43,816 nucleotides of DNA. Source: Clostridia bacterium (GTDB taxonomy: Bacteria > Bacillota > Clostridia > RGIG6154). The notes under the pieces are model-generated. The model was not told the origin of the DNA. It saw only the letters and a program-made list of their open reading frames with translations, and searched no databases. Positions within the stretch are counted from its first letter, which is position 1; each line of letters starts with the position of its first letter. Positions 1-43,816 of the stretch are shown here, in pieces. A program made the position numbers and the translations under genes. The stretch spans positions 1-43,816 of the forward strand of contig JAGAJK010000098.1 in the NCBI GenBank assembly GCA_017626145.1. The letters are read 5' to 3'.

Positions 1-99
1 AATTGTATCGAAGAAGAGAAATACAAGAAAATGCAGAATGAATGTGGTGCTATTCGCAGAATGTTGATTTCATCACTAAAAACAGTTAAATCTAAATAA
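1..99 (+). CDS. C-terminal end of an unrecognised protein (5' partial)
   Basis: Frame 1 is open from the window edge to a TAA at 97-99 and encodes the last 32 residues of a protein ending LKTVKSK. The segment is charged and rich in Lys and Glu (EEEKYKKMQNE) and looks helical. It is followed within ten bases by a strong intrinsic terminator, which supports it being the true end of a gene. Too little is present to assign a family. Confidence 0.6.
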   Translation, partial: NCIEEEKYKKMQNECGAIRRMLISSLKTVKSK

Positions 100-105
100 A
101 TAGTA

Positions 106-140
106 AGCCTGAAACGAGAATGATCGTTTCAGGCTTTTTT
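106..140 (+). terminator. Intrinsic terminator after the partial gene
   Basis: A perfect 12-bp stem (AGCCTGAAACGA, 106-117, pairing with 124-135) encloses a 6-base loop and runs into TTTTTT. It ends the plus-strand gene and lies between that gene and the stop codon of the convergent MATE gene at 185, which it may also serve weakly. Confidence 0.9.
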
Positions 141-184
141 ATACTGTCCTTAAGAACACTCGGCATATGTTTGCCGTTTTTTAT

Positions 185-1525
185 TCAGGAAATATATTTG
201 TTTTTTAAGAAAAAATAGGGAATTATTACTCCCACAAGTGCACCTATCCATGCCATAGGCTCAATGAAAAATAACGTATCAATACCTAAGTACAGGATAA
301 TTACTTTACCCATTACCACTCTTATAATGAATTCAAGGATACCCGAAATCATCGACCATACAGATGTGCCTACAGCCTGAAGTAAATTTCGGTAAACGTA
401 AATTAAATACAAAATAATAAGAAAAAGTGCCATTATGTACAAATATCTCCAGCCTATTTCAAGTGCGGCTGTGCCACCGTCCTTTGATACATCCAAAAAT
501 AACTGTAAAAGATATTTGCCGGAAGATAATATAATAACCATAATTACTAAAGATGCGATTATGCATAGCTTTATTCCGGTGCTTATACCTTGTTTTATTC
601 TTTCCTTAAGTCCTGCTCCGTAGTTTTGTGCAAAATAAGTTGAAAAAGCTGTCCCTAAAGAAATGGCGGTACTTTCAAGCAGTCCATATAGCTTATTTAC
701 CGCAGTATATCCTGCTACAAAATTACTGCCCTGAAGGTTAATGGTTGACTGGAGGATAATACCACCAAGAGCGATAACAATGTACTGCGTAGCAAGCGGA
801 ATGCCGAAAATTATTAATTCTTTAATCAAAGTAAAATCAAGCTTCCGGGTGTTTTTGGTGATTTTTATGCAATCAACCTTTTTTATTCTGTAAATACAAT
901 AAACAAAGGATAATAATTGTGCCAGGACAGAGGCAAACGCAGCACCGAAAATACCCCATTTAAATACCATAACAAATAATAAATCCATAAATATATTTAA
1001 AAGTGCGGCAATTATCATAGCGATAAGCGGTGTTTTTCCATCACCTAAAGCACGGAGTATTGATGACGCCATATTATAGGCAGTTACTACTAAAGTGCCG
1101 GATATCATAGTAATAAGATAAACATAAGCATCGTTTATAATATCCGATGGTGTTTTTAAAGCCTCAAGCAGAGGACGTGCTGAAACAATTCCGACAATTG
1201 TAAAAATACAACCGAGAACAAAGCATAAAACAGCCGACATTGCAATCGTTTTGTTCATACTGTCATAATTCTTATCACCAAAATGACGCGAAACAAAAAT
1301 CGAAAATCCTTGTGCCAGTCCTGCAACAGTCCAGAGAATAAGCCAGTATATCCAGTCGGCAGAGCCAACTGCCGCAAGTGCCTTTACACCAATTCCACGT
1401 CCCACAATAGCTGCATCAGCAATCATATAAAACTGTTGACCTAAATTTGTTACAATTAAAGGAAGTGAAAAAGTAATAAGTAATTTCCACGGACTTCCTT
1501 TTGTCATATCTGTTGTTCGTTGCAT
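185..1525 (-). CDS. MATE-family multidrug/Na+ efflux protein
   Basis: Polytopic membrane protein of 446 residues, the usual MATE length, with about twelve hydrophobic segments. The N-terminal stretch TKGSPWKLLITFSLPLIVTNLGQQFYMIADAAIVGR is typical of clostridial MATE transporters, which export cationic drugs or metabolites using Na+ or H+ gradients; the substrate cannot be predicted. The start at 1525 is supported by GGAGG about six bases upstream on the minus strand. A TTGACT-17-TATAAT promoter lies just upstream. The gene is divergent from sdpR-sdpI, so the short shared intergenic region and its operators could also influence it. Confidence 0.9.
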   Translation of the reverse strand: MQRTTDMTKGSPWKLLITFSLPLIVTNLGQQFYMIADAAIVGRGIGVKALAAVGSADWIYWLILWTVAGLAQGFSIFVSRHFGDKNYDSMNKTIAMSAVLCFVLGCIFTIVGIVSARPLLEALKTPSDIINDAYVYLITMISGTLVVTAYNMASSILRALGDGKTPLIAMIIAALLNIFMDLLFVMVFKWGIFGAAFASVLAQLLSFVYCIYRIKKVDCIKITKNTRKLDFTLIKELIIFGIPLATQYIVIALGGIILQSTINLQGSNFVAGYTAVNKLYGLLESTAISLGTAFSTYFAQNYGAGLKERIKQGISTGIKLCIIASLVIMVIILSSGKYLLQLFLDVSKDGGTAALEIGWRYLYIMALFLIILYLIYVYRNLLQAVGTSVWSMISGILEFIIRVVMGKVIILYLGIDTLFFIEPMAWIGALVGVIIPYFFLKNKYIS

Positions 1526-1557
1526 TTTATACCTCCGATGTTTTACTTCCCATATAA

Positions 1558-1586
1558 ATTATAAATATGAAAGGGAAAATAGTCAA
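1558..1586 (-). promoter_or_regulatory. Promoter of the MATE gene
   Basis: On the minus strand TTGACT (1586-1581) and TATAAT (1563-1558) are separated by 17 bases. The upstream operator of the sdpR-like regulator (1605-1626) begins only about 19 bases away. Confidence 0.75.
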
Positions 1587-1604
1587 TAGCATTTTAGAAT
1601 CATC

Positions 1605-1626
1605 TATTTAGAAAAAAATCTAAATA
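1605..1626 (+). promoter_or_regulatory. Upstream operator (palindrome) of the sdpR-like gene
   Basis: An imperfect 22-base inverted repeat, TATTTAGA-N6-TCTAAATA. It matches the downstream operator at 1661-1682 in all but three positions and lies immediately 5' of the -35 box (1631-1636). The centres of the two sites are 56 bases apart. It is presumably bound by the ArsR-type regulator encoded next door. Confidence 0.7.
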
Positions 1627-1630
1627 CCTA

Positions 1631-1659
1631 TTGACAACGAAAGAGAAAAGTGGTATATT
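1631..1659 (+). promoter_or_regulatory. sdpR-sdpI promoter
   Basis: TTGACA (1631-1636), 17-base spacer, TATATT (1654-1659). The promoter is bracketed by two near-identical palindromes, an arrangement expected for tight autorepression. Confidence 0.85.
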
Positions 1660-1660
1660 C

Positions 1661-1682
1661 TATTTAGAAAGATTTCTAAATA
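1661..1682 (+). promoter_or_regulatory. Downstream operator (perfect palindrome) of the sdpR-like gene
   Basis: TATTTAGAAA-GA-TTTCTAAATA is a perfect 10+2+10 inverted repeat. It starts two bases after the -10 box and so covers the expected transcription start. A dimeric winged-helix ArsR-family repressor bound here would block initiation. Confidence 0.8.
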
Positions 1683-1700
1683 GAGGTGAAAAACTTGGGA

Positions 1701-1961
1701 ATGAACGAAACATTAAAAGCTATATCAGATCCTGTAAGGCGTGATATACTGCAAATGTTAAAAGAAGGTAAGAAATCAGCAGGGGAGATAGCAGAGCAGT
1801 TTAATCTGACCGGTGCAACCGTTTCTTACCATCTGTCAAAGCTTAAAAATGCAGATTTAATAGCAGAACAGAAATATAAGAATTTTATTTACTACGAGCT
1901 GAACACTTCTGTTTTTGAAGAAGTAATAACGTGGATATATATGTTAGGAGGTAAAAAATAA
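1701..1961 (+). CDS. sdpR: ArsR/SdpR-family autorepressor
   Basis: Small winged-helix protein of 86 residues. From the ATG at 1701 it begins MNETLKAISDPVRRDILQML, the standard opening of SdpR-type ArsR proteins, followed by the recognition region GEIAEQFNLTGATVSYHLSKL. The reading frame also has a GTG at 1686, but this adds five non-conserved residues and lacks a ribosome site; AGAGGTG at 1683-1689 better serves the ATG. It lacks the Cys pairs of metal-sensing ArsR members. The stop overlaps the sdpI-like start (TAATG). In Bacillus subtilis SdpR represses its own operon until SdpI sequesters it at the membrane; the same logic is inferred here. Confidence 0.85.
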   Translation: MNETLKAISDPVRRDILQMLKEGKKSAGEIAEQFNLTGATVSYHLSKLKNADLIAEQKYKNFIYYELNTSVFEEVITWIYMLGGKK

Positions 1962-2572
1962 TGAAATTTATGAAGTGGAAAAGTTTTGTGATAACCGGCG
2001 TTGTTTGTCTTTTACCCATCTTTTTAGGTCTGATATTGTGGGATAAGCTGCCGGATTATGTAGCAATACATTTTGATATAAATAATCATCCTGATAATTT
2101 TGCATCAAAAAGCTTTGCTGTTTTTGCGATGCCTCTTCTTATGGTTGTATTACAGTTTTTTTGTTGCTTTGTTAATGATATAAATGCTTACAGACACGGG
2201 GAACGAAAAAAATTTGAAAAGGTAACAAAGTGGATTATCCCGTGCCTTACGATAATATTACAGACCGTAACACTGTGCTATGCAATAGGATTTGATCTTG
2301 ATATCAGAAAGGTTACCTCAATTCTGGTTGGAATTATAATGCTGGTAATAGGTAATTATCTTCCTAAGTTTGATTATGTTAAAAATTATGATGTTGATAC
2401 AGAAAAGGCACGAAAAATCAACCGTTTTATCGGGTTTGAAACAGTTATTATGGGTGTTTTGTTTTTAATAAGCTCACTTCTTCCACCGATTGTCAGCTTA
2501 TGTTGTATAATTATGTTAATTCCGTTTGTAATTATTGCTGTTGTATACACAGTTAAAGTTATAAGAGAGTAA
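1961..2572 (+). CDS. sdpI: SdpI/DUF1648 immunity-type membrane protein
   Basis: A 203-residue integral membrane protein with about six hydrophobic segments. The N-terminal DUF1648 signature LPDYVAIHFDINNHPDNFASK is followed by an SdpI-like C-terminal half. In Bacillus subtilis SdpI gives immunity to the SdpC killing factor and sequesters SdpR. No SdpC-like toxin gene is seen in this window, so here the pair may sense a foreign or unlinked peptide, or simply respond to membrane stress. It is translated with sdpR (one-base overlap, ribosome site TTAGGAGG). Confidence 0.85.
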   Translation: MKFMKWKSFVITGVVCLLPIFLGLILWDKLPDYVAIHFDINNHPDNFASKSFAVFAMPLLMVVLQFFCCFVNDINAYRHGERKKFEKVTKWIIPCLTIILQTVTLCYAIGFDLDIRKVTSILVGIIMLVIGNYLPKFDYVKNYDVDTEKARKINRFIGFETVIMGVLFLISSLLPPIVSLCCIIMLIPFVIIAVVYTVKVIRE

Positions 2573-2614
2573 AATATATTTAAACTCATAACTGACAGGA
2601 AGGCTTGAATTGGG

Positions 2615-3169
2615 ATGATAAAAACAATTACATTAAAAGGAAAAAACATCTGTTATAATTTAGAGTATAAAAGAGTAAAAAATATAAATCTGAGGATAAA
2701 GCAGGACGGAAGTGTATATGTTTCTGCAGGTAAGCATATTCCACAAAATGTTATAGAAGATTTTTTAATATCAAAAGAAACATTTATTTTAAAAGCTCTT
2801 GAAAGGTTCAGAGACAGAGTTGTTGAAGAACGAAAACAGTATTTTACAGAAAAAGAGTTAAAAACATTTATCCTTTCTCTTTGTGAAAGCATATATCCTT
2901 ACTTTGAAGTTAAGGGTATAAAATATCCGCAGATAAAATTCAGAAAAATGGTATCACAGTGGGGAAATTGCAGGTCATCTCAGGGAATACTCACATTTAA
3001 TACAAATCTTGTGTATGCACCGTCTGAGTGTATAGAATATGTAGTTTGTCACGAATTTACACATTTTCTGCAACCAAATCACTCAAAGTTTTTTTATGTA
3101 GAGCTGGAAAAAATTTGTCCTTCGTGGCGGGATTGCAGAAAAAAATTAATGAAAATCAATATAAGATAA
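2615..3169 (+). CDS. YgjP-type zinc metallopeptidase-like protein (DUF45/M48 type)
   Basis: A 184-residue protein with the DUF45/YgjP architecture: an N-terminal beta-rich part (KRVKNINLRIKQDGSVYVSA), then KMVSQWGNCRSSQGILTFN, then the metal site CHEFTHFLQPNHSKFFYVELE, which contains HEXXH and a downstream conserved histidine. E. coli YgjP/UPP has this fold and has been linked to hydrolysis of UTP or to proteolysis; the substrate here is unknown. The ATG at 2615 follows AGGAAGG by 11 bases. It sits 42 bases after sdpI and 12 before the deformylase gene, so it may share their transcript. Confidence 0.8.
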   Translation: MIKTITLKGKNICYNLEYKRVKNINLRIKQDGSVYVSAGKHIPQNVIEDFLISKETFILKALERFRDRVVEERKQYFTEKELKTFILSLCESIYPYFEVKGIKYPQIKFRKMVSQWGNCRSSQGILTFNTNLVYAPSECIEYVVCHEFTHFLQPNHSKFFYVELEKICPSWRDCRKKLMKINIR

Positions 3170-3181
3170 AAAGGAGTTATT

Positions 3182-3595
3182 ATGGTTAAGGAATTAATTC
3201 ATGACCCGATATTTTTGGGACAGAAATCAGAAAACGCAACTGTGGACGATATGCAGACAGCAAAGGATTTACTTGATACATTGATAGCTCATAAAGATGA
3301 ATGTGTTGGAATGGCAGCGAATATGATAGGTGTTAAAAAACGTATTATTTGTTTTGATAATGACGGAGAGTATATGACAATGTTCAATCCTGAAATACTG
3401 AAAGCTTTCGATTCTTATGAAACATCGGAAGGGTGTTTGTCTTTGATTGGTGAGCCACGTAAGACAAAAAGATACAAAAAAATAAAAGTGCAGTATCAGA
3501 ATTTTGATTTTAAAGTACGTATAAAGATATTTGAAGGATGGACAGCACAGATAATCCAGCACGAAATTGACCATTGTAACGGGGTGTTAATATGA
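3182..3595 (+). CDS. def: Peptide deformylase-like protein, short atypical form
   Basis: A 137-residue zinc/iron amidohydrolase of the deformylase fold, shorter than the usual 150-190 residues. Motif 2 EGCLS (Cys85) and motif 3 QHEIDH (His127, Glu128, His131) supply a complete metal site and the catalytic Glu. Motif 1, normally GxGLAAxQ, reads CVGMAANM (41-48): the Gln that contacts the formyl group is Met48. Canonical enzymes remove the formyl group from nascent peptides. The missing Gln and short length suggest a paralogue with altered activity, though this variant appears familiar from clostridia. The gene overlaps the next one by four bases (ATGA). Confidence 0.8.
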   Translation: MVKELIHDPIFLGQKSENATVDDMQTAKDLLDTLIAHKDECVGMAANMIGVKKRIICFDNDGEYMTMFNPEILKAFDSYETSEGCLSLIGEPRKTKRYKKIKVQYQNFDFKVRIKIFEGWTAQIIQHEIDHCNGVLI

Positions 3596-4464
3596 ATCAT
3601 CTTAAGATAGCTTTATTGCAGATAGCTCCTGCAGGAAACCTTGAGGGCAATCTCGACAAAGGGATTAAATATTGTCGCAAGGCAAAAGAAATGGGAGCAG
3701 ATATAGCATTGTTCCCCGAAATGTACAGTAATGGTTACGACATATATAACCGACCTGCTACAGAATGGATTAAGGATGCAATAACACTTGAAAGCAATTT
3801 TGTTCAATCCTTCGGCAAACTTGCAAAAGAGCTTGAAATGGCTATCGGTATTACTTTACTTAAAGAATGTCCTACAGGTCCGGAAAATACTTTTGTTCTT
3901 TTTAACAGACACGGAAAAAGAGTGCTTGTTTACTCTAAAGTACATACCTGTGATTTCAGTGTTGAAAAGCATTTGACACCGGGAGATGATTTTTTTGTTA
4001 CAGAGCTTGATACTGCCATAGGTGTTGTGAAAATAGGTGCTATGATTTGTTATGACCGTGAATTTCCCGAGAGTGCAAGAATACTTATGCTTAAGGGTGC
4101 TGAAATAGTGCTTGTTCCAAATGCCTGTCCGATGGAAATAAACCGCATTTCACAACTCAGGGGAAGAGCTTATGAAAATATGATGGGAATTGCAACTTGC
4201 AATTATCCTGATAGCGTTCCCGATTGCAACGGCCATTCAAATGCATTCGACGGCGTTGCATATTTACCGGAGCTTTCAGGTTCAAGAGACACCTGCATCG
4301 TTGAGGCAGATGAAAAAGAAGGGCTTTATATAGCAGATTTTGATATGGAAATGCTTCGTCATTACCGGCTTACAGAGGTTCACGGTAATGCGTACCGCAA
4401 GCCTGAAAAGTATAAAATGATAACAGAGCAGGACAAAAAAGCTCCTTTTATAAGAAATGATTAA
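3592..4464 (+). CDS. Nitrilase-superfamily carbon-nitrogen hydrolase
   Basis: A 290-residue amidase-type hydrolase with the full catalytic triad of the superfamily: Glu43 (FPEMYSNGY), Lys116 (YSKVHTCDF) and Cys153 (MICYDREFPES). Such enzymes hydrolyse small amides, for example N-carbamoylputrescine, omega-amides or carbamoyl amino acids, in the cytoplasm; sequence alone does not choose among them. Its start overlaps the deformylase stop by four bases, so the two are probably translationally coupled. A strong intrinsic terminator follows. Confidence 0.88.
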   Translation: MNHLKIALLQIAPAGNLEGNLDKGIKYCRKAKEMGADIALFPEMYSNGYDIYNRPATEWIKDAITLESNFVQSFGKLAKELEMAIGITLLKECPTGPENTFVLFNRHGKRVLVYSKVHTCDFSVEKHLTPGDDFFVTELDTAIGVVKIGAMICYDREFPESARILMLKGAEIVLVPNACPMEINRISQLRGRAYENMMGIATCNYPDSVPDCNGHSNAFDGVAYLPELSGSRDTCIVEADEKEGLYIADFDMEMLRHYRLTEVHGNAYRKPEKYKMITEQDKKAPFIRND

Positions 4465-4499
4465 AAAATATAGATAAGACTAAAATATTATTATACAAT

Positions 4500-4536
4500 A
4501 AGCCCTGAATGGTTAACGCCATTCAGGGCTTGCTTT
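4500..4536 (+). terminator. Bidirectional intrinsic terminator
   Basis: A 12-bp perfect stem (AGCCCTGAATGG, 4501-4512, pairing with 4519-4530) with a six-base loop is followed by TTGCTTTT. It separates the convergent nitrilase gene and GH3 gene and is well placed to end both. Confidence 0.88.
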
Positions 4537-4542
4537 TAAATT

Positions 4543-6636
4543 TTAATCTTCTTCATATGGAATCCATTTTGTTGCAGGCTTACGGATTGTATAATCATTT
4601 TCATACTCAATCTTAAATTCGTCCTTAAGACGGATATCACGGCTTGACGCACCGATTATAATTTCATATGTGCCTGATTCAACGTGCCAGTCACGAAGAC
4701 AGATATTGTAATACTGGAAATCCTTTTTATTTAATTCAAAAGTAACTTCCTTTGTTTCACCCGGTTCAAGAGCAACCTTTTCAAAGCCTCTTAATTCCTT
4801 AACAGGCTTAACAACTGTCGGGTTTACCTGACCAAGATAAAGCTGAACAATTTCCTTACCTGCCATATCACCAACGTTTTTAACCTTCATACTAACCTTA
4901 ATATTGATGTTGTCAGGGTCATCTGCAAAAGTTTGTGATAACTTAAGGTCTGAATATTCGTACTTGGTATATGAAAGACCGTGACCGAATGGGAACCATA
5001 TTTCTTCGGGATGAGTATCATAATATCTGTAGCCAACCATCAAACCTTCTGCAAAGTGAGTCTTATAGTTATCACCATATGGGTCCATATCACGTCTTAT
5101 TGTAATCGGGAATGTTTCTGCAAGCTTTGAGCATGGGTTTGCTTTACCGAAAATAATATCAGCAATAGCAGCACCGCCACCTTCACCGCTGTACCACATC
5201 TGAACAATACCCTTAACCTTATTTTCCCATCTTGTAGGAATGATTGCTGAACCTGTCTGCATAATAACAATTACATTTTTGCAGGCATTACAAGCCGATT
5301 CAATTGTTCCGTTAATGTAGTTAGGGAAGGAAATAACGTCTCTGTCCCAATATTCTGTTTCAACGTCAAGACCATAGTTATCGTGCGCAAAAACAATCAT
5401 AACGTCGTAATCGTTGCCAAGGTTACCCATGTTATTAATAGGTCCGATATCTTCTGCGCCCATGTAACCTGTCTTGAAGTATGTTCCGTAAATCGGGTCG
5501 TAGTGAACCTCAATACCTTCTTCTTCTGCACGTTGTCTTATATAGTCAATAGGCTTGTCAATCCAGTCATCATGAACAGGACTGTGGGAGCTTCCGCCAC
5601 CCATTATTGTAGGTCTTTCTGCACCGCAACCGAAGATAGCAATTTTTTTGTATTTCTTATTGGTAACAGGAAGAACATCATCGTCATTTTTAAGAAGAGT
5701 GATACCCTCGCGTGAAATCTGTCTTGCCATTTCGTGCTGCTGTTTTCTTGAATAGTTTTCAGGCTTGCCTTTCCACATATCCGTTACTTTAAATACGAAT
5801 TCTAAAATTCTCTGAATAGATGCGTCTAATTCGTCCATTGTAAGAGAACCTGCTTCAAGAGCACGCTTAATGGTCTTTACAATGTTTTTGTTACCCGGCA
5901 TATCAATGTCAAGACCTGCTTTTAATGACTTTATAGTGTCGTGAACAGCACCCCAGTCAGAAACAATCATACCGTCATAACCCATTTCTTCTCTTAAAAT
6001 ATCATTAAGAAGCCACTTGTTTTCAGCACAGTAAATACCGTTGATTTTATTGTAAGCACACATAACCGATGTCGGGTTTGAGTGTTCAAGAACGATTTCA
6101 TATACCTTTAAATAGTATTCTCTTAAAGCTCTTTCGTCAATTTCAGCACTTATTGTAAGTCTCTGAAATTCCTGAACATTACCTGCATAATGCTTTAAGC
6201 TTGCACCGATACCTTCTGATTCATAACCGTTAATTGCAGCAGCACCCAGGTGTCCCGAGAGATATGGGTCTTCGGAAAAATACTCAAAGTTTCTTCCGCC
6301 AAAGGGCGAACGCTTCATATTAACGCCGGGACCTAAAATAACATTTCTTTCTGCCATTCTTGAATCAAGGGCAAGAGATTTTGCGTAGTTATATGTAAGC
6401 TCCTTATCCCAGGTTGCACCAACTGTTGATGCGGTAGGATAGCAGGGTGAACCCCCCTCTACAACGTAATCTTTATCAAGTCTTCTTATACTGCTCGGCC
6501 CGTCAATTAAAGAAACAACGGGAATACCAAGCTCTTCAAAGCCTTTGGTAAACGAACCTGCACAGCCGGAAAGCATTAATGCCTTCTGTTCAACCGAAAG
6601 CTTGTCAACAAGCTTTTTAATATCTGCTTTAGTCAT
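4543..6636 (-). CDS. Glycoside hydrolase family 3 (beta-glucosidase/xylosidase-like)
   Basis: A 697-residue GH3 enzyme with no signal peptide, hence cytoplasmic. The N-terminal TIM-barrel domain carries IDGPSSIR, the ERNVILGPGVNMKRSPFGGRNFEYFSEDP block, the KHYAGN motif near 148 and the nucleophile Asp227 in GMIVSDWGAVHD. The C-terminal alpha/beta domain (about 310-540) contains the glycine-rich WYSGEGGGAAIADIIFGKANP segment, and a fibronectin-III-like domain (about 580-680) closes the protein. It probably removes non-reducing-end glucosyl or xylosyl residues from imported oligosaccharides. It has a strong ribosome site (AGGGGGA) and promoter. The divergent promoter region carries a palindrome also found before the GH39 operon. 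Confidence 0.92.
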   Translation of the reverse strand: MTKADIKKLVDKLSVEQKALMLSGCAGSFTKGFEELGIPVVSLIDGPSSIRRLDKDYVVEGGSPCYPTASTVGATWDKELTYNYAKSLALDSRMAERNVILGPGVNMKRSPFGGRNFEYFSEDPYLSGHLGAAAINGYESEGIGASLKHYAGNVQEFQRLTISAEIDERALREYYLKVYEIVLEHSNPTSVMCAYNKINGIYCAENKWLLNDILREEMGYDGMIVSDWGAVHDTIKSLKAGLDIDMPGNKNIVKTIKRALEAGSLTMDELDASIQRILEFVFKVTDMWKGKPENYSRKQQHEMARQISREGITLLKNDDDVLPVTNKKYKKIAIFGCGAERPTIMGGGSSHSPVHDDWIDKPIDYIRQRAEEEGIEVHYDPIYGTYFKTGYMGAEDIGPINNMGNLGNDYDVMIVFAHDNYGLDVETEYWDRDVISFPNYINGTIESACNACKNVIVIMQTGSAIIPTRWENKVKGIVQMWYSGEGGGAAIADIIFGKANPCSKLAETFPITIRRDMDPYGDNYKTHFAEGLMVGYRYYDTHPEEIWFPFGHGLSYTKYEYSDLKLSQTFADDPDNINIKVSMKVKNVGDMAGKEIVQLYLGQVNPTVVKPVKELRGFEKVALEPGETKEVTFELNKKDFQYYNICLRDWHVESGTYEIIIGASSRDIRLKDEFKIEYENDYTIRKPATKWIPYEED

Positions 6637-6674
6637 TGTTTTTCCCCCTATTTACAAGGTATTTTTACTACAAA

Positions 6675-6703
6675 AGTATATCATATTACATATTCAAAGT
6701 CAA
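6675..6703 (-). promoter_or_regulatory. Promoter of the GH3 gene
   Basis: On the minus strand TTGACT (6703-6698), 17-base spacer, TATACT (6680-6675), with a TGA extended -10. The 30 bases starting ATTGACTTTGA are close to those of the isomerase/GH39 promoter at 16045-16073, and a shared palindrome lies 12 bases upstream of the -35 box. Confidence 0.8.
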
Positions 6704-6712
6704 TATTTTATC

Positions 6713-6741
6713 TTGCGAATTAAATTCGTTTATGGTATACT
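6713..6741 (+). promoter_or_regulatory. Promoter of the ABC exporter gene
   Basis: TTGCGA (6713-6718), 17-base spacer, TATACT (6736-6741). The -35 box overlaps the 13-base palindrome at 6716-6728, so a protein bound there could repress this promoter while activating the divergent GH3 promoter. Confidence 0.7.
6716..6728. promoter_or_regulatory. Shared 13-base palindromic operator candidate, copy 1
   Basis: CGAATT-A-AATTCG is a perfect 6+1+6 inverted repeat. The identical 13-mer occurs at 16016-16028 before the isomerase/GH39 operon. In both places it lies 12-16 bases upstream of a TTGACT -35 box. A common sugar-responsive regulator is inferred; none is encoded in the window. Confidence 0.6.
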
Positions 6742-6773
6742 TATAATATTGATTTTTTATGGGAGCCCAAAAT

Positions 6774-8495
6774 ATGATTAAAAGATTCTTAAGTTATTAC
6801 AAACCGCATAAGATGCTTTTTGCATTTGATATGCTGGCATCAATTTTAGTTGCACTTATAACTGTTGTTTACCCTGTTTTTACAAGAACAATGCTCAATG
6901 ATTTTATACCCAACCGTAACTACCGTATGATAGTTGTTTTCGGGCTTTCTCTTCTTGCATTGTATTTTGTAAGAATGCTTCTTAATTTCTTTGTACAGTA
7001 CAAAGGACATATGATGGGTATAAGAATGCAGGCACAAATGCGAAGCGATTTGTTTGAACACGTTGAAAGGTTGCCCTTCAGCTTTTTCGATAACCATGAA
7101 ACAGGAAAAATAATGTCGAGGTTTACAACCGACCTTTTTGATATAAGCGAGCTTGCTCATCACGGCCCCGAAACGGTGCTTACAACCTCTGTGTCTGTAG
7201 TGGTTTCATTTTGTTATCTTGCTTCCATAAATCTGTGGCTTTCACTTATTATATTTGTATGCGTACCGTTTTTGGTAATAATATCAATGATTCTGCGAAA
7301 AAGAATGAAGCAGGCTTTTTCCGACAGTAAAAGTGCCGTAGCAAAAATAAATGCATCTTTAGAGAGCAGTATATCGGGAATAAGGGTTACAAAAGCCTTT
7401 ACAAATTACCAAAAAGAAAACGAAAAATTTCAGGAGGGTAATGAAGCGTTCAAGCTTGCCAATAAAGATGCGTATAAAACTATGGGGCAGTTCCATTCTT
7501 CAACTACTTTTATAACTGATGTATTTAATGTGGTTGTGTTGATTGCAGGCGGAATTTTTATGTATGAGGGACATATCAATTTTGCTGATTATTCGGCATT
7601 TATCGTTTCTGTAAATCTGTTTTTAAACCCCGTAAATACAATGATTCGTTTTACCGAACAGTTCCAGAACGGCTTTGCAGGTTTTGAACGTTTTGTCGAG
7701 ATTATGGAGACAGAGCCCGAATTTGAAAACAAAAATGCAGTTGAAGCTGAACGTTTCAAAGGTAACATTGAATTTAAAAACGTTGTTTACGGCTATGGAG
7801 ACGAAAAGGATGTACTTAATTCTGTAAGTCTTAATATAGGTTCAGGCGAAACTTATGCCCTTGTAGGACCAAGCGGCGGTGGTAAAACAACAATATGCCA
7901 TTTGATTCCGAAATTTTATAATCTCCGTGAAGGAGAAATTTTAATTGACGGTCAGAATATTGAAAACATAACCTTAAATTCCTTAAGACGAAATATAGGT
8001 ATCGTTCAGCAGGATATCTATCTTTTTAACGCAAGTATGAAGGATAATATCCTTTACGGCAGACTTGATGCAAGCTTTGAGGAGGTTGTGGATGCGGCAA
8101 AGCGTGCTAATATTCACGACTATATTATGTCACTTCCTGAGGGTTACGATACAGTAATAGGTGAAAGAGGTGTCCGTCTTTCAGGCGGTCAGAAGCAAAG
8201 ACTTTGCATTGCAAGAGTGTTCCTTAAGAACCCACCGATTCTTATTCTGGATGAAGCAACAAGTGCGCTCGACAATACAACCGAAATTTTAATACAGAAA
8301 TCTTTGGACGAATTATGCATAGGCAGAACAACGATAGTTGTTGCACACCGTCTTTCAACTATTAAAAATGCTGATAAAATTGCAGTTATTTCCGATGGCG
8401 ATATAACGGAACAAGGTACACATAACGAGCTTATGGATTTAAACGGAACTTACGCAAAACTCTACAATCAGCAATTCCGTGAAAGTGAAATATAG
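6774..8495 (+). CDS. ABC exporter, transmembrane domain fused to ATPase
   Basis: A 573-residue half-transporter of the MsbA/BmrA type that would act as a dimer in the membrane. Six membrane helices occupy about 1-300. The ATPase domain has Walker A GPSGGGKTT near 365, a Q-loop (VQQDIYLF), signature LSGGQ near 469, Walker B ILILDEATSALD near 488 and the switch His in VAHRLST. I place the start at the ATG at 6774, eight bases after GGGAG; an in-frame ATG at 6759 lacks a ribosome site. Substrate is unknown: exporters of this type move lipids, peptides or drugs. It lies divergent from GH3 and 99 bases upstream of the unrecognised gene at 8595. Confidence 0.92.
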   Translation: MIKRFLSYYKPHKMLFAFDMLASILVALITVVYPVFTRTMLNDFIPNRNYRMIVVFGLSLLALYFVRMLLNFFVQYKGHMMGIRMQAQMRSDLFEHVERLPFSFFDNHETGKIMSRFTTDLFDISELAHHGPETVLTTSVSVVVSFCYLASINLWLSLIIFVCVPFLVIISMILRKRMKQAFSDSKSAVAKINASLESSISGIRVTKAFTNYQKENEKFQEGNEAFKLANKDAYKTMGQFHSSTTFITDVFNVVVLIAGGIFMYEGHINFADYSAFIVSVNLFLNPVNTMIRFTEQFQNGFAGFERFVEIMETEPEFENKNAVEAERFKGNIEFKNVVYGYGDEKDVLNSVSLNIGSGETYALVGPSGGGKTTICHLIPKFYNLREGEILIDGQNIENITLNSLRRNIGIVQQDIYLFNASMKDNILYGRLDASFEEVVDAAKRANIHDYIMSLPEGYDTVIGERGVRLSGGQKQRLCIARVFLKNPPILILDEATSALDNTTEILIQKSLDELCIGRTTIVVAHRLSTIKNADKIAVISDGDITEQGTHNELMDLNGTYAKLYNQQFRESEI

Positions 8496-8594
8496 TTTTT
8501 GCAATATTTTTATAAAAATTGCAGGATTTATATATCTTTTATTTATAACATAATATATAATTGCTTTGAAAAACAAGAAAGGATATTAAATATT

Positions 8595-10346
8595 ATGGTA
8601 CATTCAATTGACAGTAAAGCAATAAGTGTCTTGAAAGAAAGTTTTATAAAGAAGGAAGTTGTTTTTAAGGACAATTTGCTTTTATTACAAGCTCAGCCGC
8701 ATACTGCACCCATTGCCGATTTGAAAGAATGCAGCGATGGTGTTGCAACAGCCCACTATTATTTTATTTCAAGATATTTTAACTTAATAGATGACGATAA
8801 AGCGGCAAGTATAGTATCTGAAATAAAAAAACTGCAGAACACAGATGAAAATTCCAATTATTTCGGATGTATGAGATGGTACCGTGAGGAAGAGTTTATA
8901 AGTGACAGTAACGGGGCTTTTTTCGTTCTTCTTCCCATAGCACTTACATATAAGCTTTGCAAAGATAAAATAACTCAAAGTGAAAAAGACGATATTTTTG
9001 AGCTTTTGGAAAAGGCAGCTATCTGGTTTGTACGCACAACGAAAGGTACATTAAATTACACTAATAAAATATTGAGTGATGGTGCAATGCTTACTCTTAT
9101 TGCCGAAATTACTCAAAAACATTATGCCGAATGTGAGGAATTCTGGAACAGATGGCACAATTATGCCGATAATCACGGCTGGGGCTGGGGAGAAAACACA
9201 AGTGACTGCTACAGCAGTATAATGCTTAATGCCTTAAATGTTACGATTCTTGCATCAAGGGGTGAAATTAAGGAAAAGGCAATAAAAAGACGCAGCATGC
9301 TTATTGATTATATTGCATTTCATGGCGGAAAAGAGTTTATTCCATCAATAAGAACTTATAATTTCAGTGCAGTTTCAAATTATGGCGGCGGTGTTCGTAA
9401 AGCATTTATGTGTCCCGAAAGAATAGAAACATACAGAAATATGTCGGATACTATAGTTATGTATGAAACAAAAGCAGAATGGAATGAGGAAATTAATTTA
9501 AGCTGTACAAGAAACGAAAATGTTTATGAAGATTCGTATGCGTATACCTGGAAAAATAACGATTTACGTCTTGGTAGTATAACGCATTTTCCTGTTATGC
9601 CATGTTCTTACCAGAATTCGGTTAAGCACAAAAACGGTTATGTGCAGACTTATGGTTTGGGCTGGCAATCGATGCCGGTCAGCGCTATGGTTGGCGATTT
9701 TGTATCCTTTTTGCGTATACGCACAAGAGTTGGAGAAAGCGAGCATTCTCATCCTGCGGTAAATAAACACAATGCGTATCTGTTTAACCGTTTGTTTGAG
9801 GATGGAAATATAACGGTCTTTTCTACCATTGCAAATCAGGATAATAATATTGCCGTTGTTTCAAGATATGCAAACAAATTGGCAAATACATCTTCCTTTA
9901 TTTGCGATGAATGGTGTGTATCCGATAAATCTGCAGAAATCTGTGAAAAAGAAATTAACGGGAAAATATGGTATATCGTTAAATCTGAAAGCGGAAGTAT
10001 TGCTCTGTGTCCATTAGATGGCATCGGCTGTGGTGACAGATGCAGGGGAGCCTTAACTACATACATTTCGGATAGCGACAACTTTAGAACCATTACAACA
10101 GAGTTTTATAGTGGCGAAAATAAAATGCTGTTTTCACCAAGACTTGAAAGTGTTTGGGTAATAGTTGCAATTAATCCCGATAGGGATGTTGAAGCCTGCT
10201 TAACGCAAATAACCATTACGGATGAAACGGTGCCCGACTTTGAGGTTTCACGAAGCTCTTGCTATAAAAAGCGCAGAATAGTATGTACTGACGGCAAGAG
10301 TAAAGCAGACCTTTTAATTGACCCGCTGAATCAAAACGATTTTTAA
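8595..10346 (+). CDS. Unrecognised protein, probable alpha/alpha-barrel plus beta-sandwich
   Basis: A 583-residue soluble protein with no signal peptide. The frame is open from a TTG at 8499, but the ATG at 8595 follows GAAAGG and gives a plausible N-terminus. The first half (about 1-270) is helical with spaced aromatic clusters (YFGCMRWYREEEF, NHGWGWGENTSDCY), and the second half (about 300-580) is beta-rich with SEHSHPAVNKHNAY. This two-part arrangement resembles polysaccharide lyases of the heparinase/alginate-lyase type and related glycosidases, but I cannot assign a family. It follows the ABC exporter by 99 bases and may be cotranscribed. Its context with GH3 hints at carbohydrate metabolism. 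Confidence 0.75.
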   Translation: MVHSIDSKAISVLKESFIKKEVVFKDNLLLLQAQPHTAPIADLKECSDGVATAHYYFISRYFNLIDDDKAASIVSEIKKLQNTDENSNYFGCMRWYREEEFISDSNGAFFVLLPIALTYKLCKDKITQSEKDDIFELLEKAAIWFVRTTKGTLNYTNKILSDGAMLTLIAEITQKHYAECEEFWNRWHNYADNHGWGWGENTSDCYSSIMLNALNVTILASRGEIKEKAIKRRSMLIDYIAFHGGKEFIPSIRTYNFSAVSNYGGGVRKAFMCPERIETYRNMSDTIVMYETKAEWNEEINLSCTRNENVYEDSYAYTWKNNDLRLGSITHFPVMPCSYQNSVKHKNGYVQTYGLGWQSMPVSAMVGDFVSFLRIRTRVGESEHSHPAVNKHNAYLFNRLFEDGNITVFSTIANQDNNIAVVSRYANKLANTSSFICDEWCVSDKSAEICEKEINGKIWYIVKSESGSIALCPLDGIGCGDRCRGALTTYISDSDNFRTITTEFYSGENKMLFSPRLESVWVIVAINPDRDVEACLTQITITDETVPDFEVSRSSCYKKRRIVCTDGKSKADLLIDPLNQNDF

Positions 10347-10457
10347 AAAAGTGGCGTGTCTCAATAGGTGATTTTGAACCGACCCCCAAAAGTTAGACCA
10401 AAAATCTAACGATTGGGAGGTCGGTTCAAAAAATCACTTGTTGAGACACGACTTTTT
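10346..10457. repeat. Long imperfect palindrome with IS-end-like core; likely bidirectional terminator
   Basis: Two arms of about 53 bases (10346-10399 and 10405-10457) are complementary at most positions and meet at a five-base loop. The outer stem contains CGTGTCTCAA/TTGAGACACG and is flanked by A and T runs, so it would end transcription of both convergent neighbours. The inner arms, TGAACCGACCCCCAAAAG with TTAGACC on the left and its partner ending GGTCGGTTCA on the right, resemble terminal repeats of IS3/IS150-type elements with TG...CA ends. No transposase lies between them. It looks like a collapsed or miniature element. Confidence 0.75.
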
Positions 10458-11097
10458 ATATACTGTTTAGTATGTGTTTAAGTTCATTAACATCCTTTGC
10501 AATAAAGTCGAATTTAGCTTCCTTAAGTTCTTGCTTGCTGCCGTAGCCGTAAAGTACGCCGACAGCTTTTAATCCTGCATCGTGAGCTCCCTTGGCGTCA
10601 TATTTTCTGTCACCAACCATAACAGCTTTTGTTTTGTCGCAAACTCCAAGCTCCTTTAAAGCTCTTTCAATAATTTCGCTTTTAGGACAATCCTTTTCCT
10701 CAGGTGGGCTTCCGCAAACAACATCAAAATGTTTAATTAAATCAAAATGCTCTAAAATTCTTTTTGCAAAATGTTCCGGCTTTGCAGTAGCAAGAGCAAA
10801 CTTTTTTTCTGTGTTTTCAAGTAAATCCTTGATTCCGTCGTAAACCTCGTTTTCAAATATTCCTTTTTCCGAGAAATATTCACGAAAGCACATAACGGTG
10901 TCATATGATTCCTCAAAGCTTAAATTAAAATATTCCATAAATGACTCTGTAAGAGGAGGACCTAAAAAACGTCTTAATTCCTCACGGGAAGAATATTTTA
11001 AATTCTTTTTGTTAAGTGCATATTCAATGGAATTAAGTATCCCGGGAGCGGAATCTGTCAAAGTTCCGTCCAAATCAAAAAGAACGTATTCAATCAT
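10456..11097 (-). CDS. HAD-superfamily phosphatase, phosphoglycolate phosphatase-like
   Basis: A 213-residue class IA HAD hydrolase. Motif I DLDGT gives the nucleophile Asp8 and the acid Asp10; motif II Thr104 (LATAKPE), motif III Lys139 (CPKSE) and motif IV VGDRKYD (Asp163, Asp167) are all present. The helical cap lies between about 15 and 85. Family members dephosphorylate phosphoglycolate, pyrophosphate or other small phosphates; the exact substrate cannot be read. It overlaps the dehydrogenase gene by four bases, so the two form an operon transcribed from 11835. Confidence 0.87.
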   Translation of the reverse strand: MIEYVLFDLDGTLTDSAPGILNSIEYALNKKNLKYSSREELRRFLGPPLTESFMEYFNLSFEESYDTVMCFREYFSEKGIFENEVYDGIKDLLENTEKKFALATAKPEHFAKRILEHFDLIKHFDVVCGSPPEEKDCPKSEIIERALKELGVCDKTKAVMVGDRKYDAKGAHDAGLKAVGVLYGYGSKQELKEAKFDFIAKDVNELKHILNSI

Positions 11098-11789
11098 AGG
11101 GTAAACCCTCCATCAACAGTAATTGTCTGTCCTGTTATAAAAGAGGCATCATTGGACGCTAAAAACAAAGCAAGCTTTGCCACATCGGATGGGCTTCCGA
11201 GTCTTTCAAGAGGTGTAGAAAGACGTAATTCTTCCAATTCCTCATCTGCATAACAATTAAGCATATCCGTTTTTATAACTCCCGGAGCTATTGCATTTAC
11301 ACGTATATTTGATGGCCCCAGCTCCTTTGCAAGGCTTTTTGTTAAATTTATAACAGCCCCTTTTGATGCGGAATATAAGGATTCACAGGATGCACCCGAA
11401 ATTCCCCATATTGAAGAAATGTTTATAATACAGCCGCTTTTATTTTTCACCATATGGTCTGCTGCTTTACTGCATAATATAAAGGTACTTTTTAAATTTG
11501 TATCAAATACCGCATTGTAGTCATTTTCTGAAAAATCCTGAATAACACCGATATGGCTCACACCTGCATTATTGATTATAACGTCAATATGACCGAGAAT
11601 ATTTTCTGCCTTTTCAAATAAAGTATTAGCTTCTTTGGAAATATCACACTTAATATATGTTACATTTTCAATTTCTTCAGGTTTGGTTTTGTTATAGGTT
11701 GAAACAACTAAAAAGCCATTTTGTGCAAACAGGGAACATATCTCTTTACCGATTCCTCTTGAACCGCCTGTAATTAATGCTGTTTTCAT
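11094..11789 (-). CDS. Short-chain dehydrogenase, YmfI-like (candidate EF-P 5-aminopentanone reductase)
   Basis: A 231-residue NAD(P)-dependent classical SDR: cofactor motif GGSRGIG (8-14), NNAG (73-76), catalytic Ser126, Tyr139 and Lys143. The active-site region NISSIWGISGASCESLYSASK and the C-terminus FITGQTITVDGGFTL resemble the clostridial group annotated as EF-P 5-aminopentanone reductase (Bacillus subtilis YmfI), which reduces the modification on EF-P Lys32. An EF-P with Lys32 is encoded 14 kb away at 25508. An ordinary FabG-like 3-oxoacyl reductase remains possible. The start has GAGGTGAC upstream and a TTTACT-17-TATAAT promoter. Confidence 0.8.
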   Translation of the reverse strand: MKTALITGGSRGIGKEICSLFAQNGFLVVSTYNKTKPEEIENVTYIKCDISKEANTLFEKAENILGHIDVIINNAGVSHIGVIQDFSENDYNAVFDTNLKSTFILCSKAADHMVKNKSGCIINISSIWGISGASCESLYSASKGAVINLTKSLAKELGPSNIRVNAIAPGVIKTDMLNCYADEELEELRLSTPLERLGSPSDVAKLALFLASNDASFITGQTITVDGGFTL

Positions 11790-11806
11790 ATTGTCACCTC
11801 AGAACA

Positions 11807-11835
11807 ATTATATCAAAATAACATTAAAAAGTAAA
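11807..11835 (-). promoter_or_regulatory. Promoter of the SDR-HAD operon
   Basis: On the minus strand TTTACT (11835-11830), 17-base spacer, TATAAT (11812-11807) with a TGA extended -10 element. Confidence 0.72.
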
Positions 11836-11905
11836 TATGGATATTATTTTTAATACAACCTAAAATTATTTCGCAGGAAAAAGTTATAGGTTATTCCGCC
11901 AAAGA

Positions 11906-11934
11906 TTGACATTTGCTTTTTTAGATGGTATAAT
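11906..11934 (+). promoter_or_regulatory. alaS promoter
   Basis: Consensus TTGACA (11906-11911), 17-base spacer and TATAAT (11929-11934), with a TGG extended -10. The leader is only about 35-40 bases, too short for a T-box. Confidence 0.9.
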
Positions 11935-11976
11935 TAATTATCTATGTAGAATTTTTAAATAACGGAGATGAAATAA

Positions 11977-14589
11977 ATGAATTATATGGGCTTGAACGAT
12001 ATAAGAGAAAAGTTTTTAAGCTTTTTTGAGTCGAAGGATTGTCTTCGTCTCGGCAGCTTTTCTTTAGTTCCAAAGAATGATGCCAGCCTTCTTTTGATTA
12101 ACTCAGGTATGGCACCTATGAAAAAGTGGTTTACAGGAGCGGAAGTTCCTCCGAGAAAAAGAGTAACCACCTGTCAGAAATGTATCAGAACACCCGATAT
12201 TGAAAGAGTAGGTAAAACTGCCCGTCACGGTACATTCTTTGAAATGCTGGGTAACTTCTCCTTCGGTGACTATTTTAAGAGAGAAGCTATTTCCTGGGGT
12301 TGGGAATTTTTAACCAAGGAAATGGGTATTGACCCTGAAAAGCTCTGGATTACTATTTACGAAGAAGATGATGAAGCAAGAGATATATGGGTAAACGAAA
12401 TCGGTGTTAATCCCGAAAGAGTTGTTAAACTCGGCAAAGAAGATAACTTCTGGGAACACGGTACAGGACCTTGCGGTCCATGCTCCGAGCTTCACGTTGA
12501 CAGAGGTGAAGAATTCTCCTGCGGTCCTGATTGTAAAATCGGTTGCGATTGTGACAGATTTATGGAAGTATGGAATCTTGTATTTACCCAGTTTGATAAG
12601 GACGAAGACGGCAACTACAACCGTCTTGCAAACCCTAATATTGATACAGGTATGGGTCTTGAAAGACTTGCTTGTGTAATGCAGGGAGTAAGTAACCTTT
12701 TTGAAGTTGATACCGTTAAAAATGTAATGGCTCATATTTCAAAAATCGCAGGCGTTGAATATAAGCAGAACGAAAAGACAGACGTTTCTCTTCGTGTTAT
12801 AACTGACCATATCAGAAGCACAGTTATGATGGTTTCCGACGGTGTTATTCCTTCGAATGAGGGAAGAGGCTATGTTTTAAGAAGACTTTTAAGAAGAGCA
12901 GCACGTCACGGAAAGCTTCTTAACGTAAAGGGCGAATTTTTATATACAGTAGCAGATACTGTAATCGACGAATCAAAGCAGGGTTATCCTGAACTCGATG
13001 AAAAGAGAGATTATATTAAGAAAATCATCAAGATTGAAGAAGAAAGATTTGCAAAAACAATTGATAACGGTCTTGAAATCTTAAACGGCTATATTAATGA
13101 AACAAAGAAAAATAACGAAACTGTTTTAAACGGTGAAAAAGCCTTCAAGCTTAACGACACATACGGTTTCCCAATTGATTTAACTGTTGAAATCTGTGAA
13201 GAACAAGGTCTTTCTGTAGACAGAGACGGATTTGATAAAGAACTTGCAAAGCAGAAGGAAACAGCAAGAAATGCCCGTAAGGACAGCTCAAGCTGGGAAG
13301 ATGACTCGGTTTCATTTGATGTAAAGGAAACTGTTTTTGAGGGTTACACAAGCCTTAACATTGATTCAAAAATTGTTGCAATTGCTTCAAATGGTGCAGC
13401 TGGCGATTCTATTGAAGAAGGTGCTGAAGGCATTATCGTAACCGAAAAATCACCTTTCTACGCAGAGATGGGCGGTCAGGCAGGCGATATCGGTACAATA
13501 ACATCAAAAGGTGCTAAAGCTATTGTTGTTGATACAAAGAAAAACGGTAACGGCGTTTATATGCATATCGTAAAAGTAGAAAGCGGTACATTGTTTACAG
13601 GTGATGCTGTTACAATGGAAGTAGATAAGAGAAACAGAATGGCAATCTGCAGAAACCATTCAACAACACATCTTCTCCATAAAGCATTAAAAGAAGTATT
13701 GGGAACTCACGTTGCACAGGCAGGTTCTGAGGTTAACTCAAAGCACCTTCGCTTTGACTTCTCACACTTTGAAGCAATGACAAGTGAGCAGCTTAAGGAA
13801 GTAGAGGCAAAGGTTAACGAAGCAATTCTTGATTCAATGCCAATCGTTGTAAGAGAGCTTCCTATTGAAGAAGCAAAGTCACTTGGTGCAACAGCACAGT
13901 TCGGTGAAAAGTACGGCGATACGGTTCGTGTTGTTTCAATGGGCGACTATTCAATTGAATTCTGCGGTGGTACACATCTTGAGAATACAGCTCAGGCAGG
14001 CTTATTTAAGCTTATTTCCGAAGGCGGTGTTTCTGCAGGCGTAAGAAGAATTGAAGCTGTAACAGGTGCAGGCGTTCTTGATTATATCAAAACCAAAGAT
14101 GAACTCATTATAAGAACAGCTGAAACCTTAAAGTCAAATATCAACGAAATTGACCTTAAAGCAAAAACTGTTACAAATGAATTAAAGGATGCGCAGAAGC
14201 AGATTGACGAATTCAAGTCAAAGCTTGCAGGCGGAATGGTTGACGAGGTTCTTGCAAGTGCAAATGATATTAACGGAATCAAGGTTATTTCGTACTTTGC
14301 AGGTTCACTTGGTATGGATGAGCTTACCGTTATGACCGATAAATTAAAGGATAAGGTTTCAGAACCTTTGGTTGTTGTTCTTGCGTCAAACAAGGACGAT
14401 AAAGTAACATTTTTGGCTGTAGCAAACAAAGCCGCTGTTGAAAAGGGAGCTCACGCAGGTAATATCATTAAGGAAATTACTGTTATCGCAGGCGGTAAGG
14501 GCGGCGGTAAGCCCGATATGGCTCGTGGTGGCGGTAAGGATGCCGACAAGATTGAAGAAGCTTTAGCAAAGGTTAAAGAATTGATATAA
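11977..14589 (+). CDS. alaS: Alanyl-tRNA synthetase
   Basis: A full-length 870-residue class II synthetase that charges tRNA-Ala. It has the catalytic core beginning LNDIREKFLSFFESKDCLRL, the motif HGTFFEMLGNFSFGDYFK, and the editing domain with zinc ligands His561 and His565 (NHSTTHLLH) and Cys663/His667 (CGGTH). The C-terminal domain ends with the glycine-rich GGKGGGKPDMARGGG segment typical of AlaRS. The ATG at 11977 follows CGGAG. It is the first gene of a probable operon with the HIT gene 12 bases downstream. Confidence 0.98.
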   Translation: MNYMGLNDIREKFLSFFESKDCLRLGSFSLVPKNDASLLLINSGMAPMKKWFTGAEVPPRKRVTTCQKCIRTPDIERVGKTARHGTFFEMLGNFSFGDYFKREAISWGWEFLTKEMGIDPEKLWITIYEEDDEARDIWVNEIGVNPERVVKLGKEDNFWEHGTGPCGPCSELHVDRGEEFSCGPDCKIGCDCDRFMEVWNLVFTQFDKDEDGNYNRLANPNIDTGMGLERLACVMQGVSNLFEVDTVKNVMAHISKIAGVEYKQNEKTDVSLRVITDHIRSTVMMVSDGVIPSNEGRGYVLRRLLRRAARHGKLLNVKGEFLYTVADTVIDESKQGYPELDEKRDYIKKIIKIEEERFAKTIDNGLEILNGYINETKKNNETVLNGEKAFKLNDTYGFPIDLTVEICEEQGLSVDRDGFDKELAKQKETARNARKDSSSWEDDSVSFDVKETVFEGYTSLNIDSKIVAIASNGAAGDSIEEGAEGIIVTEKSPFYAEMGGQAGDIGTITSKGAKAIVVDTKKNGNGVYMHIVKVESGTLFTGDAVTMEVDKRNRMAICRNHSTTHLLHKALKEVLGTHVAQAGSEVNSKHLRFDFSHFEAMTSEQLKEVEAKVNEAILDSMPIVVRELPIEEAKSLGATAQFGEKYGDTVRVVSMGDYSIEFCGGTHLENTAQAGLFKLISEGGVSAGVRRIEAVTGAGVLDYIKTKDELIIRTAETLKSNINEIDLKAKTVTNELKDAQKQIDEFKSKLAGGMVDEVLASANDINGIKVISYFAGSLGMDELTVMTDKLKDKVSEPLVVVLASNKDDKVTFLAVANKAAVEKGAHAGNIIKEITVIAGGKGGGKPDMARGGGKDADKIEEALAKVKELI

Positions 14590-14601
14590 GGAGTAACTGT
14601 T

Positions 14602-14946
14602 ATGGAAAACTGTCTTTTTTGTAAAATAATAGCAGGCGAAATTCCTTCAACTGTTGAATATGAAGATGAATATATTTACGCATTCAAGGACATTAATCCT
14701 GTTGCACCTGTTCATACATTGGTAGTACCTAAAAAGCATATCTGCTGTCTTGACGGTCTTTGCGATGAAGATGAAGCTTTGATGGGCAAGGTTATGCTTG
14801 GTATTAAAAAGGTTGCTTCAAAATACGAAGAATGCAAAGATGGCTACAGAGTTATAAACAACTGTGGTGAAAACGGCGGACAGACTGTTATGCATCTCCA
14901 TTTTCACATAATAGGCGGAACAAAGCTTGATGAAAAATTAATATAA
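14602..14946 (+). CDS. HIT-family nucleotide-binding hydrolase (HinT-like)
   Basis: A 114-residue HinT/PKCI-type protein with CLFCKIIAGEIPS at the N-terminus and the histidine triad HLHFH near the C-terminus. Family members are dimeric nucleoside phosphoramidases that split aminoacyl- or amine-AMP adducts. Its position directly after alaS is suggestive, because HinT enzymes can hydrolyse aminoacyl-adenylates released by synthetases, but the link is inference. The ribosome site is AAGGAG. Confidence 0.93.
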   Translation: MENCLFCKIIAGEIPSTVEYEDEYIYAFKDINPVAPVHTLVVPKKHICCLDGLCDEDEALMGKVMLGIKKVASKYEECKDGYRVINNCGENGGQTVMHLHFHIIGGTKLDEKLI

Positions 14947-14969
14947 TCGTATCGAAAGGATTGATATCG

Positions 14970-15929
14970 ATGAAAAGAATACTTAGTATATTGCTGGTTT
15001 TAACAATGGTTTTTGGTCTGATGTCATTTTCCGCTTCAGCAGACAGCGGAATAAAGGTTATTCTTAACGGAACACAGCTTGAGTTTGACGTTCAGCCACA
15101 GCTTATCAATGACAGAACAATGGTTCCCTTAAGAAAGATTTTCGAATCTTTAGGTGCTGCTGTTTTATGGGAAGATTCAACTTATACAGTTACTGCCACA
15201 AAAGGTGATATCACAGTCGTTATGCAGATTAACAATAACGATATGACTGTTAACGGTGAAAAGATTACTCTCGACGTACCTCCTCAGCTTGTTTCGGGAA
15301 GAACGTTAGTGCCTGTTCGTGCTGTTGCAGAAAGCTTTGAATCTATCGTAGAATGGGATGACGTAACCCAGAGCGTTATAATAACAGAGAGAAAATCAAT
15401 TGCAGGCAGTGTAGAAAATAATGTTTATGAAAACAAGTTTGCCGGTTTCGGTTTTTCAGCAGGAGAGGACTGGGTATTTTCTTCTGAAGAAGAAATTCGG
15501 GAATTAAATAATATTGTAGCCGACGTTATGACTGAAGAATATCAGGATGCAATCAGTAAAGCGAATATTTACCACGATATGATGGCTTCCGATTCTTCGG
15601 GTAATAATATAGGTGTTAATTTTGAAAAGGCTGATACGTCAAATATTACCGACGAAGACATCTCTGATATTTATGATGTTGCTGTAGGCGTTGTTGAAGA
15701 TAGTTTTGCATCTTACGGACTTACAAATTTTACTTCAGATAAAACAACAATGAATATTGACGGAAAAGATGTTGATGTATTGTGTTTAACATATGAATTA
15801 CAAGAGGTTAAATTACAACAGGTATCAATTTGCATAAAGTGTGACGGCTATCTTGCTGCTATTACTGTAACGGCTTTCTCAGATGAAGCAATAAAGGAGA
15901 TTATAGATTCATTGTATTGGATTGATTAA
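14970..15929 (+). CDS. Secreted protein with copper amine oxidase N-terminal-like domain
   Basis: A 319-residue exported protein. A signal peptide (MKRILSILLVLTMVFGLMSF, cleavage after SASA near residue 24) precedes a copper-amine-oxidase-N-like domain made of two repeats with the paired signatures INDRTMVPLRKIFESLGAAVLW and VSGRTLVPVRAVAESFESIVEW. Such domains are common on clostridial surface proteins and are not enzymatic. The last 170 residues are not recognised. The ATG at 14970 has GAAAGGA upstream; a TTG at 14961 would add three residues and is rejected. It follows the HIT gene by 23 bases and ends before a terminator. Confidence 0.85.
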   Translation: MKRILSILLVLTMVFGLMSFSASADSGIKVILNGTQLEFDVQPQLINDRTMVPLRKIFESLGAAVLWEDSTYTVTATKGDITVVMQINNNDMTVNGEKITLDVPPQLVSGRTLVPVRAVAESFESIVEWDDVTQSVIITERKSIAGSVENNVYENKFAGFGFSAGEDWVFSSEEEIRELNNIVADVMTEEYQDAISKANIYHDMMASDSSGNNIGVNFEKADTSNITDEDISDIYDVAVGVVEDSFASYGLTNFTSDKTTMNIDGKDVDVLCLTYELQEVKLQQVSICIKCDGYLAAITVTAFSDEAIKEIIDSLYWID

Positions 15930-15963
15930 ACTCATTTTAAATAATTTAAGGTATAACAAAAAG

Positions 15964-15993
15964 GCGGATACAGACATTGGCTGTGTCCGCTTT
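15964..15993 (+). terminator. Intrinsic terminator after the alaS operon
   Basis: A 10-bp stem with one G-U pair (GCGGATACAG, 15964-15973, pairing with 15981-15990) closes a seven-base loop and is followed by TTT. Confidence 0.78.
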
Positions 15994-16015
15994 CTACATC
16001 AAATGTATTGATATA

Positions 16016-16028
16016 CGAATTAAATTCG
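16016..16028. promoter_or_regulatory. Shared 13-base palindromic operator candidate, copy 2
   Basis: CGAATTAAATTCG is identical to the site at 6716-6728 and lies 16 bases upstream of the -35 box of the isomerase/GH39 promoter. That position suits an activator. Confidence 0.6.
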
Positions 16029-16044
16029 AAATAGGTTTAATTTA

Positions 16045-16073
16045 TTGACTTTGATATATCATTATGATAAACT
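16045..16073 (+). promoter_or_regulatory. Promoter of the isomerase/GH39 operon
   Basis: TTGACT (16045-16050), 17-base spacer, TAAACT (16068-16073). The -10 is weak, consistent with a need for activation. The region closely resembles the GH3 promoter on the minus strand at 6675-6703. Confidence 0.65.
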
Positions 16074-16107
16074 ACCTACGATTATATGTTAATTAGGAGG
16101 TAATGAA

Positions 16108-16956
16108 ATGATAAATGGTTTAGCAATATGGCATTATCCGCACAGGTCACCAATTGAAAATGTGATTTTTTTTGCTGATAAAGGTTTTTCGAGTGTCAGT
16201 ATGCATGGAAATACTATGTACCGTTTGTGTGATGATAGTAATAGTGCTGCAGAGCTTGCAGCTGTTGTCAGGAAGAAAGGGATTGTTTTGACGGTGCATT
16301 ATAAATTGCCCGATACTCACAGCAAAGAAGATATCCAAGCGTTTGAAGTTGCTATAGACTGTATGGCGAAATGGCAAAAAGAATATGCTCTTTTGTCAAT
16401 TTTATCCTTTGATGTTCCGGAAAAAATAAGAGATAATATACAGCCGTACATCAGCTATGTCTTGCAATATGAGCAATTTTCTAAAGTGGCGGTTGAAGAT
16501 TTCGGTCTGACCGAGCAGGAAAAGAAACAGATAGAAGCTTTTAAAGAGGATAAAAGATTCGGTTTTCTTATTGATATCGGACATATGTATATAAGGATGC
16601 GCGGAGAAAATAAGCGGGAACTTACATTGTTTAAAAATCATCCGGAGGAGTGCCATGTAACAAGTAATCCCGGTTATAATGATTTTATGCAGGCTTTTGC
16701 AACAAAAGAGCTTCAGATTTTTGAAATTCACTTACATAACAATGACGGCGAAAATGATTTACATTACTTTTTAGATGACGGCACGCTTGATATGGAAATG
16801 ATTGCAAGGGTTTTGAGAGATATTAAATATGAAGGTGTGTTAACAATAGAAAGTGCACCAGGCTTTATGTTTGAATGCAAATATCCGGAGTCGGACGAAA
16901 GAATTCTTCAAACCTTTGAATTGTGGAAAAGATTAAGCGAGGCAACAAACATCTAA
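16108..16956 (+). CDS. Sugar phosphate isomerase/epimerase-like TIM barrel (AP-endonuclease-2 fold)
   Basis: A 282-residue xylose-isomerase-like TIM-barrel protein. Likely metal ligands are Glu130 (VEDFGL), Asp156 and His159 (DIGHMYI), His208 (EIHLHNNDG) and Glu248 (TIESAPG), the pattern of the AP_endonuc_2 domain family. Members isomerise or epimerise sugars or inositol derivatives; the substrate is not predictable. The gene is first in an operon with two GH39-like glycosidases, 43 bases upstream of the first, so it may process the sugar they release. GGAGG precedes the ATG. Confidence 0.82.
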   Translation: MINGLAIWHYPHRSPIENVIFFADKGFSSVSMHGNTMYRLCDDSNSAAELAAVVRKKGIVLTVHYKLPDTHSKEDIQAFEVAIDCMAKWQKEYALLSILSFDVPEKIRDNIQPYISYVLQYEQFSKVAVEDFGLTEQEKKQIEAFKEDKRFGFLIDIGHMYIRMRGENKRELTLFKNHPEECHVTSNPGYNDFMQAFATKELQIFEIHLHNNDGENDLHYFLDDGTLDMEMIARVLRDIKYEGVLTIESAPGFMFECKYPESDERILQTFELWKRLSEATNI

Positions 16957-16999
16957 ACTATAGAATGAGTAATATTATACTAAAAAGGAGGGTATATAA

Positions 17000-18322
17000 A
17001 TGTCTGAAAAATTAAAACCGATTCACGGTGTAGGTAACGGTCCCGGTGTCAGAAATGTAGAAAGAAGAATTAATCTTTTTAAAGAAGCAGGAATTCAGTA
17101 TTCAAGAACCCACGACCCCGTAGGCGGCTTTGGTAGCGGTGAATTTGTAAATATTCATTGTATCTTCAAAAATTTTGATGCAGATGTAAATGACCCCGCT
17201 TCCTACGATTTTCAGATGACGGATATTTATATAAAAAATATAATTGATGCGGGAACAAAGGTTTTCTATCGTCTTGGTGAAACAATAGAAAACGGAGTTG
17301 TTGCAAATCCGCAGTTAAGAAAGTATACAATTGTTCCGAAGGACTTTCAGAAGTGGGCAGAAATCTGTGAACATATCGTAATGCACTATAACGAAGGCTG
17401 GAAGGATGGTTTTCATTATAATATAGAATACTGGGAAATCTGGGGCGAACCGGATAATATTGAATTGTGGGACGGAACTGACGAAGAGTATTTTGAAATG
17501 TACCGAATAGTAGCAAATCATCTTAAAAATCGTTTCCCTGATATAAAGGTAGGTGGCTACGGTTGTTCCGGTCTTTATGCGGCATTAAACCCCAATAACA
17601 ATAACGAATGGTTCAGAGCGTTGGTGCCGTATTTTAAAAATTTCATCAAATATGTAACATCAAACGAAACAAAAGCTCCTCTTGACTTTTTTTCGTGGCA
17701 TTGTTACACTAACAGTCTTGTGGAATTCGAGTATTGTATGAAATTTGCAAGAAGCTACCTTGATTCACAAGGTCTTACCCAAACAGAAAGTATTTTGGAA
17801 GAGTGGAACATTGGCGGCGAATGTGTTAACGGAGTATGGGAAAACTCGATTTTCAGAAAAGGGACAAAAGCTGCAGCTTTTGTTGGCTGTGTGTTTGCTC
17901 TTATGAACAAAAACGGCGTAGATAAAGCCAACTACTATGATGCAGAAGCAACAAGAGTAAACTGGTGCGGTTTGTTCGATGTGTATACAGGAAATCCGTG
18001 TAAACCATATTTTGTTTTTAAAGCCTATAATGAGCTTTACAAAATGGGCGAAATGTTTGATTTCGGCATTGAAGACGATGGTTCTCTTTATTCAATCGGT
18101 GCTGTATCAAACGATGAAAAGGCATTGATGATTTCAAATTATAAAGGTGTTAAGTATAGGGTAAATATTCCTGCAGAAAAAATTTCAGGTTGTAAGATGG
18201 CGGAAATTTATACTATTGATGAAAACTATGATTTGGAACTTACGGAAAAAATAACTCTTGGAAATAACGGTGCTGAATTAACCATTAATACCAATTCTGT
18301 TATTTTGGTAAAATTCAGATAA
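17000..18322 (+). CDS. GH39-like glycoside hydrolase, copy 1 (Asn of NEP motif replaced by Gly)
   Basis: A 440-residue cytoplasmic clan GH-A enzyme resembling GH39 beta-xylosidases/alpha-iduronidases: TIM barrel followed by a small beta domain (about 360-440). The acid/base motif, normally Asn-Glu-Pro, reads YWEIWGEPDN, so Glu150 is kept but residue 149 is Gly (codon GGC, 17444-17446). The nucleophile candidate is Glu268 (ILEEWNIGG). The adjacent copy has the canonical Asn. Because that Asn normally contacts the sugar 2-hydroxyl, copy 1 may have altered substrate preference or low activity. Ribosome site GGAGG. The paralogue follows 22 bases downstream. Confidence 0.85.
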   Translation: MSEKLKPIHGVGNGPGVRNVERRINLFKEAGIQYSRTHDPVGGFGSGEFVNIHCIFKNFDADVNDPASYDFQMTDIYIKNIIDAGTKVFYRLGETIENGVVANPQLRKYTIVPKDFQKWAEICEHIVMHYNEGWKDGFHYNIEYWEIWGEPDNIELWDGTDEEYFEMYRIVANHLKNRFPDIKVGGYGCSGLYAALNPNNNNEWFRALVPYFKNFIKYVTSNETKAPLDFFSWHCYTNSLVEFEYCMKFARSYLDSQGLTQTESILEEWNIGGECVNGVWENSIFRKGTKAAAFVGCVFALMNKNGVDKANYYDAEATRVNWCGLFDVYTGNPCKPYFVFKAYNELYKMGEMFDFGIEDDGSLYSIGAVSNDEKALMISNYKGVKYRVNIPAEKISGCKMAEIYTIDENYDLELTEKITLGNNGAELTINTNSVILVKFR

Positions 18323-18344
18323 TTTATATAATGAGGTGATTTTA

Positions 18345-19667
18345 ATGAAAAAAATGCTTAATCCTGTTCACGGCGTAGGTAATGGTCCGGGAGTAAGAAA
18401 TGTTGAAAGAAGAATTAATCTTTTTAAAGAAGCAGGAATACAGTATTCAAGAACTCATGACCCCGTAGGCGGCTTTGGTAGCGGTGAATTTGTAAATATT
18501 CACTGTATCTTCAAAAATTTTGATGCCGATGTAAATGACCCCGCTTCCTACGATTTTCAGATGACAGATATTTATATAAAAAATATAATTGATGCAGGAA
18601 CCAAGGTTATATACAGACTTGGTGAAACAATAGAAAACGGAGTTGTAGCTCATCCTGAACTTAGAAAATACTGTAAGGTTCCGGCAGATTTTCAGAAATG
18701 GGCAGAAATCTGTGAACATATCGTAATGCATTATAACGAAGGCTGGAATAACGGCTTCCATTACAATATAGAATACTGGGAAATATGGAACGAACCCGAT
18801 AATATAGAAATGTGGGACGGAACAGATGAGGAATTTTATGAAATGTACCGTATTACCGCAAATCATCTTAAAAACCGTTTCCCGAACATAAAAATAGGCG
18901 GATACGGCTGTTCGGGTCTTTATGCGGCACTTAATCCTGATAACAATAATGAATGGTTTAAAGCTTTGGTTCCTTACTTTGAAAACTTTGTTAAATACAT
19001 AACTGCACCCGAAACAAAAGCTCCTTTTGATTTCTTCTCATGGCATTGCTATACAAGATATCTTGAAGAATTTGAACATTGTATGAAGTTTGCAAGAAGC
19101 TACCTTGATTCTCACGGACTTTCTGAAACGGAAAGTATTTTAACGGAATGGAATGTTGGCGGTGAATGTATAGACGGAGTATGGGAAAGCTCAATTTTCA
19201 GAAAAGGACCTAAAGCGGCGTCATTTGTTGCAGGCGTTTTCTCACTTATGAATCAGTATGATGTAGATAAGAGTAATTATTACGATGCTGAAGCAACAAG
19301 AGTAAGCTGGTGCGGACTTTTTGATGTGTATACAGGCAATCCCTGTAAGCCTTATTTTGTATTTAAAGCATATAACGAGCTTTACAATATGGAAAATAAA
19401 TTTGATTTTGAAATTGAGGACAGAGGTGCTCTTTATTCAATCGGTGCCGAAAAAGATGGTGAAAAAGCATTGATGCTCTCAAATTATAAGGGGGTTAATT
19501 ACAGAGTTAATATTCCTGTAGAAAAAATTGAAGGCTGCAAAATGGCTGAAATTTATGCAATTGACGAAAATCACGACCTTGAGCTTACAGAAAAAGTTAT
19601 TTTAGGTAAAACCGGTCTTGAGGTAAGTGTTAATACAAATACGGTTATTTATATTAAATTCAGATAA
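18345..19667 (+). CDS. GH39-like glycoside hydrolase, copy 2
   Basis: A 440-residue paralogue of the preceding gene, about four-fifths identical by hand alignment and colinear without gaps; residues 9-87 are identical. It has the canonical YWEIWNEPDN (Asn149, acid/base Glu150) and ILTEWNVGG (nucleophile candidate Glu268), and no signal peptide. A GTG at 18336 extends the frame by three codons, but GAGGTGA at 18333-18339 is the ribosome site for the ATG at 18345. A beta-xylosidase-like role in the cytoplasm is likely, but GH39 also includes iduronidases and other specificities. Confidence 0.87.
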   Translation: MKKMLNPVHGVGNGPGVRNVERRINLFKEAGIQYSRTHDPVGGFGSGEFVNIHCIFKNFDADVNDPASYDFQMTDIYIKNIIDAGTKVIYRLGETIENGVVAHPELRKYCKVPADFQKWAEICEHIVMHYNEGWNNGFHYNIEYWEIWNEPDNIEMWDGTDEEFYEMYRITANHLKNRFPNIKIGGYGCSGLYAALNPDNNNEWFKALVPYFENFVKYITAPETKAPFDFFSWHCYTRYLEEFEHCMKFARSYLDSHGLSETESILTEWNVGGECIDGVWESSIFRKGPKAASFVAGVFSLMNQYDVDKSNYYDAEATRVSWCGLFDVYTGNPCKPYFVFKAYNELYNMENKFDFEIEDRGALYSIGAEKDGEKALMLSNYKGVNYRVNIPVEKIEGCKMAEIYAIDENHDLELTEKVILGKTGLEVSVNTNTVIYIKFR

Positions 19668-19735
19668 ATTATTAATCATATTCGGTTTTCACAAAAAAAT
19701 CATACATAAAACATCATAAAATTTGCGTAAGGTAC

Positions 19736-19764
19736 TTGACATAAATCAAAATATGTTATAAAAT
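19736..19764 (+). promoter_or_regulatory. rpsU promoter
   Basis: TTGACA (19736-19741), 17-base spacer, TAAAAT (19759-19764). The 15 bases AATATGTTATAAAAT at 19750-19764 recur at the same offset in the promoter at 37547-37575. The leader of about 60 bases contains a weak hairpin (GCATCT/AGATGT). Confidence 0.82.
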
Positions 19765-19827
19765 AGTTCATGTAGTTTTGATGCATCTGTAATTTTAGAT
19801 GTATACCAGCGGAGGGAGGGAAATCGA

Positions 19828-20004
19828 ATGTCAGAAATTAAAGTCAAGGAAAATGAAACCTTGGATAGTGCTCTTCGCCGATTTAAACGTCAGTGTGCTA
19901 AAGCGGGTGTTTTATCAGAAATCAGAAAGAGAGAACATTACGAGAAGCCTAGCGTAAGAAGAAAGAAAAAATCCGAAGCAGCCAGAAAAAGAAAATTCAA
20001 ATAA
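19828..20004 (+). CDS. rpsU: Small ribosomal subunit protein S21
   Basis: A 58-residue, highly basic protein: [20 protein letters not shown], then [21 protein letters not shown] and an Arg/Lys-rich tail ending KRKFK. This is the full S21 family pattern and length. S21 sits on the 30S subunit near the anti-Shine-Dalgarno helix. The ATG is preceded by a very strong ribosome site (GGAGGGAGGG). It has its own promoter and ends before a TTCG-loop terminator. Confidence 0.97.
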
Positions 20005-20021
20005 TTATTATTGAAACTCAG

Positions 20022-20052
20022 CATAGAGCCTTCGGGCTCTATGTTTTGTTTT
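20022..20052 (+). terminator. Intrinsic terminator after rpsU
   Basis: A 9-bp stem (CATAGAGCC/GGCTCTATG) capped by a stable TTCG tetraloop is followed by TTTTGTTTT. The GGAGG ribosome site of the next gene begins directly after the T-run. Confidence 0.92.
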
Positions 20053-20061
20053 GGAGGTTTT

Positions 20062-20958
20062 ATGAACAGTAAAGTAAAAGAATATGCAAGCGCACTGCTT
20101 CTTCTTTTGGCGGCATTAATATGGGGGTCATCCTTTGTAGCTCAGGAAATAGGAGCAAAATTTTTGCCTACCTATACCTTTAACGGAATGAGAATGTTAC
20201 TTGGTTCGGTAATTTTACTTCCTGTTATTTTTATCAAAGACAAAGTATCTAAACCCGAAAATGTAAAAAAGTGGAACAAAGAAACCTTAATTGCAGGAGT
20301 CTGCTGCGGAGCGGCACTATTTTTAGCTTCCTCCTGTCAGCAAATGGGAATTTCAATGGGAACAAGTGCTGGTAAATCAGGATTTATTACCGCTCTTTAC
20401 ATAGTTGCAATACCTGTAATAGGTCTTTTTCTGAAAAGAAAAGCAGGCTTTAATGTATGGCTGTCCGTTCTGATTGCTTGTGTTGGTTTGTATCTTATCT
20501 GTGTGTCTGAAGGCTTTAGCATAGCCTTCGGTGACCTCGTAACAGTTTTATGTGCATTTTTCTTCGCGATACAGATTTTGATTATTGATCACTATGTACA
20601 AAGGGTAGACGGTGTTAAGCTTTCAAGTCTGCAGTTTTTGATGGTAGCAATTCTTTCTCTGCCTTTTGCACTTTTTGAAGACGTTACCTTTGATGCAGTC
20701 AAAAGCGGTATGTATTCAATAATGTATATGGGGATAATGTCCTGTGGTGTGGCATATACTCTTCAGATTATAACACAAAAAAATCTGAAGCCGGAAATGG
20801 CATCACTTTTAATGAGCTTTGAATCGGTTTTTGCAGGTCTTACCGGTTGGCTTGTACTTGGCAACAATTTTACTGCTATGCAGATTACAGGTTGCGTATG
20901 TATGTTTGCAGCGGTGCTCATTTCACAGTTTCTGAATGCACCTGAAAAGAAAATATAA
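20062..20958 (+). CDS. EamA/DMT-superfamily transporter
   Basis: A 298-residue membrane protein with ten predicted helices in two EamA repeats. The signature LAALIWGSSFVAQEIGAKFL opens the first and FAIQILIIDHYVQRVDG lies at the junction. Members export amino acids, purines or other metabolites. The start is the ATG at 20062 with GGAGG at 20053-20057; an upstream TTG at 20011 would run through the terminator and is rejected. No separate promoter is visible between the rpsU terminator and this gene, so expression may depend on read-through. Confidence 0.9.
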   Translation: MNSKVKEYASALLLLLAALIWGSSFVAQEIGAKFLPTYTFNGMRMLLGSVILLPVIFIKDKVSKPENVKKWNKETLIAGVCCGAALFLASSCQQMGISMGTSAGKSGFITALYIVAIPVIGLFLKRKAGFNVWLSVLIACVGLYLICVSEGFSIAFGDLVTVLCAFFFAIQILIIDHYVQRVDGVKLSSLQFLMVAILSLPFALFEDVTFDAVKSGMYSIMYMGIMSCGVAYTLQIITQKNLKPEMASLLMSFESVFAGLTGWLVLGNNFTAMQITGCVCMFAAVLISQFLNAPEKKI

Positions 20959-20963
20959 ATTTT

Positions 20964-20996
20964 AAAACTGAGACACGGTTTGGAGTCTCAGTTTTT
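20964..20996. terminator. Bidirectional terminator between EamA and the 20988 gene
   Basis: An 11-bp stem (AAAACTGAGAC, 20964-20974, pairing with 20985-20995) has a ten-base loop and T or A runs on each side. The stop codon of the minus-strand gene lies inside the 3' arm. Confidence 0.87.
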
Positions 20997-21692
20997 TAAA
21001 TGCGAATAAACAGCGTTCATAGCTTCCCAGTTGCCGTCTGCGGCGAGCACGGGATTTTTCCAGCTAATTCCTCCGAAATCGTTTTCCTTGATAATATTGT
21101 GAAATTCAGAAATACTGTCATTATCCTCATACCACATAATATGTACTTCATCATTTTCATCGCAGTAGGTATAATAGTTATGCATTGTATTTTTATCAAA
21201 GAACATTTTTGAACCGTTAACATACTGTTTTAATTTTGCCTGACTCAGTGAAAAATAATTAAATGATTGTCTGTTTATATTACAATCCTTGCACAGTGCT
21301 GAAATTTCAAACAGAATCTTTGATTTGTCCCCTTTGTAGCTGTGGCAGAATTCTTCAAGCTCCTCAATCCTCATATCAGGATAATTATCTTTGTAATACT
21401 TTCTTTTTCCTTCGAAACGTAAAATAACATATTGACAGAAGTTAGTATAAAAATCTGCCACTTCAGGGAATGGTGGTAATATAATAACCGCATTATATTC
21501 AATTTTAGCAAGTGAATTAACGTTACTTTTGAATCTGTCAAAGGTTGTGAAGAGATTGACAGGGTAAAGCGATGTATATTTATCTGCATTGATTTTTGGT
21601 GCACCTTCAACTGAAAAACAGGTAAGATTTTTGGAAAATCTCTGTGTAAGTGATATTTGTTCCGGAGAAAAAATTGCGTGAATACAATGCAT
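20988..21692 (-). CDS. Unrecognised 234-residue protein with a GH18-like tail
   Basis: A soluble protein of 234 residues with no signal peptide or membrane segment. The last 50 residues, HIMWYEDNDSISEFHNIIKE followed by NDFGGISW, resemble the closing strands of GH18-type TIM barrels (a Tyr-Glu-Asp-x-x-Ser segment, then GG-[IV]-x-W). No catalytic DxxDxDxE motif is visible upstream, so this may be a degenerate or unrelated protein. The N-terminal half is rich in aromatic and Asn residues. It stands alone, convergent with EamA and divergent from aroE. Confidence 0.65.
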   Translation of the reverse strand: MHCIHAIFSPEQISLTQRFSKNLTCFSVEGAPKINADKYTSLYPVNLFTTFDRFKSNVNSLAKIEYNAVIILPPFPEVADFYTNFCQYVILRFEGKRKYYKDNYPDMRIEELEEFCHSYKGDKSKILFEISALCKDCNINRQSFNYFSLSQAKLKQYVNGSKMFFDKNTMHNYYTYCDENDEVHIMWYEDNDSISEFHNIIKENDFGGISWKNPVLAADGNWEAMNAVYSHLKN

Positions 21693-21719
21693 AAAATATA
21701 CCGCCTTTAAGTGTTTTGC

Positions 21720-21748
21720 TTGTAATAATTATATTTTTGTGGTATAAT
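21720..21748 (+). promoter_or_regulatory. aroE operon promoter
   Basis: TTGTAA (21720-21725), 17-base spacer, TATAAT (21743-21748) with a TGG extended -10. Confidence 0.78.
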
Positions 21749-21778
21749 TATTATGATACAAATTTAAGGAGCAGAATA

Positions 21779-22597
21779 ATGAGTGATATATACCTGGTAG
21801 CCGGTCATCCTATAGGACATTCTCTTTCACCGTTGATACATACAATGCTGTTTGAGTACTATAATCTTGACTGCAGATATGAAAAGATAGATATAGCACC
21901 TGAAGAGTTTGAAGAAAAAAGCAAAGAGCTTTTCAGTGTGGGCGTAAAAGGGATGAATGTGACTATTCCGGATAAAATTGCAGCTCTTGAAAGCGTTGAT
22001 TGTGTTGACCCTTATGCCCTTAGTGTAAGGGCGGTAAATACTGTCCGTTTTGACGGAAGCAGAACCTACGGTTACAATACCGACGGTATTGGATTTATAA
22101 AAGCTCTCGGAAAAAGCGGTATAAGTGTAAAGGGCAAGAATATGCTCATTTTAGGTGCAGGAGGTGCCGTTAACTCTGTAGCTAAAAAAAGCCTTATGGA
22201 GGGTGCTTCTAAAATTACAATACTTGCAAGAGACATACAGAAAGCACAAGCTCTTGCTGAAAGAATAGGCGTAGAATACGGCAGTTTGTCTGACTATGAA
22301 CAGTACGATTATGATATTTTAGTAAATGCAACTCCTGTAGGGATGCATCCAAACCCTGGGGTAAGTGTGGTTGATACTGTAAAACCTGATACGTTTGTAT
22401 ACGATTTAATTTACAACCCCGAAACAACGAGGCTTATGGAGATTGCCCGTTTAAGCGGTGCAAAAGCAGAGAACGGTCTTTGGATGCTTATTTATCAGGC
22501 GTTTGAATCATTTCGTATATGGCACGGAATTGAACCGGATGAAATAATCGCTCAGAAAATTTACACAAAAGCAGGAGATACGTTAAATGGAGAATAA
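21779..22597 (+). CDS. aroE: Shikimate dehydrogenase
   Basis: A 272-residue NADPH-dependent enzyme that reduces 3-dehydroshikimate to shikimate. It begins MSDIYLVAGHPIGHSLSPLI with substrate Ser15 and Ser17. The catalytic Lys66 (NVTIPDK), Asn87 and Asp102 (YNTDG) are present, and the cofactor loop is LGAGGAVNS near 126-134. The frame is open upstream to 21716, but the ATG at 21779, after AAGGAG, is the family start. The gene overlaps aroK by 11 bases. Confidence 0.95.
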   Translation: MSDIYLVAGHPIGHSLSPLIHTMLFEYYNLDCRYEKIDIAPEEFEEKSKELFSVGVKGMNVTIPDKIAALESVDCVDPYALSVRAVNTVRFDGSRTYGYNTDGIGFIKALGKSGISVKGKNMLILGAGGAVNSVAKKSLMEGASKITILARDIQKAQALAERIGVEYGSLSDYEQYDYDILVNATPVGMHPNPGVSVVDTVKPDTFVYDLIYNPETTRLMEIARLSGAKAENGLWMLIYQAFESFRIWHGIEPDEIIAQKIYTKAGDTLNGE

Positions 22598-23102
22598 AAG
22601 TATTGTTTTAACAGGGTTTATGGCTGTAGGTAAAAGCTCTGTGGGCAGACATCTTGCAAGATTAAAAAAATATAAATTTGTTGATACAGATGCTATGATA
22701 GTTAAACAGTACGGTATGACTATAGATGAAATTTTTTCAAAATACGGTGAGCCTGAATTTCGTAAAGCGGAATTCGAGCTGGCAGAAAAAATATGTAAAA
22801 AAGAAAAATGTATTATTTCTACCGGCGGCGGAATGGTAACAAATGAAAAAATCATAAAAATGTTTCTTGATAACTGTTTTGTTGTTAATTTAACTGCAGA
22901 TGTAACTAAAATCATTAAAAATGCAGCAAAAACCGACAAAAGACCTCTTCTTAGAGGAAAGACGCCTGAGCAGGTAAAGGAGCTTATGGACAACAGAGAA
23001 AAATATTACCTTAATAATCATTTCAGGGTAGACACAACAAAGCTGCAGATTAAACAGACCGCGCAACTCATTGCGGATGAATATGATAAAGAGGTGGGTT
23101 AA
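22587..23102 (+). CDS. aroK: Shikimate kinase
   Basis: A 171-residue P-loop kinase that phosphorylates shikimate at O3. Walker A is GFMAVGKSS (Lys16). The substrate-binding residues are Asp33/Asp35 (VDTD), Arg59 (EFRK) and Gly80-82, and lid Arg119 lies in KRPLL. It starts inside the end of aroE, and its TAA is followed immediately by the ATG of the next gene, so translation is tightly coupled. Confidence 0.95.
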   Translation: MENKSIVLTGFMAVGKSSVGRHLARLKKYKFVDTDAMIVKQYGMTIDEIFSKYGEPEFRKAEFELAEKICKKEKCIISTGGGMVTNEKIIKMFLDNCFVVNLTADVTKIIKNAAKTDKRPLLRGKTPEQVKELMDNREKYYLNNHFRVDTTKLQIKQTAQLIADEYDKEVG

Positions 23103-23957
23103 ATGGTAAGATTCGGGCCGGCAGGAAATCCCGATGCTTTTTATGAGGATGGTGGAAAATCAAGCACTCAAATGCCCTCGTGGGTTAATTCGATTGGCTT
23201 GAATGCGTACGAGTATCAGTGCAGTAAGGGCGTTAAAATTACTCAGCCTACTGCCGAGAAAATAGGGGATGAAGCAAAGAAAAACGGAGTTTTACTTAGT
23301 GTTCATTCTCCGTACTTTATAAGTCTTTCTTCGGTTGAGGAAGAAAAGAGAATTAAAAGTGTTGATTATATTATGCAAACTCTTAATGCGGCTAAAATGA
23401 TGGGAGCGGAAAGAATAGTTGTTCATTCAGGCTCCTGTGCAAAAATTTCAAGAGAAGAAGCAGTTGTACTTGCTAAAGAAACACTCAAAATGGCAGAAAA
23501 AGCTTCAATTGAAGCAGGCTTTGAATATATAAAAATCTGCCCCGAAACAATGGGTAAAATCAACCAGCTTGGAACCGTTGACGAGGTAATTGAATTGTGT
23601 TCGCTTTCTGAAATGTTTGTGCCTTGTATTGATTTCGGACATGTAAATGCCCGTGAAATGGGAAGTCTTAACACATATGAAGATTTTAAGGCAATTGTTG
23701 ATAAAATTGAAAATAAATTAGGTACAGAAAGAGGAAAGCATTTTCACGTTCATTTTACAAGAATTGAATTTACATCAGGTGGGGAGAAGAAACACATTCC
23801 TTATGACGATACGTCCTTCGGCCCTGCTTTTGAACCCTTTGCACAGCTTATGGCAGATAAGAATTTAGAGCCTGTTATAATCTGTGAATCTCCCGGAATG
23901 CAGGGAAAAGACGCGTTAACCTATAAAAGAATATACGAGGAGTGTTTAAATAAATGA
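23103..23957 (+). CDS. Endonuclease IV-like TIM-barrel protein
   Basis: A 284-residue protein of the Nfo/AP-endonuclease-2 fold. Metal-site candidates follow the endonuclease IV pattern: His68 (SVHSPYF), His108 (VVHSG), Glu148 (CPETMGK), Asp177 and His180 (DFGHVNA), His215/His217 (FHVHFT) and Glu262 (CESPG). True endonuclease IV cuts abasic DNA; this divergent group could be a DNA-repair enzyme or an isomerase. It lies inside the shikimate operon, zero bases after aroK and overlapping aroQ by four, so it is certainly cotranscribed, although a pathway role is not obvious. Confidence 0.82.
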   Translation: MVRFGPAGNPDAFYEDGGKSSTQMPSWVNSIGLNAYEYQCSKGVKITQPTAEKIGDEAKKNGVLLSVHSPYFISLSSVEEEKRIKSVDYIMQTLNAAKMMGAERIVVHSGSCAKISREEAVVLAKETLKMAEKASIEAGFEYIKICPETMGKINQLGTVDEVIELCSLSEMFVPCIDFGHVNAREMGSLNTYEDFKAIVDKIENKLGTERGKHFHVHFTRIEFTSGGEKKHIPYDDTSFGPAFEPFAQLMADKNLEPVIICESPGMQGKDALTYKRIYEECLNK

Positions 23958-24388
23958 AAATAATAGTAATTAACGGACCTAACCTTAATATGACAGGAAT
24001 AAGAGAACAGTCGGTTTACGGCACCTGTACGTTAGCTGATATAAATAAAAAGATTGCAGATAAATGTGAAAAAGACGGTATAGAGTGTGACTTCTTTCAG
24101 TCCAACTGCGAAGGTGCTTTAATAGATAGAATTCATTCCTGCCATAAAAATTATGACGGTGCAATTTTAAATGCAGGAGCATATACGCATTATTCTTATG
24201 CTATACACGACGCAATTCATTCTGTTGATACTCCTTTTATCGAGGTTCATATGTCAAATGTTCACGCAAGAGAAGAGTTTCGTCATAAATCGGTTATTTC
24301 TCCCGTGTGTAAGGGCGTGATTGCAGGCTTCGGACATAACAGCTATTTATTGGCAGTTGAAGCGTTGAAAGGAATTATTGAAAAATAA
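23954..24388 (+). CDS. aroQ: 3-dehydroquinate dehydratase, type II
   Basis: A 144-residue type II dehydroquinase that forms 3-dehydroshikimate. The catalytic set is complete: Arg17, Tyr22 (VYGTCTL), Asn73 (NAGAYTHYS), His79, His99 (EVHMSN) and Arg110 (EEFRHKS). The flexible lid loop is 15-22. It overlaps both neighbours (ATGA with the endonuclease-like gene, one base with pepP). Confidence 0.95.
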   Translation: MKIIVINGPNLNMTGIREQSVYGTCTLADINKKIADKCEKDGIECDFFQSNCEGALIDRIHSCHKNYDGAILNAGAYTHYSYAIHDAIHSVDTPFIEVHMSNVHAREEFRHKSVISPVCKGVIAGFGHNSYLLAVEALKGIIEK

Positions 24389-25416
24389 TGGACAAAGCAG
24401 AAAAATTAATCTCAAAGCTTGATAAAAACTCGCTTGTTTATATAACAACACCCGAAAATATAAAATATTTTTCGGGTGTTGATGTTGAAGGCTGTCTTAT
24501 AATTACTAATGGTCATAAGGCTATAGTAACCGACGGCAGATACACCGAGGTTGCCAAAAGCAATGCTTGTGGCTTTGAAGTAGTTGAAGATGTAAATCAC
24601 AGCCGAGAGTTGAAAAAGTTTTCAAAAAAAGTGCTTTTTGAACCTGACATATCTTATCTGGATTATGAAAAGCTTAAGGCGGCAGATTTAAAGACGGAAA
24701 AGCTTGAAGTAAACCTTGATTTTTTGAGAAGCGTAAAGGATGAACAGGAAATTGCTTATCTTAAAGAAGCTGCTGAAATTGCCGAAAAAGCGCTTGTTAA
24801 AACCCTTGAAGTAATTAAGCCGGGTGTTACAGAAAACTTTGTTAAAGCCACTTTGGAATATAATATGGCACTTCTTGGTGGTGAAAAAACTTCATTTGAT
24901 ACAATTTGTATTTCAGGAACCAAAACGTCTCTGCCTCACGGAACACCTTCGGATAAGGTGATAGAAAAAGGCGATTTTCTTACAATAGATTTCGGATGCA
25001 GGAAAAACGGGTATTGCTCCGATATGACAAGAACTTTTGCAATAGGAACTGCAACAGATGAAATGAAGGAGGTTTACGAAACTGTGTTAAAGGCACAGCT
25101 TGCAGCAACTGAATTTATTAAAGCGGGAATTAAATGCTCGGATTGTGACAAGGTTGCCCGTGACATTATTAAAAACGCAGGCTACGGCGAAAAATTCCGC
25201 CATTCTTTAGGTCACGGCGTAGGGCTGAAAATTCACGAGATGCCTGTTCTGTCTCCGAAATCTGATTCGGTTCTTGAAAACGGTAATATAGTAACTGTTG
25301 AACCTGGAATATATATTGAAGGAAAAATGGGGGTAAGAATCGAAAATACTGTGATTGTTACCGATGAAAAATGCATAGAATTACAAAAAATGGATAAAAA
25401 TCTTATTATATTATAA
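24388..25416 (+). CDS. M24B Xaa-Pro aminopeptidase (YqhT/PepP-like)
   Basis: A 342-residue cytoplasmic metallopeptidase with a creatinase-like N-terminal domain (about 1-115) and a pita-bread catalytic domain. The dinuclear metal ligands are visible: Asp201 (TIDFG), Asp212 (CSDMTRTF), His276 (HSLGHGVG), Glu305 (VEPGIY) and Glu319 (RIENT). Members remove N-terminal residues before proline. aroQ-pepP-efp is a common clostridial gene order, which fits the efp gene just downstream. Confidence 0.92.
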   Translation: MDKAEKLISKLDKNSLVYITTPENIKYFSGVDVEGCLIITNGHKAIVTDGRYTEVAKSNACGFEVVEDVNHSRELKKFSKKVLFEPDISYLDYEKLKAADLKTEKLEVNLDFLRSVKDEQEIAYLKEAAEIAEKALVKTLEVIKPGVTENFVKATLEYNMALLGGEKTSFDTICISGTKTSLPHGTPSDKVIEKGDFLTIDFGCRKNGYCSDMTRTFAIGTATDEMKEVYETVLKAQLAATEFIKAGIKCSDCDKVARDIIKNAGYGEKFRHSLGHGVGLKIHEMPVLSPKSDSVLENGNIVTVEPGIYIEGKMGVRIENTVIVTDEKCIELQKMDKNLIIL

Positions 25417-25434
25417 GTATTTTTGTAAAAAGAC

Positions 25435-25463
25435 TTGAAAAAATAACCATTTTGTTGTAAACT
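25435..25463 (+). promoter_or_regulatory. Probable efp promoter
   Basis: TTGAAA (25435-25440), 17-base spacer, TAAACT (25458-25463). It lies in the 91-base gap between pepP and efp. Confidence 0.6.
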
Positions 25464-25507
25464 ATAGTAGAGTGTTAGTACAACAAATAATATTTGGAGG
25501 TTTATAT

Positions 25508-26065
25508 ATGATAACAGCAGGAGATTTTAGAAACGGTGTTACATTTGAAATGGAAGGAAATGTTTATCAGATCGTTGAATTCCAGCATGTAAAACCCGGT
25601 AAAGGTGCAGCTTTTGTAAGAACAAAAATTAAGAATGTTATTACAGGCGGTGTAGTTGAAAAAACATTCAGACCTACTGAAAAAATGGAAAAGGCACATA
25701 TCGACAGAAGAGATATGCAGTTCTCATATGCAGACGGTGATTTATATTACTTTATGGATAACGAGACATTTGATATGCTTCCTATCAACGCAGATCAGGT
25801 AGGCGATGCACTTAAGTTCGTTAAAGAAAATATGGATTGCAAGATTCTTTCATACAAGGGTAACGTGTTCGGTATTGAACCACCTACTTTTGTTGAACTT
25901 ATGGTTTCTGCAACAGAACCCGGCGTAAAGGGTGACACAGCTACAGGTGCAACAAAGCCTGCAACTTTGGAAACAGGTGCAACAATTATGGTTCCTCTCT
26001 TTATTAATGAAGGAGAAATGATTCGTGTTGATACAAGAACAGGCGAATATATGGAAAGAGCGTAA
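25508..26065 (+). CDS. efp: Elongation factor P
   Basis: A 185-residue translation factor that relieves ribosome stalling at proline runs. The three-domain family sequence begins [20 protein letters not shown]. The tip loop [10 protein letters not shown] places Lys32 exactly at the Bacillus position that carries 5-aminopentanol, so this is the Lys32-type EF-P rather than the Arg type. The C-terminus ends with the family [14 protein letters not shown]. The start at 25508 follows TTGGAGG; an upstream GTG at 25472 is rejected. The next gene follows by 36 bases. Confidence 0.97.
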
Positions 26066-26101
26066 TTGTATTTATTTCAAAAAAGAAAGGGTGTTTTATT
26101 G

Positions 26102-26509
26102 ATGGCAACATTAAAAGAAAAAGCAGCATACCTTAAGGGGCTTGCAGAAGGTATGGGTATTGATGAAGCTAAAAATGAAAATAAGCTTATTTTAAAATTA
26201 ATCGAGCTTGTTGACGATATGTCAGAAAGAATCGATGACCTTGAGGATTACCTTGACGAGCTTGATGCTAAGGTTGATGAAATCGATGAAGACCTTGGTG
26301 CAGTAGAAGAAGATTTCTACGATGAAGATGAAGATTTAGATGATTTTGATGATGAAGACGATTATGATTTCGATGATGACGATATCTATGAATTTTCATG
26401 TGATAACTGCGGAGACAGCGTGTTTATAGATGGTGATTTACTTGACAGTGATGAACCGTTAACCTGTCCTTCATGCGGCGAAGAAATCAAAATTCCTTTG
26501 GAAGACTAA
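26102..26509 (+). CDS. CD1247-type acidic coiled-coil zinc-ribbon protein
   Basis: A 135-residue protein. The N-terminal helical part (MATLKEKAAYLKGLAEGMGI, about 1-60) matches the CD1247 N-terminal domain family of clostridia. A run of Asp/Glu residues follows (about 70-95), then a zinc ribbon with two Cys-x-x-Cys pairs (CDNC and CPSC). Function is unknown; the zinc ribbon and acidic tract suggest an RNA-polymerase- or ribosome-associated role, which is inference. The ATG at 26102 follows GAAAGGG; a TTG at 26066 is rejected. It probably shares the efp transcript and ends at a terminator. Confidence 0.82.
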   Translation: MATLKEKAAYLKGLAEGMGIDEAKNENKLILKLIELVDDMSERIDDLEDYLDELDAKVDEIDEDLGAVEEDFYDEDEDLDDFDDEDDYDFDDDDIYEFSCDNCGDSVFIDGDLLDSDEPLTCPSCGEEIKIPLED

Positions 26510-26514
26510 TTACT

Positions 26515-26550
26515 AATCCCGAAAGCCCTGTCGGGCTTTTGGGATTTTTT
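26515..26550 (+). terminator. Intrinsic terminator after the efp/CD1247-type genes
   Basis: A 13-bp stem with one G-U pair (ATCCCGAAAGCCC with GGGCTTTTGGGAT) and a TGTC loop is followed by TTTTTT. Confidence 0.92.
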
Positions 26551-26575
26551 ATGTTTTAACGTTGGAGGTAAATTT

Positions 26576-28285
26576 ATGAAGTTTGAAAAACTTGTTGGAG
26601 AGCATTTCAGGGAAAAACCGTCAGATTGTGTTGTTGACAGCCATGCTCTGATGGTACGTGGCGGTTATATAAAATATGTGGCGAACGGTATTTTTTCGTC
26701 ATATATGCCCCTTAGAAGAATAACAAAAAAGATTGAACAGATTATACGTGAGGAAATGGATGTAATCGACGGTCAGGAGGTACAGTTCCCCGTGGTTATG
26801 CCTGCATCACTTTGGGAAGAATCAGGAAGATACGAGAGCATTGGAAAAGAGCTTATGCGTTTTAAGGACAGAAATAATTCACCTCTTGTTCTTGGTATGA
26901 CCCACGAGGAAGCGGCAGTTCAGCTGGTACGTGAATATGCACACAGCTATAACAATTACCCATTTATGATTTATCAGATTCAGACTAAATTCCGTGATGA
27001 AGCAAGACCGAGAGCGGGTTTAATACGTGTCCGTGAATTTACTATGAAGGATGCTTATTCATTCCATACAAGCCAGGAAGATTTAGAGCAGTATTACGAT
27101 AAGTGCCACAAGGCATATGAACGTATTTACGAAAGAGCAGGTCTGCCTGAGGTTATTTCTGTGGCGTCCGATTCGGGTATGATGGGTGGAAGTATTTCTC
27201 ATGAATTTATGCTTCTCACTCCAATCGGCGAGGATTCTATAGTCATTTGTAACGAATGTGATTACCGTGCAAATATGGAAGCTTCCGAATGTATTGTAAA
27301 CAATAAAAAGGACGAAGTATCTGAAGAACTTAAATTAGTTCACACACCTGATATACATACTATTGAAGATGTATGTAAGTTTTTAAATACCGATGAATCA
27401 AAATCCTGTAAGGCAGTTGTTTACCAGAGAAATCACGATGACAGCTATGTTGTTTTATTTATAAGAGGCGATTATGAAGTAAATGAAACAAAGCTTACAA
27501 ATTATTTAGGCTGCGATATTCACCCTGCAGTTATTACCGAAGAATGCGGACTTAATGCAGGTTACATCGGACCATATAATTTAAAAGGTGATTTTACTGT
27601 TTTATTTGACCGTTCACTTGAAAACACAAACAACCTTTCTTGTGGCGGCAATGTAGAAGAATATCATTATACAGGTCTTGATATAGCAAGAGATATTGAA
27701 AACGTGGAATTTAACGATTTTGCAAAGATTAAGGAAGGCGGAATCTGCCCTTGCTGCGGCAAGCCGGCAATTACTATTTCAAGAGGTATTGAGGTAGGTA
27801 ACATATTCCAGCTTGGTACTAAATACACAAAATCAATGAATATGACTTATACTGACAGCAACGGAGAAGCACAACATCCTATTATGGGATGCTACGGTAT
27901 AGGTGTAGGAAGACTTGCAGCAGCTATTTGCGAAGCACATCACGATGAATACGGTCCAATCTGGCCAATGTCTGTTGCTCCCTGGCAGGTACACCTTTGT
28001 GCAGTTCGTGCCGATAATGCTGAGGTTAAGGCTTACGCAGATAAATTATACGAGGACTTAAAGGCAAAGGGTGCAGAAGTAATGTACGATGACCGTGTTG
28101 TTTCAGCAGGTGTTATGTTCTCCGATGCCGACCTTTTGGGTATTCCACTCCGTGTTATCGTAAGCCCACGTAATATGAAGCAGAACATCGTTGAAATATC
28201 TTCAAGAGATAAATCCTTCTCCGACAGTATCCCGATGGATTCAGCGTGCGACAAGATAATAGAAACAATTAATTCATTTAAATAG
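26576..28285 (+). CDS. proS: Prolyl-tRNA synthetase, bacterial type
   Basis: A 569-residue class II synthetase that charges tRNA-Pro. The catalytic core shows VMPASLWEESGRYE, LGMTHEEAAVQLVRE, RDEARPRAGLIRVREFTMKD and, after the insertion, CYGIGVGRLAAAICE. The INS editing domain (about 220-400) marks the bacterial ProS type. The anticodon-binding domain covers about 465-569. ATG at 26576 follows TTGGAGG. No T-box is visible in the 65-base gap upstream. Confidence 0.97.
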   Translation: MKFEKLVGEHFREKPSDCVVDSHALMVRGGYIKYVANGIFSSYMPLRRITKKIEQIIREEMDVIDGQEVQFPVVMPASLWEESGRYESIGKELMRFKDRNNSPLVLGMTHEEAAVQLVREYAHSYNNYPFMIYQIQTKFRDEARPRAGLIRVREFTMKDAYSFHTSQEDLEQYYDKCHKAYERIYERAGLPEVISVASDSGMMGGSISHEFMLLTPIGEDSIVICNECDYRANMEASECIVNNKKDEVSEELKLVHTPDIHTIEDVCKFLNTDESKSCKAVVYQRNHDDSYVVLFIRGDYEVNETKLTNYLGCDIHPAVITEECGLNAGYIGPYNLKGDFTVLFDRSLENTNNLSCGGNVEEYHYTGLDIARDIENVEFNDFAKIKEGGICPCCGKPAITISRGIEVGNIFQLGTKYTKSMNMTYTDSNGEAQHPIMGCYGIGVGRLAAAICEAHHDEYGPIWPMSVAPWQVHLCAVRADNAEVKAYADKLYEDLKAKGAEVMYDDRVVSAGVMFSDADLLGIPLRVIVSPRNMKQNIVEISSRDKSFSDSIPMDSACDKIIETINSFK

Positions 28286-28292
28286 AATAATG

Positions 28293-28330
28293 AAGGGGCT
28301 GTCTCACTAAAAAAGTGAGACAGTCCCTTT
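28293..28330. terminator. Bidirectional terminator between proS and the nitrilase-GDPD gene
   Basis: A 16-bp stem with one G-U pair (28293-28308 pairing with 28314-28329, core CTGTCTCACT/AGTGAGACAG) is followed by TTTT. The two convergent genes end on either side. Confidence 0.9.
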
Positions 28331-28334
28331 TGAT

Positions 28335-29939
28335 TTATTTGTAATTTTTAACTACCTGCGAAATTATGTTGTAGTCATTTGTAAGGATTGTATCAATTCC
28401 CATATCCAGAAATTCTTTTGTTTCTTTTTCATCGTCCGACCAGAATACGTTGCATATAATTCCGTGTCGGTGGGCTTTGTCAATCATTTCTTTGTTAAAA
28501 TAAGGCTTGTAAAGCTGAACCTTTTCACAGCCGAATTCAATGGCACGGTCAACAATTTCATAAGGTCTGTCCGCAAGGTGGCCTACACATACAGGAAAAT
28601 CCGGTGCATACTTTTTAAACTGCTTAATCATAATATCTGTTTCAAGCATAAAGTAAACATACTTTTCACAGTCATATTTCCTTATAAGAGAAATAATTTT
28701 TTTCATTGAATCTTCGGGATATTCTTCGGTGTAGGAGAGAGGCTTTACGTGAATGTTCATTATAACGTGACAGGAAAATTTCTTTAAAATCTCTTCAAAT
28801 TTAACAATTTTCATTCCCTTGAATTTTTCACTAACCTTTGAGCCGAAATCAAATTTTTCAAGCTCTTCTAAAGTATACTCGTGAATGTACCCTTTTCCGT
28901 CACTTACACGATCAAGGAAATTGTCGTGAATTGAAACAATTTCACCGTCTTTAGTTACACGAATATCAAATTCGATCTCTTCGGCACCCATTGCAATTGC
29001 CGCACCGAATGCAGGCATAGAGTTTTCAGGGGCAACAGAACTGAATCCACGGTGAGCGCAAACCCTCGGATATGGCATAATAGATTCATTCTTAACTATT
29101 GCACTTCCTGCAGGTCTGTATTTCCATGGACGTCTGCCTTTTTCAATGTATTCATAGTGAGGAGAATCGGGATTGCCAAAGCCCGCAGGCTTTAAATATT
29201 TTTTATTAATGTCAATATCAACGGTTTCAAGCCCGATGCGGCTTTTCATATTTGATAAAACCTTGCCATCAGGTGCAACAACCATACTTGAACCGCAAAG
29301 AGAAGAATTTTCATCCATTGTAACGGAAGATCGGATAACGTATGCATTTGTATTGTATGCTAAAAACCTCGTCATAATTTCAAGGGCATCGTGAGTGTCG
29401 CTCCTCTGATGTGAACAGCCTATAATAACATCAAGCTTCTGCCTTGCCATATTTGCAAAAGCTTCGTAAAAATAAAAGTCATAACAAACTAAAAATCCAA
29501 AACGAATACCTTCAATTTCAATAACGGTAGGCTCCGAAAACTCAAAGGAGTAATCAGAGTCAAGCTTCATAACGGAAACCTCACCGGGTACTAAATGTTG
29601 CTTGAAATATGTACCTGCCAAAGACCCGTCACGGTTAAAAGCATAGGTTGTATTTCTGTAACCCTTATCTGTTTTTGAGCGTGCATTAATGAATAAAATG
29701 GCATGGCATCTTTTTGCGGTAGCGGAAGCTTCATTTAAAATTCTTTCATTATATTTTTTAACACTTAAGTCATTTTCTTCTTTGGTTTTCGCATGGCAGG
29801 GAATATCGGTCGATTCAGGCATAACAATAATATCCATCGAATCGTCACAGCTTCTTAAAAGCTCCAGCTCCATTTCAAAATACTCATCAGACTTTGAATA
29901 ATCTACCGAGTATTTAGGCTGTATTGTACATACTTTCAT
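28335..29939 (-). CDS. Nitrilase-family hydrolase fused to glycerophosphodiester phosphodiesterase
   Basis: A 534-residue two-enzyme fusion without a signal peptide. Residues 1-270 form a carbon-nitrogen hydrolase with catalytic Glu42 (MPESTD), Lys113 (YFKQHLVPGE) and Cys152 (LVCYDFYF). Residues about 290-534 form a GDPD TIM barrel with the HRG motif at 296-298, Glu323 and Asp325 (EEIEFDIRVTKDGE) and His338 (SIHDNFLDR). A linker near 265-290 joins them. The two activities suggest stepwise breakdown of a lipid or metabolite carrying both an amide and a phosphodiester, such as an N-acyl glycerophospho-ethanolamine, but this is speculation. Confidence 0.88.
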   Translation of the reverse strand: MKVCTIQPKYSVDYSKSDEYFEMELELLRSCDDSMDIIVMPESTDIPCHAKTKEENDLSVKKYNERILNEASATAKRCHAILFINARSKTDKGYRNTTYAFNRDGSLAGTYFKQHLVPGEVSVMKLDSDYSFEFSEPTVIEIEGIRFGFLVCYDFYFYEAFANMARQKLDVIIGCSHQRSDTHDALEIMTRFLAYNTNAYVIRSSVTMDENSSLCGSSMVVAPDGKVLSNMKSRIGLETVDIDINKKYLKPAGFGNPDSPHYEYIEKGRRPWKYRPAGSAIVKNESIMPYPRVCAHRGFSSVAPENSMPAFGAAIAMGAEEIEFDIRVTKDGEIVSIHDNFLDRVSDGKGYIHEYTLEELEKFDFGSKVSEKFKGMKIVKFEEILKKFSCHVIMNIHVKPLSYTEEYPEDSMKKIISLIRKYDCEKYVYFMLETDIMIKQFKKYAPDFPVCVGHLADRPYEIVDRAIEFGCEKVQLYKPYFNKEMIDKAHRHGIICNVFWSDDEKETKEFLDMGIDTILTNDYNIISQVVKNYK

Positions 29940-29973
29940 GATATAAATATTCCCTTCATTTCGTTATGTATAT

Positions 29974-30002
29974 ATTATACTATTTATTGCAGTTTTTTGC
30001 AA
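29974..30002 (-). promoter_or_regulatory. Promoter of the nitrilase-GDPD gene
   Basis: On the minus strand TTGCAA (30002-29997), 17-base spacer, TATAAT (29979-29974). Confidence 0.7.
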
Positions 30003-30031
30003 ATAAAAAATAATCAAAAAATTGAATTATC

Positions 30032-30060
30032 TTGATATTTTAAAATAAATATGATATACT
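30032..30060 (+). promoter_or_regulatory. Promoter of the BspA-like gene
   Basis: TTGATA (30032-30037), 17-base spacer, TATACT (30055-30060), with a TGA extended -10. Confidence 0.78.
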
Positions 30061-30094
30061 CAAAAATGAAATGAAATATAAGTGAGGGAAAAAT

Positions 30095-32146
30095 ATGAAA
30101 AATAAAATTCTTACTCTGGCAGTTTTATGTATTTTAATTATTATGTTTTCACTCCCGGTTTTTGCTGAAGATTATTATGTTTCCGGATCATGTGGTAATC
30201 TGCAGTGGGAATTCAATAACGGAACACTTACTATCAGTGGTATTGGTGAAATGGATGACTACGTAAGTGGAGGTTCACCGTGGTTGTGGTATGTTGAAAG
30301 TGATGATATTAAAAAGGTTGTAATTGAGGAAGGCGTGACTAAAATCGGAGCACATGCATTTGAATATCATGCAAATCTCTGTGAGGTAGTTATTCCGGAT
30401 ACGGTAACAGAAATAGGCGACTTTGCCTTTACCGAAAGTCCTTTAGGAGAAATTGTAATTCCGGGAACGGTAAAGAAAATTGGTAGGGGAGCATTTATGC
30501 TTGCGGTTTATGATGTTACGCTTTGCGACGGAACAGAAACAATAGGCGCAGAAGCTTTTTCTGATTGCACAAGCTTAACAGAAGTAACCATTCCGGCATC
30601 TGTAAAGACAATAGGTCAGTATGCCTTTGCATATTGTGAATCACTTGAAAAAGTTACTTTTAATAAAGGTATAGAAAAAATAGGTGACTATGCATTTGAG
30701 TCTTGTTTTGCTCTTTCAGATGTATATTTTAATGCACCGGAAAGTGGTTGGGATAAAGTTGTTATAGGAAAAGGCAACGAATGTATGACATCTTCAAAAT
30801 TTACCTTCTTGCCCGAAAATGAGCTTAGTTGGGAAATCGTAAATGATGTTTTAACAATAAAAGGCACAGGAAAAATTCCTGATTATACAAGCAAGAATCC
30901 CGCTCCTTGGTCAGCATACAAAGAAACTGTAACAAAAATAACAGTAGCAGAGGGAATAACAGGAATAGGAAATCAAAGCTTTTCAGGTATGAAAAATGTT
31001 AAGTTGGTAGTACTTCCCGAAAGTCTTGTGAAAATCGGAAAATCTGCTTTCATAAATTGTGAAAAGCTTGAAACCGTTGAAATGTATGGTTCTGTTAACT
31101 ATATAGGTCAGTATGCGTTTACGGGTTGTTCTGTGTTGTCCGATATAAATGTATCAGGCACAAAAGAAGATTACGAATCACTTATTATCGAAAAAGGTAA
31201 TCTTGATTTTGAAAGAGCATATATTACATATTCATCAGAATTTGGTAAAATTTATGCATCTATGAGTATCTATGCGAAGTGGATTTATGATGAAAACACA
31301 AACACACTTACAATAACTAACTATCCACACATCACGTCAAGGGATATGCTTAACTACAGAACGGAAAATGATGTTCCTTGGCATGAATTTATGGATGAAA
31401 TAAAGACTGTAAAAGTAAGCGGTGTTTCGAGCTTGGGAAGTCGTTCTTTATTCGGAGCAGATAATTTGAAAACAGTTACTATACTTGAACCGGTGGCTAC
31501 AATAAAATCCTGGAGTTTCTTTAACTGTAATACAGTTCAAAGTGTAAGATTACCGGCAACACTTGAAACTGTTGGTACCGGTGCATTTTACGGTAACGAT
31601 GCTTTAGATAGTGTTATATATGATGAAACTGCCGATACTTACGATACAATGACTATAGGTAAAAGTAATGAAGATTTACTTCGTACAGAAACAAAGACTA
31701 TCGACGGATTCCGTGGTTTCCAAGGAGGAGCCGTTTATTGGAAATACGAAAAGTCTGGCGAAAAAGGAATACTTACTTTATGTGGCAAAGGTGCTATGAC
31801 AACTTTAAATTCTTCCGATGAACAGCCTTGGCTTGAATATCGTGAGAAAATTACAGACATTGTTGTTGAAGATGGTATAACGACTGTTTCAAAATACGCA
31901 TTCAGTGAATTTAGTAATCTTAAAACAGTTACTCTTGGAAAAAATGTGTCGAAAATCAGTGCGTTTTCATTCCAAAATTCAACTTTAGAAACAATAAATA
32001 TTCCAAAATCGGTTACTTTAATCGGATTGTCAGCGTTCGATGGTTGCAGTAGTCTGTGGAATGCAAATTATGAAGGTACAGATAAAGACTTATCTTTAGT
32101 TACAATTAATTCAGGTAATAACTTACTGAAAAAAGCAATATATTAA
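30095..32146 (+). CDS. Secreted BspA-like leucine-rich-repeat protein
   Basis: A 683-residue exported protein with a signal peptide (MKNKILTLAVLCILIIMFSL, cleavage after VFA near residue 24). Four modules follow, starting near residues 28, 240, 388 and 543. Each opens with a W-x-[FY/I]-...-LTI-x-G segment and a Pro-Trp pair, then LRR_5 repeats of the type ITKIGAHAFEYHANLCEVVI. There is no LPXTG, SLH or membrane anchor at the C-terminus, which ends KKAIY. BspA-like proteins of gut Firmicutes are adhesins or surface-binding proteins. Ribosome site GAGGGA. A terminator follows directly. Confidence 0.85.
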   Translation: MKNKILTLAVLCILIIMFSLPVFAEDYYVSGSCGNLQWEFNNGTLTISGIGEMDDYVSGGSPWLWYVESDDIKKVVIEEGVTKIGAHAFEYHANLCEVVIPDTVTEIGDFAFTESPLGEIVIPGTVKKIGRGAFMLAVYDVTLCDGTETIGAEAFSDCTSLTEVTIPASVKTIGQYAFAYCESLEKVTFNKGIEKIGDYAFESCFALSDVYFNAPESGWDKVVIGKGNECMTSSKFTFLPENELSWEIVNDVLTIKGTGKIPDYTSKNPAPWSAYKETVTKITVAEGITGIGNQSFSGMKNVKLVVLPESLVKIGKSAFINCEKLETVEMYGSVNYIGQYAFTGCSVLSDINVSGTKEDYESLIIEKGNLDFERAYITYSSEFGKIYASMSIYAKWIYDENTNTLTITNYPHITSRDMLNYRTENDVPWHEFMDEIKTVKVSGVSSLGSRSLFGADNLKTVTILEPVATIKSWSFFNCNTVQSVRLPATLETVGTGAFYGNDALDSVIYDETADTYDTMTIGKSNEDLLRTETKTIDGFRGFQGGAVYWKYEKSGEKGILTLCGKGAMTTLNSSDEQPWLEYREKITDIVVEDGITTVSKYAFSEFSNLKTVTLGKNVSKISAFSFQNSTLETINIPKSVTLIGLSAFDGCSSLWNANYEGTDKDLSLVTINSGNNLLKKAIY

Positions 32147-32150
32147 AATG

Positions 32151-32183
32151 AAAATTCACCGGCTATCTACCGGTGAATTTTTT
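32151..32183. terminator. Terminator after the BspA-like gene
   Basis: A 12-bp perfect stem (AAAATTCACCGG, 32151-32162, pairing with 32170-32181) with a CTATCTA loop is followed by Ts. The A run on the other side makes it work for the minus strand as well. Confidence 0.92.
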
Positions 32184-32502
32184 AAGTCTTTGACAATTTA
32201 TTATTTTTAATTAAAATGGCCTGATTTTTACCAAGATTGAATATTACAGGATTTTTATCTGTTTCAGTCATAAGATTATTTTCGTCAATAAGATAGACCG
32301 TGTAATCACTTGTAAGATTGATTTCAATTTTATCATCTTCGCCTGTGTTTGTTATAAGAACGGCATTGCTTTTACCGTCAGTTGCTGCAAGTACGTAAAT
32401 GTCGTTGTTTTCGGTTTCACATAACACTTCATTTTTAAGGGAATAAAGCTCGCCGAAGGCTTTAAATTCGTTTTTGAATAAAAAACTCTCCGCAACATAC
32501 AA
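32182..32502 (-). pseudogene. C-terminal relic of a GH39-like gene
   Basis: The frame encodes 106 residues. From residue 12 (EFKAFGELYSLKNEV) onward it aligns with the last 95 residues of the two GH39-like proteins (FKAYNELYKMG... then ALMISNY... and ending in a strand before the stop), matching the C-terminal beta domain. The TIM barrel and catalytic residues are absent. The apparent ATG lies inside the loop of the gpmI terminator hairpin and has no ribosome site, so there is no plausible start. A decayed third paralogue is the best reading; a free-standing beta domain is the alternative. Confidence 0.7.
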
Positions 32503-32517
32503 ACTGCGGAGAGTTTT
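32481..32517 (-). terminator. gpmI operon terminator
   Basis: On the minus strand a 13-bp stem (AAAACTCTCCGCA, complementary to 32482-32494) with a ten-base loop is followed by TTTTT. It begins eight bases after the gpmI stop codon and overlaps the first codons of the GH39-like relic. Confidence 0.9.
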
Positions 32518-32524
32518 AATTAAT

Positions 32525-34048
32525 TTATTTTAAAAGACTTACGCCTGTCATATCAGCAGGCTTTTCAATACCCATAATATCAAGAAGGGTAGGAGCTAAA
32601 TCGGCAAGTCTGCCTTCATTTAATTCGCCTTCTTTACCAACCATAATCAACGGAACAAGGTTAGTTGTGTGAGCAGTGAAAGCTTCACCGGTTTCGTCGA
32701 GCATCTGGTCAGCATTACCATGGTCAGCTGTAATTAAAGCGATACCGCCTTTTGAGTTTATTGCGTCTAATACTTCGCCAAGGCAAGTATCAACCGCTTC
32801 AACAGCCTTAACAGCCGCATTAAAGTCACCTGTATGACCAACCATATCGCAGTTAGCGAAGTTAAGAATAATAACATCGTAGTTATCAGAATTGATTCTC
32901 TTAATCATTTCATCCTTAACCTCAAATGCGCTCATTTCAGGCTTTAAGTCATATGTTGCAACCTTTGGAGAAGGAATAAGTGCTCTGTCCTCACCGTCAG
33001 AAACAGCTTCAACACCGCCGTTAAAGAAGAAAGTAACGTGAGCATATTTTTCTGTTTCTGCAATACGAAGCTGCTTTAAGCCCTGCTTGCTTATAATTTC
33101 ACCGAATGTGTTTTCAAGCTTTTCAGGCTTGAATGCAACAGTAACGTTAGGCATTGAAGCATCGTACTGTGTCATACAAACAAAGGTAGGTTTAATAAGT
33201 TCACGTTTGAAACCGTCAAAATCAGGGTCAACGAAAACTCTTGTGATTTCTCTTGCTCTGTCAGGACGGAAGTTGAAGAAAATAACGGAATCCTCTTCAC
33301 ATACCTTACCAACAGCTTCTGCATTCTCAGTTACAACAACAGGAACAACAAATTCGTCAGTTACATCGTTTTCGTAGGATTTCTTAACAGCATCAACAGC
33401 GTTAATGCATTCTTCACCTACACCGCGAGCGATAGCATCGTATGCCTTTTCAACTCTGTCCCATCTGTTATCTCTGTCCATTGCATAGTATCTGCCCATA
33501 ACAGATGCAATTTTACCTACACCGATTTTATTAAGCTCGTTCTGTAAATCCTCAACAAAGCCGGCACCCGATGAAGGAGCAACGTCACGTCCATCAAGGA
33601 AGCAGTGAACGAAAACCTTTGTAAGACCCATTTTCTTAGCCATTTCAATAAGACCGTAAAGGTGTTTGTTATGACTGTGAACACCGCCGTCTGAAAGAAG
33701 TCCCATAAAATGAAGTGCAGAATTTTTATCAATACAGTTCTGCATAGCAGCCTTTAAGGTTTCGTTTTCTAAAACTGCACCTTCTTCGATAGCCTTTGTA
33801 ATTCTTGTAAGCTCCTGATAAACAATTCTTCCTGCACCGATATTTGTGTGACCAACCTCGGAGTTACCCATCTGACCGTCGGGAAGACCTACGTCAAGAC
33901 CGCTTGCGGAAATTTTTGTATTGGGGCAGGTAGCCATTAACTTATCCATAACAGGGGTTTTAGCCTCGAAAATTGCGTTTACCTTGTCGTTATGATTATC
34001 GTTAATACCGTAACCGTCCAATATAATAAGTGCTACTGGTTTAGCCAT
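32525..34048 (-). CDS. gpmI: 2,3-bisphosphoglycerate-independent phosphoglycerate mutase
   Basis: A 507-residue Mn2+-dependent mutase that interconverts 3- and 2-phosphoglycerate. It starts [17 protein letters not shown] with metal ligand Asp11, has the phosphorylated Ser63 in QMGNSEVGH, and retains the later metal-site blocks, including [14 protein letters not shown] and [10 protein letters not shown]. The frame is open 19 codons further, but AAGGAG nine bases before the codon at 34048 fixes the start. It ends the degV-pgk-tpiA-gpmI row and is set off from tpiA by a structured 299-base gap. Confidence 0.97.
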
Positions 34049-34347
34049 TTTCTTTCTCCTTTTCTCAAATGGAATGTAAAAAAAATCCAGACCACAAAAA
34101 GGCAAAAATCATAATACTATATAGTTTATTTATTATTGTAGAACTACAACAATTAATGAAAAAATATCGAGTAGCGATATTTTATTGATTTATAAACCTT
34201 TTTGTTACGAACGAACCTCACCTAACTCGATGTATCGCATACACCTTCGGGTTCGGTTCGTCCGTTCTGAATATTTTTTCCTATTCCCTAAAATTTGGGG
34301 TGTAAAAAACTTCGTTTTTCCACACCCCTTTTTTAAAACTTTTAAAT
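34049..34347. other. Structured non-coding gap between tpiA and gpmI
   Basis: No gene is supported here; a 62-codon plus-strand frame (34185-34373) has no ribosome site. The gap holds a perfect 14-base palindrome TTGTAGAACTACAA (34136-34149), an AT-rich hairpin (AAAATATCG/CGATATTTT, 34161-34183), and a long stem-loop in which ACGAACGAACC (34207-34217) pairs with 34250-34261. A terminator-like hairpin follows (34297-34328). The order would give the minus-strand tpiA-to-gpmI transcript several folds, or encode a small plus-strand RNA. I recognise no known riboswitch. Confidence 0.6.
34297..34334. terminator. Terminator-like hairpin downstream of tpiA
   Basis: GGGGTGT (34297-34303) pairs with ACACCCC (34322-34328), enclosing an inner A5/T5 stem. 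The plus strand carries a six-T run after the stem; the minus strand has only AAATTTTA. It may partially end the tpiA transcript. Confidence 0.65.
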
Positions 34348-35100
34348 TTATTTTGCAGCATCAACAATTTTAGCAAAGTCTTCAGCAACTAATGAAGCAC
34401 CGCCGATAAGACCGCCGTCGATATTTTCCTTTGCAAGTAATTCAGCAGCATTTTTAGCGTTCATAGAACCGCCGTACTGAATTGTGATTTCCTTTGCACA
34501 AACAGGGCAATAAAGCTCGCCAAGGATTTTTCTGATACCACTGCAAACTTCTTCAGCCTGTTCTGCTGTAGCAGTTTTACCTGTACCGATAGCCCAGATA
34601 GGTTCGTAAGCAACAACAACCTTTTTAGCGTCGTCAGCAGAAATGTTAGCAAATGCCTTCTTAATCTGAATTGCGATTAAGTCCATTGTAATACCTGCTT
34701 CTCTTTCCTGGAGACTTTCGCCAACGCAAACGATTGGTATAAGACCCTTTGAAAGAGCTTTGATTGTCTTTAAGTTAACGGTTTCGTCTGTTTCAGCAAA
34801 ATACTGTCTTCTTTCAGAGTGACCGATAATAACATAGTTTACACCAAGGTCGCAAAGCATATCAGCTGAAACTTCGCCTGTGAATGCTCCCTTATCTTCA
34901 AAGTGAAGATTTTCAGCACCAATCTTAACGTTTGTGCCTGCAGCAGCTTTAACAGCTTCTGAAAGACAAACATAAGGTGTGCAGCAAACAACTTCGCATG
35001 ATGCATTTTTAGTAACTTCGGCAACATCTTTAATGAACGCAGCTGTTTCTGAAGGAAGCTTGTTCATTTTCCAGTTACCTGCAATAATATATTTACCCAT
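34348..35100 (-). CDS. tpiA: Triosephosphate isomerase
   Basis: A 250-residue glycolytic TIM barrel converting dihydroxyacetone phosphate and glyceraldehyde 3-phosphate. The catalytic residues are in place: Asn9 and Lys11 (GNWKMN), His94 (IIGHSERR) and Glu166 (VAYEPIWAIGTGKTA). The phosphate-binding QYGGSMNAKNA and GGLIGGASL segments are also present. It lies 26 bases after pgk, so the two are cotranscribed. Confidence 0.97.
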   Translation of the reverse strand: MGKYIIAGNWKMNKLPSETAAFIKDVAEVTKNASCEVVCCTPYVCLSEAVKAAAGTNVKIGAENLHFEDKGAFTGEVSADMLCDLGVNYVIIGHSERRQYFAETDETVNLKTIKALSKGLIPIVCVGESLQEREAGITMDLIAIQIKKAFANISADDAKKVVVAYEPIWAIGTGKTATAEQAEEVCSGIRKILGELYCPVCAKEITIQYGGSMNAKNAAELLAKENIDGGLIGGASLVAEDFAKIVDAAK

Positions 35101-35126
35101 TGTAATAATCTCCTTTGTAATTAATT

Positions 35127-36320
35127 TTATTTATCGTCAAGTGCAACAATACCCGGGAGGTCTTTGCCTTCTAAGAATTCAAGTGAAGCACCGCCGCCTG
35201 TTGAAATGTGGCTCATTTTTTCACCAAGACCAGCCTGGTTAACAGCTGCAACGCTGTCGCCACCACCGATGATTGTTGTAGCATCGATTTCAGCTAATAC
35301 CTGAGCAATTGCGTTTGTACCTTTAGCGAATGTAGGCATTTCGAATACGCCCATAGGTCCGTTCCAGACAACAGTTTTAGCATCTTTAATAGCATCTGAA
35401 TAAAGCTTAATTGTTTCTTCACCGATATCAAGACCCTGCCAGCCTGCTTCAATACCGCCACGCTTAACTGTCTTGTGTTCAGCATTGTTGTCAAATTCCT
35501 TTGCAACAACTGTATCAACAGGGATTAAAAGCTTAACGCCTTTTTCTTCAGCCTTTTTAACCATATCGTTTGCATAGTCAACATAATCAGCTTCAAGTAA
35601 AGAATCACCAACTTCTTCGCCGGCAGCCTTCATAAATGTGTAAGCCATACCGCCACCGATTATAAGTGTATCAACCTTTTCAAGAAGATTGTTGATAACA
35701 GAAATCTTTGATGATACCTTTGAACCGCCAAGGATAGCAACGCAAGGGCGAACAGGATTGTTAACTGCGTTTCCTAAGAAAGCTATTTCCTTTTCAATAA
35801 GGTAACCTGCAACAGCTGTGTCAAGATACTGTGTAACACCAACGTTTGAACAGTGAGCTCTGTGAGCTGTACCGAAGGCATCGTTTACAAAAATATCTGC
35901 CAGTGACGCAAGTTCTTTACTGAATTCGTCAACATTCTTAGTTTCTTCTGCTCTGTATCTTGTGTTTTCTAAAAGAACAACATCCCCGTCCTTCATTTCA
36001 GAAACTGCCTTTTTAGCATTTTCGCCAACTACGTTATCGTCAGCTGCAAAAACTATTTCCTTACCAAGCTTAGCTGAAAGAGCTTTTGCAACAGGTGCTA
36101 AAGAAAGCTCTGGCTTTGGTTCACCCTTAGGCTTACCCATATGTGAGCAAAGAATAACCTTAGCGCCACCATCAATTAAGTGTTTGATTGTAGGAAGTGC
36201 ACCGTCAATTCTTGTTTCGTCTGTGATGTTTCTGTCAGCATCAAGGGGAACGTTAAAGTCACATCTTACGAGGACTTTTTTACCCTGTACCTGAATGTCA
36301 TCAATTGTCTTCTTGTTCAT
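35127..36320 (-). CDS. pgk: Phosphoglycerate kinase
   Basis: A 397-residue monomeric kinase that forms ATP from 1,3-bisphosphoglycerate. Signature blocks include [12 protein letters not shown] at the N-terminus, SHMGKPKG, the hinge segment [26 protein letters not shown] and the ATP-binding GGGDSVAAV near the end. The start has AAGGAG upstream and lies 31 bases after degV. gap is not present in this window. Confidence 0.97.
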
Positions 36321-36351
36321 AATAACAACTCCTTATATAAAATAAAAATTT

Positions 36352-37209
36352 TTAATCAATAGTAACCATAATTCCGTATGCTCCGGGACCGGCGTGGGTT
36401 CCGATTATGGGACCAATATAGAATTTATCATCTTCAGCTTTATATCCTTTTTCTTCAAGCATTTTCTCAAGAGTATCAACCTTATCGGGATTATCGCTTC
36501 CGAGAACGTAGAATTTTACGTTTTCACCGATTTCTTCTGCGGCAGAGCATGCATATTCAACCATTCTGCTAAATAACTTCTTTTCACCTTTAACTTTATC
36601 TATTGATGAAACCAGACCATCCTTAATCATAAGAAGAGGTCTTATATCAAGAATTCCTCCAATTACTGCAGTAGTGGTTTTTATTCTTCCGCCTTTTTTC
36701 AGATAGTCGAGAGTTTCAACACCAAAATAAACCTTCTGCTTAGAGAGGATTTCGTTGAGCTTTGCAATAATTTCTTCACTGCTTTTGCCTTCTTTAACCA
36801 TTTGCGCGGCTTTTAAAGCTGAATATCCATAACAGAAGGTAAAGCTTTGTGAGTCAACAAGATGGATTTTAACATTTGTTTCTTCTTCAACAATATTTTT
36901 TGCAAGTACAGCATTCTGGAACGTACCGCTTGCATTACCTGAAAGAATTACTGCTATAATCTCATCACAATCTTTAGCAGTTTCTCTGAAATAATCTTCA
37001 AATTCTATAGGAGTAATCTGAGATGTAACAGGAATTTCTCCTGTTTCTCTGAGAGTTTTGTAAAACTCATCAGTATCCATATCAAATTTATCTCTGTAAG
37101 TTGTATTGTTAATTGTAAATTTAATGGGCATAATGGTAATGCCGTATTCGTTAGCTATTTCAATGGGCAGGTCGCATGGGCTGTCTGCCATTATTTTTAT
37201 TCTGCTCAT
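36352..37209 (-). CDS. DegV-family fatty-acid-binding protein
   Basis: A 285-residue two-domain DegV protein. Typical blocks are IMADSPCDLPIEIANEYGI at the start, VTSQITPIEFEDYF, LSGNASGTFQNA, VDSQSFTFCYG, LDYLKKGGRI and the C-terminal GPIIGTHAGPGAYGI. DegV proteins bind a fatty acyl group; some act as FakB subunits that present exogenous fatty acids to the kinase FakA. No fakA is nearby. It is the first gene of the minus-strand row that continues with pgk, tpiA and gpmI. Confidence 0.9.
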   Translation of the reverse strand: MSRIKIMADSPCDLPIEIANEYGITIMPIKFTINNTTYRDKFDMDTDEFYKTLRETGEIPVTSQITPIEFEDYFRETAKDCDEIIAVILSGNASGTFQNAVLAKNIVEEETNVKIHLVDSQSFTFCYGYSALKAAQMVKEGKSSEEIIAKLNEILSKQKVYFGVETLDYLKKGGRIKTTTAVIGGILDIRPLLMIKDGLVSSIDKVKGEKKLFSRMVEYACSAAEEIGENVKFYVLGSDNPDKVDTLEKMLEEKGYKAEDDKFYIGPIIGTHAGPGAYGIMVTID

Positions 37210-37246
37210 TTATTTCTCCTTTAAACACAAATTTTTACAACTATAT

Positions 37247-37275
37247 ATTATACAACATATGAAAAATTTTTTCAA
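37247..37275 (-). promoter_or_regulatory. degV-pgk-tpiA promoter
   Basis: On the minus strand TTGAAA (37275-37270), 17-base spacer, TATAAT (37252-37247), 38 bases upstream of degV. Confidence 0.78.
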
Positions 37276-37345
37276 TCATATTTTTGAAATTTTGAATAAA
37301 AAAGGAAAAAAATCCACAAAATAACATCGAAAGGAGTGAACTTCA

Positions 37346-37489
37346 ATGTTTAATCTGGAATCAAGTCAGTATTTTAAATCATTACCTGCAAATATTCAGG
37401 AGCAAATCAAACAGTCCTCTGTAAAAATTCAGAGCGAGGAACAACTCAAAAGTATAGGTGAGTACCTGACTCAAAACAAGTTTGAATAA
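37346..37489 (+). CDS. Conserved-looking 47-residue small protein
   Basis: A short frame begins MFNLESSQYFKSLPANIQEQ and ends YLTQNKFE. AAAGGAG lies nine bases before the ATG, and an intrinsic terminator starts at its stop codon, so the unit has all the marks of a real monocistronic gene. The sequence is amphipathic and helical and recalls small clostridial proteins of similar size, but no function is known. No clear plus-strand promoter could be fixed in the AT-rich 135 bases upstream. Confidence 0.75.
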   Translation: MFNLESSQYFKSLPANIQEQIKQSSVKIQSEEQLKSIGEYLTQNKFE

Positions 37490-37516
37490 GCCGCATAAGT
37501 GCGGCTTGTTTTTTTG
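37489..37516 (+). terminator. Terminator of the 47-residue small gene
   Basis: AGCCGCA-TAAG-TGCGGCT is followed by TGTTTTTTT. The stem's first base is the last base of the TAA stop. Confidence 0.9.
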
Positions 37517-37546
37517 GTCACTAAATTTATATTTTTAGAAATGTTG

Positions 37547-37575
37547 TTGACTTTATACTTAATATGTTATAAAAT
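37547..37575 (+). promoter_or_regulatory. Promoter of the TIM-barrel hydrolase/esterase operon
   Basis: TTGACT (37547-37552), 17-base spacer, TAAAAT (37570-37575). The 15 bases AATATGTTATAAAAT (37561-37575) are identical to the rpsU promoter at the same offset. Confidence 0.78.
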
Positions 37576-37607
37576 TATGTAAAAATTAAGAGTGGAGGGA
37601 TGCTTTT

Positions 37608-39554
37608 ATGAATAAAATGTACGAAGGCTTTGAACCTGTAAAGCTTGAAAAGATTGACGGCGGTGTAAGGCTGTGTGTTTGGGAAAGAACATATGAATTT
37701 GTAAATTCATTTACACCGGTAAAGGTAACCGTTTTCGGTGAAGATGTTCTTTCTGCACCAATAAAATTAAATGCTCATTTTGAGTATGGCGAAGTTAAAG
37801 AATGGAAGGATTTTACATATTTAATTCACGAGGTTACCGATGAAAAGGTGACAGTTCTTGTTAGCGCAGGCTGTGAAAATGTTATTGGTAATGCAACAGT
37901 AACTATTGAACCGGATGGCTTTGTAAAGGCTGATTTCCGTCTTATGAATTACTGGTTCCTTACCCGTGACAATTCAAAATTTGCCCGTCTTCAGGGTCTT
38001 GATTTAACAGTAGATATTAAGAGTGAATATTCTGAGTTATTCCATTTCTGGCCAAATGCGAAATCTTCAATTCTTCCTGCATCTGTATTTAATGCAGGTT
38101 CAACAGAAAACGCAAGCTTTTGCTTTAAACCTTATGTGTGGACAGGTAACGCAAAAGCAGGTCTCGGTCTCTTTTTCGGTGATTCTGCCGAATATTTTGA
38201 AGTGTATGATGAAAATAAGTATATCGAAGTAAAAAAAGGCGAGGAGTCAACGCAGATTAAACTTCATATGCTTGACCATATGCCGTTTAACTGGATAGAG
38301 CAGGGCGACGATAAATGGGTAGAAACATTGGAAACAAAGTTCTTTACATTTGGTTTTCAGGCAACTCCCGTTAAGCCTATGCCAAAGAAACGTGAAGAAT
38401 TTAATAAAATTACCCACGTTCTTCATACAAGGCTTGATATAATTGATAAAGAAGGTCTTTATGAAGATGAAATTTACGAAAGAGCTGCAAAGGCAGGAAC
38501 AAAAATATTTGCATTCCACGAGGACTGGACTGCAATTCAGAATTACGGATATCCGTTTGACCCTGAAAGATTTAAAAGAATCGTTAAAAAGTGTCACGAC
38601 CTTGGTATGAAGGTTATGGTGTATTTTGGTTACGAATATTCATCTTTAGCACCTGATTTCAATGAAAAAGCACACGACTATATTATAAAAATGCCATCAG
38701 GTAACTTTGCCGGAGGATGGCAGAGAAATCCGCTTCAGAGAGCATTTATGACCTGTTATAACAGCGGTTATGCAGATGTTTTAATTGAAAGAGTTAAGTA
38801 TGTAATGGATGAACTTGGTGTTGACGGACTTTATACCGACAGCACATATATTCCTCACGATTGTGCAAATACATCTCACGGTTGCGGATACTATGACAGA
38901 GAGGGTAATCTTCAGCCAACCTTTACAGTTCTTGCAACAAGAGAGCTGGTTAAAAAGCTTTATCAGACAGTTCACGAAAGAGGCGGTTTTATCGACTCAC
39001 ATCAGAGTGCCTGCTGTATTATGCCTGTTCTTTCTTTCTGTGACTGTTACCTTGACGGTGAAAATATTCAGGGGCAGGTATTTAAAAAGCAATTACGTCT
39101 TGATGCATTCCAGTGTGAATATGCAGGTCGAAACTGGGGACTTCCTGCAAACTTCCTTGCATACACAAACGATAACTTTACCATGGAAAATATGCTTGCA
39201 ATTCCTATTATTCATAATGTAATGCCAAGAGTATGCCATCATAATGATATGGAATATATGGGTAAGGTATGGAAAATCTTCGATGAGTATGAGCTTCACG
39301 ATGCACCTTTTGTTTACTACTATGAAAACGATGAAGTAACGGCAAAAGGCGATGCATACGTTTCGTTGTACAAAGGTAAGGAAACTATTGCGGTTGTATG
39401 TAACCTCGATGACACAAGAGAGGAGACCCCGATAGTTGGTGACTATAGAAAAGCAACCGAGTTAATGAGCGGTAAAACCTATGATTTTGTCAGTGGCGAA
39501 GCTTTAGTTGAAACAGGAAACGTAAAATTCAGGATATTCAAGCTTGAAAAATAA
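37608..39554 (+). CDS. Unassigned glycoside-hydrolase-like TIM-barrel protein
   Basis: A 648-residue cytoplasmic protein with three parts: an N-terminal beta-sandwich (about 1-260), a TIM barrel (about 265-560) and a short C-terminal beta domain (about 570-648). The barrel has VMVYFGYEYSSLAPDF, then GVDGLYTDSTYIPHDC, in which the Asp of LYTDS at a strand end is a likely catalytic acid as in clan GH-D-type enzymes. It resembles DUF6067/GH123-like proteins, but I cannot assign a CAZy family. Its stop is 18 bases from the esterase start. GGAGGGATG precedes the ATG by seven bases. Confidence 0.75.
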   Translation: MNKMYEGFEPVKLEKIDGGVRLCVWERTYEFVNSFTPVKVTVFGEDVLSAPIKLNAHFEYGEVKEWKDFTYLIHEVTDEKVTVLVSAGCENVIGNATVTIEPDGFVKADFRLMNYWFLTRDNSKFARLQGLDLTVDIKSEYSELFHFWPNAKSSILPASVFNAGSTENASFCFKPYVWTGNAKAGLGLFFGDSAEYFEVYDENKYIEVKKGEESTQIKLHMLDHMPFNWIEQGDDKWVETLETKFFTFGFQATPVKPMPKKREEFNKITHVLHTRLDIIDKEGLYEDEIYERAAKAGTKIFAFHEDWTAIQNYGYPFDPERFKRIVKKCHDLGMKVMVYFGYEYSSLAPDFNEKAHDYIIKMPSGNFAGGWQRNPLQRAFMTCYNSGYADVLIERVKYVMDELGVDGLYTDSTYIPHDCANTSHGCGYYDREGNLQPTFTVLATRELVKKLYQTVHERGGFIDSHQSACCIMPVLSFCDCYLDGENIQGQVFKKQLRLDAFQCEYAGRNWGLPANFLAYTNDNFTMENMLAIPIIHNVMPRVCHHNDMEYMGKVWKIFDEYELHDAPFVYYYENDEVTAKGDAYVSLYKGKETIAVVCNLDDTREETPIVGDYRKATELMSGKTYDFVSGEALVETGNVKFRIFKLEK

Positions 39555-39572
39555 AGATACGGAGAATTAATT

Positions 39573-40382
39573 ATGATATTTAAAAGAATCCCACTTGATA
39601 ATGAAGATGAAAATATATATCTGGATGCTTATATTGCGGACCCAACAGAAGGGTTTACCAGAAACGCAATTTTAGTTATTCCCGGTGGGGGGTACGGTTT
39701 TGTTTGTTCAGGTCGTGAAGGCGAGCCTGTTGCTATGGCATTTATGCCATACGGATACAACGCATTTGTTCTTCATTATTCTGTTTCATCTGTAAATAAC
39801 AGAACCTTTCCTTCACAGCTTATTGAAGCATCGAAGGCAATGAAGCATATAAAAGATAATGCCAATGAGTATAACATCGACCCTGAAAGAGTGTTTGCTA
39901 CAGGCTTTTCAGCCGGTGGTCACCTTTGTGCAAGTCTTGGAATACTGTGGCATTTAAAGGAAATATATGATGCGGTCGATATGCCGTACGGCTACAACAA
40001 ACCTACAGGAATTATGCCTATATATCCGGTAATAACATCAAACGGTCACGTGGGAACATTTTTTAATCTGTTTGGCACACAGAATCTTACAGATGAACAG
40101 ATTTATCAGGGAAGCTTAGAAAATCACGTAACAAAGGATTCAAGTCCTGCTTACATAGTTCATACTTCAAATGACCAGGCAGTAACTGTTAAGAATTCCC
40201 TTAAGCTTGCAAATGCCTATGCGGATGCAGGTATGATGTTTGAGATGCACATTTATCCCGATGCACCTCACGGAATTGCTCTGGCGAATAAAATAACAAA
40301 AGGCAGTAACGAAAAGTTTGATAACAAAGAGATCGCAAAATGGGTTGAACATGCTGTAGCATGGGCAGAAACAATAAAATAG
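39573..40382 (+). CDS. Alpha/beta-hydrolase esterase, acetyl-xylan-esterase-like
   Basis: A 269-residue cytoplasmic alpha/beta hydrolase of the BD-FAE/acetylxylan esterase type. The oxyanion segment IPGGGYGFVCSGREGEP is followed by nucleophile Ser113 in GFSAGGH. Asp201 (HTSNDQAV) and His233 (APHGIAL) complete the triad. It probably deacetylates imported acetylated oligosaccharides before the preceding hydrolase acts. The pair forms an operon ending at the terminator near 40429. Ribosome site CGGAG. Confidence 0.88.
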   Translation: MIFKRIPLDNEDENIYLDAYIADPTEGFTRNAILVIPGGGYGFVCSGREGEPVAMAFMPYGYNAFVLHYSVSSVNNRTFPSQLIEASKAMKHIKDNANEYNIDPERVFATGFSAGGHLCASLGILWHLKEIYDAVDMPYGYNKPTGIMPIYPVITSNGHVGTFFNLFGTQNLTDEQIYQGSLENHVTKDSSPAYIVHTSNDQAVTVKNSLKLANAYADAGMMFEMHIYPDAPHGIALANKITKGSNEKFDNKEIAKWVEHAVAWAETIK

Positions 40383-40428
40383 CGGATATAAAACAATGCA
40401 CCCACGAAAAGTCTAAGACTCGATATGT

Positions 40429-40463
40429 ACCCCCTTTACCGGACAACAGTAAAGGGGGTTTTT
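40429..40463 (+). terminator. Terminator of the hydrolase/esterase operon
   Basis: An 11-bp stem (ACCCCCTTTAC, 40429-40439, pairing with 40449-40459) with a nine-base loop is followed by TTTTT. Confidence 0.9.
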
Positions 40464-40465
40464 AT

Positions 40466-40635
40466 GTGAAATATGATTTTAATTTTAAATCTAAATGCGT
40501 TGAATTATACAAAAATGGTCAATGGCATGAAACACCGGAAGGTATTGGTCAAAAAAATTCAGAAAAAGGATTGTTGTATGGTCAAAAATTGTTGATTTAC
40601 ACGGAATTGACGCCTTAAGGCATCGTTTAGCATAG
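40466..40635 (+). pseudogene. Decayed IS3-type orfA transposase fragment with frameshift
   Basis: From a GTG at 40466 the frame reads KYDFNFKSKCVELYKNGQWH and then ETPEGIGQK, the N-terminal helix-turn-helix opening of IS3-family OrfA proteins. At the A7 tract near 40552 the frame is lost; the -1 frame continues KFRKRIVVWSKIVDLHGIDA and then LRHRLA before a stop at 40635, restoring the family pattern. Only about 56 residues remain, no orfB follows, and no terminal repeats are seen, so this is a dead relic. A-tract slippage is also used for programmed frameshifting in IS elements, but here the rest of the element is missing. Confidence 0.75.
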
Positions 40636-40680
40636 ACAATGTTAATTCTGGAAGCTACGGTATGTTAATTGTAGGTTAAA

Positions 40681-40723
40681 AAAGAAAAATCGAGCAGGTC
40701 CAACAAATTTGTCCTACTCGATT
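40681..40723 (-). terminator. Terminator of the ACT-MBL gene
   Basis: An 11-bp stem with one wobble pair (40688-40698 pairing with 40713-40723) encloses an inner ACAAATTTGT. On the minus strand it is followed by TTTTTCTTTTTT. Confidence 0.82.
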
Positions 40724-40770
40724 AGTATTACATAATATATTTAGCAAAAGAGCAACCAAAAGATACCGCA

Positions 40771-42207
40771 TCATGAATTAACACTATAATCTTTCTTGAA
40801 ACCATGCGCGCCAAAGATTTGCCATTTGCCAACGCCAAGTCTTTGCATAATTGCTTTTCTTTCTTCCAGACACAAATTTGAATCGGTATCAACCGAGGTC
40901 ATTAGTATCGGGGCATACTGATTGTATTCTGCCTGCTCTGCTGTTAATCCATGAGTGTTGATGTAAATATCACCTGTAATTGCAATATGCTTTGAATAGT
41001 CTATCAGAACAATCTCGCCGGGCAGATGCCCGCCTTTGCCCTCATACACTTCAAAATGTAATTCTTCAAAGTCAAAAAAACCGATTTGTTTCAGTGGTTC
41101 CGTGGGATTTTCAATGTTATTCCACAAGGCAGACAGCTTTGCCGGATTCACCGCTTTATATGAAGTCAGAATTTTGCAAATGTTTATATACGGCTTATGC
41201 AGTGGATTTGATTCTCTGTACCCGTCCTTGCCTTCGTATTCATCGGTTAGACATTTTGCAGTCTTTGCACTTGCAATCACTTTATCAAACATTGGCAAAA
41301 GTCCGCAGTGGTCAACATCTGCGTGAGTTACAAGAATTGTTTTTTCCATTGTATCAAAGTCAGAAAGAAGTTTTTTGAATACTTGGAGCATTTCATCGGA
41401 ATAACAGGCATATCCGCTATCTACAAACAATACCTTGTCATTGCTTTTTATAATGAGTGTATTGCTTCCGCATGGTGGTTCGACAAGAGTTATCTCGGTA
41501 TTATCTGTTATCTTGTGGGTACTTATACGGGGATTAAAGTTTTTCCCTTTTGAAGCACCTAAAAGCTCTGCGAACTTACTGATACTGTCAAATGTACGAT
41601 ATGGTGATAACCCTTGCTCGTCAAGTGTCTGCATTGCAAGGTTGACATGTACCAAAAGTTCACGGCTTACATCTTCAGAAAGTCCCATTGTCTGTGACAG
41701 ACCTAAAACATAGGTATTATAGAAAATACTGTTATCGTAAACCTTTTCAGAGCTGTTATAGTCAATTACACGAACCTTGCAAAGCTTCTCGGCTTCTTTT
41801 AAGAATTCTGAGATCTTATCATAATTATCAACATACAAGCCCATTTTGAAATACTGATAATCTGTTCCGTTCTCTTGTGAACTGATGTAAGAGATGTTAA
41901 AATTGAATTCGCTTATTAGCTCAAGTACATTAGTTACACTTCCCGGAACATCTGCGAGGCAGAATTCTATCAAAACGACACTAGTCTTATTTGCATTGCT
42001 TTGAAGATACCCAATTTTTTCAAGATCAGTATCTGCTTTCTTTAATTGTTCTTCTGTGCCTTCCGCATCAATAAACAAGGTGTGTGAATCAACCGCTTTA
42101 TTATAGCTGACACGGGTAATGTTTATTCCTAACGCAGAAAAACATTTACTTGCCTTCAAGAATGCGCCGATATGATTAGGCATAGAAGTTACATAGGTTT
42201 TTTTCAC
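40771..42207 (-). CDS. Two ACT domains fused to a metallo-beta-lactamase-fold hydrolase
   Basis: A 478-residue protein. The frame is open from a GTG at 42216, but the GTG at 42207, six bases after GAGGTG, gives MKKTYVTSMPNHIGAFLKAS, a natural ACT start. ACT 1 covers about 1-68 and ACT 2 about 75-150 (VLIEFCLADVPGSVTNVLEL). A helical linker (about 160-225) leads to the MBL domain (about 230-478), whose metal motif reads THADVDHCG (His295, Asp297, Asp299, His300), with His394 (GGHLPGE), Asp413 (ITGDIY) and His468 (FGAHGF). The second His of the classical HxHxDH is Asp. The ACT domains suggest allosteric control by an amino acid. It follows the acyl-CoA synthetase gene. Confidence 0.82.
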   Translation of the reverse strand: MKKTYVTSMPNHIGAFLKASKCFSALGINITRVSYNKAVDSHTLFIDAEGTEEQLKKADTDLEKIGYLQSNANKTSVVLIEFCLADVPGSVTNVLELISEFNFNISYISSQENGTDYQYFKMGLYVDNYDKISEFLKEAEKLCKVRVIDYNSSEKVYDNSIFYNTYVLGLSQTMGLSEDVSRELLVHVNLAMQTLDEQGLSPYRTFDSISKFAELLGASKGKNFNPRISTHKITDNTEITLVEPPCGSNTLIIKSNDKVLFVDSGYACYSDEMLQVFKKLLSDFDTMEKTILVTHADVDHCGLLPMFDKVIASAKTAKCLTDEYEGKDGYRESNPLHKPYINICKILTSYKAVNPAKLSALWNNIENPTEPLKQIGFFDFEELHFEVYEGKGGHLPGEIVLIDYSKHIAITGDIYINTHGLTAEQAEYNQYAPILMTSVDTDSNLCLEERKAIMQRLGVGKWQIFGAHGFKKDYSVNS

Positions 42208-42240
42208 ATAAATCACCTCGTTTATATTCTTTATATAGAA

Positions 42241-43816
42241 TTACTTGCCAAGTTTCTCCATATCATTCTTACGGATTTCAACTCGTCTTACTTTACCGCT
42301 GATTGTTTTAGGAAGTTCATCCACAAAATCAACAATTCTTGGATATTTATAAGGAGCGGTATGAGTTTTTACATATTCCTGAATTTCTTTTTTAAGTTCG
42401 TCTGTACCTTCGGTTCCTTTTACAAGTACGATAGTAGCCTTTACAATCTGTCCTCTGACTTCATCGGGAACAGGAGTGATTGCACATTCAAGCACATATG
42501 GAAGCTCCATGATAACGCTTTCGATTTCAAAAGGTCCGATGCGGTAACCGGATGATTTGATAACATCATCAATTCTGCCCACATACCAAAGGTATCCGTC
42601 TTCGTCCATTGTTGCCTGATCACCTGTGTGATAATATCCGTCATGCCATACTTCGTTTGTTTTTTCTTCGTCCAAGTAATATCCGATAAAGAGTCCGCAA
42701 GGCACTTCATCTTTTACACGGATACAGATTTCGCCTGTATCACCGGTCTTGCATTCGTTTCCGTCAAGATCAAGGACAACTACATCATACAAAGGACTCG
42801 GTCTGCCCATTGAACCGATTTTCGGTGTTGAGCCAACAAAGTTTGCGATAGAGAGTGTTGTTTCGGTCTGTCCGAAGCCTTCCATAATTGTAAGCCCGGT
42901 TGCTTTTTTGAACTGATTGAATACTTCGGGATTGAGTGCTTCACCTGCAGTTGTTGCATACTCGATAGAAGAAAGGTCGTACTTTGACAAATCCTCTTTA
43001 ATGAAGAAACGGTACATTGTAGGCGGTGCACAAAATGTTGTGATATGGTATTTTGCAAACATCGGTAAGATGTCTTCTGAATGGAAACGGTCAAAGTCAT
43101 AAGTAAATTGCGCCGCTTCGCAGAGCCATTGTCCGTAGAGCTTACCCCAAAGAGCTTTTCCCCAACCTGTATCAGAGATTGTAAAGTGAAGTCCGTCAGG
43201 ATTGACATTATGCCAATGCTTTGCAGTGGGATAATGACCAAGTGCATATTTATATGAATGAGTTGCAATTCTCGGATATCCGGTTGTACCTGATGTGAAG
43301 AGCATCAGCATCGGATCGTTACCGCAAGAAGTATTTTCTGTGCGATCAAAATGAGTGCTGAAGCGTTCCATTTCAACATTGAAATTGTGCCAGCCTTCTT
43401 TTTCTCCGCCAACCAAAACCTTAACCATACCGGGATAGTTTACTGCTGCCTTTTCTGCCTCGTTAGATACACCTCCATCAGCAGTACATACAACTGCTTT
43501 TACTCTTGCCGCTTTGTATCTGTAATCAAAATCGTGTTCTACAAGCTGATTTGTTGCAGGAATTGCGATTGCACCGATTTTATGAAGTGCAAGCATGCAG
43601 AACCAGAACTGATAATGTCTTTTTAGTACGAGCATTACGGTATCGCCTTTTTTGATACCGAGAGATTCAAAGTAGTTTGCAGTCTTTGCAGAATACTTTT
43701 TCATATCGCTGAAAGTAAAGCGTCTGTCGGTCTTATCATTTGCAACCCACATCATAGCAAGTTTATCAGGATTCTTTTCGGCGATAGCATCCACACAGTC
43801 AAATGCAAAGTTGAAT
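42241..43816 (-). CDS. AMP-forming acyl-CoA synthetase (N-terminus beyond the window)
   Basis: The frame encodes 524 residues from the window edge to the stop and continues off the end, so the apparent GTG start at 43794 is not real; upstream codons read NFAFDCV before DAIAEKNPDK. ANL-superfamily motifs: P-loop LMLFTSGTTGYPR, A5 GFGQTETT, A7 YHTGDQATMDEDGYLWYVGR, then DDVIKSSGYRIGPFEIES, and A10 PKTISGKVRR with the catalytic Lys. SDTGWGKALWGKLYGQWLCE is typical of medium-chain/ACSM-like acyl-CoA synthetases. It activates a carboxylate through an acyl-AMP. It lies upstream of the ACT-MBL gene in the same direction. Confidence 0.92.
   Translation of the reverse strand, partial: FNFAFDCVDAIAEKNPDKLAMMWVANDKTDRRFTFSDMKKYSAKTANYFESLGIKKGDTVMLVLKRHYQFWFCMLALHKIGAIAIPATNQLVEHDFDYRYKAARVKAVVCTADGGVSNEAEKAAVNYPGMVKVLVGGEKEGWHNFNVEMERFSTHFDRTENTSCGNDPMLMLFTSGTTGYPRIATHSYKYALGHYPTAKHWHNVNPDGLHFTISDTGWGKALWGKLYGQWLCEAAQFTYDFDRFHSEDILPMFAKYHITTFCAPPTMYRFFIKEDLSKYDLSSIEYATTAGEALNPEVFNQFKKATGLTIMEGFGQTETTLSIANFVGSTPKIGSMGRPSPLYDVVVLDLDGNECKTGDTGEICIRVKDEVPCGLFIGYYLDEEKTNEVWHDGYYHTGDQATMDEDGYLWYVGRIDDVIKSSGYRIGPFEIESVIMELPYVLECAITPVPDEVRGQIVKATIVLVKGTEGTDELKKEIQEYVKTHTAPYKYPRIVDFVDELPKTISGKVRRVEIRKNDMEKLGK

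Follow-up and report, generated by a model that had tools for sequence, protein, structure and literature searches.

LacI is the textbook repressor, and almost all members of its family are believed to grip a central CpG of the DNA with a hinge helix. In known structures, the hinge-helix leucine inserts into this central CG (PMC2978694). A survey of LacI-family regulators reported a central CG in 1173 of 1303 motifs; 1251 of the 1303 regulators had palindromes of even length (16-22 nt), in most cases centred on CG, and 4% had odd ones (17, 19 or 21 nt) (PMC4052901). CcpA, a LacI-family protein, acts as an activator at cre boxes upstream of the -35 and as a repressor where the boxes cover the promoter (PMC3463425).

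The system described here resembles CcpA/cre at Bacillus subtilis ackA, pta and ilvB in its LacI-family protein, in the position of the palindrome ahead of the -35, in promoter-proximal activation (here predicted) and in a link to carbon metabolism (PMC3463425). CcpA, however, is a global regulator dependent on HPr-Ser-P; it has a hinge, and its cre boxes contain CpG, whereas hinge and CpG are missing here. Local LacI-family sugar regulators are alike in autoregulation and in their sugar transporter and glycosidase targets (PMC4052901), but mostly use even CG-centred palindromes instead of the odd CGAAN5TTCG without central CG. The nearest known precedent for a hinge-less candidate is CytR of gamma-proteobacteria, in which a flexible linker replaces the ordered hinge and the operators deviate from the LacI norm (PMC3454398). 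CytR recognizes octamer half-sites of variable spacing and works with CRP, unlike the tight palindrome found here, in which CGAA and TTCG are 4-5 bp apart. Literature searches of limited scope returned no description of a hinge-less LacI subfamily or of the exact motif words. For the two palindromes analysed below we propose, with a probability of roughly 0.75, one regulon under a hinge-less LacI protein, which most likely activates glycan genes from upstream sites.

The window, i.e. the whole 44-kb stretch of DNA under analysis, contains CGAATTAAATTCG at 6716-6728 and again at 16016-16028, exactly where the first-pass annotation had placed two identical palindromes. By pattern search of the 2.78 Mb assembly, CGAATTAAATTCG was found exactly twice, both times inside the window, and not scattered through coding DNA, the outcome that had been named as a refutation. 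The genome was analysed through pattern searches and selected stretches. Expected counts were 0.002-0.004 per window and 0.11-0.27 per genome (range over Markov orders). Among relatives, the word was present in 5 of 98, as scattered single copies only. A bare 13-mer repeat is in itself unremarkable, as 377 different 13-mers recur within the window. Near matches with two mismatches showed no genome-wide enrichment, and CGAATTAAATTCG is thus not an enriched loose motif. Raw counts of CGAAN5TTCG sites likewise gave no excess over a reversed-pattern control; the signal is seen only in position, spacing and gene context. Both null results would suit a repeat that arose by chance or as a by-product of A+T-rich promoter DNA. 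This is very improbable given the low expectation for the exact word (0.1-0.3 per genome), the 12-bp spacing peak and the motif's repeated association with the same downstream gene families in several other families. It is the combination of palindrome, promoter geometry and comparative evidence that makes the repeat real.

Both copies are located upstream of recognizable promoters (Table 1). The minus strand towards GH3 reads CGAATTTAATTCG-N12-TTGACT-17-TATACT, and the plus strand towards the isomerase reads CGAATTAAATTCG-N16-TTGACT-17-TAAACT. The measured distances of 12 bp and 16 bp agree with the 12-16 bases claimed in the first-pass annotation; its hand count of about 24 identical promoter positions out of 30 was corrected to 22 of 30. 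Operator 2, at 16 instead of 12 bp, is placed on a different helix face, which counts against the main reading. As had also been claimed, operator 1 overlaps a possible -35 of the divergent ABC gene, where TTGCGA-17-TATACT can be read as a promoter. The likelier start of the ABC gene is an ATG at 6774, preceded by GGGAG. GH3 would likely be activated by the regulator, as judged from the fit of its promoter to the conserved arrangement of an operator 12 bp from the -35. The ABC gene may be repressed, given the overlap of the palindrome with its -35.

Table 1. Sites, promoter elements and genes considered in this analysis. Positions are those of the window unless a contig (C) is given.
Feature	Position	Strand	Remarks
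Operator 1 (predicted), CGAATTAAATTCG	6716..6728	.	Promoter site of GH3; intergenic, GH3 on the minus and ABC exporter on the plus strand
GH3 promoter -35, TTGACT	6698..6703	-	12 bp from operator 1
GH3 promoter -10, TATACT	6675..6680	-	17-bp spacer
GH3 glycosidase, putative target	4543..6636	-	Glyco_hydro_3, Glyco_hydro_3_C and Fn3-like domains
ABC gene possible -35, TTGCGA	6713..6718	+	Overlaps operator 1
ABC gene possible -10, TATACT	6736..6741	+	17-bp spacer
ABC transporter, possible repressed divergent gene	6759..8495	+	Domain scan
Operator 2 (predicted), CGAATTAAATTCG	16016..16028	.	Promoter site of isomerase and two GH39 genes
Operon promoter -35, TTGACT	16045..16050	+	16 bp from operator 2
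Operon promoter -10, TAAACT	16068..16073	+	17-bp spacer
Xylose-isomerase-like TIM barrel protein	16108..16956	+	First gene of putative target operon; PF01261
GH39 enzyme	17000..18322	+	PF01229; six homologues elsewhere behind same motif
Second, duplicated GH39 enzyme	18336..19667	+	Domain scan
Promoter site	C2:45830		LacI-family gene and MFS transporter
Promoter site	C26:30221		GH35, divergent from response-regulator/histidine-kinase pair
Promoter site	C73:27136		GH28-like beta-helix gene
Promoter site	C68:14849		645-aa protein without Pfam match

The best NCBIfam model for the GH3 protein was exo-alpha-L-arabinopyranosidase, with a score under its cut-off. A search of named genomes with the GH3 protein returned no relatives, and the GH3/ABC intergenic region had no BLAST matches among plasmids. 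Downstream of the ABC gene, a 615-aa protein (8499-10346) had no Pfam or NCBIfam match. The two GH39 genes (17000-19667) are adjacent and closely similar, i.e. a tandem duplication. At 37608-40382, a gene for a GH123/GHL6-like protein precedes one for a BD-FAE-type esterase, without the operator motif.

CGAATTAAATTCG is an instance of the wider motif CGAAN5TTCG, and further sites in the same genome were reached via one-mismatch copies with the same surroundings. CGAAWWWWWTTCG was found in nine copies, six of them at promoters (Table 1). Four of these six are exactly 12 bp from a TTGA -35; the other distances are 16 bp (isomerase), 17 bp (GH28-like gene) and 18 bp (GH35 site, towards the response regulator). 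The three remaining copies were rejected, two being coding (L032 on C36 and L009 on C75) and one intergenic without promoter geometry (L033 on C39).

No transcription factor was found among the scanned window proteins. Outside the window, a LacI-family gene (G000:C2:44748-45755) is encoded together with an MFS transporter and has its own motif site in front. That both palindromes are operators of one shared regulator, as proposed in the first-pass annotation, is strongly supported, and this specific candidate is likely to be the regulator of both. The predicted protein has an N-terminal LacI helix-turn-helix (PF00356, 28.1 bits, cut-off 27) and a C-terminal sugar-binding, periplasmic-binding-like domain (PF13377, 104.3 bits; PF00532, 51.4 bits). 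Between its domains the linker reads DEKRKRRVEKNRKKG; as an alignment of 21 relatives also shows, this lacks the hinge motif P-N-x-x-A-R-x-L, which is typical of the family though not universal in it. Its best NCBIfam match, the CytR equivalog model, reached 155.5 bits against a cut-off of 436, and the CcpA equivalog model 110.3 bits against 442.35. The associated motif CGAAN5TTCG is an odd palindrome without central CG, in place of the even CG-centred form typical of LacI. By its domains the candidate is a LacI-family protein, and by hinge and operator a variant. Relatives of it in other families likewise carry sites in front of their genes; a homologue in G105 (45% identical) has the identical 13-mer of the window before its gene, plus a second site. 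In G109, by contrast, the gene of the homologue is not preceded by a site, which counts against the main reading.

The hinge motif is absent throughout the candidate's clade. Where its hosts are named, they are for the most part uncultured Clostridia and Oscillospiraceae of ruminant, deer and horse guts. The association of hinge and operator was counted in two samples. Sample 1 comprised 391 genomes of the class, from which 76 N-termini were read; the automatic split into 31 hinge-less and 45 hinge-bearing proteins became 29/47, with L057 and L137 being visibly hinged by eye. CGAAN4-5TTCG was present before the own gene in 16 of the 29 hinge-less proteins vs 0 of the 47 hinge-bearing ones, and CpG-centred palindromes were found at 25 hinge-bearing proteins. 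Sample 2 consisted of named records and partly overlaps sample 1. Its automatic split was 43/37, and the hinge-less clade counted here comprises 31 proteins that are 30-47% identical (L209-L238 plus L251). The motif preceded the own gene in 27 of these 31 vs 0 of 49 hinge-bearing proteins. Fisher p values were 6e-9 (sample 1) and 2e-17 (sample 2), with kinship uncorrected and counts non-independent. Homologues that keep the hinge often have AAACGTTT-like, CpG-centred palindromes instead. Since the hinge-helix leucine inserts into the central CG, a joint loss of hinge and CG is mechanistically coherent. Sites, geometry, conservation, hinge loss and the hinge-operator association are all read from the sequence.

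Site-to-promoter spacing was counted in 24 regulator-bearing genomes, using promoters with at least 9 of 12 consensus matches within 25 bp of CGAAN5TTCG. The distance was exactly 12 bp at 30 of 65 good promoters, with at most 5 promoters at every other distance (p ~3e-25 for the 12-bp peak vs a uniform null). A distance of 16 bp forms a minor recurring class, including two sites in G001. A fixed spacing, as expected of activators upstream of the -35, is thus present, and minority classes remain. The majority of CGAAWWNWWTTCG sites in G014 and G017, and roughly half in G105, lie inside genes and were discarded.

In 24 control genomes, among the listed matches inspected, 12-bp sites with good promoters were found only in G012. 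This assembly, which is 85% complete, has four CGAAN5TTCG promoter sites (two N12 and two N16), and its sole profile hit has a normal hinge, which counts against the main reading. Either the regulator is missing from the incomplete assembly or another protein uses the sites. A different regulator could also be at work more generally, e.g. the YesN-type response regulator whose gene diverges from GH35 on C26; this gene adjoins one of the six sites, and G012 has sites with no hinge-less LacI detected. In many families of the class the motif nevertheless accompanies the hinge-less LacI gene, and AraC-type regulators usually bind direct repeats, which speaks against the YesN-type protein. We regard this explanation as improbable.

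The strict 12-bp spacing suggests activation of the targets, comparable to that by CcpA from cre boxes ahead of the -35. Alternatively, the hinge-less LacI protein might bind as an ordinary sugar-released repressor, with 12 bp being a preferred repressor position. Most LacI-family proteins repress, and in the wider clade a self-site often directly adjoins the -35 or overlaps it (1-9 bp). Several self-sites are joined by a second palindrome, CGAAAATTTTCG, in the vicinity of the ribosome-binding site. Repressor sites are usually placed variably, either over the promoter or downstream of it, and the placement of 30 of 65 sites exactly 12 bp upstream of the -35 differs from this; we consider the repressor explanation unlikely, if clearly less so than a different regulator. 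Own genes may be controlled differently from targets: distances of wider-clade self-sites to the -35 vary from 1 to 28 bp, and autoregulation may therefore be of opposite sign to target activation. This variation fits autorepression at least as well as activation. Upstream of the LacI genes at L043, L044 and L075, the even palindrome CGAAAATTTTCG is found 23-25 bp ahead of the start codon, in the region of the ribosome-binding site and in addition to the upstream site. Autorepression from this position is possible.

First genes behind 20 CGAAN5TTCG promoter sites in other genomes were surveyed for conserved targets. They included six GH39 enzymes (34-41% identical to the GH39 of the window) and four MFS proteins that share 44-47% identity with the LacI-linked MFS (five with that of G109), as well as one GH28-like and one 645-aa homologue. 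GH39 homologues of other families in the class are thus also preceded by the motif; for them a lack of conservation, named beforehand as a second refuting outcome, was not observed. Other first genes encode a GH10 enzyme and a GDSL esterase with carbohydrate-binding domain, and a GH78-type rhamnosidase lies behind the motif in G105. In G308, genes for MFS, LacI and 645-aa proteins follow in a row behind one site. GH3 was not found behind motif sites in other genomes, which counts against the regulon reading. The set of enzymes behind the sites points to plant cell-wall glycans. The family of about 645 aa, which has no Pfam match, recurs behind the operator (L031:6842-8779, L202:188-2116); its members are probably undescribed glycan-active enzymes.

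According to the preferred reading of an activating hinge-less LacI protein, the product of G000:C2:44748-45755 would bind both window palindromes as operators. These would be short CGAA-N5-TTCG palindromes lacking the central CpG gripped by LacI hinge helices. Binding would centre on about -54, with the site 12 bp (in a minority about 16) away from the -35. Upon sensing a sugar, the bound protein would most likely activate promoters of plant-polysaccharide glycosidases and of the transporter, and at the GH3/ABC divergence the ABC -35 would lie under it as well. What we infer from these patterns is binding, activation, the effector and ABC repression. In a widespread, so far undescribed LacI subfamily of gut Clostridia, hinge loss, the operator change to CGAAN5TTCG and a switch to a dedicated 12-bp activator of plant-glycan genes may have gone together, a proposal for which we see even odds.

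A natural hinge-less clade with a matching operator and a fixed promoter position would provide a clean natural test of hinge function. The transferable rule CGAAN5TTCG-N12-TTGA could be used to predict plant-glycan genes and their transporter in uncultured Clostridia of ruminant and horse guts.
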